Assembly (NCBI RefSeq): GCF_000829195.1
Contig: NZ_AP013294.1
Location: 1,809,001-1,873,000 of the forward strand
Direction: 5' to 3'
Origin: Bacillus sp. OxB-1
GTDB taxonomy: Bacteria > Bacillota > Bacilli > Bacillales_A > Planococcaceae
Length of the DNA: 64,000 nt
Made by a program: the position numbers and the translations under genes. This document shows positions 1 through 64,000 of this stretch, piece by piece (the first letter of the stretch is position 1; each line of letters starts with the position of its first letter). The notes beneath the pieces are model-generated. The model had not been told where the DNA came from. It saw only the letters and a list, made by a program, of their open reading frames with translations, and ran no database searches.

Positions 1-653
1 AAACGGTCGATGGCCTGCTGCATCTTGTCCGGGTCGAACTGGTTTGGCGATGTGGACGGCGGGAAGAATGCCACTCCGTCTTGTATCAACGGTTCATAGC
101 GGATGCCTGCTGTGTCGCCGATGAATATGCCGTTGCTGACCGGGTCGTAAATGCTGATATGGTGGTTGGCGTGCCCTGGCGTATCCCAGAACTCCAGCGT
201 GCAAGCTTCCCCGATCTTCAGCGTATCGCCTTCGGTCATTTCCAAGATCCGGTCTTCCGGGATCGGGACAACCGGATCGAATAGTTCGTCAAACCGCTCT
301 CCGTAGACGGCCCGGGCTCCTGCCACCAACCGGCTTGGGTCCGCCAGATGGCGTGCGCCTCTAGGATGAACGACGGCTTTGGCGTTCGGGCATTCCGTCA
401 TGAGCAGCCCTGCCCCGCCTGAATGGTCCAAGTGGACGTGTGTTGCGATGATATATTTGATCTGATCCAACGAGATCCCCAGCGTTTCTAACCCCTTTTT
501 AACATGAGGAATCGACGTGCTCGGCCCTGTATCGACCAGTGTGATATCTTCCTCCATGATGACGTATGTCCCCGTGCGTTCCTCCAAGCCGAGGTCGAAT
601 CCATCCAATATGTAGATCCGGTCGTCCAGCTTGATCGGTGCTTTTTGCTGCAT
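1..653 (-). CDS. MBL-fold metallo-hydrolase, C-terminus outside window
   Basis: This is a metallo-beta-lactamase-fold hydrolase read leftward from an ATG at 653-651, preceded by a G-rich ribosome binding site. About 217 residues are visible before the window ends. The metal-binding motif THVHLDH lies at residues 71-77, and a further metal ligand is in DTPGHANHH near residue 160. The fold hydrolyses thioesters, lactones or phosphodiesters with two metal ions. Nothing visible identifies the substrate. It is transcribed away from hemAT and its downstream partners are unseen. Family assignment is firm; function is open. Confidence 0.85.
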   Translation of the reverse strand, partial: MQQKAPIKLDDRIYILDGFDLGLEERTGTYVIMEEDITLVDTGPSTSIPHVKKGLETLGISLDQIKYIIATHVHLDHSGGAGLLMTECPNAKAVVHPRGARHLADPSRLVAGARAVYGERFDELFDPVVPIPEDRILEMTEGDTLKIGEACTLEFWDTPGHANHHISIYDPVSNGIFIGDTAGIRYEPLIQDGVAFFPPSTSPNQFDPDKMQQAIDR

Positions 654-874
654 TTTACAACCCCCCAGTTGAATTGATACTTTCCACTCCTCCTTAACTC
701 ATTTTCGACAATTTGGAAGGATTCTCCTTGTTTTGTGACGAAAATTAGACGGTGGTAGGTCATTTAGGTTACATATTCGTAAAATATTCGTTGTATTTCA
801 ACATAATTAGTATAATAGATATAACATTCCGAGTAATTCCATAGATGGATGATAATGGAGAGAGAGGGGATTTC

Positions 875-2175
875 GTGAACAGTCTATTGAGCGTATTCCG
901 TAAGAGGAAAGAAGGGTTTCTCGAAACGGGCAAGCCGCTTGTCGTGACGATGCAGTTGGAGGCAGGGCAGATGACGAAGCAGGCCAAGTTGATCGGATTG
1001 TCTGAAGAGGATTTGCAGGTCCTGAGGCGTATGAAGCCGATCATCGCCTCGCACTTGCCGGATATGGTGGACAAGTTCTATAGGAAGTTATTGGAGGTGC
1101 CTCTGTTGGAATCGATTATCTTCCGGCATAGTTCACCGGAACGGCTGATCGGGAAGCTTATACACATCTGACTGTAATGCTGGATGGAAAGATCGATGAT
1201 GCGTATATCCAGCAACGGATGACGATTGCGCGGGTCCATTATGAGATCGGACTCGACCCGCAATGGTATATCGGGGCTTTCCAGCTGTTGCAGGACGCGT
1301 TCTTGCAATGTTTGCAGGAGAAAGAGGACGACCCGCAGGAGATGTACCGCTCCATGCAAGCACTTACGAAAATATTTAATTTCGAGCAGCAATTGGTGTT
1401 GGAAGAATATCATAAAAGCTACCTGCGAGGCATAGCGGACGAAAATGCGAAAGTGCGAACGGAAGTGAAGGAACGGATCGGGGCTACGAGTGGAGATCTT
1501 GTGACAATCAGCGAGGAGACACAAGCGTCGATGGAGGAGCTGATTGCCAGCAGCAATGAGGTGGCAGCGACAGTGCAGCAGACGAAAGAACAATCGACAG
1601 TCACGCAAGAGTTGGCACGTGAAGGCTATACGCAAATGGAATCGCTGCATGAGAAGATGATGCAGATAAAAAAGAGTGCGAGTGACATGCAGCGAATCAT
1701 GGGGCAGTTGGATTTATCGTCGAAGGAAATCCAAAATGTGATTACGATTGTACGGACGATTGCGGACCAGACCAATTTGCTGTCATTGAACTCGGGCATC
1801 GAAGCGGCAAGAGCGGGAGCATACGGGAAAGGCTTTGCGGTCGTCGCGGAGGAAATCAGAAAGTTGGCGGATGAGACGAAACAGTCGATCGGGCAGATTA
1901 CGGATTTGATTCAACGTAATGGAGGGTATATCGGCAACGCTTTGGAAACACTTGCGGAAATGCAGGAGCGGATAGTGGAAGGAAGCGAAGACTCGGAGGG
2001 AACGAAGACGACATTCGAGAGCATTGTAGCCGCCATGGATGCGAATATCCGCTGCATCACTTCGGCGGTGAGCGAATTGCAGGCGTTGGTGGCAGGCATC
2101 GGGCAAATGGGGCGGGCGACAGAGCAGATTGCCGACTCGGCAGATGCGTTGAATGAAACGACACATAGTTTTTAA
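875..2175 (+). pseudogene. hemAT: hemAT, heme aerotaxis transducer, frameshifted
   Basis: This is a globin-coupled chemotaxis receptor of the HemAT type, which senses oxygen through heme and signals through a cytoplasmic MCP domain. The likely start is GTG 875, five bases after a GGAGAGAGAGGGGA ribosome binding site; ATG 845 is in frame but has no such site. The first frame ends at TGA 1169-1171. The matching second frame resumes at about 1162, so one base appears to be missing near 1160 inside the globin domain. After repair, the proximal-histidine region reads ARVHYEIGL and continues WYIGAFQ, as in HemAT. The signalling tip GKGFAVVAEEIRKLA is intact. Combined length is about 430 residues, close to B. 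subtilis HemAT (432). Either a real loss of aerotaxis or a sequencing error. Confidence 0.85.
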
Positions 2176-2180
2176 GTGAA

Positions 2181-2208
2181 GACCGGTTCGGGGGAGGACC
2201 GGTTTTTC
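2181..2208 (+). terminator. Terminator after hemAT
   Basis: GACCGGTT and GGACCGGTT can pair through the self-complementary ACCGGT core around a G-rich loop, and a T tract follows. It sits just after the hemAT stop and before the flagellar promoter. Confidence 0.7.
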
Positions 2209-2235
2209 ATTTCAACTGGAAATTCCAAGTTTTGC

Positions 2236-2262
2236 TCAACATCGGAACGGGTTCGCCGATAT
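2236..2262 (+). promoter_or_regulatory. SigD-type flagellar promoter for flaG operon
   Basis: The -10 element GCCGATAT at 2255-2262 matches the SigD (sigma-28) consensus exactly. TCAA at 2236-2239 lies 15 bases upstream, where consensus TAAA is expected (3 of 4 match). It precedes flaG-fliD-fliS-fliT, genes that are SigD-dependent in Bacillus. Confidence 0.7.
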
Positions 2263-2303
2263 TAGAAATAACGAACGTTCTCAAATACAAGGGGGTATGG
2301 GAG

Positions 2304-2672
2304 ATGGTCAGTCGGATTGGGGGAAGTCCTGTCACACCACAGGCAGGCGTAGTAGCTGACAGTGTGGCGTCCACCAAGGATGTGGAGATGGTCAGCGAAA
2401 TGCAAGCTATACGAGACAATCAGCAAGCGGTGGAACAACAGGTATTGCCGCTGGAAAAAGCGAAGCAGCTAACCGAGAGCATGAACAATTTTCTGGAAAG
2501 CACAAATACCCAACTACGATTTGAATTCCATGATCAGCTGCATGAATACTACGTGACAATCGTCAATTCGAAAACAGACGAAGTCGTCCGTGAAATTCCA
2601 TCGAAGAAACTGATGGACATGCACGCGGCCATGCGCGAATTCCTCGGACTGCTCATTGACCGGAAAATCTAA
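2304..2672 (+). CDS. flaG: Flagellar protein FlaG
   Basis: This is a FlaG-family protein of 122 residues. FlaG is encoded next to fliD in many flagellated bacteria and influences filament length. The start chosen is ATG 2304, eight bases after AAGGGGG at 2289-2295; an ATG at 2232 is in frame but has no such site. The N-terminal half is low complexity. The C-terminal half (from about residue 60) carries the conserved domain, with LRFEFHDQLHEYYVTIVNSK and VVREIPSKKLMDM. It is the first gene of the fliD-fliS-fliT operon and lies behind a SigD-type promoter. Confidence 0.9.
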   Translation: MVSRIGGSPVTPQAGVVADSVASTKDVEMVSEMQAIRDNQQAVEQQVLPLEKAKQLTESMNNFLESTNTQLRFEFHDQLHEYYVTIVNSKTDEVVREIPSKKLMDMHAAMREFLGLLIDRKI

Positions 2673-2691
2673 CAAAGGTGTGTGAAAATGT

Positions 2692-4254
2692 ATGAGAATC
2701 AGTGGTTTAGCAACAGGAATGGACACGGAGTCGATCATCCGCGACATGATGAAGGCCCACCGGATACCGTTGGACAAGATTACGCAGAAGAAACAGTATT
2801 TAGAGTGGCAGTTGGATGATTATCGAAGCATCAACCGGAATTTGAAATCACAGAGTGACAAGCTGTTTGATACAGTTATGAAGCAAGGGAATTACTTGCA
2901 GAAGGCGGTTACGGTTTCGAACACGGATGCGGTTAATATCCGGGCTTTGAATGCGACGTCTGATTTTTCAGGGACGCTGGCAGTGCATCAGTTGGCGAAG
3001 CAGGCGACTTTGCAGGGTGAGGGAATTACGAAGGGCGACAATACAAGTACTTATACGGATGAGGAAATAAAGACTTTAAAATTATCCGAACTGGACTTCG
3101 CCACGGGAGAAATCGATATTTCAATCCAAGTCCCAGGAGAAAGTTCACCGAAAAAACTGACCTTTACTGCGGATGACACAATTAGTAAAGTACTAAAAAG
3201 AATTAATGAAGAAACTGGCGTGAGTGCGTTCTATGACGCACATACAGGTAAAATTGCGATGACAGCAAAAAAAAGCGGGGGTAGTGAAACCGATAATATC
3301 ATTCAGGTTAACGGTGATTTGGCCGGACATCTGAAACTAAATGGAAACGGTGCTGCCGTCCAAAAAGGACAAAATGCCATTTTCACGTTCAATGGCTTGC
3401 AAACAGAACGTTCATCCAACACATTCCAGATCAACGGATTTGAAATCAACCTGAAGCAAGTGACAGATCCGCCGGTGAAAAACGAATTGGGTGAGGACAC
3501 ATACCCGACAACAAACGCCATAACCTTCAGCTCGGCCCCGAACACGGATAAAATCGTAGATTCCGTCGTCCAATTCGTAAACGATTATAATAAAATGATC
3601 GAGGAATTGAATGCCAAAATCCGGGAGCCGAAGTATCGGAACTTCCAACCCCTATCAGATGAGCAGAAGAAAGAGATGAAAGAGAAAGAGATTGAGCTTT
3701 GGGAAGAGAAGGCGAAGAGCGGTACATTGCGCAACGACCCGACAGTCTCCAGCATGCTATCACAGCTGCGAACAATTATGAGCAGTCCTGTTACGATTGA
3801 GGAGGGCCCGCCCGAGCAAAAAATGATGCTAAGCGATATCGGTATCTCCATGTCCAAGAGTTACACGGATAACGGGAAGCTCACTATCGATGAGGACAAG
3901 CTGCGTGAAGCTATTGCTACTAATCCAGAAAACATCTATAAGTTGATTGGTCGAGCGGATAATGAAGCGACTGATACGAAAGATAACAGCGGAATCGCGG
4001 TCAAGTACCGGAAAGTTCTGCAAAGTGCGGAATCGGACATCAAGAAAAAAGCCGGCAGCGCCGGAGCAGTCAATGATACATTCACTCTCGGCCGCAGCTT
4101 GAAAGACATGAATAACCAAATCGAACGTTTCGAAGACCGCCTGAAAATGACCGAAGACCGCTACTGGCGGCAGTTCACGGCGATGGAGCGGGCGATCCAG
4201 CGCGCGAATGCGCAATCAGCACAATTGATGAGTTCCTTCGGCGGTGGCATGTAA
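2692..4254 (+). CDS. fliD: Flagellar filament cap protein FliD (HAP2)
   Basis: FliD forms the cap at the filament tip and guides flagellin folding. The protein has 520 residues, within the normal family range. The N-terminal signature MRISGLATGMDTESIIRDMM is typical of FliD and supports ATG 2692. An ATG four bases upstream opens a frame that stops at once. A variable central region follows, then a coiled C-terminal part (about residues 430-515) ending in FGGGM that mediates oligomerisation. It lies 19 bp after flaG and 31 bp before its likely export chaperone partners. Base composition drops in G+C between about 3060 and 3560, matching the variable exposed domains. Confidence 0.95.
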   Translation: MRISGLATGMDTESIIRDMMKAHRIPLDKITQKKQYLEWQLDDYRSINRNLKSQSDKLFDTVMKQGNYLQKAVTVSNTDAVNIRALNATSDFSGTLAVHQLAKQATLQGEGITKGDNTSTYTDEEIKTLKLSELDFATGEIDISIQVPGESSPKKLTFTADDTISKVLKRINEETGVSAFYDAHTGKIAMTAKKSGGSETDNIIQVNGDLAGHLKLNGNGAAVQKGQNAIFTFNGLQTERSSNTFQINGFEINLKQVTDPPVKNELGEDTYPTTNAITFSSAPNTDKIVDSVVQFVNDYNKMIEELNAKIREPKYRNFQPLSDEQKKEMKEKEIELWEEKAKSGTLRNDPTVSSMLSQLRTIMSSPVTIEEGPPEQKMMLSDIGISMSKSYTDNGKLTIDEDKLREAIATNPENIYKLIGRADNEATDTKDNSGIAVKYRKVLQSAESDIKKKAGSAGAVNDTFTLGRSLKDMNNQIERFEDRLKMTEDRYWRQFTAMERAIQRANAQSAQLMSSFGGGM

Positions 4255-4285
4255 GGATAATGCAAGATAAAAGGAGATACACACA

Positions 4286-4687
4286 ATGGCGATTAACAAT
4301 CCATATGCAGCGTACCAGAACAACTCGGTGAACACTTCAACGCCTGGCGAACTGACGCTCATGCTGTACAATGGCTGCTTGAAGTTCATTGCACAGGCGA
4401 AGAAAGCGTTGGAAGACGGCAATATTGAAGAGAAGAACAAGTCGGTGCAGAAGGCGCAAGCGATTGTGACGGAATTGATGTTGACGTTGGATACGTCGAT
4501 GCCGATTTCGGAAAATATGATGGTCCTCTATGAATTTGTCAACAACCGGCTGCTCGATGGCAACATTAAGAATGATAGCAAGTTGTTCGACGAGGCGGGA
4601 GACATCATCACTGAATTCCGTGATACGTGGAAGCAAGTGATTCAGATTAACCGGCAAAAACAATATGCCAATGTGGATGAAATATGA
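4286..4687 (+). CDS. fliS: Flagellin export chaperone FliS
   Basis: FliS binds the C-terminus of newly made flagellin and keeps it unfolded until export. The protein has 133 residues, the usual size. It opens with the family signature NPYAAYQNNSVNTSTPGELT and continues LMLYNGCLKFI. It is all-helical by composition. A strong AAAGGAGA ribosome binding site precedes ATG 4286. Its stop overlaps the fliT start (ATGA at 4684-4687), indicating translational coupling. Confidence 0.95.
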   Translation: MAINNPYAAYQNNSVNTSTPGELTLMLYNGCLKFIAQAKKALEDGNIEEKNKSVQKAQAIVTELMLTLDTSMPISENMMVLYEFVNNRLLDGNIKNDSKLFDEAGDIITEFRDTWKQVIQINRQKQYANVDEI

Positions 4688-5037
4688 TCCGTCCCGCACT
4701 TGCCGCTTGGCGTGATGTGACGGAGCAATTGCTGGCCGCCACCCGACGGAACAGCGAGGCGGAACGCGACGAGACAATTGTGGAAATCGAAGGCCTGCTG
4801 GACAAGCGGGACAAGCTGCAGCCTCACATCGCCGCTCCGCATTCTCCGGAGGAAGCCGACTTCGGGAAGGAGCTCATGATGCTCGAACAGCAGGTCCAGC
4901 GCGAACTAGCCGCTTTCCTCAAGCTGATCCGGAACAATATATCCGAGACCCAGGCGAAAAAAGACAATATGAACAGCTACGTCAATCCCTACAGCCAACT
5001 AGGGCGAGACGGCTCTTATTATGATACGAAACAATGA
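4684..5037 (+). CDS. fliT: FliT-like flagellar chaperone
   Basis: This small helical protein of 117 residues occupies the fliT position, overlapping fliS by four bases. FliT binds the cap protein FliD before export, and in enterics it also binds FlhDC. Sequence conservation in this family is low. The assignment rests on position, size and the helical, charged middle section (DETIVEIEGLLDKRDKLQPH). The C-terminal GRDGSYYDTKQ resembles tails of Bacillus FliT proteins. It is the last gene of the operon before a terminator. Confidence 0.75.
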   Translation: MIRPALAAWRDVTEQLLAATRRNSEAERDETIVEIEGLLDKRDKLQPHIAAPHSPEEADFGKELMMLEQQVQRELAAFLKLIRNNISETQAKKDNMNSYVNPYSQLGRDGSYYDTKQ

Positions 5038-5041
5038 AGTT

Positions 5042-5073
5042 CGAAAGGGGATTCTCTCTTTCGGGCTTTTTAT
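5042..5073 (+). terminator. Terminator of flaG-fliDST operon
   Basis: The stem CGAAAG/CTTTCG is followed by a T-rich run (GCTTTTTATTTTT), just after the fliT stop. The remaining bases to 5299 are A+T rich with no gene seen. Confidence 0.8.
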
Positions 5074-5299
5074 TTTTGGGCGATGTGGGAAAAAATGAGG
5101 CGGCTTGGAATCGATGACAATCTTCTCGGTACAACTTCATAACGATCCTTGGCTACTGGAGAAGACAACTAATTAGAAGTGAAATCTCTTAATATCCGAA
5201 TAGTTAGGCTCTTCATCCTATATGAATGAATCGTCATTCATGATATATTTTACATACTTTATTATTCTGAAATACCTATTTAGGAAAGGGTGAGTAAGG

Positions 5300-6766
5300 G
5301 TGTCGATTGTACAATTAAAAGAAAGTGATTGGCTTCAAAAGAATCAGATCATGGCAGCGGGATTCCTTATTGCGTCGGGGCTTGGTCTATTGGCGCAGTT
5401 GGTACAGCGGTCGAATCAGGCCATCATCTTATCAGTGGCGATTCCGTTTGTTCTGGCAGGGCTTTTTTACCTCATTAGTCATCGGGTGAAAGTGATTTTC
5501 CGGACGCTGCCTTACATCTTGCTTCTTCTGAATTTTTGTATCGCCGTCAGTGTCATTTTTCTATCCGAGGCGAATTTGGGGTCCATCGGCATCATCATTC
5601 TTTTGCTTATCATAGGTTCGATCCATGGCGTGTTCAAGATTCTCATTTTCGGCTATACGCTGAGTTTCATCGCACTCCTGCTCAATAATCGGCATTTCAT
5701 TGAACCCGGCTTGGTGGAGGGGAGTGGGGTGAATCTGCTGATCCTGCATTTCCTTTCGGGGGTCATCCTGTTTCTCTTGGTCCGGCAAAACCGGCGGATG
5801 CTCGTGCGTATCGAGGCGTTGGTCACCATGACGGAGAAAAAGGCCAAGGAAGAAGAAGCACATGCACAGCGGTTGGACGAGGCGGTCGGCAATATCACGG
5901 CAAACTTGGCGCAACTGCGAGCCGGGGCAAAAACAGCCTCGGATTCGCAACGTGAAATGTTGGCGGCTGTGAATGAAGTGAGCGCAGGCACCCAGGATCA
6001 GACAGACCATATTACGACTATCGCGCTGAATGCGGAGCACACGCATGAAGCGGTGCAGCATATAACGGCCGGTTTGGAGGAGATTGTCGGGCAAGCCGAG
6101 GAAGCTGGACAAAAAGCGGATGAAGGGTCAGCCCAAATGGCGGAATTAAAGGAAAGCATCGACTCGTATTCGGCATTCTTCGACGAACTTACGGAAACAT
6201 TCGAAATGCTGTCCGAAAAGATTACAGAGACGAACGGGTTCGCGAGTTCGATCAAGGAAGTCACGGAGCAGACGAATTTACTGGCGCTGAACGCATCCAT
6301 CGAGGCGGCACGGGCGGGGGAGCACGGGAAAGGGTTCTCGGTCGTGGCCAGTGAAATCCGGAAATTGGCCGGCATGACAGCCGGGACGTTGACGAAAATT
6401 GATGCGAATCTGGCAGAGGTGAATCGCTACAACGCACTGGCACTGTCGAAAATCGAGGAAGGGTCGCAACAAGTTGCCAGGCAGACAGCGATTTCCGAGG
6501 AGTCGGATCGCTCGTTCGGGGCTTTATTCAAAACGATGGGGATTTTACGTGAGGAGTTATCGGAATTTCTCCAAGGCTTCGGGAAAATCAATGAGAACAG
6601 CAACGAGATCCGCGAGCGGACTCAACAGTTCGCAGCAATCATGCAGCAGAGCACAGCGATGATCGAGGAGGTGAGTGCAACATTAACCGAGCTGACGGAA
6701 GAACAGCAAAGGATCGCACGATATATCCAAGAGACACATGAAGAGGCGTTTCGGATCAAAGGATAA
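5300..6766 (+). CDS. Methyl-accepting chemotaxis protein with polytopic membrane domain
   Basis: This is a chemoreceptor of 488 residues starting at GTG 5300 after GAAAGGG. Residues 15-165 form about six hydrophobic helices with almost no extracytoplasmic loop, so it lacks the usual periplasmic ligand domain. A coiled, methylatable region follows. The signalling hairpin is near residues 325-360 ([20 protein letters not shown], then [11 protein letters not shown]). Receptors of this type may sense membrane state or a ligand within the bilayer (inference). It is a single gene between the fliT terminator and the pilZ gene. No good SigD promoter was found upstream. Confidence 0.9.
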
Positions 6767-6812
6767 AATGAAAAGGATTGAGCAAAGAACGGAGTAGTGG
6801 AAGGGGCAAGGG

Positions 6813-6953
6813 ATGAGTAAGGGCAATGCGCAGGCACAAATCGCCGGGTTATGCGACAAGTTTGAGACGGGAAAGGGTCCGTTTGTACAATAGACGGCGG
6901 CGGATTTGATAACTGGGTCAAGTGGTGCCTTGGAAGAATTGAACGCCGCCTAA
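6813..6953 (+). pseudogene. Small ORF interrupted by an in-frame TAG
   Basis: ATG 6813, shortly after GGAAGGGG, opens a 26-codon frame closed by TAG 6891. The same frame continues with a protein-like stretch (TAADLITGSSGALEELNAA) to TAA 6951. Together this would be a 46-residue peptide. I do not recognise it. It may be a gene remnant or chance. The rest of 6767-7032 shows nothing clear. Confidence 0.25.
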
Positions 6954-7032
6954 TAACCAAATCATTTCTATGCAATAGTCGACACTAAGCGCGCCTGAAG
7001 CCTGTTGAAAATTTAAAAAACTGCATGGAATC

Positions 7033-7041
7033 TGTTATACT
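7033..7041 (+). promoter_or_regulatory. Extended -10 promoter for the PilZ gene
   Basis: TGTTATACT is an extended -10 element (TG, one base, TATACT) 42 bases upstream of the pilZ start. No good -35 sits at 17 bp, which is tolerated with an extended -10. Confidence 0.55.
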
Positions 7042-7082
7042 GGGGGCAGACGTACAATAAGCTAGGGAACGGAGTGTGATCT

Positions 7083-7448
7083 ATGCTTTATAAACGTACC
7101 GAGTATTTCAGATATACGTTCGGCGAGCCGCTGGAGGCCGAATTCCGGATTTTCAAGGCGGAAGGGCAGTCGAACCCGGGCGAGTGCAAGATGCTCGATC
7201 TCAGTCCGGGCGGGGCAAAATTGTATTCGACGTATGATATCCCCGTTGGACAGAGGGATGTACGGTTGTCGCTGAAGTTCACAGTCTATAATTATCCGCT
7301 GGACATCTATGGGAAGGTGCTCTGGAAAAAGCCGTTCAATCAAGGCCATATGTACGGGTTCGAGTTTGAAGAGGATCGGAAACTTGGTGAGTTGATCATC
7401 GGGGAGTTGAAATTGCGGCGGCGTGCCGAAGCGGATGCCGAACGCTGA
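7083..7448 (+). CDS. PilZ-domain c-di-GMP binding protein
   Basis: This is a single PilZ domain of 121 residues, a cyclic-di-GMP receptor fold. The second c-di-GMP motif DxSxxG is present as DLSPGG near residue 42. The first arginine motif near the N-terminus reads KRTEYFRY, spaced slightly differently from the usual RxxxR, so ligand affinity may differ. C-di-GMP receptors commonly switch motility and adhesion, which fits the neighbouring chemotaxis and flagellar genes. It appears to be transcribed alone. Confidence 0.85.
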   Translation: MLYKRTEYFRYTFGEPLEAEFRIFKAEGQSNPGECKMLDLSPGGAKLYSTYDIPVGQRDVRLSLKFTVYNYPLDIYGKVLWKKPFNQGHMYGFEFEEDRKLGELIIGELKLRRRAEADAER

Positions 7449-7523
7449 CAATTCGCACTGGCAATGGACGGGCGGTTTATTCAACAATCCGTCACACTTC
7501 GACATTATTTAGAAAAAGGGCGA

Positions 7524-7549
7524 GTTTTTTTAAAGGGTTTACCGGGTAT
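7524..7549 (+). promoter_or_regulatory. SigB-type stress promoter for hpf
   Basis: GTTTTT (7524-7529), a 14-base spacer and GGGTAT (7544-7549) match the SigB consensus (GTTTAA, 12-15 bases, GGGWAW). It lies 44 bases before the hpf start. In B. subtilis this gene (yvyD) is SigB-controlled. Confidence 0.65.
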
Positions 7550-7592
7550 CATGTAGAAGTAAGGATTATCGGTAAATAAAGGAGGAGTTCAT

Positions 7593-8159
7593 ATGCTAGA
7601 CTTTAACATCCGCGGTGAAAATATCGAGGTGACTCCAGCAATTCGCGAGCATGTGGAGAAGAAGGTCCAGAAGCTTGAGAGATACTTCACAGAAGGCGCG
7701 AACGCAACAGCCCATGTTAACTTGAAAGTGTATAATGATAAACAGACTAAAGTGGAAATTACCATTCCAATGAAAAATTTGACCCTCCGAGCAGAGGAAC
7801 GCCACGACGACATGTACGCGGCGATCGACTTGATCGTCGACAAGCTCGAACGTCAAATCCGAAAATATAAAACGAAAGTCAACCGCAAATTCCGCGAGCG
7901 CGAAGGCGTCGCCGCTTTCTTTGCATCCGTGAACAATGACAAATCGAACGAAGCTCCGGCGCAGGCGGAAGAGGACACGGAATTCCCGATCGTCCGCACG
8001 AAGCAATTCGATTTGAAACCGATGGATCAGGAAGAAGCGATCTTGCAAATGAACATGCTCGGCCACAACTTCTTCATCTTCACTGATGCAGAATCCGATG
8101 GGACGAACATTGTCTACAAACGCAAAGACGGCAAGTATGGTTTGATTGAAACGAACTAA
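7593..8159 (+). CDS. hpf: Long-form ribosome hibernation promoting factor
   Basis: Long HPF joins two 70S ribosomes into an inactive 100S dimer during stress or stationary phase. The protein has 188 residues, the long-form size. The N-terminal S30AE domain (about 1-100) binds in the decoding region of the small subunit. A short linker follows, and the C-terminal dimerisation domain (about 130-188) has FDLKPMDQEEAILQMNMLGH and YKRKDGKYGLIE. ATG 7593 follows AAAGGAGGAG. A SigB-type promoter upstream suggests stress induction. Position between fliT and secA matches B. subtilis. Confidence 0.95.
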   Translation: MLDFNIRGENIEVTPAIREHVEKKVQKLERYFTEGANATAHVNLKVYNDKQTKVEITIPMKNLTLRAEERHDDMYAAIDLIVDKLERQIRKYKTKVNRKFREREGVAAFFASVNNDKSNEAPAQAEEDTEFPIVRTKQFDLKPMDQEEAILQMNMLGHNFFIFTDAESDGTNIVYKRKDGKYGLIETN

Positions 8160-8174
8160 ATAAACTGAATTCTA

Positions 8175-8213
8175 CAATCCCCCGTGCAGAAGATTTGCCG
8201 GGGGATTGTTTTA
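8175..8213 (+). terminator. Terminator after hpf
   Basis: CAATCCCCC pairs with GGGGGATTG and is followed by TTTTATT. It separates hpf from the repeat array. Confidence 0.85.
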
Positions 8214-8229
8214 TTGGTTGGATTATACG

Positions 8230-8645
8230 TTCCGCGCTCATAACTTTGCGGGGACGCTCATAATTCTCGTTCTGCGCTCATAACTTTGCGGGACCGCTCA
8301 TAGTTCTCGTTCTGCGCTCATAACTTCGCGGGACCGCTCATAGTTCTCGTTCCGCGCTCATAACTTCGCGGGACCGCTCATAATTCCTGTTCCGCGCTCA
8401 TAACTCCGCAGGACCGCTCATAGTTCTCGTTCTGCGCTCATAACTTCGCGGGACCGCTCATAGTTCTCGTTCCGCGCTCATAACTTTGCGGGGACGCTCA
8501 TAATTCTCGTTCTGCGCTCATAACTTTGCGGGACCGCTCATAATTCCTGTTCCGCGCTCATAACTTCGCGGGACCGCTCATAATTCTCGTTTCGCGCTCA
8601 TAACTTCGCGGGGACGCTCATAGTTTTCGTTCTGCGCCCATAACC
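8230..8645. repeat. Intergenic array A: CGCTCATA word every 20 bp
   Basis: Twenty copies of CGCTCATA plus one degenerate copy follow each other with exactly 20 bp from word to word and no slip over about 410 bp. Two spacer types alternate (roughly ACTTYGCGGGA and RTTCTCGTTYYG), giving a 40-bp higher-order unit. The array fills the gap between the hpf terminator and the secA promoter. There is no start codon, ribosome binding site or coding signal. Spacers are similar rather than unique, so this is not a CRISPR. Confidence 0.95.
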
Positions 8646-8707
8646 CATGCTCTCCCACCACAACTTTCTCCAAGCCCCATTTCTCCCCGATTTCCAACCG
8701 CTCTCAT

Positions 8708-8736
8708 TTGCATGGGGCTTTTCGCAGTGTTAAAAT
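8708..8736 (+). promoter_or_regulatory. SigA-type promoter of secA
   Basis: TTGCAT (8708-8713), a 17-base spacer and TAAAAT (8731-8736) lie 34 bases upstream of the secA start. Confidence 0.65.
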
Positions 8737-8769
8737 GAAGGGTGAACTAAATGAGGATGTGACCTATAA

Positions 8770-11277
8770 ATGCTTGGCGTATTAAATAAAATGTTTGATA
8801 TGAATAAACGGGATTTGAAACGCCTGGATAAGGTAGCGGACCAGGTGGAATCGCTTGCCACGGAGATGGAGCGACTGTCAGATGAGCAGCTGACTGCGAA
8901 GACGGAAGAGTTCAAGGAACGGCTTGCGAAAGGTGAAACGCTCGATGATCTCCAAGTCGAAGCGTTTGCCGTCGTCCGCGAGGCGTCGCGCCGGGTGCTT
9001 GGGATGTATCCGTTCCGTGTCCAGCTCATCGGGGCTGCGGCTTTGCATGAAGGCAATATTGCAGAGATGAAAACCGGGGAAGGGAAGACGTTGACGTCAA
9101 CTCTTGCGGTTTACTTGAACGCGCTGGCAGGCAAAGGGGTCCACGTCGTGACGGTGAACGAATACTTGGCGAGCCGGGATGCGACGGAGATGGGGCAGTT
9201 GTACGAGTTTCTCGGGCTGTCGGTCGGTTTGAACTTGAACAGTCTGTCGAAAGAGGAGAAACGCGAAGCGTATGCAGCGGATGTCACATATAGTACGAAT
9301 AACGAGCTCGGCTTCGACTATTTGCGCGATAATATGGTGCTGTACAGTGAACATAAAGTGCAGCGACCGCTTTTCTATGCGGTCATTGACGAAGTCGACT
9401 CGATTTTGATTGATGAGGCGCGAACGCCGTTGATCATTTCCGGGCAAGCCGCGAAATCCGCGGAATTGTACCGGTTGGCGAACCGTTTTGTCATTTCCTT
9501 GAAAAAAGATGAAGATTATTCCTACGATGAATCGACAAAAGGCGTCGTGTTGACGGAAGCGGGCATCGAGAAGGCGGAGAAGGCCTTTTCGATCGACAAC
9601 CTTTTCGATTTACAGCATGTTTCGCTGAACCATGCGATCAGTCAGTCGTTGAAAGCTCATGCTAGTATGCACATCGATGTCGATTATGTCGTCGAAGAGG
9701 GCGAAGTCGTCATCGTCGATTCATTTACAGGCCGTCTGATGAAAGGCCGCCGTTACAGCGACGGTTTGCACCAGGCGATTGAGGCGAAAGAAGGCTTGGA
9801 AGTTCAGAATGAGTCGATGACGCTTGCGACGATCACGTTCCAGAACTTCTTCCGGATGTATGAAAAGTTGGCCGGTATGACCGGGACGGCGAAAACGGAA
9901 GAGGAAGAATTCCGGAATATTTACAATATGAATGTCATCGCGATTCCGACGAATCGTCCGATTGCGAGGGATGACCGGGCAGATTTGATTTACGCGACGA
10001 TGGACGGCAAGTTCAAGGCGGTTGCGCAAGATATCAAGGAACGTCATGAGAAAGGCCAGCCGGTTCTTGTCGGAACGGTTGCGATCGAGACGTCCGAAAT
10101 CATTTCGAAGTACTTGACGAAATTCGGCGTGAAGCATAATGTATTGAATGCGAAAAACCATGGCCGGGAAGCGGAAATCATCCTGGAAGCCGGGCAACCG
10201 GGCGCAGTGACGATCGCGACGAACATGGCAGGCCGGGGGACGGACATCAAACTCGGCGACGGCGTTCAGGAACTCGGCGGTCTGGCGGTCATCGGCACGG
10301 AGCGGCATGAGTCGCGCCGGATCGACAACCAGCTCCGTGGACGTTCCGGGCGACAAGGGGATCCGGGGATCACGCAGTTCTACCTATCCTTGGAAGACGA
10401 ATTGATGCGCCGTTTCGGGTCGGATCAAATGAAAAACATGATGACGAAACTCGGAATGGACGATACGACTCCGATCCAGTCCCGGATGGTGTCGAGGTCG
10501 GTTGAATCAGCGCAGAAACGGGTAGAGGGGAATAACTTCGATGCGCGGAAGCGTCTCCTTCAATATGATGATGTCCTGCGTCAACAGCGGGAAATCATTT
10601 ATAAGGAGCGGAATGAAATCCTCGAATCCGACAACATCCGTGGTGTGCTGGAGCAGATGTTGGCGAATGTCATCGATAATGCGGTAGCGATCCATACGAC
10701 CGAAGAGAAGCCGGAAGATTGGAATTTGAAAGGGTTGGAAGACTATCTAGGTGCGAATCTGCTTCCGGAAGGCCGTTTGACAAAGGCCGACATGGAAGGG
10801 AAATCGGTTGACGAGTTGAAACGACTGATCACTGATGCCGTGACGGCGCGTTACGATGAGAAGGAAGAGGAAATGTCGGAAGAGCGCATGCGTGAATTCG
10901 AGAAAGTCGTTCTGCTGCGCGCCATCGATACAAAATGGATGGACCATATCGACGCGATGGAACAGCTGCGCGGCGGAATCCATTTACGTGCCTATGGCCA
11001 GACTGACCCACTCCGGGAATACCAATCGGAAGGGTTTGCGATGTTCGAGGAAATGGTTTCGGCGATTGAAGCTGACGCGGCGAAATATGTCATGAAAGCG
11101 GAAATCCGCAACAACTTGGAGCGTGAGGAAGTCGCAAAAGGGCAGGCCGTCAACCCGAAAGAGGACGGCGAGCAAGTGAAGAAGAAACCGGTACGGCGTG
11201 CGGTGAACATCGGACGAAATGATCCATGCCCATGCGGCAGCGGGAAGAAATATAAAAACTGCCACGGCAAAGCATAA
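8770..11277 (+). CDS. secA: Preprotein translocase ATPase SecA
   Basis: SecA is the motor that pushes unfolded preproteins through SecYEG. The protein has 835 residues, the normal size for Bacillales. Walker A (MKTGEGKT) is at residues 100-107. The DEAD-type box with [12 protein letters not shown] is near 207-218. Helicase motifs such as [13 protein letters not shown] and [11 protein letters not shown] lie in the second ATPase half. The C-terminus carries the zinc-binding SecB/ribosome-contact tail [16 protein letters not shown] 8770 follows GAGGATGTGA. It is followed 35 bp later by prfB, the conserved secA-prfB pair. Confidence 0.98.
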
Positions 11278-11312
11278 GCGGCCGGGCAACCCAATTTCAG
11301 GAGGAAACTGTA

Positions 11313-12417
11313 ATGATTGAATTATCCGATGTACGAAACGAGTTAGACAAAACAGCTAAGAAATTAGCGGACTTCAGGGGGTCTCTTTGACTTAGAAAAC
11401 AAAGAGGCACGTATCCAGGAGCTCGACGAGGTGATGTTGGAGCCGGGATTCTGGGATGACCAGGACGCGGCACAGAAAGTCATTTCCGAGTCGAATGGCT
11501 TGAAAGACATCGTCGGCGATTTCAACGAATTGAACGAAGAGCAGGAGAACTTGGAAATGACGCTCGAATTGTTGAAAGAGGAAGCCGATGCGGAACTTCA
11601 AGAAGAGCTTGGATCGGAATTGAAGGAATTCAAGACGAAAGTTGAAGCGTTCGAGCTGCAAATGCTGTTGAGCGATGAATATGATAAAAACAATGCGGTG
11701 CTTGAAATCCACTCCGGTGCAGGCGGTACGGAGTCGCAGGACTGGGCATCCATGCTGCTGCGGATGTACACGCGCTGGGCGGAAGACCAAGGCTTCAAGG
11801 TCGAGACACTTGATTACCAAGCGGGCGACGAAGCAGGCGTCAAATCTGTCACATTGTCCATCAAAGGGCATAATGCGTACGGCTATTTGAAAGCGGAAAA
11901 AGGCGTGCACCGGCTCGTCCGGATTTCCCCGTTCGACTCGTCGGGCCGACGCCATACGTCGTTTTCATCGGTTGAGGTCATGCCGGAATTCGATGGCGAC
12001 ATTGATGTCGAAATCAAGATGGAAGACGTCAAGATCGATACGTACCGTTCGAGCGGTGCAGGCGGACAGCATGTCAACACGACCGATTCCGCGGTGCGGA
12101 TGACGCATATTCCGACCGGGGCGATTGTGACGTGCCAAACTGAACGTTCGCAAATCAAAAACCGGGAGCGCGCGTTGAATTTATTGAAAGCAAAAATTTA
12201 TCAGATCAAATTGGAAGAAGAGGAAGCACGGTTGCTTGAAATCCGGGGCGATCAAAAGGAAATCGGCTGGGGCAGCCAGATCCGTTCTTACGTGTTCCAT
12301 CCGTATTCCATGGTAAAAGACCATCGGACCAACGCCGAAACCGGAAACGTCGGCGCGGTCATGGATGGAGAGATCGATTTATTTATTAATGCATATTTGC
12401 GTTCTAGAATCTCTTGA
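11313..12417 (+). CDS. prfB: Peptide chain release factor 2, +1 frameshift
   Basis: RF2 recognises UGA and UAA and releases the finished peptide. The gene starts at ATG 11313 after AGGAGG. The first 25 codons end at an in-frame TGA (11388-11390), and a +1 shift there joins the main frame to give 367 residues. The anticodon-like SPF motif ([14 protein letters not shown]) and the catalytic GGQ ([13 protein letters not shown]) are intact. The interruption is the normal autoregulatory device, not a mutation. It probably shares the secA transcript. Confidence 0.97.
11376..11391 (+). promoter_or_regulatory. Programmed +1 frameshift site of prfB
   Basis: AGGGGG (11376-11381) acts as an internal Shine-Dalgarno element just before CTT TGA C (11385-11391). 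When RF2 is scarce, ribosomes slip +1 on CTTT and continue. This is the standard feedback control of prfB. Confidence 0.95.
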
Positions 12418-12419
12418 TG

Positions 12420-12447
12420 AAAAAGTGCACCTCGGTGCGCTTTTTTC
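12420..12447 (+). terminator. Terminator of secA-prfB
   Basis: AAAAAGTGCACC pairs with GGTGCGCTTTTTT across a tiny loop, immediately after the prfB stop. Confidence 0.85.
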
Positions 12448-12470
12448 ATTGCTTAGGAAATTATAAAATT

Positions 12471-12499
12471 TTGACCTGTGGATAACTGTTCGATAAAAT
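12471..12499 (+). promoter_or_regulatory. Promoter of the IS91-like transposase
   Basis: TTGACC (12471-12476), 17 bases, TAAAAT (12494-12499), followed 29 bases later by the transposase ATG. Confidence 0.6.
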
Positions 12500-12528
12500 G
12501 TTCGTATACTCGAAGGGACTGAGACGCG

Positions 12529-13767
12529 ATGAGAGGGACTAGTGGAGTCATCAAAAGAATACTGAAAGACCATTTCGATGGGTTTTGGCAAATGCACTCT
12601 ACCTTGTTTCCAGAAGCTTATCGAGAGGATATAAAAGAAACCGTCCTGAAAACAATCCGTTGTGGATCCTCGGATGTCGGATATGCGAGATATGAATGTC
12701 TGGGTTGTGAAGGGAATCCATCTCCTGTCATTGTCTGTTTCACATGCAAGAGCCGCTTTTGTAATAAGTGTGGAAAGAAATATACGGATGACTGGTCCAC
12801 CAAACAGCAGGACTTAATCTTTAATGTGCCGCATCGCCACATGGTATTCACCATTCCCGAGGAACTTCGGAATATCTTTTTCCACGACCGCAAAAAATTG
12901 AATGAGTTGAGTAGACAGGTAGCCGGGGTCTTCCAATTCTATTATCGTCGTAAAAGCAGGAAGCGCAACCTACAAGCCGGGGTGATCACGGTCATCCATA
13001 CGTTCGGAAGGGATCTGAAGTTCAATCCACATATACATGCCCTAGTGACGGAAGGGGCGATTGATAATCGGAATGAATGGTGTTCAAGTGATTTCATTCC
13101 CTATGAATTCTTACGGAAATCCTGGCAAAAGGTGCTACTCGATTTAATGAAGAAGTGGTTTCCCGATCACCCAAAGGCCCAGGAATTAATCAATGATTTA
13201 TATAGGCGATATCCGAAAGGATTCTATGTGAACGCAGAACAGAAAATGAAGGATGCCAAAGGGGCAGCCAAATACATAGGCAGATACTTGGCGAGACCGG
13301 CCATCGCCGAATATCGCATTGTCGGATACGATGGGAAGGAAGTCGAGTTCTGGTATGAAGATCATAAAACAGGGAAACGGGTGGACGTGAAGCAGTCGGT
13401 CTATCGATTCCTGTTCAATATTTTACAGCACATCCCACCAAAACACTTCAGAATGGTGGGCCGTTTTGGGTTGTATAGCAGAAGATCGTATCAGAAGGCA
13501 AATCAAATTCTAAGCCTTTATGCCTTCATGCGGACAAAACAACTTTCCATGCTTTTGGAAAGAAGGAAAAAGAGAAAAACATATCGGGAACGGATGAGAG
13601 AGGCTTTTGATCAGGATCCGTTTATTTGCCCGTGTTGCCATCGGGAGATGGACTTGGTGGAGATTTGGCATGCTGATTATGGAATCCTGTATCATTATAT
13701 GGAGGGCATGAAAATTATTAAAAGATGGGAGAAGTCGGAGGATGCCAACAGACGAAGAGCTGGATGA
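12529..13767 (+). CDS. IS91-family HUH transposase
   Basis: This rolling-circle transposase of 412 residues is apparently full length. The N-terminal zinc-binding domain has a cysteine cluster (CLGCEGN, then CFTCKSRFCNKCGKKY at about residues 60-85). The HUH metal-binding motif is FNPHIHALV near residue 168. The catalytic tyrosine pair fits YxxxY in KYIGRYLARP near residue 247. These features define the IS91 family, which moves by a single-strand mechanism starting at oriIS. The end overlaps the next small gene by 26 bp. Confidence 0.92.
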   Translation: MRGTSGVIKRILKDHFDGFWQMHSTLFPEAYREDIKETVLKTIRCGSSDVGYARYECLGCEGNPSPVIVCFTCKSRFCNKCGKKYTDDWSTKQQDLIFNVPHRHMVFTIPEELRNIFFHDRKKLNELSRQVAGVFQFYYRRKSRKRNLQAGVITVIHTFGRDLKFNPHIHALVTEGAIDNRNEWCSSDFIPYEFLRKSWQKVLLDLMKKWFPDHPKAQELINDLYRRYPKGFYVNAEQKMKDAKGAAKYIGRYLARPAIAEYRIVGYDGKEVEFWYEDHKTGKRVDVKQSVYRFLFNILQHIPPKHFRMVGRFGLYSRRSYQKANQILSLYAFMRTKQLSMLLERRKKRKTYRERMREAFDQDPFICPCCHREMDLVEIWHADYGILYHYMEGMKIIKRWEKSEDANRRRAG

Positions 13768-14029
13768 ACTGAATCGGGCATTTTTACAATCATTAGAAGA
13801 GGATGACCCGTTCGGATTGAACGAAAAAATAAGTACGATTGAATTTAAGTGTCGGGATTGTCAGGAATTAGATGACGTTCCCGATTTTGTAGTGGCAGAC
13901 TTTCAGGTCGACTTAAAACAGAACGAAGAAGTCGAGATTGAATGTCCTTTTTGTGGTGGGACCATGCATAGAGCGAAAAAAATCCCAAGTGAATCGATTT
14001 CACCTGGGACGGGGACAGAGGCGCTTTAG
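13742..14029 (+). CDS. Zinc-ribbon protein, IS91-associated passenger
   Basis: A 95-residue acidic protein starts inside the transposase 3' end (ATG 13742). It has two CxxC pairs, CRDC near residue 38 and CPFC near residue 75, suggesting one zinc ribbon. Its last codons run through the first oriIS hairpin and end in the second, so it belongs to the element rather than to the host. Possible roles are transposition regulation or accessory DNA binding (inference). I do not recognise a named family. Confidence 0.7.
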   Translation: MPTDEELDELNRAFLQSLEEDDPFGLNEKISTIEFKCRDCQELDDVPDFVVADFQVDLKQNEEVEIECPFCGGTMHRAKKIPSESISPGTGTEAL

Positions 14030-14040
14030 CGCTTTTGTTC
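13983..14040 (+). promoter_or_regulatory. Candidate oriIS end with hairpins and GTTC target
   Basis: TCCCA/GTGAA pair with TTCAC/TGGGA at 13983-14009, GCGC pairs with GCGC at 14021-14032, and GTTC lies at 14037-14040. This layout matches the replication-origin end of IS91-type elements. The exact cleavage site is not shown. Confidence 0.5.
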
Positions 14041-14174
14041 TTTTCCGCGGTTAACTTGCAGAAAGCGGGGAATAGTGAAGAGGAGAGGACTTTGCCGAAA
14101 CCGAAAGTCATTCTCGTTTGTCATGGATTTGATAAAATTCGGATAGTTGACCGACGGGAATCGATGGTGGGTTT

Positions 14175-14183
14175 TGGTATACT
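14175..14183 (+). promoter_or_regulatory. Extended -10 promoter of cccB
   Basis: TGGTATACT is an extended -10 element 41 bases before the cccB start. Confidence 0.5.
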
Positions 14184-14223
14184 TAAGGTTGTAGCACATT
14201 ATTTCACAATAGGAGGTCACGAC

Positions 14224-14574
14224 ATGAAGAAAAAGCTGTTAGCAATGATGCTTGGCGCTGGACTTGTCCTCGGGGCATGCGGCGGCAACGATGACAACGC
14301 AGGTGACACGAACAATGATGCAAACACAGGCACGTCCGGTGGCGGCGAAACCGCTTCGGCCGACGCTGAAGCTCTTTACAGAAAAAGCTGTATCGGCTGT
14401 CATGGCGCCAACTTGGAAGGTGCGAGCGGACCGAAGTTGAGTGATGTCGGTTCCCGTCTATCCGAAGAGGAAATCCGCACAATCATTCTGGAAGGTAAAG
14501 GCAACATGCCTCCTGGACTTCTTAAAGGCGAAGAAGCCGATGTTGTCGCGAAATGGCTTGCTGAAAAAAAATAA
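14224..14574 (+). CDS. cccB: Lipoprotein cytochrome c-551
   Basis: This is a small membrane-anchored c-type cytochrome of 116 residues that passes electrons near the terminal oxidase on the outer face of the membrane. The start is ATG 14224 after ATAGGAGGTCACG; an open frame extends upstream but has no such site. The signal peptide ends in a lipobox (LVLGAC), with Cys19 as lipid anchor. A low-complexity acidic linker follows, then the heme motif CIGCH and the axial methionine in GNMPPGLL. Its place before ftsEX matches B. subtilis cccB. Confidence 0.93.
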   Translation: MKKKLLAMMLGAGLVLGACGGNDDNAGDTNNDANTGTSGGGETASADAEALYRKSCIGCHGANLEGASGPKLSDVGSRLSEEEIRTIILEGKGNMPPGLLKGEEADVVAKWLAEKK

Positions 14575-14590
14575 CATATCTGATCCCCAT

Positions 14591-14622
14591 CCCGCAATCG
14601 GCCTCGGCTGATTGCGGGTTTT
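14591..14622 (+). terminator. Terminator after cccB
   Basis: CCCGCAATC pairs with GATTGCGGG, followed by TTTTCC. Confidence 0.85.
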
Positions 14623-14639
14623 CCGTTCGTCACTTGTGT

Positions 14640-14912
14640 TCGGCGCTCATATATGCATATTTAGCGCTCATATGTCTTTTTCCGCGCTTATATCTCACTG
14701 AGTCGCGCTCATACAGCAACGTCCTGCGCTTATAACTTCGTATTTGCGCTCATACTCCGTGCCCTCGCGCTCATAACTTGGGGTTCCGTGATCAACAACA
14801 GGAGCTGAAATTTTGCGCCAAGTGCTGATAACTGGTGCGGAGTGCTGATAACTTGCGCCAATTGCTGATACATTACGTCAAGTACCGATAACCCGTGCCA
14901 AGCGTTGACCCC
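14640..14912. repeat. Intergenic arrays A' and B: GCGCTCATA then GTGCTGATAAC words
   Basis: GCGCTCATA or GCGCTTATA begins at 14643, 14664, 14684, 14705, 14726, 14746 and 14767 (steps of 20-21 bp). A second word of the type AGTGCTGATA then begins at 14821, 14841, 14861, 14881 (degenerate) and 14901 (degenerate), exactly every 20 bp. Spacers are unrelated in sequence, unlike array A at 8.2 kb, so this is a more diverged tract. The rest of the gap to 15168 is A+T rich, with no gene seen. Confidence 0.85.
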
Positions 14913-15168
14913 ACTCCACCACCACCAACCATCGATTGAAATCTCCTCATAAGCTATCCAACACATTATTCCACGAAATCACCTATAATTTTTTCATTCA
15001 ATATTTTCTGTTCAAGATATTATCAAATATCGACATCGAACTGAAAAATAGCGTAGGATTTCCGACATGGTCCGAGGTTAGTAGCTTGGTACTGTGTTGT
15101 TTTCGCGACAACGAATGCTGTCGCTTTCAAATGAAATATATCTGTAATACTTACCTGTTGGCGAATCG

Positions 15169-15177
15169 TGCTATAAT
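15169..15177 (+). promoter_or_regulatory. Extended -10 promoter of ftsEX
   Basis: TGCTATAAT is a perfect extended -10 element 49 bases upstream of ftsE. Confidence 0.6.
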
Positions 15178-15225
15178 GGGCATGTTGAGTCAAAAAAAGG
15201 ATTACGAATCAGGTGGTTTCAAACA

Positions 15226-15912
15226 ATGATTGTGATGAAAGATGTTTACAAGAAATACCCGAATGGTGTCGTCGCAGCAAATGGCATCAATGTCGAAATT
15301 GAGCGGGGCGAGTTTGTCTATGTCGTCGGTCCGAGCGGTGCTGGGAAGTCGACGTTCATCAAAATGATGTACCGCGAAGAGGTTCCGACGAGTGGTGAAA
15401 TTCTGATCAACGGCATCAATCTTGCCACCTTGCGGAATAAGCGCGTTCCGTTTCTGCGCAGGCAGATCGGTGTCGTGTTCCAAGACTTTAAACTATTACC
15501 GAAATTGAATGTTTATGAGAATGTGGCGTTTGCCCTTGAAGTGATTGAAGAACCGGTGGACAATATCCGGACGAAAGTGAATGACGTGCTCGGCTTGGTC
15601 GGTTTGACACAGAAGGCGCGGATGTTCCCGAACGAGTTGTCGGGCGGGGAGCAGCAGCGGGTTTCGATTGCCCGGTCTATCGTCAATGTCCCGAAAGTGG
15701 TCATTGCCGATGAACCGACCGGAAACTTGGATCCTGAAACGTCTTGGGAGATTATGAGGATTTTTGAAGAGATCAATGCGCGTGGAACGACAATTGTCAT
15801 GGCCACCCATAACAGGGAAATCGTCAATACGTTGCGTCACCGGGTCATTGCCGTAGAAGGCGGTCTGATCACTCGAGACGAGTACGGAGGTGATTACGGC
15901 TATGAAAGCTAG
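15226..15912 (+). CDS. ftsE: Cell-division ABC transporter ATPase FtsE
   Basis: FtsE is the ATPase of the FtsEX complex, which switches on a peptidoglycan hydrolase at the cell surface rather than transporting a solute. The protein has 228 residues. Walker A (GPSGAGKS) is at residues 35-42, the signature LSGGEQQRVSIARS near 137-150, and Walker B (VVIADEPTGNLD) near 160-171. It overlaps ftsX by 11 bp. The downstream M23 hydrolase is the probable effector. Confidence 0.95.
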   Translation: MIVMKDVYKKYPNGVVAANGINVEIERGEFVYVVGPSGAGKSTFIKMMYREEVPTSGEILINGINLATLRNKRVPFLRRQIGVVFQDFKLLPKLNVYENVAFALEVIEEPVDNIRTKVNDVLGLVGLTQKARMFPNELSGGEQQRVSIARSIVNVPKVVIADEPTGNLDPETSWEIMRIFEEINARGTTIVMATHNREIVNTLRHRVIAVEGGLITRDEYGGDYGYES

Positions 15913-16786
15913 AACAATCGGTAGGCATTTTCGGGAAAGTATGAAGAGCCTCGGCCGGAATAGCTGGATGACCTTCGCCTCCGTCAGCTCCGTCACTGTC
16001 ACTTTGCTCCTCGTCGGAGTCTTCATTGTCATCATGATGAACTTGAATCAGCTTGCGGACAATATTGAAAGTGACGTGGAAATCAAAGTCATTGCCGATC
16101 CGGCTGCCGATCCGGAGTCCGTCGAGAAATTGGCGGAAGAGGTCAGGGGAACGGATGGCGTATTGGAAGTCGTCTACTCCTCCAAGGACGATGAATTGGA
16201 GAAAATGATCCTCTCATTCGGTGATGAATTAAGTTTATATAAACAGAATAACCCGCTTGGAGATGCGCTTTATGTAAAAGCTGAAGACCCGCATGAAACA
16301 GCGGCCATCGCCAAGAAAATCGATACATACGATTATACGTACGAGGTCGAGTACGGGGAAGGAAAAGTCGAAAAGCTGTTCAGAGTGCTGAAGACGAGCC
16401 GCAATGTTGGATTGGTCCTCATTTTAGCCCTTCTATTCACCGCTATGTTCTTAATTTCCAACACGATCCGCATCACGATTGTTGCAAGAGGGAAAGAAAT
16501 TGAAATTATGAAACTTGTCGGCGCGACCAATAATTTCGTACGGATCCCGTTCTTATTGGAAGGGATTTGGCTAGGCGTTTTGGGCTCAATCATCCCGATG
16601 GTCGTCATTTCGCTCGCCTACTTCAAACTATATGAAAACTGGTCACCTAAACTGCAAGATGAGCTGTTTCAACTGCTTCATGTGACGCCGTTCATCTTCC
16701 AATTGAACGGGCTCATCCTGTTCATGGGTGTCTTTATCGGCGCGTGGGGAAGTTTCATGTCAGTCCGTAAGTTTCTTAAAGTCTGA
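15902..16786 (+). CDS. ftsX: Cell-division protein FtsX
   Basis: FtsX is the membrane subunit of FtsEX and carries an extracellular loop that contacts the hydrolase partner. The start is ATG 15902, eight bases after GGAGGTGAT; a GTG twelve bases earlier is in frame but overlaps that site. The protein has 294 residues. TM1 (about 22-45) is followed by a large external domain (about 46-165), then three C-terminal helices (about 170-195, 220-245, 265-288). The cytoplasmic segment RGKEIEIMKLVGATNNFVR is typical of the FtsX/MacB fold. Confidence 0.95.
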   Translation: MKARTIGRHFRESMKSLGRNSWMTFASVSSVTVTLLLVGVFIVIMMNLNQLADNIESDVEIKVIADPAADPESVEKLAEEVRGTDGVLEVVYSSKDDELEKMILSFGDELSLYKQNNPLGDALYVKAEDPHETAAIAKKIDTYDYTYEVEYGEGKVEKLFRVLKTSRNVGLVLILALLFTAMFLISNTIRITIVARGKEIEIMKLVGATNNFVRIPFLLEGIWLGVLGSIIPMVVISLAYFKLYENWSPKLQDELFQLLHVTPFIFQLNGLILFMGVFIGAWGSFMSVRKFLKV

Positions 16787-16820
16787 GCCTGAAAGAGATG
16801 CTGAAAGGGGAACTGGGAAG

Positions 16821-18134
16821 TTGAAAAAGTACAAGCTGTTACTCTCAAGCGTGATTGCGGTCTTTCTATTATCCACCCTGTTAGGTGGGACAGGCGCTTT
16901 GGCCAATACGTTGAACGACCTGAAAAAAGAGCAGAAACAACTCGAACAAAAACAGAACAAAATAAATAGCAACATCAATACGAAAAAGAAAGAGATTGCC
17001 GAAAAAAAGACGACGATTGAAAAGATTCTGGATCAGATCACGAAGTTGAACGGCGAGATTTCGGAAACGAATCAAAACATTGCGAGAGTGAAAGAATTGA
17101 TTCAGGTCACGAAAGAAGAGATCGGTGCTCTTCGCCTTTCCATTGAGGATTTGGAGAAGAAAATAGCGGAACGGGATGTCGTTCTTCGGGAACGGGTTCG
17201 CGCGATGCAGGTGAAAGGGAATTCCGTCAACTATATCGACGTGCTTCTCGGTGCAAATAGTTTCGCAGATTTCATCGACCGTTTTTCCGCAGTCAACACA
17301 TTGATGGACGCAGACCGCAAAATCATGGAGCAGCAAGCCGAGGATATTGCGCAGCTGGAAAAAGAAAAAGCGCTTGTAGAACAGAAGCTTGCTGAGCAGG
17401 TAGCGAATAAAAAGAAGCTGGAAGAAATGAGAGCTTCTTTGCAATCTCAGAAATCGCAGAAAAACAAATTGATTGACCAGCTCGAAAAGGAGCAGGAAAA
17501 GTTGGAGAATGAAAAAGGCCAACTGGAAAGTGAACTTCATGAAACCCATAAAGTGAGCAAGGAAGTAGAGCAAAAGATCGTCGCTGAGCAGAAGCGCCTT
17601 GCTGAAATTGCGCGGAAAGCCGAAGAGGAGCGCAAACGGAGAGAAGCCGCAGCCCGGCAAAATAGTGGGGGTGGAGGCGGAGGAGGAGGAAGTTATACAC
17701 CACCTCCAGCAGTTTCAAGCGGAACATGGACGAAGCCATCCACTGGAAGATTCACCTCTTCCTTCGGCTGGCGGACTCATCCGATCAGCGGAACGAAACG
17801 TCAACACCGGGGTGCCGACTTGGCCAACTCGGTCGGAACGCCAGTAGTAGCCGCAGGTGATGGAGTCGTCTCCTATGCGGGCACGATGGGAACCTATGGG
17901 AATGTCATCATGATCACCCATTCGGTAGATGGACAGATTTACACTACGTTATACGCCCATTTATCGAGCATTGGCGTGAGCAGTGGCCAACATGTCGACA
18001 AAGGCCAATATATCGCAGCGATGGGGAATACAGGCGGTTCCACTGGTCCGCATCTCCATTTTGAATTCCACATCGGCAACTGGTCGGCAAGCGGCCCAAG
18101 CGCCGTCAACCCGCTTCACTATGTACCGTTTTAA
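16821..18134 (+). CDS. Coiled-coil M23 peptidase, EnvC-like FtsEX partner
   Basis: This secreted murein peptidase has 437 residues. The start is TTG 16821, downstream of GAAAGGGG; it opens a signal peptide (MKKYKLLLSS, hydrophobic to about 28). A long coiled coil (about 30-300), rich in Lys, Glu and Gln, follows, then a Gly-rich linker and an M23 (LytM) domain (about 320-437). Zinc and catalytic residues are intact: His329 and Asp333 in QHRGADLAN, His380, and His411/His413 in GPHLHFEFH. The layout matches E. coli EnvC, but here the catalytic residues are present, so it may cut peptidoglycan itself. Its position 34 bp after ftsX supports activation by FtsEX (inference). Confidence 0.92.
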   Translation: MKKYKLLLSSVIAVFLLSTLLGGTGALANTLNDLKKEQKQLEQKQNKINSNINTKKKEIAEKKTTIEKILDQITKLNGEISETNQNIARVKELIQVTKEEIGALRLSIEDLEKKIAERDVVLRERVRAMQVKGNSVNYIDVLLGANSFADFIDRFSAVNTLMDADRKIMEQQAEDIAQLEKEKALVEQKLAEQVANKKKLEEMRASLQSQKSQKNKLIDQLEKEQEKLENEKGQLESELHETHKVSKEVEQKIVAEQKRLAEIARKAEEERKRREAAARQNSGGGGGGGGSYTPPPAVSSGTWTKPSTGRFTSSFGWRTHPISGTKRQHRGADLANSVGTPVVAAGDGVVSYAGTMGTYGNVIMITHSVDGQIYTTLYAHLSSIGVSSGQHVDKGQYIAAMGNTGGSTGPHLHFEFHIGNWSASGPSAVNPLHYVPF

Positions 18135-18146
18135 TTGAAACTCGAT

Positions 18147-18174
18147 CCGCCTCTACTAAGGGGCGGGTTTTTTT
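18147..18174 (+). terminator. Terminator after ftsEX-M23
   Basis: CCGCC pairs with GGCGG, followed by seven Ts. Confidence 0.8.
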
Positions 18175-18208
18175 AGTTTCAAAGGAAAGGTTCTTCGTAA
18201 ACGGGGAG

Positions 18209-19030
18209 TGAGGTTTCCAACGATGTACTGTAGTTGTCCAACGAATCGCAGGAGATGTCCAACCAACGAGCGGGGGTGTCCAACGAACGGGAGAAGATGT
18301 CCAACGAAGGGCGAGGTTTCCAACGATGTACTGTAGTTGTCCAACGAATCGCAGGAGATGTCCAACCAACGAGCGGGGGTGTCCAACGAACGGGAGAAGA
18401 TGTCCAACGAAGGGCGAGGTTTCCAACGATGTACTGTAGTTGTCCAACGAATCGCAGGAGATGTCCAACCAACGAGCGGGGGTGTCCAACGAACGGGAGA
18501 AGATGTCCAACGAAGGGCGAGGTTTCCAACGATGTACTGTAGTTGTCCAACGAATCGCAGGAGATGTCCAACCAACGAGCGGGGGTGTCCAACGAACGGG
18601 AGAAGATGTCCAACGAAGGGCGAGGTTTCCAACGATGTACTGTAGTTGTCCAACGAATCGCAGGAGATGTCCAACCAACGAGCGGGGGTGTCCAACGAAC
18701 GGGAGAAGATGTCCAACGAAGGGCGAGGTTTCCAACGATGTACTGTAGTTGTCCAACGAATCGCAGGAGATGTCCAACCAACGAGCGGGGGTGTCCAACG
18801 AACGGGAGAAGATGTCCAACGAAGGGCGAGGTTTCCAACGATGTACTGTAGTTGTCCAACGAATCGCAGGAGATGTCCAACCAACGAGCGGGGGTGTCCA
18901 ACGAAGGGGGGAAGCTGTCCAACGAACGGCGAGGTATCCAACGATGTACTGCAGTTGTCCAACGAATCGCGGGAGATGTCCAACCAACGAGCGGAGTTGT
19001 CCAACGAACGGGGGAGGCTGTCCAACCATT
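18209..19030. repeat. Intergenic array C: 103-bp tandem repeat built of TGTCCAACGAA words
   Basis: A 103-bp unit is repeated about eight times. The first six or so copies are essentially identical, and the last two, near 18900-19030, differ at several sites. Each unit contains four 21-bp steps starting TGTCCAACGAA or TGTCCAACCAA and one 19-bp step starting TCCAACGATGT. Since 103 is not a multiple of three, the open frames through it shift phase with each copy. It lies between the M23 terminator and the next operon. The remaining bases to 19214 hold nothing recognisable. Confidence 0.95.
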
Positions 19031-19214
19031 GGCATGTCGGTTAACCGAACGAGAATACGTGCCTTCCCGCTCGCGATACCGAGGAATGTACAATCATAAA
19101 TCCCTTATTTCCACTTCAGCTCGGGTAGAGTATTACATTGAGCAAAACAATCGATTTTCATTCCCGTTTTAGATACGATATAGGGTATATGAAACGGAAG
19201 GGAGTTGCGGAAGG

Positions 19215-19844
19215 ATGCCGGTTACAAAATGGTTCATTATCTGGAGTGTGACGGTGCCTTCCACGTGGCTGGCGCTTTTGCTCGCTTTTCTCCTTTCCTA
19301 TGTTGCGGTTCGGGTTTTGTACCAGAAGGAAGAGGCGGATCTGATCGCGGATTCTTTCTTTTGGCTGGTCATCGTTTGGAAACTTTCCGTCGTGTTGACG
19401 GATTTCAAATCGGTTGTATCGGCTCCGCTTTCCATTCTTTATTTCCACGGAGGGGTCGTGGGCTTTTTCTTAGGATTGGCTGTTGTCATCGTGAAACTTT
19501 TCCGGGAACGAATGAAAAACCGGATCGGCTTGGTGCCGCTGGTGACCGCTTGGATTGTAGGCCAGTCTGTTTTCCAAGTGGCGATGGCGGTATTGAATCC
19601 GGGTGATCCTCTTGGAAGATGGGCGACCGTTGTCATTTTCACTTTGTTCCTCATCGTATATTGGATAAAACGGGCGGATTTGGCTGCAGGTTCCTGGATC
19701 TGGCTTGCGGCGGCGGTCCATGTATTTGGTGCGTCGTTCCAGCCGGAAGGGTGGCTGGGCATTCCGCTCGCCGTGACTATCGCAGTCAGTTTGGCATTCG
19801 GGGTTTTATTTCAGAGAGTTTCAAGATCGGGGGAAATCGTGTGA
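19215..19844 (+). CDS. Polytopic membrane protein upstream of a TlpA-like thioredoxin
   Basis: A 209-residue, strongly hydrophobic protein with about six or seven membrane helices. ATG 19215 follows GGAAGGGAG. I do not recognise a named family and see no catalytic motif or cysteine pair. Its stop overlaps the GTG of the TlpA-like gene (GTGA at 19841-19844), so the two are translationally coupled. A role in supporting extracytoplasmic thiol redox or cytochrome maturation is plausible from context only. Confidence 0.75.
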   Translation: MPVTKWFIIWSVTVPSTWLALLLAFLLSYVAVRVLYQKEEADLIADSFFWLVIVWKLSVVLTDFKSVVSAPLSILYFHGGVVGFFLGLAVVIVKLFRERMKNRIGLVPLVTAWIVGQSVFQVAMAVLNPGDPLGRWATVVIFTLFLIVYWIKRADLAAGSWIWLAAAVHVFGASFQPEGWLGIPLAVTIAVSLAFGVLFQRVSRSGEIV

Positions 19845-20425
19845 ACAGGAAAACGACTGGCTATATCGTTGCCGCTTTGGTCATTGGCGCGATGGTGGTC
19901 ATGATGGTGAAGACAAAATTGGATAAGCCGGAGCCGATTGTCTTGTCGGCGGATGATCAGGCGGCGATTGAGGCGATGGATTCACTGCCCGGGCTGAAAA
20001 AAGGGGAGATGCCGCCGGATTTCGAGTTGACGACATTGGAGGGCGAGACGGTCCGGTTATCTGAGTTGAAAGGGACGAAGGTCGTCTTGAATTTCTGGGG
20101 CTCTTGGTGTCCGCCGTGCAAGGCCGAGATGCCGCATATGCAGAAGTACTATAAGAAGAGTGCGGAGAAAGATAATGTGGAAATCTTGGCGGTCAATTTG
20201 ACGTCGGGGGAGAAGAAAGGGCTTCCTGCGGTCGAACAATTTGTGAAGGCATATGGTCTGACTTTCCCGATTCCGTTAGATGAAACTGGCGCATTACTTC
20301 AGCAATATCAGGTGATGATCATCCCGACAACTTACTTCATCGGGACCGATGGGGTGATCGCCCACCGCCATGTCGGCGCTTTGGACGAGAAAATGTTGAA
20401 AGGCCTCGTGCAAGGAATGAATTGA
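19841..20425 (+). CDS. Membrane-anchored TlpA/ResA-like thiol-disulfide oxidoreductase
   Basis: A 194-residue thioredoxin-fold protein starting at GTG 19841, four bases inside the previous gene; a longer in-frame extension upstream has no ribosome binding site. Residues 8-25 form a signal anchor. The redox motif WCPPC lies in NFWGSWCPPCKAEMPHM near residues 86-90, and the cis-proline loop is MIIPTTYFI. These are TlpA/ResA features. Such proteins reduce cytochrome c apoproteins or other extracytoplasmic thiols. It could serve CccB nearby (inference). Confidence 0.9.
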   Translation: MNRKTTGYIVAALVIGAMVVMMVKTKLDKPEPIVLSADDQAAIEAMDSLPGLKKGEMPPDFELTTLEGETVRLSELKGTKVVLNFWGSWCPPCKAEMPHMQKYYKKSAEKDNVEILAVNLTSGEKKGLPAVEQFVKAYGLTFPIPLDETGALLQQYQVMIIPTTYFIGTDGVIAHRHVGALDEKMLKGLVQGMN

Positions 20426-20496
20426 AAAATGCCGGCTTCTTCGGTCGTAATGTCTGTCCTCGGTTCATATAGTGAACGGAGGAGGTGGCGTTGCGT

Positions 20497-21936
20497 ATGC
20501 GAAGGAGCCGGTTTCTTTTATTTGCCGCATTGGCGGTAATTGTGACGGCCAGTTTGCTCGTGCTGGATGGCTGCACGGGAAAAGCGGAAAAGGAGACGAC
20601 ATCGAAAAGTTCGTTCAGTGTCATCGATGAAGCATTTGAAGTCATCAAAAAGAAAGGCGTGTATCCGGTTGAGGGGGACATGCTCGTAGAAGGGGCTTTG
20701 CGCGGAATGGCGGATGTCATCGGGGATCCCTACTCGACGTATTTATCAAAAGAGGAAGCGGCGGCCCATAAGGAATCGTTAGCCAGCGAACGGGTTGGCA
20801 TCGGGGCGGAACTGACCCGGTCCAATGGAAAATTCATCATCGTGGCACCGATTAAATCTTCGCCGGCGGAAAAAGCAGGGTTGCGCCCTTATGATGAAAT
20901 CGTCCGGATCGATGGCGAACGGTTGGACGGCGATACGCTACGGGATGTCGTGAAGCGGATCCGCGGCAAAAAGGGAACGAACGTGTCAATGACGATTTAC
21001 CGGCCAGAGGTGGAGAAGCATTTGGAAGTGACCGTCACACGGGATACCATTCCGGTGAAGACGGTGTCTGCAGAGTTGTTAGAGGAGCGCGGTGAGAAGA
21101 TCGGTTACATATCGATTACGACATTCGGCGAGGAGACGGCGAATGAGTGGCAGGAGGAGACCACCCGGGTGTTGAAAGAAGGGGCGGATGGCCTCGTGAT
21201 CGATGTGCGCGGGAATCCAGGGGGCTATTTGCATAGTGTCGGTAATATTGCAGGAAGTTTATTGCAGAATGATACGGTTTTCGCTTTCATGGAGGATGCC
21301 AAAGGGGCACTTACGCCGCTAGTGACCGAACCCGTGGAAGGCTTGGAATTCGATGAGAAGTTGAAAAAGATGCCAATCGTCATTTTGCAGAATGAAGGAA
21401 GCGCTTCTGCCAGCGAAGTGTTGACGGGAGCGGTGAAGGACTTGAATCGAGGATTCATCGCCGGGACGACGAGTTTCGGAAAAGGGACTGTGCAAGAGAC
21501 GATGGACTTGTCAAATGGCGGGGAAATGAAATTGTCGACTCATAAATGGTTAACACCGAAAGAGCAATGGATCCATGGCAAAGGGGTCGAAGCCGATTTG
21601 AAGGTGGAGCAGAATTATCTGTTTGAGGAGCACATCCGGATGGTGACGGAGATTTATGCGGAAGGCGATTTCCATGACGACATCGCGTATGCTCAGCGAT
21701 TGTTGACTGGATTGGGATATAGCACGGGGCGGGACGACGGGTATTTCGACGAGTCCACCGCCGAAGCAGTCCACGCGTTTCGGATCGATGCCGAAGTGGA
21801 TGCCGGTGACGCGATGGACCGGGTTTTCTTCACGGCCTTACGCGAACAGGTGGAAACGTACCGGAAAGATATTAAGAATGATAGCCAATTGCAAATGGCG
21901 ATTGGGTATATGCATCATAAAATTACAGATAAATGA
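20497..21936 (+). CDS. ctpB: S41 carboxyl-terminal processing protease, CtpB-like
   Basis: A secreted serine protease of the C-terminal processing family with 479 residues from ATG 20497; TTG 20491, nearer the strong AGGAGGTG site, is an equal candidate. A signal sequence with a possible lipid cysteine (VLDGC) comes first. A PDZ domain lies at about 85-165. The S41 catalytic serine is in NEGSASASEVLTGA and the lysine in TSFGKGTVQ. A peptidoglycan-binding domain (AQRLLTGLGYS) closes the protein. B. subtilis CtpB cleaves SpoIVFA during sporulation and lies at the same place in the chromosome, so an equivalent role is likely. Confidence 0.9.
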   Translation: MRRSRFLLFAALAVIVTASLLVLDGCTGKAEKETTSKSSFSVIDEAFEVIKKKGVYPVEGDMLVEGALRGMADVIGDPYSTYLSKEEAAAHKESLASERVGIGAELTRSNGKFIIVAPIKSSPAEKAGLRPYDEIVRIDGERLDGDTLRDVVKRIRGKKGTNVSMTIYRPEVEKHLEVTVTRDTIPVKTVSAELLEERGEKIGYISITTFGEETANEWQEETTRVLKEGADGLVIDVRGNPGGYLHSVGNIAGSLLQNDTVFAFMEDAKGALTPLVTEPVEGLEFDEKLKKMPIVILQNEGSASASEVLTGAVKDLNRGFIAGTTSFGKGTVQETMDLSNGGEMKLSTHKWLTPKEQWIHGKGVEADLKVEQNYLFEEHIRMVTEIYAEGDFHDDIAYAQRLLTGLGYSTGRDDGYFDESTAEAVHAFRIDAEVDAGDAMDRVFFTALREQVETYRKDIKNDSQLQMAIGYMHHKITDK

Positions 21937-21948
21937 TTGAATATGGAT

Positions 21949-21973
21949 CCCCGGCGGCTTGCCGGGTTTTTGT
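21949..21973 (+). terminator. Terminator after ctpB
   Basis: CCCGGC pairs with GCCGGG around GGCTT, followed by TTTTTG. Confidence 0.85.
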
Positions 21974-22009
21974 ATGGAATTATTTCAGGACTGGACAGTC
22001 AGCGTCGGG

Positions 22010-22103
22010 AACATGACAGAATTCTCGGGCCATGAGAGTTTCCACTAGTGCCCCCGCAGTTCCCCGGAATGTCCTTGCACTGGACCGAATTGCCATGAGT
22101 GTT
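22010..22103 (-). repeat. Decayed array of the AACTGTCATGGC word, reverse orientation
   Basis: The reverse-complement word GCCATGACAGTT is recognisable with mismatches at about 22010, 22029 (GCCATGAGAGTT), 22050, 22071 and 22092 (GCCATGAGTGTT), again 19-21 bp apart. It resembles array D at 33.67 kb on the other strand. It fills the ctpB-minJ gap, where no gene is seen. Confidence 0.5.
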
Positions 22104-22251
22104 TTCACCAATCCCAATAGACCCGTCTCCCCGACCATTCTACCCTCCAAATTTACCCATTCTTAAAAATCTTTTTCCGGATTCACATGAAGTCGGGTTC
22201 ATTTGATACAATGGAGGGAAACGAGATTGCGGAATAGGGTGGTGGCGGTTG

Positions 22252-23421
22252 ATGTCGGAGAAAATCATGTTGGATGTATTGCAGGCCGTGGCGCTGTTTT
22301 TCTTGAACCCCGTATTTCTGGCCACGCTGCTCATCGCGGTGGCGGTTGGGTATTTCCGGGTGAAGCGGGAGCGGCGGAGTTTCCGGGTGCGTTTGTTGCC
22401 AGGATGGACGGAGTTGAAGCGGCTGGTGCCCGATTCGCTTGGGTATGCGTTGCTGCTGTCCTTGCTGATCTGTGGAGCGGGGCTGGTGGTGGATCCCGGT
22501 TGGCTGGTCCTGTTCTCGGCAACCGCGCTCGTGGCCATTCTCACATTCTACTTTAAATGGACATCGCCGGTGTACTTCGCAGGAGTGGCAACGGTCGGGC
22601 TGCTCCTGCTCCAGCGATTCGCGGGGGATTTCGCATACCGGGGCTGGACGCCGGCTGCTGTCGATTGGTCGGGGGACTTGACTGTGACAATTCCGGTGCT
22701 GGCCGGCTTATTCCTTATCGTGGAAGGGTTCCTCATTAGCCGGCACACTACTCGCTATGCCTCGCCCTTTTTAAAAGAAACGGATCGCGGGCTTCACGCG
22801 GCGGTCTTCCAAGCGAAGCGGATTTGGCTGTTGCCTGTCCTGTTCCTCGTTCCGGGGGATATGATTTCGGCCTATCTTCCGTATTGGCCGCAATTCACGC
22901 TCGGCGAGAGGGCTTTCAGCTTCATCCCTGTCCCAGTCGTGATCGGTTTTTCTCAAGTGGCCCGCTCTGTCTTCCCGGATGTGCTGTTTCCGAAAATAGG
23001 ACAGGCGGTATCTTGGACTGGCTTCGCGGTTGTAGTTATCGGGCTTTCTGCGATGTGGATGCCGATTCTCGGCTGGACTGCGCTTGCGATCGGTGTCGTC
23101 TGCCGCGCCTTCCTGTCGATCCTTGTAGCGATCCGGGAACGGCGGGGCCGCTACGTGGCGGCTCCCCGATCGGCCGGTGTCGTCATAGCGGGCATATTGC
23201 CGGATTCTCCAGGTGAAAAGATGGGCTTGGCTCCAGGAGAGTGCATACGGGCGGTGAACGGTATCCCGGTCAGCAATGAAAAAGAGTTATATGATGCGAT
23301 TCAAATCAATGCCGCGCATTGCCGGCTCCAAGTGATCGACCGGAACGGGGAAGTGCGGCTCATGCAACAGGTGCTGTATCGCTATGACCACCACCGCCTT
23401 GGCGTACTGGTCGTCCGATAA
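22252..23421 (+). CDS. minJ: MinJ-like polytopic PDZ protein
   Basis: A membrane protein of 389 residues starting at ATG 22252, with TTG just upstream as alternative. About eight hydrophobic helices occupy residues 10-300. A cytoplasmic PDZ domain fills the C-terminal 85 residues (GVVIAGILPDSPGEKMGLAP, then AVNGIPVSNEKELYDAI). In B. subtilis MinJ links DivIVA to MinCD and restricts division near poles, and its gene sits between ctpB and csbA as here. Assignment rests on topology, PDZ and synteny. Confidence 0.85.
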   Translation: MSEKIMLDVLQAVALFFLNPVFLATLLIAVAVGYFRVKRERRSFRVRLLPGWTELKRLVPDSLGYALLLSLLICGAGLVVDPGWLVLFSATALVAILTFYFKWTSPVYFAGVATVGLLLLQRFAGDFAYRGWTPAAVDWSGDLTVTIPVLAGLFLIVEGFLISRHTTRYASPFLKETDRGLHAAVFQAKRIWLLPVLFLVPGDMISAYLPYWPQFTLGERAFSFIPVPVVIGFSQVARSVFPDVLFPKIGQAVSWTGFAVVVIGLSAMWMPILGWTALAIGVVCRAFLSILVAIRERRGRYVAAPRSAGVVIAGILPDSPGEKMGLAPGECIRAVNGIPVSNEKELYDAIQINAAHCRLQVIDRNGEVRLMQQVLYRYDHHRLGVLVVR

Positions 23422-23457
23422 AGGGCGGGCGCTGCCGGGCAGGAAGGAATGGGTGCA

Positions 23458-23721
23458 ATGGAATCATTTGAAACGAAATTGTTTTTGGCCATTTTGCTGC
23501 CGGGACTGCTCGTCGTCTTTTTCACGCGTGTCACGTTCCATCATGTTGTCGGACTCATTTTGACGATTGCGCTCATCGCCGCTTCGGTGTACGCGGGATA
23601 TACCCATAATTGGCTGCTTTATGTCGCCGATGCGCTGTCGTTGACGATCGGCTTCTGGTATGCGACCCGAATGGTGAAGAGAGCGAGGCGCCATGGGGAA
23701 GAGGATGAAATGGACGGATGA
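23458..23721 (+). CDS. csbA: CsbA-like small membrane protein
   Basis: An 87-residue protein with two or three membrane helices, of the CsbA (DUF2198) type. ATG 23458 is preferred because AGGAAGGA lies about 10 bases upstream; ATG 23449 is too close to that site. The core LLVVFFTRVTFHHVVGLIL and VYAGYTHNWL matches the family. In B. subtilis csbA is SigB-dependent and lies just upstream of uvrBA. Here uvrBA is not present next to it. Confidence 0.85.
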   Translation: MESFETKLFLAILLPGLLVVFFTRVTFHHVVGLILTIALIAASVYAGYTHNWLLYVADALSLTIGFWYATRMVKRARRHGEEDEMDG

Positions 23722-23763
23722 CTCCCGAAAGCGACTCGGGGAAAAAGGAGTAGCCTAAGACAT

Positions 23764-23803
23764 GTAAAGACCACCGCCTGACAAGTCAGGAAGTGGTCTT
23801 TCC
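23764..23803. terminator. Bidirectional terminator, csbA / SDR
   Basis: AAAGACCAC and CCTGAC pair with GTCAGG and GTGGTCTTT, with A and T runs on both sides. It serves the convergent csbA and SDR genes. Confidence 0.85.
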
Positions 23804-23812
23804 CGTTTTATT

Positions 23813-24574
23813 TCATTCAATACTTTCCGGCAAAATTTGACCGCCGTCGACGACCAGGGTCTGTCCGGTTACGAAGCCTGCTTCTTTGGAAGCGAAGAAT
23901 GCTGCTGCATATCCGATATCTTCTACGGTCCCCAATCGTTTGAATGGAATGGCTGCGGCCATCGCTTTTAAATAGTCCTCCCCCATACCATCCAGCCCTT
24001 CAGTGAAAATGTTTCCGGGGGAGACAGCATTGATCGTAATATTGTCCTTTGCGAGTTCAAGTGCCGCCGTCCGCATGAAGCCGAGTTGTGCCGCCTTGCT
24101 TGCTCCGTAATGCGACCAACCGGCGTATCCCGTAATCGGACCGGTAATGGAAGAAGTGACGATGAAACGGCCGTGTTCCGCCTTCTTCACGTATGGGAGG
24201 AATGCTTTCACTGTGAAAAAGGTGCCTTTCGAATTCACATTTTGCACGTAGTCCCATTGCTCCTCTGTCATCTCTTCCATGGTGGCTGATGGAAAAATTC
24301 CTGCGTTCGCGCAAACGATATCCACACTACCGAAATCCTCGGCGATGGCCTTTGCGGCTGTTTCCAGCGTCTCCAGTGAGGTGACATTGGATTTGTAAGC
24401 CCTTACATTATTATGATCGCCTTGCAACTCCTCCGCGACTTTTGATGCCTCGTCCTCATGTCGTGCAAGAATCGCCACATTGGCCCCCAATTGGGAGAAG
24501 ACCTTCGCAATCCCTTTTCCGATCCCCTTGCTGCCACCTGTCACCACTACCGTTTTCCCTTCAAATTGTCTCAT
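23813..24574 (-). CDS. SDR dehydrogenase, candidate aminoacetone/aminopropanol enzyme
   Basis: A classical short-chain dehydrogenase of 253 residues. The cofactor motif TGGSKGIG is at 12-19 and NAG at about 90-92. The catalytic residues are Ser141/142, Tyr156 and Lys160 (HYGASK). The ARHEDE segment after the second strand suggests NADP(H) preference (inference). It is transcribed divergently from the DeoR regulator of the microcompartment operon. In the actinobacterial RMM compartment a dehydrogenase of this class interconverts aminoacetone and 1-amino-2-propanol, and that role fits here. A general 3-oxoacyl reductase is the alternative. Confidence 0.88.
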   Translation of the reverse strand: MRQFEGKTVVVTGGSKGIGKGIAKVFSQLGANVAILARHEDEASKVAEELQGDHNNVRAYKSNVTSLETLETAAKAIAEDFGSVDIVCANAGIFPSATMEEMTEEQWDYVQNVNSKGTFFTVKAFLPYVKKAEHGRFIVTSSITGPITGYAGWSHYGASKAAQLGFMRTAALELAKDNITINAVSPGNIFTEGLDGMGEDYLKAMAAAIPFKRLGTVEDIGYAAAFFASKEAGFVTGQTLVVDGGQILPESIE

Positions 24575-24675
24575 CTGTTCAACACTCCTCCTACTATTGC
24601 GTTTTGTGTAATAAAGAAAGCGCAGGATTCATTTAATAAACCATATAAAGTTGTTGGATCTTGTTGATTTATTAC

Positions 24676-24704
24676 ATGCTATCACTCTTGTTATGTGGAG
24701 TCAA
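24676..24704 (-). promoter_or_regulatory. Promoter of the SDR gene
   Basis: On the minus strand TTGACT (24704-24699), 17 bases, TAGCAT (24681-24676). It faces away from the DeoR-operon promoter, which has the same -35 sequence. Confidence 0.6.
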
Positions 24705-24858
24705 CATTTATATTAGACTATTCAGATTAATTGAATTTAATGATAGACAATCAAAAAAAGCAAGAATTGCGTTGGATGCTAATAGAATCCCTGACAGCCT
24801 TCAAGATATTGTTTCCACTTCGTAATTTCTATTGATTTCAAATAGTTCGACATTTTTG

Positions 24859-24887
24859 TTGACTTCAAAAAATATAGATGCTATCAT
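24859..24887 (+). promoter_or_regulatory. Promoter of the microcompartment operon
   Basis: TTGACT (24859-24864), 17 bases, TATCAT (24882-24887), about 130 bases upstream of the DeoR start, leaving a long leader. The 445-bp divergent gap holds this promoter, the SDR promoter and a cre-like site; no gene is seen in it. Confidence 0.65.
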
Positions 24888-24988
24888 GTACCAAATCCAC
24901 ATGATTCAATAAGATTACACAAGCGGCGGCAGTGCTAACGCTCGATTTACTAAGATGGCTCTATTACACTAGAAAATGAGAGGTGTAT

Positions 24989-25002
24989 AACAAGCGCTTA
25001 CA
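24989..25002 (+). promoter_or_regulatory. Candidate cre (CcpA) site before deoR
   Basis: AACAAGCGCTTACA matches the ideal palindrome TGTAAGCGCTTACA at 11 of 14 positions. Placed downstream of the promoter, it would act as a CcpA roadblock (inference). Confidence 0.45.
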
Positions 25003-25019
25003 AGATTGGGGATAGTGAA

Positions 25020-25796
25020 ATGTCTTTAACATTCGAGGACCGAAAGAAAGTGATCATAGAGACGCTGGAACGGGATGAAAAAGTGCAAGTCCGTGAATTG
25101 GCGAATGAGCTGGAAGTCTCCGGGGAAACGATCCGACGGGATTTGGATCGCTTGGAGAAGGAAGGCGTATTGAAAAAAGTGTATGGCGGTGCCGTCAAAG
25201 AGAAATCATCCCGAGAACTGCCGTTTGACTTGAAGACAGACATCATGACGAACGAGAAGCAGGCGATCTGCAAAGCGGCCGCCGATTTGGTCGAGGATGG
25301 CGACAGCATTATAATCGGGCATGGCACGACGCCGGTCGGGATTGTTCGGTATTTGGCGAATAAAAAGAACGTGACAGTCATCACGCCTTCCATACCGGTC
25401 CTCCTATCGACGATGGAATATTTCGAAGGGAAAGTGATCTTCATCGGTGGGGAATATGAGGCGAATCAGAAGTTCACAAGCGGTCCGCTTTCGGCATCCG
25501 TCCTTGGCCAATTGAAGGCCAATAAGTCATTCGTGGCGGCGGGCGGCTTATCCATCAATGACGGCATGTCGGATTACGATTTGCAGGGGGCCGGCAGTTC
25601 CAGGCAAATGATGAGCCGTGCGGATGAAGCGATCATTCTGGCAGATCACACGAAGTTCGGGAAAACGACCTTCGCGCACATCTGCTCGCTGACCGATATT
25701 TCGATGATCATCACCGACGAACATTGCTCGGAAGAATGGCAAAATGTCCTCAGAGACAACGAAATTGAATTGATCATCGCGAATGTAGAAAACTGA
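25020..25796 (+). CDS. DeoR-family regulator of the microcompartment operon
   Basis: A DeoR-type repressor of 258 residues. An N-terminal winged helix-turn-helix (about 18-45, ANELEVSGETIRRDLDRLE) is followed by a sugar-isomerase-like effector domain (about 75-250) with IIGHGTTP and SFVAAGGLSIND. Members usually sense phosphorylated intermediates, so 1-amino-2-propanol phosphate or a similar product of the neighbouring kinase is a reasonable effector (inference). It is the first gene of the operon, 58 bp before the PLP enzyme, and divergent from the SDR gene. Confidence 0.9.
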   Translation: MSLTFEDRKKVIIETLERDEKVQVRELANELEVSGETIRRDLDRLEKEGVLKKVYGGAVKEKSSRELPFDLKTDIMTNEKQAICKAAADLVEDGDSIIIGHGTTPVGIVRYLANKKNVTVITPSIPVLLSTMEYFEGKVIFIGGEYEANQKFTSGPLSASVLGQLKANKSFVAAGGLSINDGMSDYDLQGAGSSRQMMSRADEAIILADHTKFGKTTFAHICSLTDISMIITDEHCSEEWQNVLRDNEIELIIANVEN

Positions 25797-25854
25797 GATG
25801 TTTAGTGCCCGACACCAAAATCCAAATCAATAGAAAAAGGTGGAGATAGAGAAA

Positions 25855-27105
25855 ATGGTCCAGACTATTAGCAAATCATCAGTCCTTGATAAATCGATCC
25901 AATACTGGAATCCGGGCAAGACGGAGCAATGGCAACGTGACGGCGTCGACTTGGTCATCGGCAAACGGGAAGGGTACTACCTGTACGACATGGATGGCAA
26001 GCAATTGATGGATCTTCATTTGAACGGCGGGACATATAATCTAGGGCACCGCAATCAGGAAATCATTTCAACATTGAAGGAAGCGATGGACCAGTTCGAT
26101 ATCGGGAACCACCATTTCCCATCCATTGCGAGAGCCCAGTTGGCGGAAAAATTCAATCAGTGCACGCCGGATAATCTTAGGTATTCCATCTTTTCAAGCG
26201 GAGGCGGGGAAGCGATCGACGTGGCAATTAAAAGTGCACGCTACGCCACGAAGCGGAAAAAGGTCGTGTCCGTTAAATACGCCTACCACGGCCACACGGG
26301 GATTGCCGTCTCCTTAGGGAATGAGCGTTATTCCAAGCCGTTCCTCAGCGAAGGCAGTTCGGATGAAGTCGTCAATGTCGTCTTCAATGACTTGGATGCG
26401 ATGGAAAGAGCGTTGTCGAGAGAAGATGTAGCATGCGTCATCATCGAGACGATTCCGGCTACATACGGCTTCCCTCTCCCGGAACCGGGTTATTTGGAAG
26501 GCACGAAACGGCTTTGTGAGAAGTACGGTGCGCTCTATGTCGCGGACGAAGTGCAAACGGGACTGCTGCGTACGGGGAAGCTATGGGGTTTTGAACACCA
26601 TAATATTAAGCCCGACATCATGGTGACGGCGAAAGGTCTGAGCGGAGGAATTTACCCGATTGCAGCCACGGTCGTCAGCGAAAAGGTCGGACAATGGATG
26701 AATGAAGATGGCTTCGCCCACATCTCCACATTCGGCGGTTCTGAACTGGGCTGTGTCGTCGCCATGAAGGTGTTGGAAATCTCCCAGCGCCCTGAAGTGG
26801 TGGAAAATGTCGACTACGTCGCACGATATCTCCATGCAGGACTGGAGCGAATTAAAAGCCGGTACCCGGATCATTTCACAGGCATCCGGCAAAAAGGCGT
26901 CATCCTCGGATTGGAGTTCAGCAAACCGGATGGTGCAAAAGATGTCATGCGCGCCCTGTATGATAATGGCGTCTGGGCAATTTACTCGATGCTCGATACA
27001 AAGGTCCTTCAATTCAAACCGGGCATCCTGCTGGATCAGCGGTATTGCGATGATTTGTTGAATCTAGTGGAAACAAGTATGGCTCAAGCTGTCCGCAACA
27101 TGTAA
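25855..27105 (+). CDS. Class-III PLP enzyme, probable amino-alcohol-phosphate phospholyase
   Basis: A class-III aminotransferase-fold enzyme of 416 residues. ATG 25855 follows AAAGGTGGAG. The PLP lysine is Lys260 (MVTAKGLSGG) and the ring-nitrogen aspartate is Asp231 (VADEVQTG). Members next to an APH-type kinase can act as phospholyases, eliminating ammonia and phosphate from ethanolamine phosphate or 1-amino-2-propanol phosphate. The product here would be acetaldehyde or propionaldehyde. The next gene is such a kinase, and an acylating aldehyde dehydrogenase lies downstream, which supports phospholyase over transaminase. Substrate is inferred. Confidence 0.88.
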   Translation: MVQTISKSSVLDKSIQYWNPGKTEQWQRDGVDLVIGKREGYYLYDMDGKQLMDLHLNGGTYNLGHRNQEIISTLKEAMDQFDIGNHHFPSIARAQLAEKFNQCTPDNLRYSIFSSGGGEAIDVAIKSARYATKRKKVVSVKYAYHGHTGIAVSLGNERYSKPFLSEGSSDEVVNVVFNDLDAMERALSREDVACVIIETIPATYGFPLPEPGYLEGTKRLCEKYGALYVADEVQTGLLRTGKLWGFEHHNIKPDIMVTAKGLSGGIYPIAATVVSEKVGQWMNEDGFAHISTFGGSELGCVVAMKVLEISQRPEVVENVDYVARYLHAGLERIKSRYPDHFTGIRQKGVILGLEFSKPDGAKDVMRALYDNGVWAIYSMLDTKVLQFKPGILLDQRYCDDLLNLVETSMAQAVRNM

Positions 27106-27147
27106 AATTTAAAATAAAACCTAATGGGAGAGGGAGGAGTTCTGGGT

Positions 27148-28170
27148 ATGAGCAATGCTGGCGTCAACACATGGGAGCGACCTGTGGAGTTCTTCGATCT
27201 GGTTTCACAAAAGGCGAAGGGATTATACGATGGGCTCGATGATTTCACTGTCGAGCTCCTCGATTACTCGGAGAACGCAACGTATCTCGTGAAACACCCG
27301 GAGACGGGAGAAAAACGGATTATGCGCGTATGCCGTCCGAATTATCATACGAAAGAAGAGATCGAAAGCGAAGTGAAATGGCTGCAATCGATCGATGAGC
27401 ATACAGAGGTCATCGTGTCGAAACCCATTCCGGGGTCGGACGGGGAATATTTACAATCGGTAACATTGGATGGAAATAACCGGGAATACCATTGCGTCCT
27501 CTTCACTTTTTTGGAAGGGGAGACCCCTGATGTGGACAATGAAGAGAAGTTGATCAGGATTTTCAGGGAAATCGGAAAAACGACTGCCCATTTCCATAAA
27601 CACTCCATTGAAAATTGGGAGCAGTTCAATCAAATCAAGCGGCCGATTTGGGATTATGAAAATCTGATCGGCGAGAGGCCCAAATGGGGCAGATGGCAAG
27701 ATGGAAAAGGCATCACCCCGGAGCGGGAAGAGCTATTAACCCGTGTCTCTGATGTCATCAAGGAACGGCTGGAGAATTTCGGCAAGGGCCAAGAACGTTT
27801 CGGTTTGATCCACGCGGATTTACGTCATGCGAATCTCCTGATAGACAACGAGAAAAAGCTCGTCCAGGTCATCGATTTCGACGATAGCGGTTTCGGCTGG
27901 TATTTGTATGACCTCGCGGCGTCCCTGACGTTCATCGAACACCGTTCCTACGTGCCGAAGTTGGTCGAGGCATGGCTGGAAGGATATCAGACCGTCCGCA
28001 AGCTGTCCGAAGAAGAGTTGAATGAAATTCCGACATTCATCATGATGCGACGGATGCAACTCATCGCCTGGGTCGGCAGCCGCGACAACGAAACGGCAGC
28101 GGAACTCGGAGCTGAGTATTCGGAACAGACAGATCAATTGGCGAAGGACTACTTGGAGAAGTTCAAATAA
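27148..28170 (+). CDS. APH-fold kinase, probable amino-alcohol kinase
   Basis: An aminoglycoside-phosphotransferase-fold kinase of 340 residues. ATG 27148 lies eight bases after AGGGAGGAG; an ATG at 27124 overlaps that site and is less likely. The catalytic loop IHADLRHANLL gives Asp224 and Asn229, and the metal-binding DFDDSG gives Asp243. Related enzymes phosphorylate choline, ethanolamine or (S)-1-amino-2-propanol. Located directly after the phospholyase-like gene, it probably makes that enzyme's substrate. Confidence 0.88.
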   Translation: MSNAGVNTWERPVEFFDLVSQKAKGLYDGLDDFTVELLDYSENATYLVKHPETGEKRIMRVCRPNYHTKEEIESEVKWLQSIDEHTEVIVSKPIPGSDGEYLQSVTLDGNNREYHCVLFTFLEGETPDVDNEEKLIRIFREIGKTTAHFHKHSIENWEQFNQIKRPIWDYENLIGERPKWGRWQDGKGITPEREELLTRVSDVIKERLENFGKGQERFGLIHADLRHANLLIDNEKKLVQVIDFDDSGFGWYLYDLAASLTFIEHRSYVPKLVEAWLEGYQTVRKLSEEELNEIPTFIMMRRMQLIAWVGSRDNETAAELGAEYSEQTDQLAKDYLEKFK

Positions 28171-28173
28171 AAA

Positions 28174-28187
28174 AGTAAGCGCTACCA
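28174..28187 (+). promoter_or_regulatory. Candidate cre (CcpA) site before the permease
   Basis: AGTAAGCGCTACCA matches TGTAAGCGCTTACA at 11 of 14 positions, directly after the kinase stop. A second cre-like site in one operon suggests carbon catabolite control. Confidence 0.45.
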
Positions 28188-28265
28188 AAAGGGTGGCCAT
28201 TAGAGAAAGAGGGTTCTTGCAAACCGATGTAAGCACAATCAAATAAAACGTGAAGGAGCTTTGCC

Positions 28266-29669
28266 ATGAGTGGAAAACAGAACTTGGAACTGAAAAAGAC
28301 GCTTACGCCTTTTAACTTATGGGTCATCGGTGTAGGTATCGTAATATCCGGAAACTATTTTGGCTGGAATTTCGGTTTGAGCACTTCAGGCTATGTCGGC
28401 ATGCTGATTGCAGTCGGGGTCATGGCAGTTATGTATACATTCATGGCTTTCGGGATTTCTGAGCTGTCGACGGCCTTGCCGTTTGCGGGCGGTCCCTACT
28501 CATTCGCCAGGCGGGCGATGGGACCATTTGTCGGATTTATCACCGGGGTGGGCGTCGTCTTGCAATATGTCATTGCCGCGCCTGTGGTCGCTATCGGAAT
28601 CGGGGCATATATCAACTTCCTGTTTCCTACGGTGAATCCGATCGTCTCCGCAGCTGTCATGTATGTTTTCTTCATGGTCATCCACATCATCGGGGTGAAA
28701 GAATACGCCAGATTGGAAGCGATTCTTGTATTCATCGCCCTTGCATTATTAGTGCTTATGTATTTTGTCGGTTTGCCTCAAATCCGGGTGGAGAACCTGT
28801 TCGGCGGCGAAGGGGAAGCAATGATCCCGGGGGGCATCAAAGGGATTTGGGCGGCGTTGCCGTTTGCAATGTGGCTCTTCTTGGCCATTGAAATGCTGCC
28901 GATGCTTTCGGAAGAAACCCGGGATGCGAAAAAAGACATGCCAAAAGGGATTTTATCCGGGATGTTCACGCTCGTCATTTTGTCTGTCTTGACAACGACA
29001 GTGGCGATCGGCCTGAGCGGTTTCAACCAACTGAGCACGGCGGAAGATCCTTTGCCGGCAGCAATCGCCGCAGCGTATGGAAATACGTACTGGTTGGCAC
29101 AATTGCTTGCGTCCATCGGTCTTGTCGGGTTGATCGCCAGTTTCTCAGGGGTCATCCTCGCGTATTCCAGGCAAGTTTTCTCCTTATCACGCGCAGGGTA
29201 TTTGCCAGCCGTCTTTTCGAAGCTTCACCCGACTCGGCGGACTCCGTATATGGCAATCATCATCCCAGGTTTCATCGGGTTAATCTTGGTGGCAACTTTC
29301 AATCCGGATGATTTGATTTTGATAGCGACATTTGGCGCGTTGATTTCCTATATTTCAATGAACCTTTCTCTGATCATCCTGCGGAAGAAAGAACCGAATC
29401 TGGCACGTCCTTATAGGGCGCCGTTGTTCCCGTTCATGCCGATTGTTTCCATGGTCTTGGCGTGCATTGCCTTGTTTGCGAGCTTTTTTGCAAATCTGCC
29501 ATTCTTCTTCATCAGTATCACGGTGTTCGCGGTTGCCATCATCTATTACTTCGTCTGGGCCCGCCATAATATCAATACAGACGCCCCGGAAGAGCAATTT
29601 TCCAACGTCGGCGATCTTGAGATTCCAGTCGTGACGGGACCGGAGCTTGAAGAGGAAATCGTCCGATGA
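28266..29669 (+). CDS. APC-family amine permease, ethanolamine-permease-like
   Basis: An amino acid-polyamine-organocation permease of 467 residues with about twelve membrane helices. The helix-1 region GVGIVISGNYFGWNFGLS carries the substrate and ion loop typical of the ethanolamine-permease branch, and ALPFAGGPYSFARRAMG is conserved. It should import the small amino compound fed into the compartment pathway. ATG 28266 follows GAAGGAG. The stop overlaps the HAD gene (ATGA at 29666-29669). Confidence 0.88.
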   Translation: MSGKQNLELKKTLTPFNLWVIGVGIVISGNYFGWNFGLSTSGYVGMLIAVGVMAVMYTFMAFGISELSTALPFAGGPYSFARRAMGPFVGFITGVGVVLQYVIAAPVVAIGIGAYINFLFPTVNPIVSAAVMYVFFMVIHIIGVKEYARLEAILVFIALALLVLMYFVGLPQIRVENLFGGEGEAMIPGGIKGIWAALPFAMWLFLAIEMLPMLSEETRDAKKDMPKGILSGMFTLVILSVLTTTVAIGLSGFNQLSTAEDPLPAAIAAAYGNTYWLAQLLASIGLVGLIASFSGVILAYSRQVFSLSRAGYLPAVFSKLHPTRRTPYMAIIIPGFIGLILVATFNPDDLILIATFGALISYISMNLSLIILRKKEPNLARPYRAPLFPFMPIVSMVLACIALFASFFANLPFFFISITVFAVAIIYYFVWARHNINTDAPEEQFSNVGDLEIPVVTGPELEEEIVR

Positions 29670-30406
29670 ATTTCTGGGACCAAGATGTGGACACTGTCCT
29701 ATTTGATAAAGATGGCACATTGATCGATTTTCCTTCCATCTGGATTCCTTGGGTGGAGGATGCAGTCCGCTATTTGCGTGAAAGGATCGCCGGAATTGAT
29801 ATATCGCCTGCTGAAGCGAAGCAGGCGATCGGAGTGGACGTCACGGACGGGAGTGTCGATCCGAGAAGCCCGTTGGCGATTGCGTCCATCGAGGAGAGCA
29901 TCACCATCTTAGCATTCTTGCTTTATCAAAAGGGGCTGTCTTGGGACTCGGCAGTCATTTATGCAAGAGAGTGCATTGCCTATGCCGATAAAAGACAGAA
30001 TGATTCGACGAGTCTTCAGGCAGTGGAGCGAATATCCGATCTGCTCGGCGAGATGAAAAAAAGAGGGATGCGGCTCGGGGTGCTGACAGCTGATGACACG
30101 GACAAGGCGAGGAAACAGCTGGAGGAGCTTCAGTTGGGGAGTTATTTCGATTTCGTGATCGGCAGCGACTTGGTTGAGAGAGGAAAGCCTTTTCCGGACA
30201 TGGCGTACTTGGCCCGCGACCGCTATGGGGTTGATTTGCAAAGGGCTGCCATGATCGGGGACACGAATGCGGATATCCAATTGGGCAAACGGGCAGGTGT
30301 TAAGCTGACAATAGGCATTGCGAGTTACACGAAAGGAAAAACAGGACACCTACAAGATGCGGATTATAAGATCTGCAATTATGGCGAGCTGTTCGGAAAA
30401 GAGTAA
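29666..30406 (+). CDS. HAD-superfamily phosphatase in the microcompartment operon
   Basis: A HAD hydrolase of 246 residues of the phosphoglycolate-phosphatase type. The nucleophile motif is FDKDGTLIDF (Asp15 and Asp17), with motif II LTADD near 146, motif III lysine in RGKPFPD, and motif IV MIGDTNADIQLGKRAG. It overlaps the permease by four bases and precedes a small protein by 12 bp. A repair role, hydrolysing excess amino-alcohol phosphate or a damaged metabolite, is possible. No direct evidence identifies the substrate. Confidence 0.85.
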   Translation: MNFWDQDVDTVLFDKDGTLIDFPSIWIPWVEDAVRYLRERIAGIDISPAEAKQAIGVDVTDGSVDPRSPLAIASIEESITILAFLLYQKGLSWDSAVIYARECIAYADKRQNDSTSLQAVERISDLLGEMKKRGMRLGVLTADDTDKARKQLEELQLGSYFDFVIGSDLVERGKPFPDMAYLARDRYGVDLQRAAMIGDTNADIQLGKRAGVKLTIGIASYTKGKTGHLQDADYKICNYGELFGKE

Positions 30407-30418
30407 GGAGGCGACAAG

Positions 30419-30700
30419 ATGAATCCTGAATTAATAGAACAAATTACAAAGATGGTACTGGAAAGAATGGGAGGGGCCGGAACGGGCCCGATCACGTCAC
30501 TGACCGATGCGGAATTAAGACGATGGAGCGAAATTAGTGCTTCCATGCAACGGACGAATGTCGGCATGTCCGACAATGGAATGCGTCCTTTACATGCGCA
30601 AGAGATCGAGAGATGGAATGCCATTACGAAACGATTCAGCAATCTGGCTGCGCAATCCATGGAGCCGGCAGGGCAAGTGAAGTTCCATTCACACACTTAA
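30419..30700 (+). CDS. Small protein with encapsulation-peptide-like N-terminus
   Basis: A 93-residue protein I do not recognise. Residues 1-17 (MNPELIEQITKMVLERM) form an amphipathic helix of the kind that targets cargo into microcompartments, followed by a Gly-rich linker (GGAGTGP) as in cargo proteins. The body (about 27-93) is helical, with two similar segments, LTDAELRRWSEI and LHAQEIERWNAI, suggesting an internal duplication. Its position between the HAD gene and the aldehyde dehydrogenase supports a role inside the shell, perhaps as scaffold or adaptor (inference). GGAGG precedes ATG 30419. Confidence 0.8.
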   Translation: MNPELIEQITKMVLERMGGAGTGPITSLTDAELRRWSEISASMQRTNVGMSDNGMRPLHAQEIERWNAITKRFSNLAAQSMEPAGQVKFHSHT

Positions 30701-30724
30701 CACTCACAGGACAAGCGGGAAGGA

Positions 30725-32290
30725 GTGTTTCCTATCAACGCAGTAGAAGAGATGGAGAAAGCGGTTCAACAGGTCAAGGCGGCTCAGGAAAAATTCAGCA
30801 CATTCAACCAGAAGCAGATTGACGCAATCGTGAAGCATATCGCGGAAACGGCCTTCGCGCAAGCCGAGACACTCGCCAGGATGGCCGTCGAAGAAACGGG
30901 CATGGGCGTCGTGGAACATAAAAAAATTAAGAACGAGCTTGGCTCGATGGGCGTTTATGAATCGATCAAAGATGAGAAGACGGTAGGCGTCATCCATAAG
31001 GATCATCGTTTGAAAATGACGGAAGTGGCCTATCCATTCGGAGTCATTGCAGCCATTTGCCCGACGACGAATCCGACGTCGACCGCTATTTTCAAGACGT
31101 TGATCGCCTTGAAGGCGCAAAACGGCATCGTCGTCAGTCCGCATCCGACAGCGAAACGGTGCACGGTCGAAGCCTTGAAAATCTGTGCGCAGGCGGCAGT
31201 GGAGGCAGGGGCGCCGGATGGATTGATCGGCTGGATCACGGATCCGTCGATGGAAGCGACGACACGACTGATGCAACACCCGGATGTCGAGTTGATACTT
31301 GCGACGGGGGGCAGCGGACTGGTCAAGGCGGCGTACAGTTCCGGGAAGCCTGCCTACGGAGTGGGGCCGGGCAATGGCCCGGTCTACATCGAGAAATCAG
31401 CGAATGTGAAAAAAGCGGCACAGCTGATTGTGGATAGCAAGACGTTTGATAACGGGACGCTCTGTTCGACGGAGCAATCGATTGTCGTCCATAGGAATAT
31501 TAAGGAAATGACGATGCGGGAACTGCGCAACAACGGAGCCTATTTCCTGAATGAAGAAGAAAAGATGAAATTAGGAAATGTCATCGCCCCGACGGAAGGA
31601 CAATTGAACGCCAAAATTGTCGGTCGGTCGGCGGAGACAATCGCTGAAATGGCGGGTATTGAAGTTCCGGTCGGGACCCGGGTTTTGATTGCCGAAGAAG
31701 ATCGGATCGGGAAAGATGTACCGTTCTCATTGGAAAAATTGGCTCCGATCTTTCCGCTGTACACGGCGGACAGCGATGAGGAAGCACTTCGTATTTGCGA
31801 AGGGCTGTTGAACTTCATTGGACGCGGCCATAGCTGCTCCATCCATACGACGGATGAAGAAGCGGCACAACGGTACGGGCTCGCAATGCCGGTTTCCCGG
31901 GTGATGGTGAACACGATGGCTTCGATCGGGGCGGCGGGCGCGACGACGGGACTCATGCCTTCGCTGACGCTGGGATGCGGTTCGTACGGAGGGAATATTT
32001 CGTCGGATAATATTACAGCGCGTCATTTATTCAACACAAAGAGGATTGCGTCAGGGATTAAAGAAGTGACTCTACCGAAGCCATCGCCGCGCCGGTATGA
32101 GCCGGTCGAAAAGCTGGTACAGCAAGGAGTTGAACCGGATATCGAGGCGATTATCGATCAGGTGATGCGGGAAGTTCAAGGGAACTGTAAGTCGATGGAC
32201 TTGGAAGATGTTTCGACCACAGTCCGGCAAATCGTACAACGACAACAAATGAGCAAGACAATAAGGAGGAATTCAAATGGCAGAGATTAA
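30725..32290 (+). CDS. CoA-acylating aldehyde dehydrogenase, PduP/EutE-like
   Basis: An aldehyde dehydrogenase of about 521 residues that would convert propionaldehyde or acetaldehyde to the acyl-CoA with NAD. The nucleophile is Cys247 ([12 protein letters not shown]), and the cofactor loop is [12 protein letters not shown]. The C-terminal extension (about 455-521) carries two amphipathic helices, [16 protein letters not shown] and [16 protein letters not shown], typical of encapsulation peptides. GTG 30725 overlaps its apparent ribosome binding site; ATG 30752 or a rarer start codon nearby is possible. The 3' end overlaps the first shell gene by 14 bp. Confidence 0.9.
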
Positions 32291-32564
32291 CGGCGCACTC
32301 GGAATGATTGAAACAAAAGGATTGGTGGCAGCGTTGGAAGCGGCAGATGCGATGGTCAAGGCGGCGAATGTGCAAATTATCGGGAAAACGCATGTCGGGG
32401 GTGGCATCGTGACGGTCCTCGTGACGGGGGACGTCGGCGCAGTCAAAGCGGCTACGGACTCGGGAAGCGCCGCAGCGCAGCGAGTAGGTGAATTATTATC
32501 TGTCCACGTCATCCCGCGCCCGCATAACGAACTGATCGGCATTCTGCCACGGGCGAATGGATAA
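32277..32564 (+). CDS. BMC-H hexameric shell protein (first copy)
   Basis: A single BMC-domain protein of 95 residues, of the PduA/EutM class, that tiles the shell as hexamers. The start region [19 protein letters not shown] is canonical. The pore loop is [11 protein letters not shown], a small-residue open pore suited to small polar metabolites. [18 protein letters not shown] follows. GGAGG inside the end of the dehydrogenase gene precedes ATG 32277. It is nearly identical in sequence to the copy at 33179. Confidence 0.95.
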
Positions 32565-32596
32565 CAATCAGATCGGTTGAAGGGCGGCGATGGAAG

Positions 32597-32878
32597 ATGC
32601 TTGTTGGTAAAGTGATTGAAAATATATGGGCGACTCGTAAAGAGGATGGACTCACGGGTTTGACATTCCTCGTCATCCAGCCGGTGGGAACGGAACGGGA
32701 AGGTGTGCCGTTGCAGCCTCCTTTGGTAGCCGTCGATCGAATCGGAGCGGGGATCGGGGACCGGGTCATCGTGACACAAGGGTCCCCTGCGACTTTTATC
32801 GACCAGACTAGGAAAATGCCGGTTGACGCTCTGGTGATCGGCATCGTCGATTCGGTGCCGGAACGGGATCGGCCATGA
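32597..32878 (+). CDS. BMC-P pentameric vertex protein (EutN/CcmL)
   Basis: A 93-residue protein of the EutN/CcmL family, which caps the twelve vertices of the shell as pentamers. The opening MLVGKVIENIWATRK and the core VAVDRIGAGIGDRVIVTQGS are diagnostic, as is DALVIGIVD near the end. The stop overlaps the next gene (ATGA at 32875-32878). It is the only pentamer gene in the locus. Confidence 0.94.
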   Translation: MLVGKVIENIWATRKEDGLTGLTFLVIQPVGTEREGVPLQPPLVAVDRIGAGIGDRVIVTQGSPATFIDQTRKMPVDALVIGIVDSVPERDRP

Positions 32879-33150
32879 CGAAGGCGATCGGCATGATCGA
32901 GACGTTCGGTCTGGCCTATTCACTTGTCGTCGCCGATGCGATGCTGAAAACGGCGGATATCCAAGTCGTCACCCGTGAAGATGTCAGCGAAGTCTATTAC
33001 ACGATCGTGATAGAAGGGGAAGTTAGTGCAGTCCAGATGGCGATCGACCGCGGCGTCGAAATTGCGTTACAAGGGAATGCGCTGATGTCCTATGAGGTCA
33101 TCGCAAGACCGATGATTGATGTGAGGCGCATCATCCCGATGAAAGGTTGA
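32875..33150 (+). CDS. BMC-H-type shell protein with divergent pore loop
   Basis: A 91-residue single BMC-domain protein. The opening [21 protein letters not shown] is clearly of this family. The pore segment reads [18 protein letters not shown] instead of the Gly-rich loop of its two neighbours, so the pore is probably narrower, charged or closed. The C-terminal part ([19 protein letters not shown]) also differs. It may form hexamers with a distinct gate or a minor facet. Translationally coupled to the pentamer gene. Confidence 0.9.
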
Positions 33151-33178
33151 TTCGAAGAAATGGAATGGAGGAACGAGG

Positions 33179-33460
33179 ATGGCGAGCGAAGCATTAGGAA
33201 TGATTGAAACAAAAGGATTGGTGGCGGCGATTGAAGCGGCGGATGCGATGGTCAAGGCAGCCAACGTGCAAGTCGTCGGGAAGACACATGTCGGGGGAGG
33301 CATCGTGACGATCATGGTTCGCGGGGATGTCGGGGCGGTCAAGGCTGCGACTGAATCGGGAGCCGCGGCGGCACAACGGGTCGGGGAATTGCTGTCAGTG
33401 CATGTCATCCCGCGTCCACATAACGAGTTGGAAGCCATTTTGCCAGGCTCTATGAATTGA
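33179..33460 (+). CDS. BMC-H hexameric shell protein (second copy)
   Basis: A 93-residue canonical BMC-H protein with the same [11 protein letters not shown] start, the [11 protein letters not shown] pore loop, and [20 protein letters not shown] end as the copy at 32277. The two differ at a modest number of positions, mostly at the ends, and look like a recent duplication. They may mix in one facet. ATG 33179 follows GGAGG. Confidence 0.95.
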
Positions 33461-33481
33461 TCGGGAATGGGGGCATCTTCT

Positions 33482-33844
33482 ATGAACGAGATGACGATCC
33501 AAGCAATTGTGGAGGACTTTGTGACAGAACTGACGCAAACCCCTCCGTCACGAAATGAAATCCCGTTTTCCGGCTTCGTGCTAAGTGGACATGGGGATGA
33601 TATGCTGCCGCAAATTCGTTACTCCTGCGCGGGTGGTATCCCTTTAGAGAAACTGACTCCCCGAAAACTGTCATGGCAAATTCCCGAACTGTCATGGCTC
33701 GCAAGAACTGTCATGGCTCGCAAGAACTGTCATGGCAAATCGTCCAACTGTCATGGCCCCGCGCGAAACTGTCATGGCGCGCGAGAACTGTCATGGCAAA
33801 CCGCCCAACTGCAAGGACAAATCCTCGAACTGTCATGGCGATAG
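33482..33844 (+). CDS. Small protein with encapsulation-like helix, tail inside repeat array
   Basis: The frame starts at ATG 33482 (ATG 33467 is possible). Residues 1-17 ([17 protein letters not shown]) form an amphipathic helix that resembles cargo-targeting peptides of microcompartment enzymes. Residues 18-60 contain an unrecognised segment ([20 protein letters not shown]). From about residue 62 the frame is simply translation of the AACTGTCATGGC array, with repeated CHG and LSW units. It looks like a cargo gene cut short by repeat expansion, or a short gene that lost its stop. Whether the tail is made is unknown. Confidence 0.5.
33666..33841. repeat. Intergenic array D: AACTGTCATGGC word every 19-21 bp
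   Basis: The word starts at 33666, 33687, 33706, 33725, 33746, 33767, 33786, 33807 (degenerate) and 33828. Steps are 21, 19, 19, 21, 21, 19, 21 and 21 bp. Spacers are short and of several types (such as AAATCGTCC or TCGCAAG). It lies at the 3' end of the shell operon and just before the shared terminator. Confidence 0.92.
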
Positions 33845-33893
33845 CCGACTATCCCTGCATCTCTCCCGACCACCAACCATATCCCCTGACCAA

Positions 33894-33917
33894 AAAGACC
33901 GCCCCGAAGCGGTCTTT
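33894..33917. terminator. Bidirectional terminator, shell operon / azlCD
   Basis: AAAGACCGC pairs with GCGGTCTTT around CCCGAA, between convergent genes. Confidence 0.85.
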
Positions 33918-33922
33918 CATCA

Positions 33923-34231
33923 TCACATAAACAAACTATACACCGCCAGCACGCCAATCGTGCCGAGGACGACGGACATGACGCCGCCCCCGACGATGGC
34001 GATGAGGAAGGCGGCGGCCGCTCCGATGATGCCGAATAAAAGATTGCCTTCCTGGACAAACAGGATGGCAGGGAAAATGAGCGCTCCGAGCACCGCATAC
34101 GGGATATTCCGCAATACGCCGGTCACGATCGGCGGCAGTTCCTTGCCGTCTAGCCAAGTCAGCGGGATCATGCGCGGGATATACGTGACGAGGGCCATGC
34201 CGAACAGCATCCACCAATAGGTTGGTCCCAT
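33923..34231 (-). CDS. azlD: AzlD-family branched-chain amino acid exporter subunit
   Basis: A small membrane protein of 102 residues with about four helices, of the AzlD family. With AzlC it forms an exporter for branched-chain amino acids and analogues. Conserved features include MALVTYIPRMIPL near the start. It follows azlC with a one-base overlap (TGATG). No regulator gene is adjacent. Confidence 0.92.
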   Translation of the reverse strand: MGPTYWWMLFGMALVTYIPRMIPLTWLDGKELPPIVTGVLRNIPYAVLGALIFPAILFVQEGNLLFGIIGAAAAFLIAIVGGGVMSVVLGTIGVLAVYSLFM

Positions 34232-34956
34232 CAGACATCCCCCTTTCGATTGTATTGGACATCGGGCGTTTTCCCGCGGCGGGTGTACACCATTTCAATG
34301 GTGATCGACGACACGAGCGTGGCTACGAGGATCGCCCAGCCGGTTGAAAGAAGTCCCGTGAAATAGAAGAAACTATGGATGATTGCTGCGATTCCGGCAA
34401 GCATGATGACTTTCCGATTGCCTTTCATCGACGGGACCAATAGGCCGACGAACATGGCGTAGAGCGCGATCGACATGGCCGCTTGCAGGAATAAAGGCAG
34501 ATTGGCCCCGATGATGTGGCCGATTACCGTGAAACTGACCCAGCTGCCATAGGCGATCAAGTTGACGCCGAATGCGAAGGAGGTTGAAATCTTGCCTTCC
34601 TTGCCCGTAGCCAGCACCGAAAAGGATTCATCCGTGATGCCGAACGCATAGATCGCTTTGACCCATTTCGGGGCGGGCTGCATCTTTTCATTCAGTGATG
34701 CCGTCATAAGAAAGTGTCGGATGTTGACGACGAATGTATTGAGGACGATTAAGATCGGGTCGACTGCCTTGGCGATCAAACCGAGCGATATGTATTGGGC
34801 CGCGCCCGCATAGACGAACATGCTCATCGCTGTCGCTTCGATGATGGACAATCCGGCCGTCTTGGCAAGCAACCCGAACGTGAGGGCGACAGGGAAATAA
34901 CCGATGGCGATGCTCAGACCTGCTTTCAGGCCGTTTCCAAATTGATTTTTCTCCAT
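34231..34956 (-). CDS. azlC: AzlC-family branched-chain amino acid exporter subunit
   Basis: The larger subunit of the AzlCD exporter, 241 residues with about seven helices. Typical segments are GLSIAIGYFPVALTFGLLA and FVYAGAAQYISLGLI at the N-terminus. ATG 34956 opens the two-gene operon, read leftward. Substrate range is taken from the family (leucine analogues in B. subtilis). Confidence 0.92.
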   Translation of the reverse strand: MEKNQFGNGLKAGLSIAIGYFPVALTFGLLAKTAGLSIIEATAMSMFVYAGAAQYISLGLIAKAVDPILIVLNTFVVNIRHFLMTASLNEKMQPAPKWVKAIYAFGITDESFSVLATGKEGKISTSFAFGVNLIAYGSWVSFTVIGHIIGANLPLFLQAAMSIALYAMFVGLLVPSMKGNRKVIMLAGIAAIIHSFFYFTGLLSTGWAILVATLVSSITIEMVYTRRGKTPDVQYNRKGDV

Positions 34957-35087
34957 ATTGCCACATCTTTCTTAGTTGTTTGTAGTGATTATACACTATT
35001 TTCGTGTTTAAATGGAGATACCATCAGGAAGACTAGAAGTAATAAGAGGTTGGAATGAATGCCAACTGAAGTATGAGGGTGTTGTCA

Positions 35088-35711
35088 ATGGAAGAGTGGC
35101 TCGATGTAGATAAAATAGTAGAATTGGCGAAGCATTACAAGTCACTTGGTCCTGTCATCGGGATTTTGCTGCCTTTTATCGAGTCTTTCCTACCGTTTTT
35201 ACCGCTATTCGTCTTCGTCTTTGCGAATGCGAGTGCCTATGGTCTATGGTATGGATTCATCCTCTCCTGGGCGGGGACGGTTGCCGGTTCCTACGTTGTC
35301 TTTCTGATCATCCGGAAATACGGACGCAACCGGCTTTTGCGGTTCCTTACGAAAAGTGCGCGTATCCAGAAATTAATTAAATGGGTGGATCGCAACGGAT
35401 TTGCTCCCCTATTCCTGTTCCTCTGTTTCCCGTTCACCCCGTCGGCCCTCGTCAATTTGGTCGCGGGTCTGGCGGATATCAAGAAGCGCTACTATTTGTT
35501 CACCTTGATGGCGGGCAAGCTCGTCATGATTTTTACCATCAGCTTCATCGGCTATGATCTGAAAGCCTTGCTCACACAACCGATCCGGACAGCTGTCGTC
35601 GTTGCACTGATCGTCCTCTTATGGATTGTCGGCAAGTGGCTCGAAAAGCGGGTCAATCGGAAAGTGGAAGCGGAATTCCGTTCGTTCTCGGTCCAACAGG
35701 AGAAGAAATGA
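35088..35711 (+). CDS. VTT-domain (TVP38/DedA-like) membrane protein
   Basis: A 207-residue protein with about five membrane segments and the VTT domain shared by TVP38/TMEM64 and DedA proteins. Conserved parts are LPFIESFLPFLPL and the loop LFLCFPFTPSALVNLVAGL. Members are linked to lipid scrambling or membrane homeostasis; the exact substrate is unknown. ATG 35088 follows GAGGGTG; ATG 35073 lacks a site. It is monocistronic and ends in a shared terminator. Confidence 0.85.
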   Translation: MEEWLDVDKIVELAKHYKSLGPVIGILLPFIESFLPFLPLFVFVFANASAYGLWYGFILSWAGTVAGSYVVFLIIRKYGRNRLLRFLTKSARIQKLIKWVDRNGFAPLFLFLCFPFTPSALVNLVAGLADIKKRYYLFTLMAGKLVMIFTISFIGYDLKALLTQPIRTAVVVALIVLLWIVGKWLEKRVNRKVEAEFRSFSVQQEKK

Positions 35712-35713
35712 AA

Positions 35714-35742
35714 AAATGCTTGGGATGTCACCAAGCATTTTT
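35714..35742. terminator. Bidirectional terminator after the VTT gene
   Basis: AAATGCTTGG pairs with CCAAGCATTT, flanked by A and T runs, between convergent genes. Confidence 0.85.
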
Positions 35743-35754
35743 ATTTCGCCTTGA

Positions 35755-36012
35755 TTACATGAATAGAGTGAAAGGGTAGAAGATGTAATAATCGTCCACG
35801 TAATGGACCAGCAGATACCAAACGCCATATGAAACTAGGCAGATGACAATGGAAATGCCGACAGTACGTCCATTTTTTCCGAGAATATTGAAAGACCAGG
35901 CCAACCCGAAAAATAAAAGCAGAATGGCCCCACATAATACATACAATCCAATCGAAAAGCCGGTGATAAAAGAGAGAAAGTAAACGAACAAAGCGCTCAA
36001 ATAGAGCCGCAT
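35755..36012 (-). CDS. Small membrane protein of unknown function
   Basis: An 85-residue protein with three hydrophobic helices (about 3-20, 23-40, 47-66). I do not recognise it. The start MRLYLSALFVYFL at 36012 follows GAAGG; upstream in-frame starts up to 36057 would add a basic stretch. A TATAAT element on the same strand sits about 60 bases before this start. It converges on the VTT gene. Confidence 0.6.
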   Translation of the reverse strand: MRLYLSALFVYFLSFITGFSIGLYVLCGAILLLFFGLAWSFNILGKNGRTVGISIVICLVSYGVWYLLVHYVDDYYIFYPFTLFM

Positions 36013-36144
36013 GGAAACCTTCAGCTTCGCCGCCCCCTTCATACGACCCATTTCCAATCAAATCCATTATAACATCAATTCCCAGTCGGGACCTTCTTCG
36101 GGCAAAGCACATATACTACTCTATCGATTGGAGGAGGTATGTAC

Positions 36145-37353
36145 ATGTTTTATTATATGTATCAAGGGCCGACGTTCGGTCCGCCCCATTATTATGTTCA
36201 GAACGATCAGGAGAGGAGACGGCAGCAGTCGGCTCAACAGGTGTTGCAGCGAATACAGACGCAGCATCCAGAATTGTATACGGAGTTGGAAGCGTATGGG
36301 ATGAATCGTGCAATCGCGGATTATGTATTCCTCCTGGTCATCCGCTTTACACTCAGCCAAGCCGGGACGGATCAGACTGCCACTCAGGTCTATAATCAGT
36401 TCCAGTCGCAGTTTCCTTGGCTGCCGCTCTTTTATGCACAGTTCCGGATTCCGCCGAACGTCATGAACCGAACTTTGATGCAAGTGATCCGGCTGACGTT
36501 GGCAGAGGCCGAGGATGGGCGCCCGCAACCTCAGCCGGGACGGGGCTGGATTGGCTGGGAGGACTTGGGCGGTGTCCTTACTTCGGGGCCGGGCGTATCT
36601 TCTTGGCAGCCAAACCGACTTGATGTCTTTGTCCGGGGTTCCAATGAGGCAATGTACCATAAATGGTGGGACGGCCGTCAGTGGAGCGACTGGGAGAATC
36701 TTGGTGGCGTACTTACTTCCGCCCCGGCTGCCGTTTCTTGGGGCCCGAACCGGATCGATGTCTTTGTCCGGGGGACGGACAACGCGTTGTATCACAAATG
36801 GTGGGATGGCCAGCGATGGAACGATTGGGAGAGTCTGGGCGGTGTACTATCCAGCGCGCCGACTGTCTCCTCGCAGCGGCCGAATCAGCTTGATGTCTTT
36901 GTCAGAGGAACAGACAACGCTCTTTACAAAAAGACATGGAACGGCTCGCGCTGGCTCGACTGGGAGAACCTCGGCGGTACATTGACCTCCGCGCCTGCTG
37001 CCGTCTCTTGGGGGCCGAATCGCGTGGACGTATTTGCAAGGGGACAGAACCAGGAATTGATCCATAAATGGTGGGATGGCTCTTCGTGGAGCGGTTGGGA
37101 AAGTCTCGGCGGCACGCTCACCGAGGCTCCTGCTGTCGCCTCCAAACGGCCGAACCGCCTACAAGTCTTCACCAGAGGGTCGAATCAAAACCTCTATCTC
37201 AGAGAATGGAACGGTTCTCGCTGGCTGAACTGGGAAAACCTTGGAGGAACCCTGACCTCCGCACCCGCTGCTGTTTCATGGGGCCCGAATCGGACAGATG
37301 TCTTTGCGAGGGGACGGGATCAGAGCCTTATCCATTTGTATCAGAATGAATAA
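36145..37353 (+). CDS. PLL-like beta-propeller lectin with unknown N-terminal domain
   Basis: A 402-residue protein. ATG 36145 follows GGAGGAGGT. There is no signal peptide. Residues 1-130 form an unrecognised, Gln-rich helical region. Residues about 135-400 hold five near-identical repeats of about 46 residues (pattern W.DWENLGGVLTSAPAAV, then SWGPNRIDVFVRGTDNALYH, then KWWDG). This is the blade pattern of PLL-type bacterial lectins (Photorhabdus lectin fold), which bind fucose or O-methylated sugars. A strong terminator follows. A spore-surface or released lectin is possible, but nothing in the sequence proves location. Confidence 0.82.
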   Translation: MFYYMYQGPTFGPPHYYVQNDQERRRQQSAQQVLQRIQTQHPELYTELEAYGMNRAIADYVFLLVIRFTLSQAGTDQTATQVYNQFQSQFPWLPLFYAQFRIPPNVMNRTLMQVIRLTLAEAEDGRPQPQPGRGWIGWEDLGGVLTSGPGVSSWQPNRLDVFVRGSNEAMYHKWWDGRQWSDWENLGGVLTSAPAAVSWGPNRIDVFVRGTDNALYHKWWDGQRWNDWESLGGVLSSAPTVSSQRPNQLDVFVRGTDNALYKKTWNGSRWLDWENLGGTLTSAPAAVSWGPNRVDVFARGQNQELIHKWWDGSSWSGWESLGGTLTEAPAVASKRPNRLQVFTRGSNQNLYLREWNGSRWLNWENLGGTLTSAPAAVSWGPNRTDVFARGRDQSLIHLYQNE

Positions 37354-37369
37354 TAATGTTGAATCTGCC

Positions 37370-37403
37370 GGAGGCGCCCGCAATTTATGGGCGCCTCCTT
37401 TTT
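37370..37403 (+). terminator. Terminator after the lectin gene
   Basis: GGAGGCGCCC pairs perfectly with GGGCGCCTCC, followed by TTTTT. Confidence 0.92.
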
Positions 37404-37421
37404 GAAAGCTTGAAATTCCGA

Positions 37422-37454
37422 TACATTGCAATGCGATGTACAACGTGTTACGAT
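37422..37454 (+). promoter_or_regulatory. Promoter and candidate PadR operator
   Basis: TTGCAA (37426-37431), 17 bases, TACGAT (37449-37454). ACAT and ATGT at 37423-37439 form an inverted repeat with a 9-base gap over the -35, similar to PadR operators. Autoregulation by the PadR gene is likely. Confidence 0.55.
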
Positions 37455-37475
37455 GTCAGTAATGAGGTGAAATTT

Positions 37476-37799
37476 ATGGACCAAGAGATGATGAAGGGGA
37501 GCATTGATTTACTATTATTGTCTTTGATTGCCCAACGGGATTTGTATGGATATGAAATTGTCAAGGTATTGAAAGAAATCAGTGATGGCACGTACGAGAT
37601 GGGGGAAGGGACGCTTTATGCCGCATTGAAGCGCCTGGAAAGGAAGCAGTGGGTTTCGTCTTATTGGCAAGAGGGAGAGAGCGGCAGAAGAAAGTATTAC
37701 CGGCTGACCGATGAAGGCAGGACCGCTTTGGCAAGTAAGCAGGAGAACTGGAAGTGGATGAACACCCTCATCCGTAGAAGTTCGGAAGGTTTGATATGA
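37476..37799 (+). CDS. PadR-family transcriptional regulator
   Basis: A 107-residue winged-helix repressor. ATG 37476 follows GAGGTGA. Typical PadR features are KGSIDLLLLSLIAQRDLYGYEIV and the wing region GEGTLYAALKRLERK. It overlaps the next gene by four bases. PadR genes next to HAAS-domain membrane proteins commonly control their own operon in response to envelope or drug stress (family knowledge). Confidence 0.9.
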   Translation: MDQEMMKGSIDLLLLSLIAQRDLYGYEIVKVLKEISDGTYEMGEGTLYAALKRLERKQWVSSYWQEGESGRRKYYRLTDEGRTALASKQENWKWMNTLIRRSSEGLI

Positions 37800-38662
37800 A
37801 AGCCCAGTTTCAGCGCTTTGTTGAAGGGATTGTCCGCCAGACGGATTGCAATCTGGCGGAGCGGGAGGATTTATACGAAGAACTGCTCTCGCATTTGGAA
37901 GATTCCTTTGCGGAGCATCGGAAACAAGGTTATTCGGGAGAGGAGGCCACGCGGATCGTGATGACAAACTTTGGTGATGGACCGGAGATCGGCAAGCAGC
38001 TTCAGCACGCGATGTATCCTTATCGACGGGAAATGCTGTTGGTCCTTTCGGTTGTCTCGTTGCTCTTTGCCTATGGCGTCTACTTAGGCCAATTGTTCTT
38101 AGCGGGCGATGCACATATTCCCTGGTTGGTGATGGCTGTCTTGAGCAGCTCTGCCCTGCTTTATGTGACCGTTCGCCCGGTTACTTCATTGAATCGGCGC
38201 TTGTGGATGAACGGCTTGTTAGTTATTCATCTATTTGTTTTCTTTTACGGTTTGTTGTTGGCCGCCTATTTGGAGCGTCCCTTTTCCACGATATTAACGT
38301 TCGTGGCGGCGTTGCTCATGCTGTTAACTATTATTCTTGTATATCGGACGACGATCTATGATTTTCCATCGGATCGCCAAGCATTGAAGAAAGATGCGAA
38401 ACGACTGCATTTCATCAATATTACGACGGGTATTTTGATCGTGTTTCTTACTCTTTTCTTTTTATGGGCATTTTTGTTGTTTTCATCGGGATTATCGCCT
38501 GCATTTTTATGGCTCCTCCTTCCGATTGGAGTTTGGATCCTGTCATATGCGATTCAAATGCATTTATTAGCCGAACAACAGAGAAAATGGTCGTACGCGA
38601 TAGCAGTTATTCAAACCGGAGTGCTTTTGGCGGGCCTTGTCTTTTGGCTGTGGAGCATGTAA
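37796..38662 (+). CDS. HAAS-domain membrane protein (PadR partner)
   Basis: A 288-residue protein. The N-terminal soluble region (about 1-75; REDLYEELLSHLEDSFAEH and GYSGEEATRIVMTNFGD) is a HAAS-type signalling domain usually found beside PadR regulators. Six or seven membrane helices follow (about 82-285). It is translationally coupled to padR and lies 15 bp before a propeller protein, so the three form one unit. Function beyond signal relay is unknown. Confidence 0.78.
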   Translation: MKAQFQRFVEGIVRQTDCNLAEREDLYEELLSHLEDSFAEHRKQGYSGEEATRIVMTNFGDGPEIGKQLQHAMYPYRREMLLVLSVVSLLFAYGVYLGQLFLAGDAHIPWLVMAVLSSSALLYVTVRPVTSLNRRLWMNGLLVIHLFVFFYGLLLAAYLERPFSTILTFVAALLMLLTIILVYRTTIYDFPSDRQALKKDAKRLHFINITTGILIVFLTLFFLWAFLLFSSGLSPAFLWLLLPIGVWILSYAIQMHLLAEQQRKWSYAIAVIQTGVLLAGLVFWLWSM

Positions 38663-38677
38663 AGGAGGAGAACATCG

Positions 38678-39694
38678 ATGAATAAATCATTCGGCTTTGT
38701 CTATGGTTTGATCGGCCTGGTAACCGGTGTTCTCATTGTCATGGGAGTTGTATTCCATAAGGAGGACAATGAAAAACAGCAAGGACTGACCGGTGTGTAT
38801 GATGTATCGGCGGACGGCATCATTGCCCACGTCGAATTTGAGGATGGGAAAGCCGGTCTATATTTCTCGGATAAAAATGAACAGCCGGCCGTGCAATTGC
38901 CGGTGGATCAGGCGATTGTCGATATCAGCTTCTCGGAAGATGGAAACACCCTGGCCTATATCGTATCGGATAAAGAGTTGGATTCCGCAAGCGGCAGTGC
39001 AGTGCGCCTGTTTGATGTGAAAAGCCGTACGGATCAACTGGCGTTCACCGTTCCGGATTTGATTACCGAGGTGGTGTTTGATCCGAAAGATTCCAATCGG
39101 CTGTTTTATTTGCAATCGGGAGTGTATACGAATTATTCACCCATTGCCGGGAAACGGCCCCATGATTTTGATGTACATAGCTATCATTTGGTCGAGGAGA
39201 CGCAAACGAAGTATACCGATCTGAAGAAATATCATATGCAATCGTTGCAAGTGTCGGCGACCGACGAAACCATCTTTGTCCAAATGGATGATGACGAAGA
39301 GGTAGAAACGGCGGAAGATGTCTTTGTGTCCAAACAGCGGATTTTCCAAATCCCGCTTGCCGCACCTGATGAGAAAATCATCATCAGCAATCCAACTGGG
39401 CAGGAGGATGTCTTTGATTTCCTCGTATTGCCGGAAAGGGATGAACTGATTTATCAAGCGGTTGGCGGCACAGGGGCGAATGGCGTCTTTGAATATGAAT
39501 TATTCAGCTATAACTGGAAAACGCAAGAGACCAAGCAATTGACGAGGTTAAAGGAATATGCGGCAAAACCAATCCGGGGAGCCGACGACCAAATCTACTT
39601 CCTAGTGGATCGCCGATTCGGAGAACGGAATCCGGATTATCGACATTATCAAATGAATGTGGACGGAAAAGACGTTACAGAAATCCAAAAGTGA
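38678..39694 (+). CDS. Membrane-anchored TolB-like propeller protein
   Basis: A 338-residue protein with one N-terminal anchor helix (about 8-26) and an extracytoplasmic beta-propeller-like body with repeated strands such as ISFSEDGNTLAYIVSD and EVVFDPKDSNRLFYLQ. No catalytic motif is visible. It closes the PadR operon and is followed by a strong terminator. It may sense or bind an envelope ligand for the HAAS protein (inference). Confidence 0.7.
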   Translation: MNKSFGFVYGLIGLVTGVLIVMGVVFHKEDNEKQQGLTGVYDVSADGIIAHVEFEDGKAGLYFSDKNEQPAVQLPVDQAIVDISFSEDGNTLAYIVSDKELDSASGSAVRLFDVKSRTDQLAFTVPDLITEVVFDPKDSNRLFYLQSGVYTNYSPIAGKRPHDFDVHSYHLVEETQTKYTDLKKYHMQSLQVSATDETIFVQMDDDEEVETAEDVFVSKQRIFQIPLAAPDEKIIISNPTGQEDVFDFLVLPERDELIYQAVGGTGANGVFEYELFSYNWKTQETKQLTRLKEYAAKPIRGADDQIYFLVDRRFGERNPDYRHYQMNVDGKDVTEIQK

Positions 39695-39740
39695 CCGGTG
39701 CCGGGACAATATGAATTGTTCCGGCGCTAGTCACTTTTTT
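39691..39740 (+). terminator. Terminator of the PadR operon
   Basis: GTGAC and GCCGG pair with CCGGC and GTCAC in a long interrupted stem, followed by TTTTTT. Confidence 0.8.
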
Positions 39741-39886
39741 AATTGCTTGTGGCAAAATCCGAACAATTTCTAGATACATGATCAATGTGGGGACACGGGA
39801 AATGGAATCCCGACTTGTGACTACTTATAAACCACCTTCCATTTGTCCAAGCTGTTTGATATCAACGATGGTTGGTGAGGTACATC

Positions 39887-41011
39887 ATGAAAACATCTGC
39901 TACCTTTAGCATTCTACATCTTATCCTTCTTTCGATGACCGCCATCGGATTGAAGAATCATGTGACGATCCTGCCTCCATTGCTCATCGGGGCGGGGCGA
40001 GATGGATGGGCGTCTGTCTTGCTGTCGGCTTTGGCAGCTCTACCATGGGGAGTGTTACTGATTTACATTGTCAATCGATCCAACCAAGCCTCGATGAGGG
40101 ATTGGCTAACCGAGCAGCTTGGCCGAACTGCTTCAAAAATCGTCGTGTACGTCCTCATCTTCAGTCTTTTATTCCTTGCTGCCGTGACGATGCGGGAAAC
40201 GTTGCAGTGGGTGAATACAACATTTTTACCAGAAACCCCGATTTTACCTTTGTTGATCCTGTATACGATTGTTTGCATCAGTCTTTCTGTCACGAACATT
40301 CAAACCATTATCATCTTAAATGCTATCGTGCTGTTCGGTGTCAATGTGTTGGGCTTCTTCGTTGCATTTACCAATATCCAGGTGAAGGAGTATGAGCTGC
40401 TGCTCCCTCTTTTTGAACATGGGGTGCAGCCTATTCTGAGAGGAATGGTCTACCCAGCGTCGGGATTCATCGAAATCCTTATTCTTTTCCTGTTTCTCCG
40501 CCATCGTCTTGACAGTCGTCCTCGGTATGTCCATTTCTTCATAATTCTCTTCATACTAACGGTGCTGACATTAGGTCCGTTAATTGGCGCGATTACTGAA
40601 TTTGGTCCAGATGAGGCGGCCAAACAGCGCTATCCCGCCTATGAAGAATGGGGATTGGTTACGCTCGGCCGTTTCATCGAGCATTTAGATTTTTTATCGA
40701 TATATCAATGGTTGACAGGTGCACTCGTCAGAGTGAGCGTTTTTCTTTTTATCATTGCCGACTTTTTACAAATCACTCGTCAGCCGGTGAAAATCTGGCA
40801 GCGTATCGCACCCGCCTTTTTCTTTGGCTGCCTGGCGTTGTTTTTGATTGATGATCATACGTTCATTGACTACCAAAAGAAGTATTTCATGCCATTTACA
40901 CTAATCTTCTTTTTCGCTCTTTCTTTGTTCCTTGGGATTGTTGCATACATTTCAGGAAAATCGACTAGGAGGGGTACGTTTGGAAAGAGAACAGGCGAGG
41001 ATGAGACATGA
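39887..41011 (+). CDS. Germinant receptor B subunit (GerAB/GerKB family)
   Basis: An endospore-specific permease-like subunit of 374 residues with about ten membrane helices, of the GerAB family within the APC superfamily. It binds the germinant in the inner spore membrane. ATG 39887 follows GGTGAGG; an in-frame TTG upstream overlaps this site. Its end overlaps the A subunit by four bases. The order here is B-A-C rather than the A-B-C order of gerA. A SigG promoter would be expected upstream, but I could not identify one. Confidence 0.9.
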   Translation: MKTSATFSILHLILLSMTAIGLKNHVTILPPLLIGAGRDGWASVLLSALAALPWGVLLIYIVNRSNQASMRDWLTEQLGRTASKIVVYVLIFSLLFLAAVTMRETLQWVNTTFLPETPILPLLILYTIVCISLSVTNIQTIIILNAIVLFGVNVLGFFVAFTNIQVKEYELLLPLFEHGVQPILRGMVYPASGFIEILILFLFLRHRLDSRPRYVHFFIILFILTVLTLGPLIGAITEFGPDEAAKQRYPAYEEWGLVTLGRFIEHLDFLSIYQWLTGALVRVSVFLFIIADFLQITRQPVKIWQRIAPAFFFGCLALFLIDDHTFIDYQKKYFMPFTLIFFFALSLFLGIVAYISGKSTRRGTFGKRTGEDET

Positions 41012-42462
41012 AGCAGAATAACGACGCCTTGAATGGGGACAGATTACGGCAATTATTTTCCAAATCTGCAGATGTCCGATTTCAAGAATTCACCTTTAGT
41101 GGTAAGACGGTTCTTTTTGTCACGTGTGAGGCGATGATCGATGAACATCTTTTATACGACGTTGTAGTGGAACGGGTGCGAGTCTGTATGGATTCCCTTG
41201 GGGAGGAGCCGATTGGGGAAGCAGAGATTGAAGCGTTGCCAATCCCTTCCTTGCAGAAAGTTGTCGAGGCGGCCGAAGCCCTTTCGGCTGTTTATACCGG
41301 GCAGGCCCTGTTGTATTTTGAGGAGCAGGAAGCCCTGTATTCGAGCAATATTGCCAAAAAGCCGAATCGGACACCGGAAGAGACGAACACGGAAGCGCTT
41401 ATTAAAGGGCCACGGGATAATTTCATTGAGGATGTAGCAACTAATATTGCACTGATCCGGAAACGGCTGCCGACTAATTCGCTTTGCGTGGAAAAATTCG
41501 AATTGGGGGAGCGGACCAAAACGACAGTCGCCCTTCTGTACTTTGATGACATTGCCAATCCTCAAATCCGGGATGGGATTGTCCAGAAATTAAAAGCCAT
41601 CGATACGGATATCGTCTATAGCGGCAATATCCTCATGGAACGAATTGACAAACGGTCCAAGTTGATTCCGAATCATGATTATACAGGACGGCCGGATTAT
41701 GCGGTCCAGTCTTTGGCACGAGGACGCTTTGTTATTCTCATTGACGGTGTTGCCTATGGAGTCATCATCCCGATCAATTTGTTCCTGCTGTTCAAAACAG
41801 GAGAAGATAACGAGTATACGATGGTGTTCAGTTCATTCGAACGGCTTGTACGGGTGGCGAGCCTTTTGATCGGTTTGCTCCTGCCGGCATTTTGGCTCGC
41901 CCTGACGACATTTCACCAAAATCAGTTGCCACTTTTGTTTTTAGCGACCGTCATCCAGTCGCGGACAGGCTTGCCGCTTCCATCCGCGCTGGAGATGATC
42001 CTCATGGTCATCGTCTTCGAGTTGTTCCGGGAAGCCGGTTTGCGCCTGCCTGCTGCCATCGGTTCTACTATCAGTGTAGTTGGGGGGTTGATTATTGGAG
42101 ATGCGGCGATTCGTGCGGGCGTGACAAGCCCTGCGATGATTGTCGTCATTGCGACCTCTACTATCGCAACATTTACACTCGTTAATCAATCTCTTGTGGC
42201 CGCAATTAGTATTTTACGAATATTTTTCATACTGGTAACTGCGTTTTTTGGGCTATTCGGCTTTTTCATGTCGATGTTCTTAACGCTTATCTATTTAGCA
42301 AATCTCCGATCGTTTGGTGTTCCTTATTTGAATATCGCAGAGCAGATCAACTGGTCGACTATTAAAAAGACGATCATGCGCCCTTCTCCTCGAGACTATG
42401 CAAAACGCCCGGAGATGCTTAATCCAAAAGACCAAACGAGGATGAAGAATGATGAAAAATAA
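41008..42462 (+). CDS. Germinant receptor A subunit (GerAA/GerKA family)
   Basis: A 484-residue protein with a large N-terminal cytoplasmic domain (about 1-235) and a C-terminal membrane domain (about 240-435) including FVILIDGVAYGVIIPINLF and the conserved helix around PSALEMILMVIVFELFREAG. Receptor A subunits assemble into channels that release ions on germinant binding. The start and end overlap the B and C genes, so all three are coupled. Confidence 0.93.
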   Translation: MKQNNDALNGDRLRQLFSKSADVRFQEFTFSGKTVLFVTCEAMIDEHLLYDVVVERVRVCMDSLGEEPIGEAEIEALPIPSLQKVVEAAEALSAVYTGQALLYFEEQEALYSSNIAKKPNRTPEETNTEALIKGPRDNFIEDVATNIALIRKRLPTNSLCVEKFELGERTKTTVALLYFDDIANPQIRDGIVQKLKAIDTDIVYSGNILMERIDKRSKLIPNHDYTGRPDYAVQSLARGRFVILIDGVAYGVIIPINLFLLFKTGEDNEYTMVFSSFERLVRVASLLIGLLLPAFWLALTTFHQNQLPLLFLATVIQSRTGLPLPSALEMILMVIVFELFREAGLRLPAAIGSTISVVGGLIIGDAAIRAGVTSPAMIVVIATSTIATFTLVNQSLVAAISILRIFFILVTAFFGLFGFFMSMFLTLIYLANLRSFGVPYLNIAEQINWSTIKKTIMRPSPRDYAKRPEMLNPKDQTRMKNDEK

Positions 42463-43603
42463 AATCTTATGCGCAGTCGGTCTTCTATTGCTCGCTTTCC
42501 TTTCAGGATGTTGGAGTAATAACGAGCCGGAACGGATGTTATACGTGCATGGATTGGGTGTCGACTTTGAAGATGGGGAATATAAAGTATATGTGCAGAT
42601 CATCAATTTCAGGAATGTGGCAAAATCTGAACAGCCTACTTCGGAGAGCAATCAGGCCGAGGTGGGTTTTGCAGCCGGAAAAACAGTGAGCGAAGCCATA
42701 ATTAAGTTGTACCATTCGGCGGATGAAAAAGTGTACTGGGGGAATTTAACGTTCATCGTCCTTTCGAAAAACGTTTTAGATAACGGGAGGTTGAACTCCG
42801 TAATTGATGGATTCGTCCGGTATCGGGATACAAGATACCGGGTATGGCTGTACAGCACGGAAGATCCGGTGAAAGATATTTTGCTGACGATTCCCATTAT
42901 CAATACCGCCATTACATTATCGACATTGGGGGATCCGTCCAATTCCTACGAGCAGGAGTCTTTTATCGAACCTGTTAATATGCGCAGAATGATCATTCAG
43001 ATGGACGAGCCGAGTTACGAAGCGGTTATCCCGTACATCACCATAACACGGAATTGGGAAACGGTGGAGGGAAAGGATCCCATCGCAAAGCTTCAAGGGG
43101 TCGGTGTCGTGACGCCCAAAGAGTTTAAAGGATTCATCAGTGGAGAAAAGGCAGACGGCCTGCAATGGATGAACAAGGAGACAAAGCGGGGAGAGGTGAC
43201 GATTCATCTGGACGGGGGAGAGGAAGATTATATAACAGTCATTCTCGAAAAACTGAAAGTGGACATCCGGCCGGTTACGGAAGGGGACACTGTGAAATTC
43301 GACATTGACGTGAAGATGACTGGGGGCATTGGTCTCCTTCACCGAAGCACCAATTACGATACAGTGAAAAAGAAAACGGAAGAAAAGATAGCCGATGATA
43401 TCAAAAAAACTTACCGAGAAGCGCTCGACCGGGATATTGACATCTATCGTCTTTCGGAAGTGCTATATCGAAAAAATAACAAAGAATGGAAACGACTGCA
43501 GCAAAATGGAAAAGTTGAATTATCAGAGGACTCCATACGGTCCCTGAACGTGCAGGTGAACGTCAAATCGGGAAGGAAACAGTTGAAGGAAACAATTCAA
43601 TAA
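42452..43603 (+). CDS. Germinant receptor C lipoprotein (GerAC/GerKC family)
   Basis: A lipoprotein of 383 residues (ATG 42452; ATG 42449 is possible). The signal peptide ends in the lipobox FLSGCW with the lipid cysteine at about 20. The mature part starts NNEPERMLYVHGLGVD, typical of GerAC, and contains the three-domain body. It completes the receptor complex on the outer face of the inner spore membrane. It overlaps the A subunit by 11 bp. Confidence 0.92.
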   Translation: MKNKILCAVGLLLLAFLSGCWSNNEPERMLYVHGLGVDFEDGEYKVYVQIINFRNVAKSEQPTSESNQAEVGFAAGKTVSEAIIKLYHSADEKVYWGNLTFIVLSKNVLDNGRLNSVIDGFVRYRDTRYRVWLYSTEDPVKDILLTIPIINTAITLSTLGDPSNSYEQESFIEPVNMRRMIIQMDEPSYEAVIPYITITRNWETVEGKDPIAKLQGVGVVTPKEFKGFISGEKADGLQWMNKETKRGEVTIHLDGGEEDYITVILEKLKVDIRPVTEGDTVKFDIDVKMTGGIGLLHRSTNYDTVKKKTEEKIADDIKKTYREALDRDIDIYRLSEVLYRKNNKEWKRLQQNGKVELSEDSIRSLNVQVNVKSGRKQLKETIQ

Positions 43604-43718
43604 GGAAATCGTATACGTTGAAGTGTCGTTCATCTTTCAAAATCTATCTCATTCAAATAGTTCCTGTCCACCTCATCTTTCTGTACAATAGAAAGAAAGG
43701 TTGGCAGGATTTTTTTGG

Positions 43719-43803
43719 GGTGACAGGCACCAATACAATTCAGACACTATTCGGAATTGTTCGGGATTTGACTTGGTGACTGTTGACTTGGTGACTGTCA
43801 CCT
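43719..43803. repeat. REP-like palindromic segment before addB
   Basis: GGTGACAGGCACC (43719-43731) is a near palindrome. ACAATTC pairs with GAATTGT at 43735-43760. TTGACTTGGTGACTGT is then directly repeated at 43768 and 43783, ending in GGTGACTGTCACC. This density of small palindromes resembles REP-type elements. It lies just upstream of the addB ribosome binding site. The remaining gap from 43604 holds nothing else clear. Confidence 0.55.
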
Positions 43804-43826
43804 CTACAAAGAAGGGGGACGACGCT

Positions 43827-46800
43827 TTGTCATTGCGTTTTATTACCGGACGGTCGGGTTCTGGGAAGACGACGTTCATCGAGAGGGAGATCGCGGCGGA
43901 GCTGGCGGAGCGGCCGATTGGGGCGCCTATCATTGTCATCGTGCCCGACCAGATGTCCTTTTCCATGGAGCATAGCTTGTCGGTCGATTTCGGATTGAAC
44001 GGGATTATACGAGCGCAAGTGCTGACGTTCAAGCGGCTCGCGTGGCGCGTGCTGCAGGAGACGGGCGGAATTGCACGCAAGGAAGTGGATGGCTTCGGCT
44101 ATCGGATGCTCGTGCGCAGCGTTCTCGAAGAAAATCAGGATGAGTTCAAACTGTTCCGCCAGGCGGCGAATAAGCGCGGATTTACGGAAATGATCGGCGA
44201 TTTGCTTAAGGAGTTCAGCCGCTACAGCTTGGATCATGCGAAGTTGCAGGAACTCCGCACAACGCTGTCCGGGCAGGAGGCGCCGCGGACTTTGCTCGAT
44301 AAAGCGGATGATTTGTCCATTTTGCTGACGAAGATCGAGGACAAGCTCGGGACCGCTTACATCGATAGCGAAGGTCATTTGGCATTGCTCGCTTCGCAAA
44401 TCAAACATTCCGACCTGCTTCGGGAGGCGGATATCTATATTGATGGGTTCGAAAATTTCCCGACCCGGGAATATGAAATCATCACCGAGCTGATGAAAGT
44501 GGCCAATCGGGTGACGGTCGCGCTGCCGATGGAAGGGGCCGATTCCGGGTTCGGCGATCATGAACTGTTTTACACGCCGGTCCGCACTTCATTCCGCTTG
44601 CGGGAGATTGCGCGGACGGAGTCGGTAGAAGTGGAAGACGATGTCTATATGGCGAAGGGGCAGCGGTTTAAAAGTGCCGACCTGCGCCATTTCGAGGCGG
44701 AATTCGACCATTATCCGGCACAGGTAAAAGAGGCGGAAGGCCATGTCCGCATTATCGAAGCGGCCGATCGCCGTGCCGAAATCCATGCCGTGGCACGGGC
44801 GGTCCGTGAGCGGGCCCGGGCCGGCAAGCGATATAAGGAAATCGCCATCTTGTATCGGCAGCCGGAAAAGTACGATGAGCTGATCGGGACGATTTTTCCC
44901 CAATACGATATCCCGGTGTTCATTAGCCGGAAAAAACCGATGCTGCACCATCCGCTCATCGAGTTCTCGCGTTCCGTCTTGGAGGCGGTAATTGCGGGCT
45001 GGTCGTATGAATCGGTCTTCCGCGCGGTGAAGACGGACCTCTTTTTCCCGCATAATGAAGAGAAGATCCTCTGGCGGGAGCGAGCGGATCGTTTGGAAAA
45101 TTTCGTGTTGGCACGAGGAATTTACGGTTCCCGCTGGTTTGATGATACGCGTTGGCGGGTGAAGAAGTACCGGGGGCTTGAACTCCATACGGATGTACAA
45201 ACCGATGAAGAGCGGGCGCTGGAACAGGAGTTGCATTTGGTCCGGGATGTCATCCGGGAACCGCTCGCTTCGTTCGAGGCTCGGCTAAAGCGTTCCCGAA
45301 ATGGCCGGGATGTGGCGGAAGCGCTGTTTTTATTCATGGAAAAGCTTCATGTGTATGAAAAGATCCTCGACCTTCGGATGGAAGAGGAGGAGGCGGGGCG
45401 GCTGTTCGGCGCGACGGAGCATGAGCAGGCATGGAATAATTGGATCCATGTGCTGGACCAGTTCGTGCTCATGTTCGGCGATCGGAAGATGGATCCGGCG
45501 GAAGCGGCGCGCATTCTGGATGAAGGCTTCGATACGCTCGAGTTCTCCAGGATTCCGCCGTCCCTCGATCAAGTTACCGTGACGACGCTGGAAGTTTCCG
45601 CTTTGATGGAAATATGCACGGTGTTCGTAATTGGTGTCAACGATGGGGTGCTGCCGAAACGGATCGACAATGAAGGGCTCCTCTCCGATGCCGATCGGGA
45701 ATGGTTCATGCAGGCGGGATTCGACATTGCCCCGACTTCGAAGATGAAATTGATGGATGAGACATTCATGGCGTATCGTGCCTTCACTGCGGCCAGGGAG
45801 GAACTGGTCGTGTCGTATCCGATTGCGGATGAAGAAGGGAAGGCGCTCATCCCGTCGCTTTACATTTCGAGGATCCAGCAATTGCTGCCGGGCACACCGT
45901 TGGAAGTTGTCGTAACCGATCCTTCCGAACTGCCGCTGGAGTCGAATCAGTTCGACTATATCAGCCATCCGCGGGCTGCGCTCCCTTACGCGACAATTAA
46001 GGCGAAGGAGGCATTTCACTCCGGGGTTTTTGATGCGGAATGGCAGGCCGTTATGGCGTATTACGAAGAAGATCCGCTCTGGTCTTCCGTTCTGCGGCAT
46101 ATTATCCGCCCGATGAAGGAAGGCAAGGCGACGGAACGGCTCCGTCCGGAACTGACCGCGGGATTGTACGGCGAGTCGTTCGTTTCCAGCGTGTCGAGGA
46201 TCGAGTCGTATTACAGCTGTCCGTTCCAGCATTACGCCTCCTATGGACTGCGTCTGGAAGAACGGACGGAGTTCACATTGGAAGCTCCGGCAATCGGGGA
46301 TCTGTTCCACGCTGCATTGAAATGGGTGTCTGACGAAGTGATGCGGCTCTCCAAATCATGGAGCGGATTGTCGAGGAAGGAATGTTGGCGGTTGGCGCGG
46401 GAAGCGGTCGATGATATTACGCCGTATTTCTTCAACCGGATTTTATTGTCGACGCATCGCTATCAATATATCAAACGGAAGCTCACGCAAATCCTCCAAC
46501 GGACCATCTATTCCCTCAGCCATCAGGCAAAGGCGACGGTGTTCAAGCCGGTCGCCATCGAAGCGGCATTCGGGCCGGGGGAAGAGTTGCCGCCGCTCGA
46601 AATCCCGCTCCGCCGCGGGAATACGATGAAACTTCGCGGTAGGATTGACCGGGTGGATGCGACGGAAATCGGCGGGAAGGAGTATGTGCGGATCATCGAT
46701 TACAAATCATCCGCCCATTCGCTGGATCTTGCGGAAGTGTATTACGGATTGTCCTTGCAGATGCTGACGTATTTGGACGTTGCGCTGGAAAACGCGGATG

Positions 46801-47324
46801 AATGGCTCGGCATCCAGGCCCATCCGGCAGGCGTGCTCTATATGCATGTCCATAATCCGATGATCCGTCCAGATATGGAGTTGACCGCCGAACAGCTGGA
46901 CGCGGAAATCCGCAAGTCTTATAAGATGAGGGGTTACTTGCTCGAACATCCGGAAGTCGTTACAGGAATGGATGCGGATATCGGCCGTTCCTCGGCGATT
47001 GTCCCGGCGGCGCTCAAAAAGGATGGCGGCTTTACAGCAGCTTCGAAAGTGCTGGCGGCGGACGATTTGGACATGATGCGGTCATTCGTCCGGTCCCGCC
47101 ACCGCAAAGCGGGCGATGCGATGCTCGCGGGCGATGCACGGGTGTTCCCGTACAAACTGCGCGAAAAGATGCCGTGCCAGTTCTGCTCGTATCGTTCCGT
47201 GTGCCAGTTCGATCCAACCGATCCGGACGAGGAATACCGGCCGTACGCAGAGTTGGCACCCGATATCACGTTGGAGAAAATGCGGAAGGAGGTGGCGGAG
47301 GATGAACATACCAGTGAAACCTGA
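43827..47324 (+). CDS. addB: ATP-dependent nuclease subunit AddB
   Basis: AddB is the helicase-like and nuclease subunit that with AddA processes double-strand breaks to Chi for recombination. The protein has 1165 residues, as in B. subtilis. The start is TTG 43827, eight bases after AAGGGGG. Walker A (GRSGSGKT) is at residues 8-15. The C-terminal RecB-like nuclease has IDYKSS. Iron-sulfur cysteines are in YYSCPFQHY and the terminal CQFCSYRSVCQFD. It overlaps addA by 23 bp. Confidence 0.97.
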   Translation: MSLRFITGRSGSGKTTFIEREIAAELAERPIGAPIIVIVPDQMSFSMEHSLSVDFGLNGIIRAQVLTFKRLAWRVLQETGGIARKEVDGFGYRMLVRSVLEENQDEFKLFRQAANKRGFTEMIGDLLKEFSRYSLDHAKLQELRTTLSGQEAPRTLLDKADDLSILLTKIEDKLGTAYIDSEGHLALLASQIKHSDLLREADIYIDGFENFPTREYEIITELMKVANRVTVALPMEGADSGFGDHELFYTPVRTSFRLREIARTESVEVEDDVYMAKGQRFKSADLRHFEAEFDHYPAQVKEAEGHVRIIEAADRRAEIHAVARAVRERARAGKRYKEIAILYRQPEKYDELIGTIFPQYDIPVFISRKKPMLHHPLIEFSRSVLEAVIAGWSYESVFRAVKTDLFFPHNEEKILWRERADRLENFVLARGIYGSRWFDDTRWRVKKYRGLELHTDVQTDEERALEQELHLVRDVIREPLASFEARLKRSRNGRDVAEALFLFMEKLHVYEKILDLRMEEEEAGRLFGATEHEQAWNNWIHVLDQFVLMFGDRKMDPAEAARILDEGFDTLEFSRIPPSLDQVTVTTLEVSALMEICTVFVIGVNDGVLPKRIDNEGLLSDADREWFMQAGFDIAPTSKMKLMDETFMAYRAFTAAREELVVSYPIADEEGKALIPSLYISRIQQLLPGTPLEVVVTDPSELPLESNQFDYISHPRAALPYATIKAKEAFHSGVFDAEWQAVMAYYEEDPLWSSVLRHIIRPMKEGKATERLRPELTAGLYGESFVSSVSRIESYYSCPFQHYASYGLRLEERTEFTLEAPAIGDLFHAALKWVSDEVMRLSKSWSGLSRKECWRLAREAVDDITPYFFNRILLSTHRYQYIKRKLTQILQRTIYSLSHQAKATVFKPVAIEAAFGPGEELPPLEIPLRRGNTMKLRGRIDRVDATEIGGKEYVRIIDYKSSAHSLDLAEVYYGLSLQMLTYLDVALENADEWLGIQAHPAGVLYMHVHNPMIRPDMELTAEQLDAEIRKSYKMRGYLLEHPEVVTGMDADIGRSSAIVPAALKKDGGFTAASKVLAADDLDMMRSFVRSRHRKAGDAMLAGDARVFPYKLREKMPCQFCSYRSVCQFDPTDPDEEYRPYAELAPDITLEKMRKEVAEDEHTSET

Positions 47325-50300
47325 AGGCGTGACGTTCACGGATGCCCAGTGGAAAGCGATCTGGGCGTCAGGGAAAGACATCCTCGTTTCCGCGGCCGCC
47401 GGTTCGGGAAAAACGAAAGTGCTCATCACCCGGATGATTGAAAAGGTGTTAAATGAAAGCGATCCGACCGACGTGGATCAGCTGCTTGTCGTGACGTTCA
47501 CAAACGCCTCCGCAGCGGAAATGCGCCATCGGATGGCAAAGGCGCTGGAAGAAGCGATTGCGGCGAAGCCGGATTCTGCCCATTTACGGAGGCAACTGAA
47601 TTTATTGAATAAAGCCCAGATTTCCACATTGCACTCGTTTTGCCTGAATGTCGTGCGCCAGTATGCGTATTTGCTCGATATCGATCCGGGCTTCCGCATC
47701 GCGGATAGCACGGAAGCGGCACTTTTGCGGGACGATACGATCGGGGAAGTGCTGGAAGAGGCGTATGGTGCGGAAAATCCGGATGCGATGTACCGGCTGG
47801 CGGACAGTTTCACATCGGACCGGAACGACCAGGCGATCGAGACGCTGATCGACCGGCTGTATGATTACTCGCGCGTCCATCCATCGCCGGAAGCATGGCT
47901 GCGCCGGATCCCGGGACAATATGAAATCGGAGGCATCAGTTCCGTCGATGAGCTGAATTTCATCCGACCGTTGAAGACTTCGATCCGTCATACGCTGGAG
48001 GAGGCTGCTGCGCTTGCGGAGGAGATGCGCCGCATCGCCTTGTTGCCGGACGGGCCGGAACCGCTCGCTGCGACTGCGGAGGCCGATCTCTTATGGATCA
48101 ACGAAGCAATCCGCCGGTTGAATGAAACGACGTGGGAAGAAACGTACGAGTTCTTCGCGACGTTGAAATGGGTGACGGCGGGCCGCATTAAGAAAGATTC
48201 GTGCGACGAGGAATTGGCGAACCGGGCGAAGAAGCTCCGCGATGATGTGAAGAAGATGATGAACACTGTAAAGGATAGCTATTTTACAAGGACGCCTGCC
48301 CGGTTATTGGAGGAAATCCGCTTGATGGCTCCCGCAATGCACACGCTCATCGATCTTGTCATTGATTTCGGACGGCGCTACGAGCGGGTGAAGCTCGATC
48401 GCGGCATCGTCGATTTCTCGGATCTTGAGCATTACGCACTACGGATTTTATCCGAAGAGAAGGATGGGAAATTGTATCCGTCCGCCATCTCGCAGGATTA
48501 TCGGAACCGGTTTAAGGAAGTGCTTGTTGACGAGTACCAGGACGTGAACAGATTGCAAGAGACGATCATCCAGTTGGTGAAGCGGGCGGGAGAGTCCGAT
48601 GGCAATCTGTTCATGGTCGGTGATGTGAAGCAGTCCATTTACCGGTTCCGTTTGGCTGAGCCGATGCTCTTTCTTGGGAAATATAACCGGTTTACCAAGG
48701 AGGATGGCGTTGAAGGACTGAAGATTGATTTGAATGCGAACTTCCGAAGCCGGGAAGAAGTGCTGGATGCGACGAATTTCGTCTTTCATCAAGTGATGGG
48801 AGAGCGGGTCGGCGAGATCGAATACGATGAGGCTGCCGCCTTGAAATATGGAGCCCAGTATCCGGAGAAGAATGTTCCGACTCAGTTGTCGCTACTTTAC
48901 GCAGACGAAGAAGAGGACGATGATGAGGCGGAGGACGCGACGGAACTGGCGGGCCAAAGTTTGAAGAGTTCCCAGGCCGAAGCGCGGTATATGATCCGGA
49001 AAATCCGGCAGCTGATGGCATCCGGAGCGGAAGTGACCGATGCGTTCACCGAAGAGCGGCGGCCGCTTGAGTATCGGGACATCGTCATTCTCATGCGCTC
49101 GATGACGTGGTCAGGTGAAATTGCGGAAGAGTTCAAGCTGGCGGGGATTCCTATTTACACCGAACTGAAGCGCGGCTATTTCGACGCACTTGAAGTGATG
49201 ATCATGCTGAACACATTGCGCGTCATCGACAATCCGTATCAGGACATCCCGCTCGCCTCCGTGCTGCGTGCCCCGTTTGTCGGGCTGACGGAGAACGAGT
49301 TGGCGCAAATCCGGCTGGCCAAAAAGAACGTACCTTTCTATGAAGCGCTCCAGACGTTCATTTCAACGGGAGGGGCGGGGATGGCTCCGGAAACGCAGTT
49401 GAAGTTGCAGCGATTCTTTGTCCAGTTCGAGGATTGGCGCAATCTGGCACGTCGCGGGTCATTGTCCGAGCTCATTTGGCAAGTGTATTCTGATACGCAT
49501 TATTATGAGATGGTCGGCGCAATGCCGAACGGGAAGCAGCGCCAGGCGAATCTTCGCGCGCTCCATGACCGGGCGATCGATTATGAGAAGACGTCGTTCC
49601 GTGGATTGTTCCGCTTTTTGCGTTTTGTCGACCGAATGAGGCGGCGGGGGGATGATCTAGGAGCGGCCCGATCGCTGAGCGAGAAAGAGAACGTCGTCCG
49701 GATGATGACGATCCATTCTTCAAAAGGGCTGGAATTCCCGTATGTTTTCATCGCGGGGGCCGGCCGGCAGTTCAATAAGATGGATTTCAATGAAACGTAT
49801 TTATTCGACCAGCATTTCGGGCTCGCGGTGAAGGCGATTGATCCGGACAACCGGATCACGTATACATCGTTGCCGTATCTTGCGATGAAGGAGAAGAAGG
49901 AGCTGGAAATGCGCGCGGAGGAGATGCGCGTCCTATATGTGGCGATGACACGCGCGAAGGAGCAGCTGGAAATTGTCGCTTCAGTAAAAGATATCGAAAA
50001 AGCGATTGTGAAATGGCAAGATGCCCAACTTGTGAACCCGGCGGAACGATTGCCGGAATATGTCCGATCCCGCGCCAATGGCTACCTCGACTGGATCGGG
50101 CCGGCCGTCGCGAGGCATCCCGCATTCGAAAAGTTCGGTGTCATCCAAGGCGGAGAGCTGCTGGACGATCGTTCGAAATGGGAAATCGATGCACTGCCGG
50201 TTTCTTCATTCTTGGAGGAACTGGAGTCTTCATCCGCCGAAACGGCAGCGGATTCGGCAGTATCGGAGCCGGATCAGGTGGATGAAGCCGATTTGGCGGA

Positions 50301-51015
50301 AGTGCATCGCCGGTTTGATTGGACCTATCCGCATTTGTCTTCGGTTTCCAAACGATCCAAGCAGACGGTGAGCGACGTGAAACGGCTCGCCATCCTGGAG
50401 CAGCAGATCGATGAAGATGATCCGTTCACCGTCAAGGAAGATGAATTGGGCACGCCGTACTTGCATGACCGGCCTGAGTTCATGCAGTCCCGCGCTTTGT
50501 CGGCTGCTGAAATCGGAACCGCGATGCACACGATCATGCAGCAGATTCCGCTTGAGCAGTCCGTTACGATACGGAAAGTCGAAGAAGTCATATCGGAATT
50601 GGTGGATCGTCAATTGCTGACGATGGAAGAGGCCAATGCAGTGGATGCGGGTTCGGTTGCCCACTTTTTCACGACTCCTCTTGCCAAGCGGCTCCAGTCG
50701 GCAAGCCGATTGTTCCGTGAAGTGCCCTTTACGTACGCGTATGACGGGCAGGACGGGGACCGCCAGATTTTGCAAGGGATTGTGGACTGTCTTTTCGAAG
50801 AGAAAGACGGCTGGGTGCTCTTGGATTACAAAACGGACCGGGTGCGCGGACGATTCCGGACGGCGGAGGAAGCGGATGAAGAGTTGCAGCGGCGCTATGG
50901 CATCCAGTTGAATTTATACCGGCAAGCGCTGGAAGAGATTTTGCACATACCTATTAAGGAAATGGTCCTGTACCTGTTTGATGGAGAGAGGGCCGTACCT
51001 ATTCAGGAGGAATGA
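47302..51015 (+). CDS. addA: ATP-dependent helicase/nuclease subunit AddA
   Basis: AddA is the 3'-5' UvrD-like helicase and second nuclease of the AddAB complex. The protein has 1237 residues. ATG 47302 follows AAGGAGGTGG. Walker A (AAAGSGKT) is at 31-38. Helicase motifs include VDEYQDVNRLQE, GDVKQSIYRFR and MTIHSSKGLEFPYVF. The C-terminal nuclease motif is WVLLDYKTDRVRG near residue 1180. The family's other half, AddB, overlaps upstream. A DUF418 gene begins within its translation-coupled end. Confidence 0.97.
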   Translation: MNIPVKPEGVTFTDAQWKAIWASGKDILVSAAAGSGKTKVLITRMIEKVLNESDPTDVDQLLVVTFTNASAAEMRHRMAKALEEAIAAKPDSAHLRRQLNLLNKAQISTLHSFCLNVVRQYAYLLDIDPGFRIADSTEAALLRDDTIGEVLEEAYGAENPDAMYRLADSFTSDRNDQAIETLIDRLYDYSRVHPSPEAWLRRIPGQYEIGGISSVDELNFIRPLKTSIRHTLEEAAALAEEMRRIALLPDGPEPLAATAEADLLWINEAIRRLNETTWEETYEFFATLKWVTAGRIKKDSCDEELANRAKKLRDDVKKMMNTVKDSYFTRTPARLLEEIRLMAPAMHTLIDLVIDFGRRYERVKLDRGIVDFSDLEHYALRILSEEKDGKLYPSAISQDYRNRFKEVLVDEYQDVNRLQETIIQLVKRAGESDGNLFMVGDVKQSIYRFRLAEPMLFLGKYNRFTKEDGVEGLKIDLNANFRSREEVLDATNFVFHQVMGERVGEIEYDEAAALKYGAQYPEKNVPTQLSLLYADEEEDDDEAEDATELAGQSLKSSQAEARYMIRKIRQLMASGAEVTDAFTEERRPLEYRDIVILMRSMTWSGEIAEEFKLAGIPIYTELKRGYFDALEVMIMLNTLRVIDNPYQDIPLASVLRAPFVGLTENELAQIRLAKKNVPFYEALQTFISTGGAGMAPETQLKLQRFFVQFEDWRNLARRGSLSELIWQVYSDTHYYEMVGAMPNGKQRQANLRALHDRAIDYEKTSFRGLFRFLRFVDRMRRRGDDLGAARSLSEKENVVRMMTIHSSKGLEFPYVFIAGAGRQFNKMDFNETYLFDQHFGLAVKAIDPDNRITYTSLPYLAMKEKKELEMRAEEMRVLYVAMTRAKEQLEIVASVKDIEKAIVKWQDAQLVNPAERLPEYVRSRANGYLDWIGPAVARHPAFEKFGVIQGGELLDDRSKWEIDALPVSSFLEELESSSAETAADSAVSEPDQVDEADLAEVHRRFDWTYPHLSSVSKRSKQTVSDVKRLAILEQQIDEDDPFTVKEDELGTPYLHDRPEFMQSRALSAAEIGTAMHTIMQQIPLEQSVTIRKVEEVISELVDRQLLTMEEANAVDAGSVAHFFTTPLAKRLQSASRLFREVPFTYAYDGQDGDRQILQGIVDCLFEEKDGWVLLDYKTDRVRGRFRTAEEADEELQRRYGIQLNLYRQALEEILHIPIKEMVLYLFDGERAVPIQEE

Positions 51016-51017
51016 TT

Positions 51018-52190
51018 TTGAAAGTAGAACCGACGACCCTCGGGAATCGGATTGAAGCATTGGACCTCATGCGGGGCTTTGCACTGCTCGGGATTTTCAT
51101 TGCCAATATGTTATTTTTCCATACGCCGATTTTGTATATCGACCCGTATAGCTGGTTCAGTACGCCCTCGGATGAGGTGACATATAAAGGGATCGCGATT
51201 TTCATCCAAGGGAGCTTTTATCCGATTTTCGCCATCATGTTCGGGTATGGGCTGAATATGCAATTTGAGAAAGCGGTCGACAGCGGATCCCCATACGCCC
51301 GGGTATTGTCCCGACGGCTCGGCCTGTTGCTCGTATTTGGCCTGATTCACGGCCTGTTGATCTGGGCGGGGGATATTTTATTGTCCTATGCGGCGATGGG
51401 ATTCATGCTCTTATTATTCATCCGGCTGCGGACAAAGTGGTTGCTGCCGATTGCTTTTATCCTATACGCGTTGCCGATGAGCGGACTTCTTGCATTGTTG
51501 AAGCTTGCGGAAAAGCTCGATCCGATATCGGTAGACCCTTCGTTTGTGGATATCCATAAAGTGGAGTTGTCCATTTCTGCTTATGCCCATGGAGGTTTTA
51601 TGGATATCATGGTGCAGCGGTTCCAAGACTGGCTGCAAGTCGGCTTGATGAGCGGCGTTTTGCTCGGGTTTTTCATGATCTTACCGCTTTTGATACTGGG
51701 CGCCGTTTTGTCGAAATGGAAACTGTTTGAACGGGCAGGGGAACTGAAACGGTGGCTTTTAATCGGGGTAATCTTTTTTATTCCCGCTGGCATTTGGCTG
51801 AAGTCGTTCCCGTTCCGATACGGAAGTTCGGCTTCCAATCAATTTATCCAAGAAGCGTTCGGTGGAGTGATCCTTGCACTGGGTTATATCGCTCTCTTCT
51901 TGCTGTTGGCGCAGAACGGGCTGTTCCGCTCGGTTTTCCGCCCGGTCGCCAAAGCGGGACGCATGTCGCTGACGACGTATATTACTCAATCCATCGCGGC
52001 GACACTCATTTTTTACTCCTATGGTTTCGGGCTTTACGGCAAGGTGGATCTTGAAACGGGGACATGGATTGCGTGCGGCATTTTTGTCATCCAAGTGATT
52101 TTCGCGGAAATCTGGTTGTCCAAATTCCGCATGGGTCCGCTCGAGTGGATCTGGCGAAGAGGGACATACGGAAAAAAATTGCCGGATTGA
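51018..52190 (+). CDS. DUF418-family membrane protein
   Basis: A 390-residue protein with about nine or ten membrane helices of the DUF418 (YeiB-like) family. TTG 51018 lies eight bases after AGGAGG; ATG 51012 is too close to it. Conserved features are RIEALDLMRGFALLGIFIAN at the start and SLTTYITQS near the end. Function is unknown, although acyl-transfer-like topology has been suggested for related families. It is coupled to addAB. Confidence 0.85.
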   Translation: MKVEPTTLGNRIEALDLMRGFALLGIFIANMLFFHTPILYIDPYSWFSTPSDEVTYKGIAIFIQGSFYPIFAIMFGYGLNMQFEKAVDSGSPYARVLSRRLGLLLVFGLIHGLLIWAGDILLSYAAMGFMLLLFIRLRTKWLLPIAFILYALPMSGLLALLKLAEKLDPISVDPSFVDIHKVELSISAYAHGGFMDIMVQRFQDWLQVGLMSGVLLGFFMILPLLILGAVLSKWKLFERAGELKRWLLIGVIFFIPAGIWLKSFPFRYGSSASNQFIQEAFGGVILALGYIALFLLLAQNGLFRSVFRPVAKAGRMSLTTYITQSIAATLIFYSYGFGLYGKVDLETGTWIACGIFVIQVIFAEIWLSKFRMGPLEWIWRRGTYGKKLPD

Positions 52191-52300
52191 GAAGAGAAAT
52201 CCGGGGAAATGTTGTAACATGGAAGATAGGCTAAGGTTGGCAGAATGATAGGGCGCCAGCCAGTGCGGTAATTGATTTTGAGAAGGGATGGATAAAAAAG

Positions 52301-53200
52301 ATGAAACTATTGTCGTTCCGTTACGAGAACAGGACTTCATTCGGTCCGAAAGTGAAAAGGGAAGATGCGGTGTGGGACGTGCTTGCCATTGCGGAAGCAT
52401 ATGGCGAGGCCGATTTTCCACAGACGATCACGGAAGGAGTGGCGGCTGGCCTCGATTTTGTGGAAAAGGTGAGACAGCTCGCGGAACGGGCGCAGGAAGA
52501 TGAAAACCCGGAGCAATTCAAATTTGCGTTCACGGACATCGAATGGTTGTCCCCGATTCCGAGAACTCCGAAAAACATATTATGTGTCGGCAAGAACTAT
52601 GCCGATCATGCAGCGGAAATGGGCTCGGATGCGCCACCTGAAAAAATTGTCGTCTTCACGAAATCCCCGACCACAATTGCCGCAGACGAACAGAACTTGC
52701 CGATCCACGACGATGTGACGGACAGCCTGGACTACGAAGGGGAACTGGCAGTGGTCATTAGCAAAAGAGGGAAGGATATTCCGCGTCAATTGGCTTATGA
52801 TTACATTTTCGGTTACACGATCGCCAACGATGTGACGGCGCGTAATGTCCAAGAGGAACATCAACAATATTTCCTTGGCAAGAGTTTGGAAGGGTCGTGT
52901 CCGCTCGGCCCATATTTGGTGACGAAGGATGAGCTGCCGAATCCGCAGAACCTATCCATCGTGACGAAAGTGAATGATGAAGTGCGCCAAAACAGCAATA
53001 CGTCGAAGATGATTTTCAAGATCGACGAATTGATTGCGGAAATTTCCCGTTATGTGACGCTGGAGCCGGGTGATGTCATTTTGACAGGCACGCCAGCAGG
53101 AGTCGGAAAAGGCATGACACCGCCGACTTTCCTGAAAAAGGGCGACACGGTGAAAATATCCGTCGAAGGGATTGGCACGCTCGTCAACCGGTTTAATTAA
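52301..53200 (+). CDS. yisK: Fumarylacetoacetate-hydrolase family protein (YisK-like)
   Basis: A 299-residue enzyme of the FAH superfamily. The domain spans about 90-297. The metal-binding glutamates lie in DYEGELAVVISKRG and nearby (NDVTARNVQEEHQ). Other signatures are CVGKNYADHAAEM and GDVILTGTPAGVGKG. B. subtilis YisK is an oxaloacetate decarboxylase that also associates with the Mbl cytoskeleton, and it is followed by yisL as here. The same activity is likely but not proven. Confidence 0.9.
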   Translation: MKLLSFRYENRTSFGPKVKREDAVWDVLAIAEAYGEADFPQTITEGVAAGLDFVEKVRQLAERAQEDENPEQFKFAFTDIEWLSPIPRTPKNILCVGKNYADHAAEMGSDAPPEKIVVFTKSPTTIAADEQNLPIHDDVTDSLDYEGELAVVISKRGKDIPRQLAYDYIFGYTIANDVTARNVQEEHQQYFLGKSLEGSCPLGPYLVTKDELPNPQNLSIVTKVNDEVRQNSNTSKMIFKIDELIAEISRYVTLEPGDVILTGTPAGVGKGMTPPTFLKKGDTVKISVEGIGTLVNRFN

Positions 53201-53295
53201 TAGCCGGATGGACGGCGGGGAAGCCGATATTCTTTTATTTGGATTCTCTGATATGATACCATTATTATGTATGAATAATGAATGAGGTGACGAGT

Positions 53296-53676
53296 TTGGA
53301 CGCATTAGCGAGCACGACACATTTCCATGTGTTCACATGGGTGGTCGGCATCATTTTGTTCCTCGTGGCGGCTGTCATGGCGAACGGGACAAAAGGCAAG
53401 AAAATCACGCATATGATTGCAAGGCTGTTTTATGTACTAATTGTAATTTCCGGCGCATTGCTATTCTTCAAGTATTCCAGCGCGAACGCCGCGCTCTACG
53501 GCGTCAAATTCCTGCTCGGCCTGTTGACGGTCGGCATGATGGAAATGGTGCTGGTTCGCGGGGAGAAAGGGAAAAAGACAGGCATGTTCTGGATTTTGTT
53601 CTTCGTTTTCCTCCTGGCAACACTATTTATCGGATTCTATCTTCCGATCGGAGTTTCATGGTTCGCTAACTTATAA
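53296..53676 (+). CDS. yisL: YisL-like membrane protein (DUF1516)
   Basis: A 126-residue protein with four membrane helices. TTG 53296 follows GAGGTGA; the upstream in-frame ATG overlaps no site. FHVFTWVVGIILF near the start and the helix pattern match YisL. It follows yisK, as in B. subtilis. Function is unknown. Confidence 0.85.
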   Translation: MDALASTTHFHVFTWVVGIILFLVAAVMANGTKGKKITHMIARLFYVLIVISGALLFFKYSSANAALYGVKFLLGLLTVGMMEMVLVRGEKGKKTGMFWILFFVFLLATLFIGFYLPIGVSWFANL

Positions 53677-53703
53677 CCAGACGGATTGGAGAGGATATGG
53701 ACA

Positions 53704-53811
53704 ATGGGACCAATCGCATTTGGAATCATTTTGCTGTTAATGGCGCTATTCGCCATATCTGTCTTCATCGCGTACCGAAGAATGAGAGCTCCTGATGAGT
53801 TTGATGATTGA
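53704..53811 (+). CDS. 35-residue single-span membrane peptide
   Basis: ATG 53704 follows GGAGAGG. It encodes MGPIAFGIILLLMALFAISV, then FIAYRRMRAPDEFDD. One membrane helix (about 3-23) is followed by a basic and then acidic cytoplasmic tail. Ribosome binding site, length and terminator just downstream make it a credible small gene. No family recognised. Confidence 0.65.
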   Translation: MGPIAFGIILLLMALFAISVFIAYRRMRAPDEFDD

Positions 53812-53818
53812 CCGGACA

Positions 53819-53847
53819 ACCCGCCAGCTGCGTGCTGGCGGGTTTTT
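53819..53847 (+). terminator. Terminator after the small membrane gene
   Basis: CCCGCCAGC pairs with GCTGGCGGG, followed by TTTTT. Confidence 0.9.
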
Positions 53848-53902
53848 GGATAGGGGCGAGGAAGCTGCGCCATGGGGTTGCGGGGCTAAAGGGGGATTGG
53901 GG

Positions 53903-53987
53903 AACTGAAATGGGGCTGCCATGGCAACTGGGAGAACTGTCGTGGCAAATGGAGAAACTGTCCTGGCTCTGGTGAACTGTCTTGCCT
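53903..53987. repeat. Decayed array of the AACTGTCATGGC word
   Basis: AACTGTCGTGGC at 53935, AACTGTCCTGGC at 53956 and AACTGTCTTGCC at 53975 (steps of 21 and 19 bp), with weaker matches at 53903 and 53926. It is the same word as array D. The rest of 53848-54133 has no other feature apart from a TGGTAAAAT extended -10 just before the amylase-like gene. Confidence 0.6.
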
Positions 53988-54133
53988 GCTTCAACCCACC
54001 CACCCTTCCCCCTATCTTCACAAAATCGACCTATTTCCAGCCCCGACCATCTAAATTTCATTGAAAGAATAGCGGGAAGACAAGGTGTTTGGTAAAATAG
54101 CGAGGGATAGTTTGTTGCGAGGAGGCAATTTTC

Positions 54134-55579
54134 TTGAAAGTGAATCGATGGTTCGGACTGCTGACTGTTGTGCTGCTATCCGTGTCGCTCATGCTTCCAT
54201 CGGTAGCGGAGGCGGAGAAAGTGCGCACGATAGCGGATGAAAGTATATATGACCTGCTGGTGGACCGTTTTAATAATGCCAATGGTCAAAATGATTTGAA
54301 TATCAACGCCCAGGATCCGCAGGCCTTTAACGGTGGCGATTTTGCAGGGGTCATGGACCGGTTGCAACATATTTTGGATATGGGATTCACTGTCATCTCA
54401 CTTGGTCCGGTTTTCGAAACGGCTACGTATGACGGAAATGAAGTGCTGGATTACGAAGAGCTCGAACCTCACTTTGGAACCGCGGATGAGTTCAACTCGA
54501 TGATTGAGGCAATTCATGCCAAGGATTTGAAAGTCATTGCGGATTTTCCATTAAACGGAGTGAGTGCCAATCACGTGTGGACGGATGAATTGGCCACACT
54601 TCCGGCTACAGATGGAACGGTGAATTGGGATTATGCCGACCTGGCTGTCCGGCAAGCAATCCAGGATGCCATTGTGGGATTTCTAAATACCTATGATCTG
54701 GACGGCATCCGCCTGACGAAAATCGCCGGGGTGGATACGGCCTATTTGAATGAATTGATTGCAGCCATCAAAGAAGCGGATCCGGATGCGTATGTTCTGG
54801 CCAATGAAGAAACGGACGCTGGATTTGATTTGACACCAAATGCGGAGGAAATGAATGCCCTTCGCACTTCCTTTGTTTCTTTTGACGCGGATACGTCCCC
54901 GCTCGGTATCTTCACAAGTGAACACCGGGGCCAGCTCATTCAAGTGGATGACCTGACGGGACCGCGATATACGTATGATATTGTGGAAGCGCGTATGTTT
55001 CCTCCAACTCGTTGGAAATTGGCGGCTGTTGCGTTGTTCACCATGCCGGGTGTTCCGCTGATGCCTTATGGGACAGAAATTGCGGTCAATGGTGAGCAAG
55101 CGCCGGAGAGCCATCCATACATGAATTTCAGGACGGATATGGAATTAAAGGATTATATTGCAGATCTCAACAGCTTGCGCAATCAATCCGAAACGTTCCG
55201 GTCCGGGGAATTTGAATTGCTATATAATGAGGAAGGATTCATCGTCTACAAAATCTCGTCACCGGAAGAAACGTGGATCGTCGCACTGAACAACTCGGCG
55301 AAAACAGCCAATACGGCCATTCCCGTGGATGTGATCGGGGAGAATAAAATCCTGCGCGGCTTGCTGGATGGAGATTTGATCCGTGAATCGGATGACGGGT
55401 TGTTCCGAGTCGTCTTGGAACGCGAATTGGCGGAAATTTATATTGCAAGTGAAGATGAAGGTTTCAACACTCCGTATTTGATCGCGTCGATTCTAGTTTA
55501 CGTCCTCTTCCTCGGCTTTCTGTTCGCGGTGTGGCGAAAAGGGAGACAGAAGAAAAGAGAAGAAGGTTCCCAAATATAA
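54134..55579 (+). CDS. Membrane-anchored GH13 amylase-like protein, nucleophile missing
   Basis: A 481-residue extracytoplasmic protein. TTG 54134 follows GAGGAGG. It has a signal peptide (about 1-28), an amylase-type barrel (about 35-400), a beta-domain and a C-terminal anchor helix (about 452-470) with a basic tail. The fourth-strand motif reads DGIRLT, where catalytic GH13 enzymes have an Asp at the T position. The acid/base region is VLANEETD and the last Asp region SFDADT. Loss of the nucleophile suggests a binding protein rather than a hydrolase. Confidence 0.82.
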   Translation: MKVNRWFGLLTVVLLSVSLMLPSVAEAEKVRTIADESIYDLLVDRFNNANGQNDLNINAQDPQAFNGGDFAGVMDRLQHILDMGFTVISLGPVFETATYDGNEVLDYEELEPHFGTADEFNSMIEAIHAKDLKVIADFPLNGVSANHVWTDELATLPATDGTVNWDYADLAVRQAIQDAIVGFLNTYDLDGIRLTKIAGVDTAYLNELIAAIKEADPDAYVLANEETDAGFDLTPNAEEMNALRTSFVSFDADTSPLGIFTSEHRGQLIQVDDLTGPRYTYDIVEARMFPPTRWKLAAVALFTMPGVPLMPYGTEIAVNGEQAPESHPYMNFRTDMELKDYIADLNSLRNQSETFRSGEFELLYNEEGFIVYKISSPEETWIVALNNSAKTANTAIPVDVIGENKILRGLLDGDLIRESDDGLFRVVLERELAEIYIASEDEGFNTPYLIASILVYVLFLGFLFAVWRKGRQKKREEGSQI

Positions 55580-55585
55580 AATGCA

Positions 55586-55624
55586 CTCTCTGCATGTCGA
55601 TAGTGGCGTGCAGGGAGTTTTTGT
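55586..55624 (+). terminator. Terminator after the amylase-like gene
   Basis: ACTCTCTGCATG pairs with CGTGCAGGGAGT, followed by TTTTTG. Confidence 0.8.
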
Positions 55625-55665
55625 ATTCTGTTGAAGGTTGCGGGAACAATCTGCGGTCACTTGGA

Positions 55666-55820
55666 GTTATCAGCCATTGCGCGGAAGTATCAGCCGTTCC
55701 TCTGAGATATCAGCCATTGCGCGGAAGTATCAGCCATCGCGCGAAGTTATCATCGGTTGCGTGGAAAAGTCAGCCGTCGCGCAGTAATATCAGCCGTCCG
55801 ACGAAGTTAGCAGCGTGACG
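55666..55820. repeat. Intergenic array E: AGTTATCAGCC word every 20 bp
   Basis: CAGCC or a close variant begins at 55671, 55691, 55711, 55731, 55751 (CATCG), 55771, 55791 and 55811 (CAGCG), exactly 20 bp apart. Most are preceded by AGTTAT or AGTAT and several followed by ATTGCGCGGA. The core AGTTATCAGC is the reverse complement of the array B word at 14.8 kb. It lies between the amylase-like terminator and the convergent oxidoreductase. Confidence 0.88.
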
Positions 55821-55849
55821 TCCCCATCTCATGAGGTTTCATTTGAAAA

Positions 55850-55877
55850 ATCGCCCCACCGATGGAGGCGGGGCGGA
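55850..55877 (-). terminator. Terminator of the yitU-yitS-CoADR operon
   Basis: On the minus strand CGCCCC pairs with GGGGCG and is followed by ATTTTTC. Confidence 0.75.
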
Positions 55878-55883
55878 AGTTGG

Positions 55884-57206
55884 TTATTCGGCTTTGTACC
55901 CAACCATGTTGACAGGGTCTTTTGGCGAAGAATAGGCAGGGGAGTAGGAAAGTTCCAAGGCGGCGAGATCATCGACAGTCAGGTTGCCTATGATGGCAGT
56001 GGCGATGACGTCGATCCGTTTGTCGACTCCTTTGCTGCCGACAGCCTGGGCGCCGAGGATCCGGCGGGTTTCCGGGTCGTAATGGACGCGCAGGTGGATC
56101 CAGCCATGGTCGAAGTAGTAGCCGGCATTCGTACCGCCCTCGTAGACGGAAGTGGCAAACGCCATGCCTTCGGTTTCCAGACTTTTGGCGGAATGGCCGG
56201 TCATCCCCGCCGTCAGAGAGAATAATTTCGTGATGGACGTCCCGAGGAAGCCGTTGATTTCGAGCGGTTCACCGGCGAGATGCCGGGCCGCGATATACGA
56301 TTCCCGGTGTGCATGCCAGGACAGCATGACTGTCCTCGGCTTATCCGTGAACCAGTCGGTGCCTTCCGCCGCGTCGCCGACGACGTAAATATCCGGATCC
56401 GAACTTTGCATATATCGGTTCGTTGCAATCGCCTTTGTCGGACCGAGTGCCAGCCCGGCCTCTTCCGCTAACTTTGTATCGAGTTCGATTCCGATCGTCG
56501 CAGCAAGAAAATCGACTTCCAACGTGGCTCCGCTATTGAGGATCAACCGTTTTCCTTCAATCCGCTCGATTTCTTCCTCCCGATAAAGCGTAATCCCATT
56601 TTCCTGCATTTCCTTTTCGAGCCTCTCCGAAATTTCCGGGTCCAGCACGTCCATCACCCGGTCGCCCCGCAGGATGACGGATGTCTCGATTCCACGATGG
56701 ACGAAGTTCTCCGCCAGTTCGATGCCGATGAACCCGCCTCCGATGACGGCACAGGACTTCGGTTTTTCTTGCGAGATGAAATCCAGAATCTCTTCCATTT
56801 GTCCATAGCTCTTCAAGGTGAATAAAGGCAGCTCCCCGGCATCCAAATCGGGGACCCGCGCCTGGCCGCCCGGGGACAGGATGAGCTTGTCATACGGTTC
56901 ATGGAATGTGACCCCCGTAGTCATATTGCGGACGAAGACGATTTTCGCTTTCCGGTCGATGGACAGGACATCGTGCTCCAAGCGCACAACGATGTCCCGC
57001 TTCTGGCCGAATTTCTCGGGGGACGGTCCGGCTATTTTTGATTTATCTTTAATCAACCCGCCAATGACGTAGGGCATGCCACATGTGCCATACCCGAAAA
57101 CCGGATCCCGTCCGAACAGGGTGATATCCGAATCCGGCAATGCCCGCCTGATCTGGGAAGCGGCTGTCGAACCTCCCGCAATGCCTCCTACAATGACAAT
57201 TTTCAT
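55884..57206 (-). CDS. CoA-disulfide-reductase-like flavoprotein
   Basis: An FAD/NAD(P)H-dependent oxidoreductase of 440 residues. FAD binding is at residues 4-14 (IVGGIAGGSTAA). The redox cysteine is in GYGTCGMPYVIGG near residue 43. The NAD(P) domain is CAVIGGGFIGIELAENF, and the second FAD motif is DIYVVGDAAE. This single-cysteine pattern fits CoA disulfide reductases and NADH oxidases. In CoA-disulfide reductases it recycles CoA as the low-mass thiol. It is the last gene of a leftward operon. Confidence 0.88.
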   Translation of the reverse strand: MKIVIVGGIAGGSTAASQIRRALPDSDITLFGRDPVFGYGTCGMPYVIGGLIKDKSKIAGPSPEKFGQKRDIVVRLEHDVLSIDRKAKIVFVRNMTTGVTFHEPYDKLILSPGGQARVPDLDAGELPLFTLKSYGQMEEILDFISQEKPKSCAVIGGGFIGIELAENFVHRGIETSVILRGDRVMDVLDPEISERLEKEMQENGITLYREEEIERIEGKRLILNSGATLEVDFLAATIGIELDTKLAEEAGLALGPTKAIATNRYMQSSDPDIYVVGDAAEGTDWFTDKPRTVMLSWHAHRESYIAARHLAGEPLEINGFLGTSITKLFSLTAGMTGHSAKSLETEGMAFATSVYEGGTNAGYYFDHGWIHLRVHYDPETRRILGAQAVGSKGVDKRIDVIATAIIGNLTVDDLAALELSYSPAYSSPKDPVNMVGYKAE

Positions 57207-57227
57207 GAGTGGAGTCCTCCTTCGGTG

Positions 57228-58085
57228 TCAGTTTTCCGGCAGTTTATTCAAGAAAAACACAGAGATCGTTCCGGGACCGGCATGGGCGCCGATTGCAGAC
57301 CCGATCATATGGATTTCGATGGACTCCGGGTGGAACCTCTCTTCGATGGTCGCCTTCACTTCATTGGCCATCGCTTCATCATCCCCATGGCTGATTGCCA
57401 CGTGCTGTTTGTCCAGTCCGCTTCCGCGTTCCCCGATGAGATCGACCATCCGGCGCAGCACTTTCTTGCGACCGCGGTGTTTTTCAATCGGTACAAGTTT
57501 GCCACCTTCGACATGCAGCAGTGGCTTGATGTTCAATAACCCCCCGATGAACGCGCTCGCTTTCGAGACCCGGCCGCCTTTCGCCAAATAATCCAAGTCC
57601 TCCACGGTGAAAAGATGTTCCATATGATTCGCCATGAACCGGATTTTCCGCTCAATTGTCCGGACATCGTCCCCGGCATCCCGTAATCGGACCGCTTCTT
57701 TGACAAGAAGGCCGTACCCGAGGGAGGCGCATTTGGAGTCGATGATAACGAGGTTCATATTCGGATTGGTCGCCTTCACTTGGTCTTTCATCATGACGGC
57801 GGTATCATGGGTTCCGGATAATTCGGAGGAGAAAGCGATGTAGATGCCGTCCTCGCCCGTTGCTGCGAACTCTTTCCACGTAGCGAGCAGCAGTTCCGGC
57901 GATGCTTGGGAAGTCTTCGGATGTTGGCCTTCGCGGATCGCTTTATACACTTCTTTGGAATCAACGGAGACGATGTCGTCAAATTCCTGGCCGTTGACAA
58001 GGACACGCAACGGAATCAGGGTCACATCGTTTTCCTCGAAAAACGTTTTAGGTAAATCACAGGCGCTGTCAGCAAAAATTCTCAT
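57228..58085 (-). CDS. yitS: DegV-family fatty-acid-binding protein (YitS-like)
   Basis: A 285-residue DegV protein, which binds one fatty acid and in Firmicutes presents it to a fatty-acid kinase. ATG 58085 lies six bases after GGGAGGA; ATG 58091 is too close to it. Typical motifs are IFADSACDLPKTFFEEN, SSELSGTHDTA and GHGDDEA-like SHGDDEAMANEV. In B. subtilis yitS lies in the same yitS-yitU-yitV-yitW group. Confidence 0.88.
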   Translation of the reverse strand: MRIFADSACDLPKTFFEENDVTLIPLRVLVNGQEFDDIVSVDSKEVYKAIREGQHPKTSQASPELLLATWKEFAATGEDGIYIAFSSELSGTHDTAVMMKDQVKATNPNMNLVIIDSKCASLGYGLLVKEAVRLRDAGDDVRTIERKIRFMANHMEHLFTVEDLDYLAKGGRVSKASAFIGGLLNIKPLLHVEGGKLVPIEKHRGRKKVLRRMVDLIGERGSGLDKQHVAISHGDDEAMANEVKATIEERFHPESIEIHMIGSAIGAHAGPGTISVFFLNKLPEN

Positions 58086-58110
58086 TCCCATTCCTCCCGA
58101 TTGTTAATTA

Positions 58111-58917
58111 CTATAGTTGCAGCCGTTCTTGTAAAATATGGGCGATGCCGTCTTCGTTATTCGTCAATGTCACTTCATCGGCGATCGTTTTCAAACGGTC
58201 GATCGCATTGCCCATGGCGACGCCTACCCCGGCATAGTCGATCATTTCGAGATCATTGTCCTCGTCGCCGAATGCAATGATCCGATCTCGGGGAATATCC
58301 ATCCATTTCGCGACGTGCGAGATGCCGACTGCTTTATTCAACCCGTGGCGCACGATTTCGATGACATCGAATGGAGCGCCCCACCGGCGATGGTCGATGA
58401 CTTCTGCGTGGACTTCGGCAAGATGTCGACGGATTGGATCGACATCCTTGGAGTCCGCTTGGATGAGCAAGCTCGTCGGATCGACGCGTAAATATTTACG
58501 GATGTCGCCTGCTGTAATTCGAGGATCCCCGAAGCCGAAAATGTTAAGCAGCTTCTCATCATGGCGCTGCATATAGACGTCATCCAGCACTTCCGCCACA
58601 ATATTTTGGAATGAAAAATCCTGCATGGCATCGATGACATCATTGACGACGGGAAGCGAGATCGTTTCATGGACCGGCTTCCACGACAGGTCACCCGGCC
58701 GGTGTACATAGGCACCGTTGAAGTTGACGATCGGGGTGTTCAACCCGAGTTGCCTGTAATAAACTTCGCTTGCACGATACGGGCGGCCGGTAGCAATCAT
58801 GATCTGATGCCCGTTTTCTTCTGCTTTTTTCAAAGTGTCTGCTGTTTTTTCAGGGATGGTTTTTTCATCGGTGAGAAGTGTTCCATCCAAGTCGAGGACG
58901 ATCAAATGCGGTTTCAA
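58111..58917 (-). CDS. yitU: Cof-type HAD phosphatase (YitU-like)
   Basis: A HAD phosphatase of 268 residues starting at TTG 58917 after AAAGGAGGAG. Motif I is VLDLDGTLLTDEK (Asp9 and Asp11). A C2B cap domain (about 85-190) follows. Motif IV is AFGDEDNDLEMI. B. subtilis YitU dephosphorylates a riboflavin-pathway intermediate and FMN, a plausible role here. Transcribed leftward before the DegV gene. Confidence 0.88.
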   Translation of the reverse strand: MKPHLIVLDLDGTLLTDEKTIPEKTADTLKKAEENGHQIMIATGRPYRASEVYYRQLGLNTPIVNFNGAYVHRPGDLSWKPVHETISLPVVNDVIDAMQDFSFQNIVAEVLDDVYMQRHDEKLLNIFGFGDPRITAGDIRKYLRVDPTSLLIQADSKDVDPIRRHLAEVHAEVIDHRRWGAPFDVIEIVRHGLNKAVGISHVAKWMDIPRDRIIAFGDEDNDLEMIDYAGVGVAMGNAIDRLKTIADEVTLTNNEDGIAHILQERLQL

Positions 58918-59055
58918 GAAAACTCCTCCTTTACAACTTCAGTCTATCGTTTCCCCGTATAATAAGTCAAAAAAACCCGATAGCGAACTTTTCATTTTGT
59001 TTTATTAGAAAAACTTTGGTACGCTCTTTTATAAAGAAAGGAAGGGGATGTCGGC

Positions 59056-59829
59056 GTGATTGTAACGGATGAGGTGTGGGGAAATATCCCTTTATTGCAT
59101 ATAGTGGAAAAAGAGTTGGAGACTCCGGAAATGCCGGTCATGATCTTCCTGCATGGTTTTACGAGTGCGAAGGAACATAATTTGCACTATGCCTATCAGA
59201 TGGCTAAAAAAGGGCTGCGTGTCCTGTTGCCGGATGCACATCTCCACGGCGTCCGGGCGGAGGAGCTGGATGAAGTGCAACTGAGTTTACGATTTTGGGA
59301 GATTGTGTTGACGTCGCTTGAAGAAGTGGGCGTCTTGAAGGATGAATTGGCAAAACGGGATCTGCCTGCTGTAAAGGTCGGGCTTGGGGGAACGTCCATG
59401 GGAGGCATCACAACATTAGGTTGCCTCACGCTCTATGATTGGATTGATGCGGCGGCAGTCATGATGGGTGCACCGAACTACGTTCAGCTGGCGAAGGCGC
59501 AAATGGCCCAGTTCGAAAGGGGCGGCTTTAAATTGCCGATCACGGATGAGGAACGTCGCAACTTGCTCGATACGCTGGCTCGGTTCGATTTGACGAAGCA
59601 TCGGCCGGCGCTGGCGAAACGCCCGGTCTTTTTCTGGCATGGCCGGAATGACACGACTGTACCGTACGAGCCGACGTTCAATTTCTATAATGCGGTGAAA
59701 TCGGATTATGCGGATCATCCGCATGATTTTGAATTCATGACGGATGAAACGGCGGGCCATGCCGTTTCCAGACCGGGGATGCTGCGCGCGGCGGATTGGA
59801 TGGCCTTCTATTTGAAGGGGCGGCCCTGA
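59056..59829 (+). CDS. yitV: Alpha/beta hydrolase (YitV-like)
   Basis: An alpha/beta-hydrolase of 257 residues from GTG 59056 after AAGGAAGGGG. The oxyanion loop is FLHGFTSAKEHN, the nucleophile serine is in GLGGTSMGGITTLG, and the acid/base region is WHGRNDTTVP with His in TAGHAVSRPG. An esterase or peptidase is likely. It forms a short unit with yitW. Confidence 0.88.
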   Translation: MIVTDEVWGNIPLLHIVEKELETPEMPVMIFLHGFTSAKEHNLHYAYQMAKKGLRVLLPDAHLHGVRAEELDEVQLSLRFWEIVLTSLEEVGVLKDELAKRDLPAVKVGLGGTSMGGITTLGCLTLYDWIDAAAVMMGAPNYVQLAKAQMAQFERGGFKLPITDEERRNLLDTLARFDLTKHRPALAKRPVFFWHGRNDTTVPYEPTFNFYNAVKSDYADHPHDFEFMTDETAGHAVSRPGMLRAADWMAFYLKGRP

Positions 59830-59871
59830 CTCTGTTATGATGAAGGTATTAACGGAGTGGGAGGTATGAAA

Positions 59872-60180
59872 ATGGATCAGGACATGAAAGACAGCATCAT
59901 GGGCGTTTTGGAAAACGTGATTGACCCCGAGCTGGGAGTCGATATTGTCAATCTGGGACTTGTCTATGATGCGGAACTCGACGAAGCCGGAAAAGCGATC
60001 GTTACGATGACACTTACCTCGATGGGCTGTCCGATGGGCCCGCAAATCGTAGCCAATATCAAGCAGGAATTGATGGAGTTGCCAGAAGTGAAAGATGTCG
60101 ACGTCAACATCGTATGGAATCCGCCTTGGTCGCGTGATATGATGTCGCGTTACGCTAAAATGGCACTCGGAGTTCGATAA
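59872..60180 (+). CDS. yitW: MIP18/DUF59 iron-sulfur assembly protein (YitW-like)
   Basis: A 102-residue MIP18-family protein that helps deliver iron-sulfur clusters. ATG 59872 lies seven bases after GGAGGT; ATG 59866 is adjacent to it. Motifs VIDPELGVDIVNLGLVYD and TSMGCPMGP with the family cysteine, then VWNPPWSRDMMS, are intact. It follows yitV by 42 bp. Confidence 0.93.
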   Translation: MDQDMKDSIMGVLENVIDPELGVDIVNLGLVYDAELDEAGKAIVTMTLTSMGCPMGPQIVANIKQELMELPEVKDVDVNIVWNPPWSRDMMSRYAKMALGVR

Positions 60181-60284
60181 TCCAATACGTTTGAATCGGG
60201 GTTAATTCGATTCAAAGCTCGTGACATCATTTTGTAATTTGCGGTCTTTTGCACGTCGTCTGAATAAAAGACAAGGCCGAATTC

Positions 60285-60313
60285 ATCCCGCTACTTGCAA
60301 AGGTGGGATTTTC
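60285..60313 (+). terminator. Candidate terminator after yitW
   Basis: ATCCC pairs with GGGAT around a 15-base loop, followed by TTTT. Flanking it, CTGAATAAAAG occurs twice (near 60260 and 60315), the first within a GTCTTTT/AAAAGAC stem. This may be a leader structure; I cannot name a riboswitch class. Confidence 0.4.
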
Positions 60314-60331
60314 ACTGAATAAAAGCAATCG

Positions 60332-60367
60332 AAATCGCCGTCAAGCATCTTTGATGGCGATTTTTTG
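60332..60367 (+). terminator. Terminator or attenuator before the GAF pseudogene
   Basis: AAATCGCCGTCAA pairs with TTTGATGGCGATTTTTT. It is a strong hairpin with T tract 26 bases before the next start codon. Confidence 0.75.
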
Positions 60368-60392
60368 CTAGATGAAAGCGGGGAGGGAACCG

Positions 60393-60938
60393 ATGCAGAC
60401 AGTCAAGCAGATCATGCATCATCTGGAACCACTGGAAACAATGCAGGATTTCCGGAATGAAACCTTGCGTATCTTCGACTGATATTTCGGGTTGGAACGG
60501 TCCGTTTTCTGGCTATGCGGGAAGGGTGGCGTAATCCACGACCCGGTCGTTCATAATATTAAGCCGGTTGTTCTGGAGAGTTACGTAGATTATGTGGAGG
60601 ACGATTTTCTGCTGCCTGCCCGAGTGCAGGCCAATCTTGATACGGCAAGAGTGCTCCGGTTGAACGATGTCGTAACCGAGTCCGAATATGAAAGAAGTGC
60701 GTTCTATCAGGAGTTCATGGAACCGAAAGGAAACTATCATGAAATGGGCGTCTATTTAGTATCGGGCAATCAGCTAGTCGGCGGTATTTCATTCACAGCA
60801 GGCAGGCGCAACCCGTTCGAGAATGAAATGATCCTTGAGAGTGTCGAAGTGATTTCCTATTATGTATCGATGAAACTGCAAACGTTTTTACAGAGGGATC
60901 CGTTGGAACGACTTGAGCTGACGCCGGAGTATTGTACA
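60393..60938 (+). pseudogene. GAF-domain protein with in-frame stop, truncated
   Basis: ATG 60393 follows GGGGAGGGA. The frame reads MQTVKQIMHHLEPLETMQDF and reaches TGA at 60480, then continues in the same frame with YFGLERSVFWL to about 60938. Together they resemble the GAF half of a GAF-LuxR regulator. The final RLELTPEYC suggests the beginning of the helix-turn-helix, which is missing. At this point the sequence joins the 3' side of an opposite-strand nitrilase remnant. A decayed gene. Confidence 0.65.
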
Positions 60939-60942
60939 CATT

Positions 60943-61233
60943 GCCGTCGTCCCCTAATTCGAAATAGGACCCGGGCGCAATCCACTTCTTCATTGCCTTC
61001 GCTTTCTCTGTAAGCGCTTTCGTAGAAGGGCCGCCTGGAATTGGTTCGGCCATTTGCCGCCAGTTGATCGGCTCGATGCCATTCAAGCAAAGTTCCGGGA
61101 AAGCGATTAGATCGACTGTCGGGTTCATGAAGGTGACTTGGTCGACATACGCCATCATCGCCTTCAGATTTTCTTTCTTCTTTTGCTACGGATCTGGATG
61201 TCCGCTCGGCGAAGCCATTTGGATAATTGCCAT
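60943..61233 (-). pseudogene. Nitrilase-superfamily fragment with in-frame stop
   Basis: Read leftward from ATG 61233: MAIIQMASPSGHPDP, then TAG, then QKKKENLKAMMAYVDQV and TVDLIAFPELCLNGIE. The FPEL glutamate is the first catalytic residue of the carbon-nitrogen hydrolase superfamily. Only the N-terminal 95 or so residues remain; lysine and cysteine motifs are absent. It is joined tail to tail to the GAF remnant. Confidence 0.7.
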
Positions 61234-61393
61234 GTTCAAGTACGTCATTCATTCCAACCCCTTTCGTTTATTAATTCAATTTATACTGAATATTCATGGC
61301 GAATCCATTACTCGAAAGAGTAATCTTTTGGGTCGGTTTATGGACGGTGTTCGAGGGTAAAGAGGAAAGATGGATACCCCATTGAAAGGAGAG

Positions 61394-61880
61394 ATGCTGT
61401 ATTTTTGGCCTTTCCGATTTCGCACGGTTTGCGTTATCCCTCTTCATCCTTTTGCCGCTCGTGTCGTTTGTCCACTCGATTGGCCATTCGTTTATGGCAG
61501 CTCTGTTCGGCGGTTGGGCGCGGTTTGCATTGGGGAGGGGGAAAGTATTGTTTTGCATCGGGGCCATCACGGTTCATCGGATCTATTTCCTCGATTCGAA
61601 TGTCCGGTACTCGCGTTTACGTTGGAGCAACCGGTTCACTCATTTCATGGTGCATGCAGGCGGCGTCCTGTTCAATATCGGTTCCGTGCTGCTGTTGAAT
61701 TACCTGATTTCACATGGAATCATGAAAGACCGGAACTACCTTTTTCTCTATTCCTATTTTTCGATCTGGTTTGCGTTTATCTCGCTCATCCCGGTCGACT
61801 ACGGGAATGGCAGCTATAGTGACGGGCTGAACCTGTATTATATTATGAAACATCGGGAGTTCCCTCAATTGTATAATTGA
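61394..61880 (+). pseudogene. M50-like membrane protein, catalytic Glu replaced, probable frameshift
   Basis: ATG 61394, after AAAGGAG, starts MLYF and then needs one fewer T in the TTTTT run near 61404 to join the main frame, which reads LPLVSFVHSIGHSF through to 61880. The result has about 160 residues and several membrane helices. The zinc motif of M50 site-2 proteases, HExGH, is HSIGH here, and the second motif appears as IPVDYGNGSYSDGLNLYYI. With Ser in place of Glu it should be inactive as a protease. Either a degenerate paralogue or a decaying gene; no named family is certain. Confidence 0.5.
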
Positions 61881-61993
61881 GAGAATACCGGTGTTTTTTA
61901 ATTGGAAGGTGGGATGCGCTTGGAAGGGAAACAACGTCATATGTCGAATGTAAGCAAGTGGCAGTGATTTACATAATGGAAGGGGTCGGTCTT

Positions 61994-62476
61994 ATGTCAT
62001 TCAAAACAGCAGACCTATGCGATGAATTTGCAAATGAAGTGAAAGTTTGCATGATGGAGTTCAATTCGTATGGAAAGCATAAGCGGTTTTCCGGTCCGAT
62101 TGAGACGGTTCGGGTGTTTGAAGACAATGTGCTAGTGAAAGAAGCGTTGCAGACTATCCCGGAAGGCAGCGTGCTCGTTGTCGATGGGGGTGGATCAAAA
62201 CGGTGCGCGCTTATGGGAGATCTGCTCGGTGATATTGCGCAAACGCGGAAATTGGCGGGCGTCATCATTAATGGATGCGCACGGGATACGGCGGATATCG
62301 GCCAACAGGAGATTGGCGTGTTCGCAATCGGAAGCCATCCGATGAAAAGCATTAAGCAAGGGAAGGGCGAACGCAATATTACGTTGAATTTCGGCGATAT
62401 CGATTGGGAGCCGGGGCATTATGTGTATGCGGATGAGGATGGGGTCATCGTCGCTGCCCGGAATTTGATCGGTTGA
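61994..62476 (+). CDS. RraA-like / HMG aldolase family protein
   Basis: A 160-residue protein of the RraA/HMG-aldolase fold. ATG 61994 follows GGAAGGGG. Motifs TADLCDEFANEV, GGGSKRCALMGDLLGDIA and GVIINGCARDTADI are typical, and the last two supply metal and substrate contacts. In E. coli RraA inhibits RNase E, but related Bacillota proteins may act as aldolases on pyruvate-derived oxo-acids. The substrate here is unknown. Confidence 0.85.
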   Translation: MSFKTADLCDEFANEVKVCMMEFNSYGKHKRFSGPIETVRVFEDNVLVKEALQTIPEGSVLVVDGGGSKRCALMGDLLGDIAQTRKLAGVIINGCARDTADIGQQEIGVFAIGSHPMKSIKQGKGERNITLNFGDIDWEPGHYVYADEDGVIVAARNLIG

Positions 62477-62480
62477 ATTG

Positions 62481-62526
62481 GACATCCTTTGGGGGAGGCG
62501 TAGCCTTTTTCCGAAGGATGTTTTGT
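62481..62526 (+). terminator. Terminator after the RraA-like gene
   Basis: ACATCCTT pairs with AAGGATGT across an internal loop, followed by TTTTG. Confidence 0.65.
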
Positions 62527-62571
62527 TATTTCTGCTGCCATTCGGGTAAGAGGGAATGGAAAGTGGATTTC

Positions 62572-62600
62572 TTTACTTTTGGAGAAATTCATATTATAAT
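62572..62600 (+). promoter_or_regulatory. SigA-type promoter of clpB
   Basis: TTTACT (62572-62577), 17 bases, TATAAT (62595-62600). Confidence 0.7.
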
Positions 62601-62607
62601 TTTAATT

Positions 62608-62624
62608 AATCAAAGATAGTCAAA
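62608..62624 (+). promoter_or_regulatory. CtsR operator before clpB
   Basis: AATCAAAGATAGTCAAA matches the CtsR direct repeat GGTCAAANANRGTCAAA at 15 of 17 positions. It overlaps the expected transcription start, as at other CtsR-controlled clp genes. A further GTCAAA follows at once. Confidence 0.75.
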
Positions 62625-62648
62625 GTCAAATGAAAGAAGTGAATTGAC

Positions 62649-64000
62649 ATGAGAATGGATACTCAACAGGAAGATCAACGCACACCGCTTGAGCAGTTCG
62701 GACGCAATCTTGTGGATGAAGTTAAAAACGGGAAAATGGATCCGGTCATCGGCCGGGATGAAGAAATCCGGAATGTCATTCGAATTTTATCAAGGAAGAC
62801 GAAAAACAACCCAGTACTCATCGGAGAGCCGGGGGTCGGGAAGACGGCAATCGTCGAAGGACTGGCCCAACGGATTGTCAAAGGGGATGTGCCGGAAGGA
62901 TTGAAAGACCGTCAAATCTTCGAGCTGGATATGAGTGCATTGATTGCAGGAGCCAAATATCGCGGGGAATTTGAGGAACGATTGAAAGGCGTCTTGAAGC
63001 AGGTCAAGGACAGCGATGGGGAGATCATTCTTTTCATTGATGAAATCCATACGATTGTCGGTGCCGGGAAGACGGAAGGCGCGATGGACGCGGGCAATAT
63101 GCTGAAACCGATGCTCGCACGCGGCGAGTTGTACTGCATCGGCGCGACGACGCTGGATGAATACCGGATGTACATCGAGAAGGATCCGGCGCTTGAGCGG
63201 CGGTTCCAACAAGTGATGGTGCGCGAACCGTCCGTCGAGGATACGGTGTCCATCTTGCGTGGGTTGAAAGAGCGCTTCGAGCTGCACCACGGAGTCCGCA
63301 TCCATGACCGGGCGATCGTAGCGGCGGCTGCGTTATCGGACCGGTATTTAACGGAACGCTTTTTGCCGGATAAAGCGATTGACTTGATCGACGAAGCGAG
63401 CGCGATGATCCGGACGGAAATCGACTCCATGCCGAGCGAATTGGATGCGGTGACCCGGCGGATCATGCAACTGGAGATCGAGGAACAGGCACTTCGGAAA
63501 GAGAAGGACGCGGTGAGCCAAACACGGCTTGAAACGCTGCGGGAAGAATTGAAAGGATTGAAGGAGTCCTCCGCCGGCATGCGGGAGCAATGGGATCAAG
63601 AGAAAGAGGCATTGCGTGGAATCCAGGAGAAGCGGGAGGAGCTGGACCGCTTCCGCCGCGATTTGGAAGATGCGCAAAACCGGTTTGATTTGAACCGGGC
63701 GGCCGAGCTCCAATATGGCAAGATCCCCGCTTTGGAGCAAGAGTTGCAGGAGCTGGAGCAGCCGTTGTTGGAGAGCCAGGAGAATCGGTTATTGAGGGAA
63801 GAAGTGACCGAAGAAGAGATTGCAACGATCGTGGCACGCTGGACCGGAATCCCGGTCACCAAGTTGGTGGAAGGGGAGCGGGAAAAATTGTTGCGCCTCC
63901 GCGAAACGCTGGAGGAGCGGGTCATCGGCCAAGACGATGCCGTCCAACTCGTAACGGAAGCAGTATGGCGGGCGCGGGCGGGCATCAAAGATCCGCATAA
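62649..64000 (+). CDS. clpB: ClpB-like disaggregase lacking the N-domain, 3' end outside window
   Basis: An AAA+ Clp ATPase, 450 residues visible. It begins almost directly at the first ATPase domain, with [20 protein letters not shown] and Walker A (GEPGVGKT) at 59-66, instead of the usual 150-residue N-domain. Walker B is ILFIDEIH. The long coiled-coil middle domain (about 265-400), ending [18 protein letters not shown], identifies ClpB rather than ClpC or ClpE. The second ATPase domain starts near residue 430 (VIGQDDAV). A CtsR box upstream implies heat-shock control. ClpB works with DnaK to dissolve aggregates. Confidence 0.9.

Follow-up and report, generated by a model that had tools for sequence, protein, structure and literature searches.

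Among the described systems closest to the locus analyzed here is the RMM1 compartment (also AAUM or Aut) of Mycobacterium smegmatis and Rhodococcus, which, so far as the passages describing it go, has the same SDR, APH kinase, class-III PLP enzyme, permease, acylating aldehyde dehydrogenase (AldDH), BMC-H and BMC-P proteins. An aminoacetone/aminopropanol Aut cluster has also been published for the Firmicutes Brevibacillus agri and Lysinibacillus fusiformis (Ravcheev 2019, PMC6620236). In section 23 and accompanying passages of that article, the cluster type is the same as here and separate permease and AldDH branches are already noted, but the route differs, leading through an aminotransferase to lactaldehyde, and neither sharing with eut genes nor an adaptor is reported. 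The EUT2-type ethanolamine compartment of Firmicutes is alike in its AldDH (type I, with a C-terminal encapsulation peptide), in its EutM-like hexamer and, where relatives of our locus are intact, in its PduL phosphotransacylase (PTAC) and malate-dehydrogenase (MDH)-like enzyme, as in the eut loci here; its signature is EutBC with B12, whereas our locus has a kinase and a PLP enzyme. Finally, HO/SPU compartments have been described with satellite loci called "EUT modules" (Sutter 2021, PMC8217296), and the relevant passages of Axen 2014 (PMC4207490) and PMC8156839 describe PDU/EUT fusions. As presented there, a second signature-enzyme set is likewise joined to an existing compartment; in our case the added set is Aut and dependence can be reciprocal, as in Neobacillus.

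Compartments are usually viewed as one locus, one organelle and one substrate. Within a window of 64,000 nucleotides from the soil bacterium Bacillus sp. OxB-1, we examined a locus for which we favor, at a probability of roughly 55%, a different arrangement: an EUT-type metabolosome chassis that carries a catabolic module for amino-alcohols ("Aut") and that may sometimes be shared with ethanolamine breakdown. Compared with RMM1, it has a EutM-like hexamer, a EutE-type AldDH, a DeoR rather than a GntR regulator, an extra HAD protein and, perhaps also distinctive, a 93-aa adaptor candidate; BMC-T is lacking from the locus, and intact relatives add PduL and MDH. Relative to published Aut clusters, what appears to be new is a deletion scar, the EUT-type chassis, the interlocking of aut and eut loci, and the adaptor candidate, although the loci themselves may be listed under EUT or RMM subtypes in the supplements of Sutter 2021, Axen 2014 and Ravcheev 2019.

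Gene content and enzyme assignments

The locus contains the following features:

23813..24574, minus strand: SDR, probable 1-amino-2-propanol dehydrogenase (aminoacetone reductase); divergent from the operon; 6ci9/6ci8 relative
25020..25796, plus strand: DeoR/GlpR-family regulator (PF00455 and PF08220)
25840..27105, plus strand: class-III PLP enzyme, probable amino-alcohol-phosphate phospho-lyase (PF00202)
27124..28170, plus strand: APH-fold kinase, probable 1-amino-2-propanol kinase; best solved relative 6ef6
28266..29669, plus strand: APC permease, ethanolamine/amino-alcohol type (TIGR00908, above cut-off)
29666..30406, plus strand: HAD hydrolase (PF13419)
30419..30700, plus strand: 93-aa adaptor candidate; encapsulation-peptide-like helix, two L[ST]xxE[LI]xxW-type motifs, VKF tail
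30725..32290, plus strand: acylating aldehyde dehydrogenase, EutE/TIGR02518 type; C-terminal encapsulation-peptide-like helix
32277..32564, plus strand: BMC-H shell hexamer, EutM-like, basal type (family and structure comparison)
32597..32878, plus strand: BMC-P shell vertex protein, EutN/CcmL (PF03319)
32875..33150, plus strand: BMC-H, divergent (PF00936)
33179..33460, plus strand: BMC-H, basal type (PF00936)
33482..33572, plus strand: remnant, first ~30 codons of a PduL-type phosphotransacylase gene (alignment to L021)
33569..33660, plus strand: remnant of a malate/lactate-dehydrogenase-like gene, about codons 173-203 (alignment to a relative)
33662..33840, plus strand: imperfect ~20/61-bp tandem repeats, AACTGTCATGGC (repeat analysis)

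The genes named in the original prediction are all present, with coordinates exact or a few bases off and families as it gave them: the three BMC-domain proteins are of BMC-H type, and the DeoR, HAD, class-III PLP and APH-fold kinase families all matched. The ethanolamine-permease-like APC transporter scored 461.6 bits against TIGR00908 (cut-off, 381.75), and the EutN/CcmL protein, for which the NCBIfam match lies below the cut-offs, exceeds that of PF03319 at the same place. No tandem BMC protein (BMC-T) was found in the locus; the genome yielded a single example, EutL, at the eut locus. Gene order is identical in G216, where 9 of 12 proteins are 95 to 100% identical and the remaining three 83 to 92%. 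Another two genomes of the genus encode the SDR, PLP enzyme, kinase, permease and AldDH at 76 to 88% identity (HAD, 59%; 93-aa ORF, 33 to 36%). With the gene order repeated in G216 and the proteins conserved in all three genomes, the cluster is not due to chance. All twelve remaining ORFs of the operon are open, and dN/dS against G216 is 0.00 to 0.17 in ten of the twelve genes and 0.41 for the BMC-P gene and the 93-aa ORF (93 codons each); the genes are genuine and, by this measure, most of them evolve under purifying selection. Of 29 related loci read, 14 contain the HAD hydrolase.

The original prediction had assigned the enzymes to RMM types, and the two that could be matched to solved RMM relatives agree with it. 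The best solved relative of the SDR is 6ci9 (302 bits; 57.4% identity, 143/249), with 3rih and 3pk0, named only as SDRs, nearby at 286 and 277 bits. The kinase matches 6ef6 at 243 bits (39.9% identity, 125/313), against 66 bits for the next structure. We take 6ci9 and 6ef6 to be the characterized mycobacterial aminopropanol dehydrogenase and kinase, so the substrates of our two enzymes are probably as listed, at 57% and 40% identity, respectively. The PLP enzyme belongs to the PF00202 family, and its closest solved relatives are aminotransferases. Both its gene and the kinase gene were present at 27 of the related loci read, side by side at 25 of them, and the pair is adjacent again on a plasmid stretch without a listed BMC gene.

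From these kinships we infer the substrates and the order of reactions. Either 1-amino-2-propanol would be imported by the APC permease, or aminoacetone would enter and be reduced by the SDR; the kinase would phosphorylate 1-amino-2-propanol, and the PLP enzyme would eliminate ammonia and phosphate to yield propionaldehyde. Inside the shell, the EutE-type dehydrogenase would convert propionaldehyde to propionyl-CoA, while in intact relatives the PduL phosphotransacylase would recycle CoA and the MDH-like enzyme NAD. The genome contains a methylmalonyl-CoA-mutase family member, and no PrpD-family match that would indicate the methylcitrate route for propionyl-CoA was found in it. A search for threonine dehydrogenase as a source of aminoacetone gave 7 matches, none over the cut-off.

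Control by CcpA, which had been suggested, found no backing: the window holds 6 near-cre matches against 4.4 expected from shuffles, none of them upstream of the operon. Upstream of the DeoR gene, the best cre fit in the window is 11 of 14, and no site is common to the relatives. One relative only (L039) has a 13-of-14 palindrome upstream of DeoR.

The chassis and the 3' end of the operon

A PduP-like identity for the AldDH was considered and dropped, as the EutE type fits better (TIGR02518, 584 bits, under the curated cut-off of 620). Aut and Eut AldDHs are interleaved in a tree built from rows of 400 to 700 aa with at least 45% identity to reference sequences, and two Aut rows group with seven Eut rows (support, 100/99). 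The first BMC-H protein (32277..32564) scores higher against the ethanolamine shell protein 4axj (136 bits) than against the RMM protein 5l38 (107 bits), and it is 83% identical over 86 aa to the hexamer of the eut locus. Judged by these comparisons, the AldDH and the main hexamer are EUT-type rather than RMM-type. The idea of a Firmicute version of RMM thus holds for the kinship of the enzymes but not for the AldDH and main hexamer, and the cluster itself was already published (Ravcheev 2019). RMM was compared through solved structures and papers only, because neither the genome scan nor the plasmids yielded an Actinobacterial RMM locus. EutBC is absent from our locus, EutB being encoded in the genome only at 1328 kb and 425 kb (two genes). 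The genome's own eut locus is of B12 type, with EutH, EutS, EutP, EutA, EutB, EutC and EutL, and also has a EutE-type AldDH, a BMC-H, a PTAC, a BMC-P, a long BMC-H and an MDH-like gene.

The terminal ORF (33467-33844) joins the start of a phosphotransacylase gene (~30 codons) to a middle piece of an MDH-like gene, followed by ~20-bp repeats. Compared with a sister genome of 96% identity, 2,136 bp are missing at the 3' end of the operon, and the 4-bp overlap of the two remnants is the deletion junction (microhomology). On this alignment, the last ORF is a deletion scar, a new finding. Of the small cargo-like proteins originally proposed, the 93-aa ORF is a genuine conserved family and the other is this scar; the loss itself was invisible in the first reading. 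PTAC and the NAD-recycling dehydrogenase occur only as fragments in the window; they are present in G216, G229 and P32b, and both kinds are encoded at the genome's own eut locus. Since the operon lost these two functions by deletion, it most likely draws on that eut locus.

The deletion and repeats could also mark a decaying relic whose pathway no longer works, and the dN/dS of 0.41 for two short genes would suit this. In N. vireti, moreover, nothing close replaces the missing aut AldDH, truncated remnants of AldDH and MDH are left, and the locus looks like decay. We consider a relic unlikely in our genome, where every remaining ORF is open and the other ten genes have low dN/dS, though that interval may mostly predate the deletion.

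The 93-aa protein family

In a profile search of 40 genomes, the family of the 93-aa ORF was found in all 31 with an aut compartment, and no aut-type ORF matched in the other 9; 13 of 14 further matching places are EutC N-termini. Its members carry an encapsulation-peptide-like helix along with two or three tryptophan motifs, and they are related to the EutC targeting tail. VKF occurs in only 8 of 23 EutC tails scored and in 0 of 4 scored from merged loci, by expressions for the tryptophan motif and VKF tail that were written after the alignment had been inspected. The case for the encapsulation helix is carried by the alignment and profile search and not by hydrophobic moment, which is 0.46 for the first helix of the 93-aa ORF and 0.49 and 0.59 for the PLP-enzyme termini (95th percentile, 0.52). 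By inspection, the SDR, PLP enzyme and kinase appear to lack an encapsulation peptide of the kind carried by the AldDH; calling them "tag-less" is a judgement by eye, because hydrophobic moment fails to separate encapsulation peptides from other helices.

The 93-aa protein is therefore put forward as an adaptor candidate. It would carry at least one of these three enzymes into the shell by docking where the EutC tail docks. In this it would resemble the carboxysome scaffolds CsoS2 and CcmN, proteins of little fixed structure that combine repeats with an element for docking to the shell; unlike them it has just 93 aa. If the role is borne out, so small a protein able to bring tag-less enzymes into a shell would make a useful engineering part.

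Distribution of aut loci and alternative readings

An aut compartment locus was counted in 31 Bacillales genomes, 4 of which have Aut and Eut merged. Nine have an aut locus without AldDH, PTAC or BMC-P; EutB is present in all 9, and in 8 the missing kinds are found at another BMC locus. A further 13 have EutB and a separate, complete aut locus, and in the 5 EutB-negative genomes the aut locus is complete throughout. Incomplete loci thus number 9/22 in EutB-positive genomes with separate loci and 0/5 in EutB-negative ones, a difference that is not significant (Fisher P = 0.14). Sharing is not general, because 13 of those 22 genomes retain every part of the aut chassis. Even so, several other Bacillales aut loci also seem to draw on eut: the shell or enzyme parts that they lack are encoded by eut genes of the same genome, a pattern that suggests one shared organelle able to serve two nutrient pathways.

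Thirty genomes were read as loci and G040 was judged by match positions only. From the 33 named loci, those without an aut compartment locus (L036, L050, L051, L053, L055, L060-L062 and L064) were left out, six that repeat an order genome were counted once, and kinase-only L052 belongs to a genome (G281) counted for its merged locus elsewhere (L117). G063 and G064 were left out of the order-genome set. Some kilobases from L064 lies a 247-aa BMC-domain ORF.

We next weigh a self-sufficient Aut organelle, in which the remaining AldDH, three BMC-H and BMC-P form their own compartment, acyl-CoA is consumed in the cytosol and the SDR keeps NAD in balance, as in mycobacterial RMM1. The minimal shell set (BMC-H and BMC-P) is present, dN/dS is low in ten of twelve genes, a methylmalonyl-CoA-mutase family member is at hand, aut loci are complete in the five EutB-negative genomes, and the available passages of Axen 2014 (PMC4207490) describe RMM1 without PTAC or alcohol dehydrogenase. 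Yet the genus's three other aut loci retain the PTAC and MDH-like genes, and of the 8 other EutB-positive genomes that lack aut parts, 7 have the missing kinds at another BMC locus; we judge this reading improbable.

Still less probable is the B12-independent ethanolamine compartment that the original prediction offered as an alternative, in which kinase and PLP enzyme would take ethanolamine through phosphoethanolamine to acetaldehyde with the SDR as an accessory: the permease score, the EutE-type AldDH, the lack of an SDR in L049 and L117, and the presence of EutB in 12 of the order's 13 genomes that have an aut compartment, compared with 72/261 in all (hypergeometric 1e-6, inflated by kinship) agree with it, the last fitting shared substrates equally, but ethanolamine use ranks second best because the SDR, 57% identical to a solved aminopropanol dehydrogenase, occurs at 28 of the 30 loci read and the genome already has a B12-type eut locus and two EutB genes.

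Returning to a module on a shared chassis, the interlocking is reciprocal in N. rhizophilus and N. citreus (Neobacillus), which encode their single BMC-type AldDH and single PTAC at aut and their single BMC-P at eut, with dN/dS of about 0.25 or less for genes at both loci. We tentatively propose, with somewhat less confidence than the module itself, that 1-amino-2-propanol and ethanolamine breakdown can share one compartment in Bacillales, their enzymes mixing physically in one shell; Aut would be a plug-in that docks via a detached EutC-like targeting tail with tryptophan-motif repeats, and the Neobacillus loci would be mutually dependent for shell vertex, AldDH and PTAC. If so, where neither of two interlocking loci is enough for a full organelle, single deletions in harmless soil bacteria would put substrate sharing to the test. 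The smallest Aut set, in Compostibacillus, consists of three enzymes, a regulator, two hexamers and the small adaptor candidate.

Composition of the aut locus

The amino-alcohol (aut) locus lies in the window, positions 1809001-1873000 of a 3.59-Mb single-contig genome, and its genes occur in the following order, with ORF calls and family searches bearing out the ORFs and families listed in the original prediction.

23813..24574 (-), SDR, divergent
then DeoR regulator, class-III PLP enzyme, APH kinase, APC permease, HAD protein
30419..30700 (+), 93-aa ORF
then acylating aldehyde dehydrogenase (AldDH), BMC-H, BMC-P, BMC-H, BMC-H
33467-33844, terminal ORF

The top solved relatives of the SDR are 6ci9 and 6ci8 (302 bits, 143/249 identical), whose chains carry the label reductase and which we take to be the M. 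smegmatis 1-amino-2-propanol dehydrogenase; two other SDR entries reach 286 and 277 bits. The kinase is closest to 6ef6 (243 bits, 125/313 identical; runner-up 66 bits), presumably the M. smegmatis (S)-1-amino-2-propanol kinase. The closest solved chains to the PLP enzyme are aminotransferases. It neighbours the kinase in 25 of the 27 related loci read in which both occur, and because the kinase adjoins it, a phospho-lyase role is suggested. On a Pseudomonas sp. MPC6 plasmid the PLP enzyme adjoins a phosphotransferase, with no BMC gene among 14 listed features (such tables are incomplete), and on a Phyllobacterium plasmid it adjoins an alkaline-phosphatase-family protein. Three stretches from Verrucomicrobial MAGs (L060, L061, L064) have the SDR beside the PLP enzyme and no BMC-P ORF, with the kinase in L060 and L064.

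Since no threonine dehydrogenase scored above cut-off in the window genome, we consider import likelier than internal aminoacetone. The PrpD family is unmatched in the window genome, and mutase-family matches were found. One Lysinibacillus genome (G036) has its aut permease broken across two ORFs.

The AldDH belongs to the TIGR02518 kind, with a score below the curated cut-off, and we take TIGR02518 to correspond to IPR013357. AldDHs of IPR013357 are described in Sutter 2021 (PMC8217296) as type I, mostly EUT2, with a C-terminal encapsulation peptide. For the first BMC-H, the nearest solved single-domain hexamer is 4axj, an "ethanolamine carboxysome structural protein" (136 bits), compared with 107 bits for the RMM protein 5l38; solved-structure matches to BMC-P are too weak to place it with either kind. 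Thus the relatives of the SDR and kinase, set against those of the AldDH and first BMC-H, point at the sequence level to an RMM-like front end on an EUT-like chassis. In a tree of 38 AldDH sequences, the 23 rows from Aut and the 10 from Eut do not separate into a clade apiece (three changes each); Paenibacillus sp. BSR1-1 and B. marasmi have Aut AldDHs that group with seven Eut rows (support 100/99). The deeper branching is less secure, given ten open forks and a number of long branches.

A 3' deletion and the completeness of aut loci

In the sister genome (G216), the operon continues beyond the third hexamer with a PduL-type phosphotransacylase (PTAC, PF06130), a 207-aa protein that matches TIGR02536 weakly, a long BMC-H and a malate-dehydrogenase-like (MDH-like) protein. 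Window DNA is 96% identical to G216 as far as 33572, inside the PTAC gene, and 33569 to 33660 aligns to the middle of the MDH-like gene (89%, 82/92). These matches have TCCG in common as their overlap, and 2,136 bp between them are absent relative to G216. In the same alignment the 3' end of the MDH-like gene is also unmatched in the window, and imperfect repeats follow the remnant from about 33662 on. The terminal ORF, originally predicted as a small protein, is therefore really a PTAC/MDH-like deletion junction. Ten of 12 genes have dN/dS of 0.00-0.17 against G216, and BMC-P and the 93-aa ORF (93 codons each) have 0.41, values that span all time since the split and not just that since the deletion. 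The genome's own ethanolamine (eut) locus (C1:1320-1338 kb) encodes a PTAC, long BMC-H and MDH-like gene of the kinds in the G216 aut locus, and one more PTAC lies at 423 kb; no counterpart of the 207-aa protein was seen in the own eut locus.

Firmicutes Aut compartments have been published for Brevibacillus agri and Lysinibacillus fusiformis, with permease and AldDH branching apart from those of Actinobacteria (Ravcheev 2019, PMC6620236). Axen 2014 (PMC4207490) describes RMM1/2 as well as loci that lack PTAC or AlcDH, and Sutter 2021 (PMC8217296) describes "EUT modules" joined to other compartments. In the published literature searched, supplements aside, we found no mention of sharing between Aut and Eut, of loci that merge the two or of the adaptor discussed below.

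Of 261 genomes of the order, 15 gave a kinase match at E <= 1e-40, in 13 of them within an aut compartment locus (not in G063 and G064; G040 was assessed from match positions). A genome-collection scan gave 33 named loci, mostly from Bacillaceae and relatives, also from Verrucomicrobial MAGs and one Pseudodonghicola. Once duplicates and compartment-less loci were removed, 31 Bacillales genomes were counted. Four of these hold Aut and Eut in a single cluster: Alkalihalobacterium elongatum (G269), Bacillus sp. V5-8f (G274), a Bacillus MAG (G277) and Calidifontibacillus (G281). Five of the 27 non-merged genomes are EutB-negative, and all five have a complete aut locus (AldDH, PTAC and BMC-P). Among the 22 EutB-positive genomes with separate loci, 13 aut loci are complete and nine lack at least one of the three (9/22 versus 0/5, P = 0.14).

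Kinds absent from the nine incomplete aut loci
PTAC: window genome
AldDH and BMC-P: Lysinibacillus antri; N. vireti
AldDH, PTAC and BMC-P: Bacillus piscicola; Compostibacillus humi
BMC-P: Neobacillus rhizophilus; N. citreus; Neobacillus sp. Marseille-Q6967
PTAC and BMC-P: Bacillus sp. FJAT-29814

For eight of the nine, the absent kinds are present at another BMC locus of the same genome. In N. vireti, BMC-P was found at another BMC locus, and a genome search at E <= 1e-100 found no EutE-like AldDH apart from AdhE-size frames. The N. vireti aut locus (L043) holds short AldDH and MDH remnants and no BMC-P, and is perhaps in ongoing decay.

Interlocking loci in Neobacillus

Genome searches of N. 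rhizophilus (G263) and N. citreus (G264) found in each a single BMC-P, on the eut contig, a single PTAC, on the aut contig, and, AdhE-size frames aside, a single EutE-type AldDH, also on the aut contig.

Gene order in G263 and G264
eut: EutL, BMC-H, hypothetical, BMC-P, EutS, EutP, EutA, EutB, EutC
aut: SDR, DeoR, PLP, kinase, adaptor ORF, AldDH, BMC-H, PTAC, BMC-H, MDH

Neither locus by itself holds the shell vertex and core enzymes together. Between the two genomes dN/dS is about 0.25 or less at both loci, and because dS depends strongly on the gene (0.11-1.29), some of these genes were probably exchanged. On gene content, this interlock is the strongest evidence suggesting a compartment shared by Aut and Eut.

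A candidate adaptor resembling the EutC tail

A profile of the 93-aa family, built from 20 members and run over 40 genomes, matches an ORF in the aut or merged locus in 31/31 aut-compartment genomes and 0/9 others; any match occurs in 32/40, the additional one being to EutC. The family is the most constant aut part besides the kinase and is retained without AldDH in four loci (L033, L041, L043, L063). A helix like MDxELVEKITRLVLxKLEE is common to the members, as is the motif L[ST]xxE[LI]xxW, which occurs twice in 17 rows and three times in three. A slightly broader pattern, made post hoc from the alignment, matches 43 times, versus a shuffle mean of 0.085 (maximum 2) and three in 381,454 aa of other locus proteins. 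In the AlphaFold2 model of the 93-aa protein, three helices (3-19, 30-50, 60-79) stand apart from one another, and the overall fold is not confident (pTM 0.25, mean pLDDT 69).

Beyond the 31 ORFs (one with a second, partial match), the profile hits 14 more places at E <= 0.01, of which 13 are EutC N-termini; the remaining one, a 74-aa ORF, belongs to the eut locus of Compostibacillus. In all six EutC proteins tested (four of them among the 13 profile-matched, as is G275's, and L095's without a profile match), the PF05985 match begins only at residue 57-106, so the tail precedes the domain. The helix common to ORF and EutC reads LIEQITKMVLERM in the window ORF and LIEKITKMVVEKL in the own EutC. 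VKF[HFWY] is partly common, near the end of 11/20 ORFs (strict pattern) and in 8/23 scored EutC tails (shuffle mean 0.43, maximum 4); the own EutC and those of G216 and G268 fall outside the 23, their tail end not being located. We read the 93-aa ORF as a candidate free-standing EutC-like targeting tail, a putative adaptor that would carry the SDR, PLP enzyme or kinase inside.

Other BMC-related loci and repeats were also seen. A second EutBC pair in the window genome (C1:415-435 kb) lies beside a PTAC, with no BMC-domain match nearby. G262 and G216 also hold a BMC locus of a third type (L105, L106), which encodes HAD-like, AldDH, BMC-H, PTAC, BMC-P and DeoR-like regulator proteins, with no signature enzyme recognised. 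The window holds a 103-bp tandem unit at 18210-19026 (7.9 copies, 98% match), which gives a ladder of spurious ORFs, and minisatellites at 8228-8644 (40 bp x 10) and 33662-33840 (~20/61 bp). Related AACTGTCATGGC-like units occur also in the sister genome's aut stretch (L021), and after the own eut locus comes a repetitive ORF of another sort (L020, 15437-15661). A 404-aa protein at 36139-37353 has repeated DVFVRGTDNALYHKWWDG-like units and, we presume, resembles a propeller lectin.
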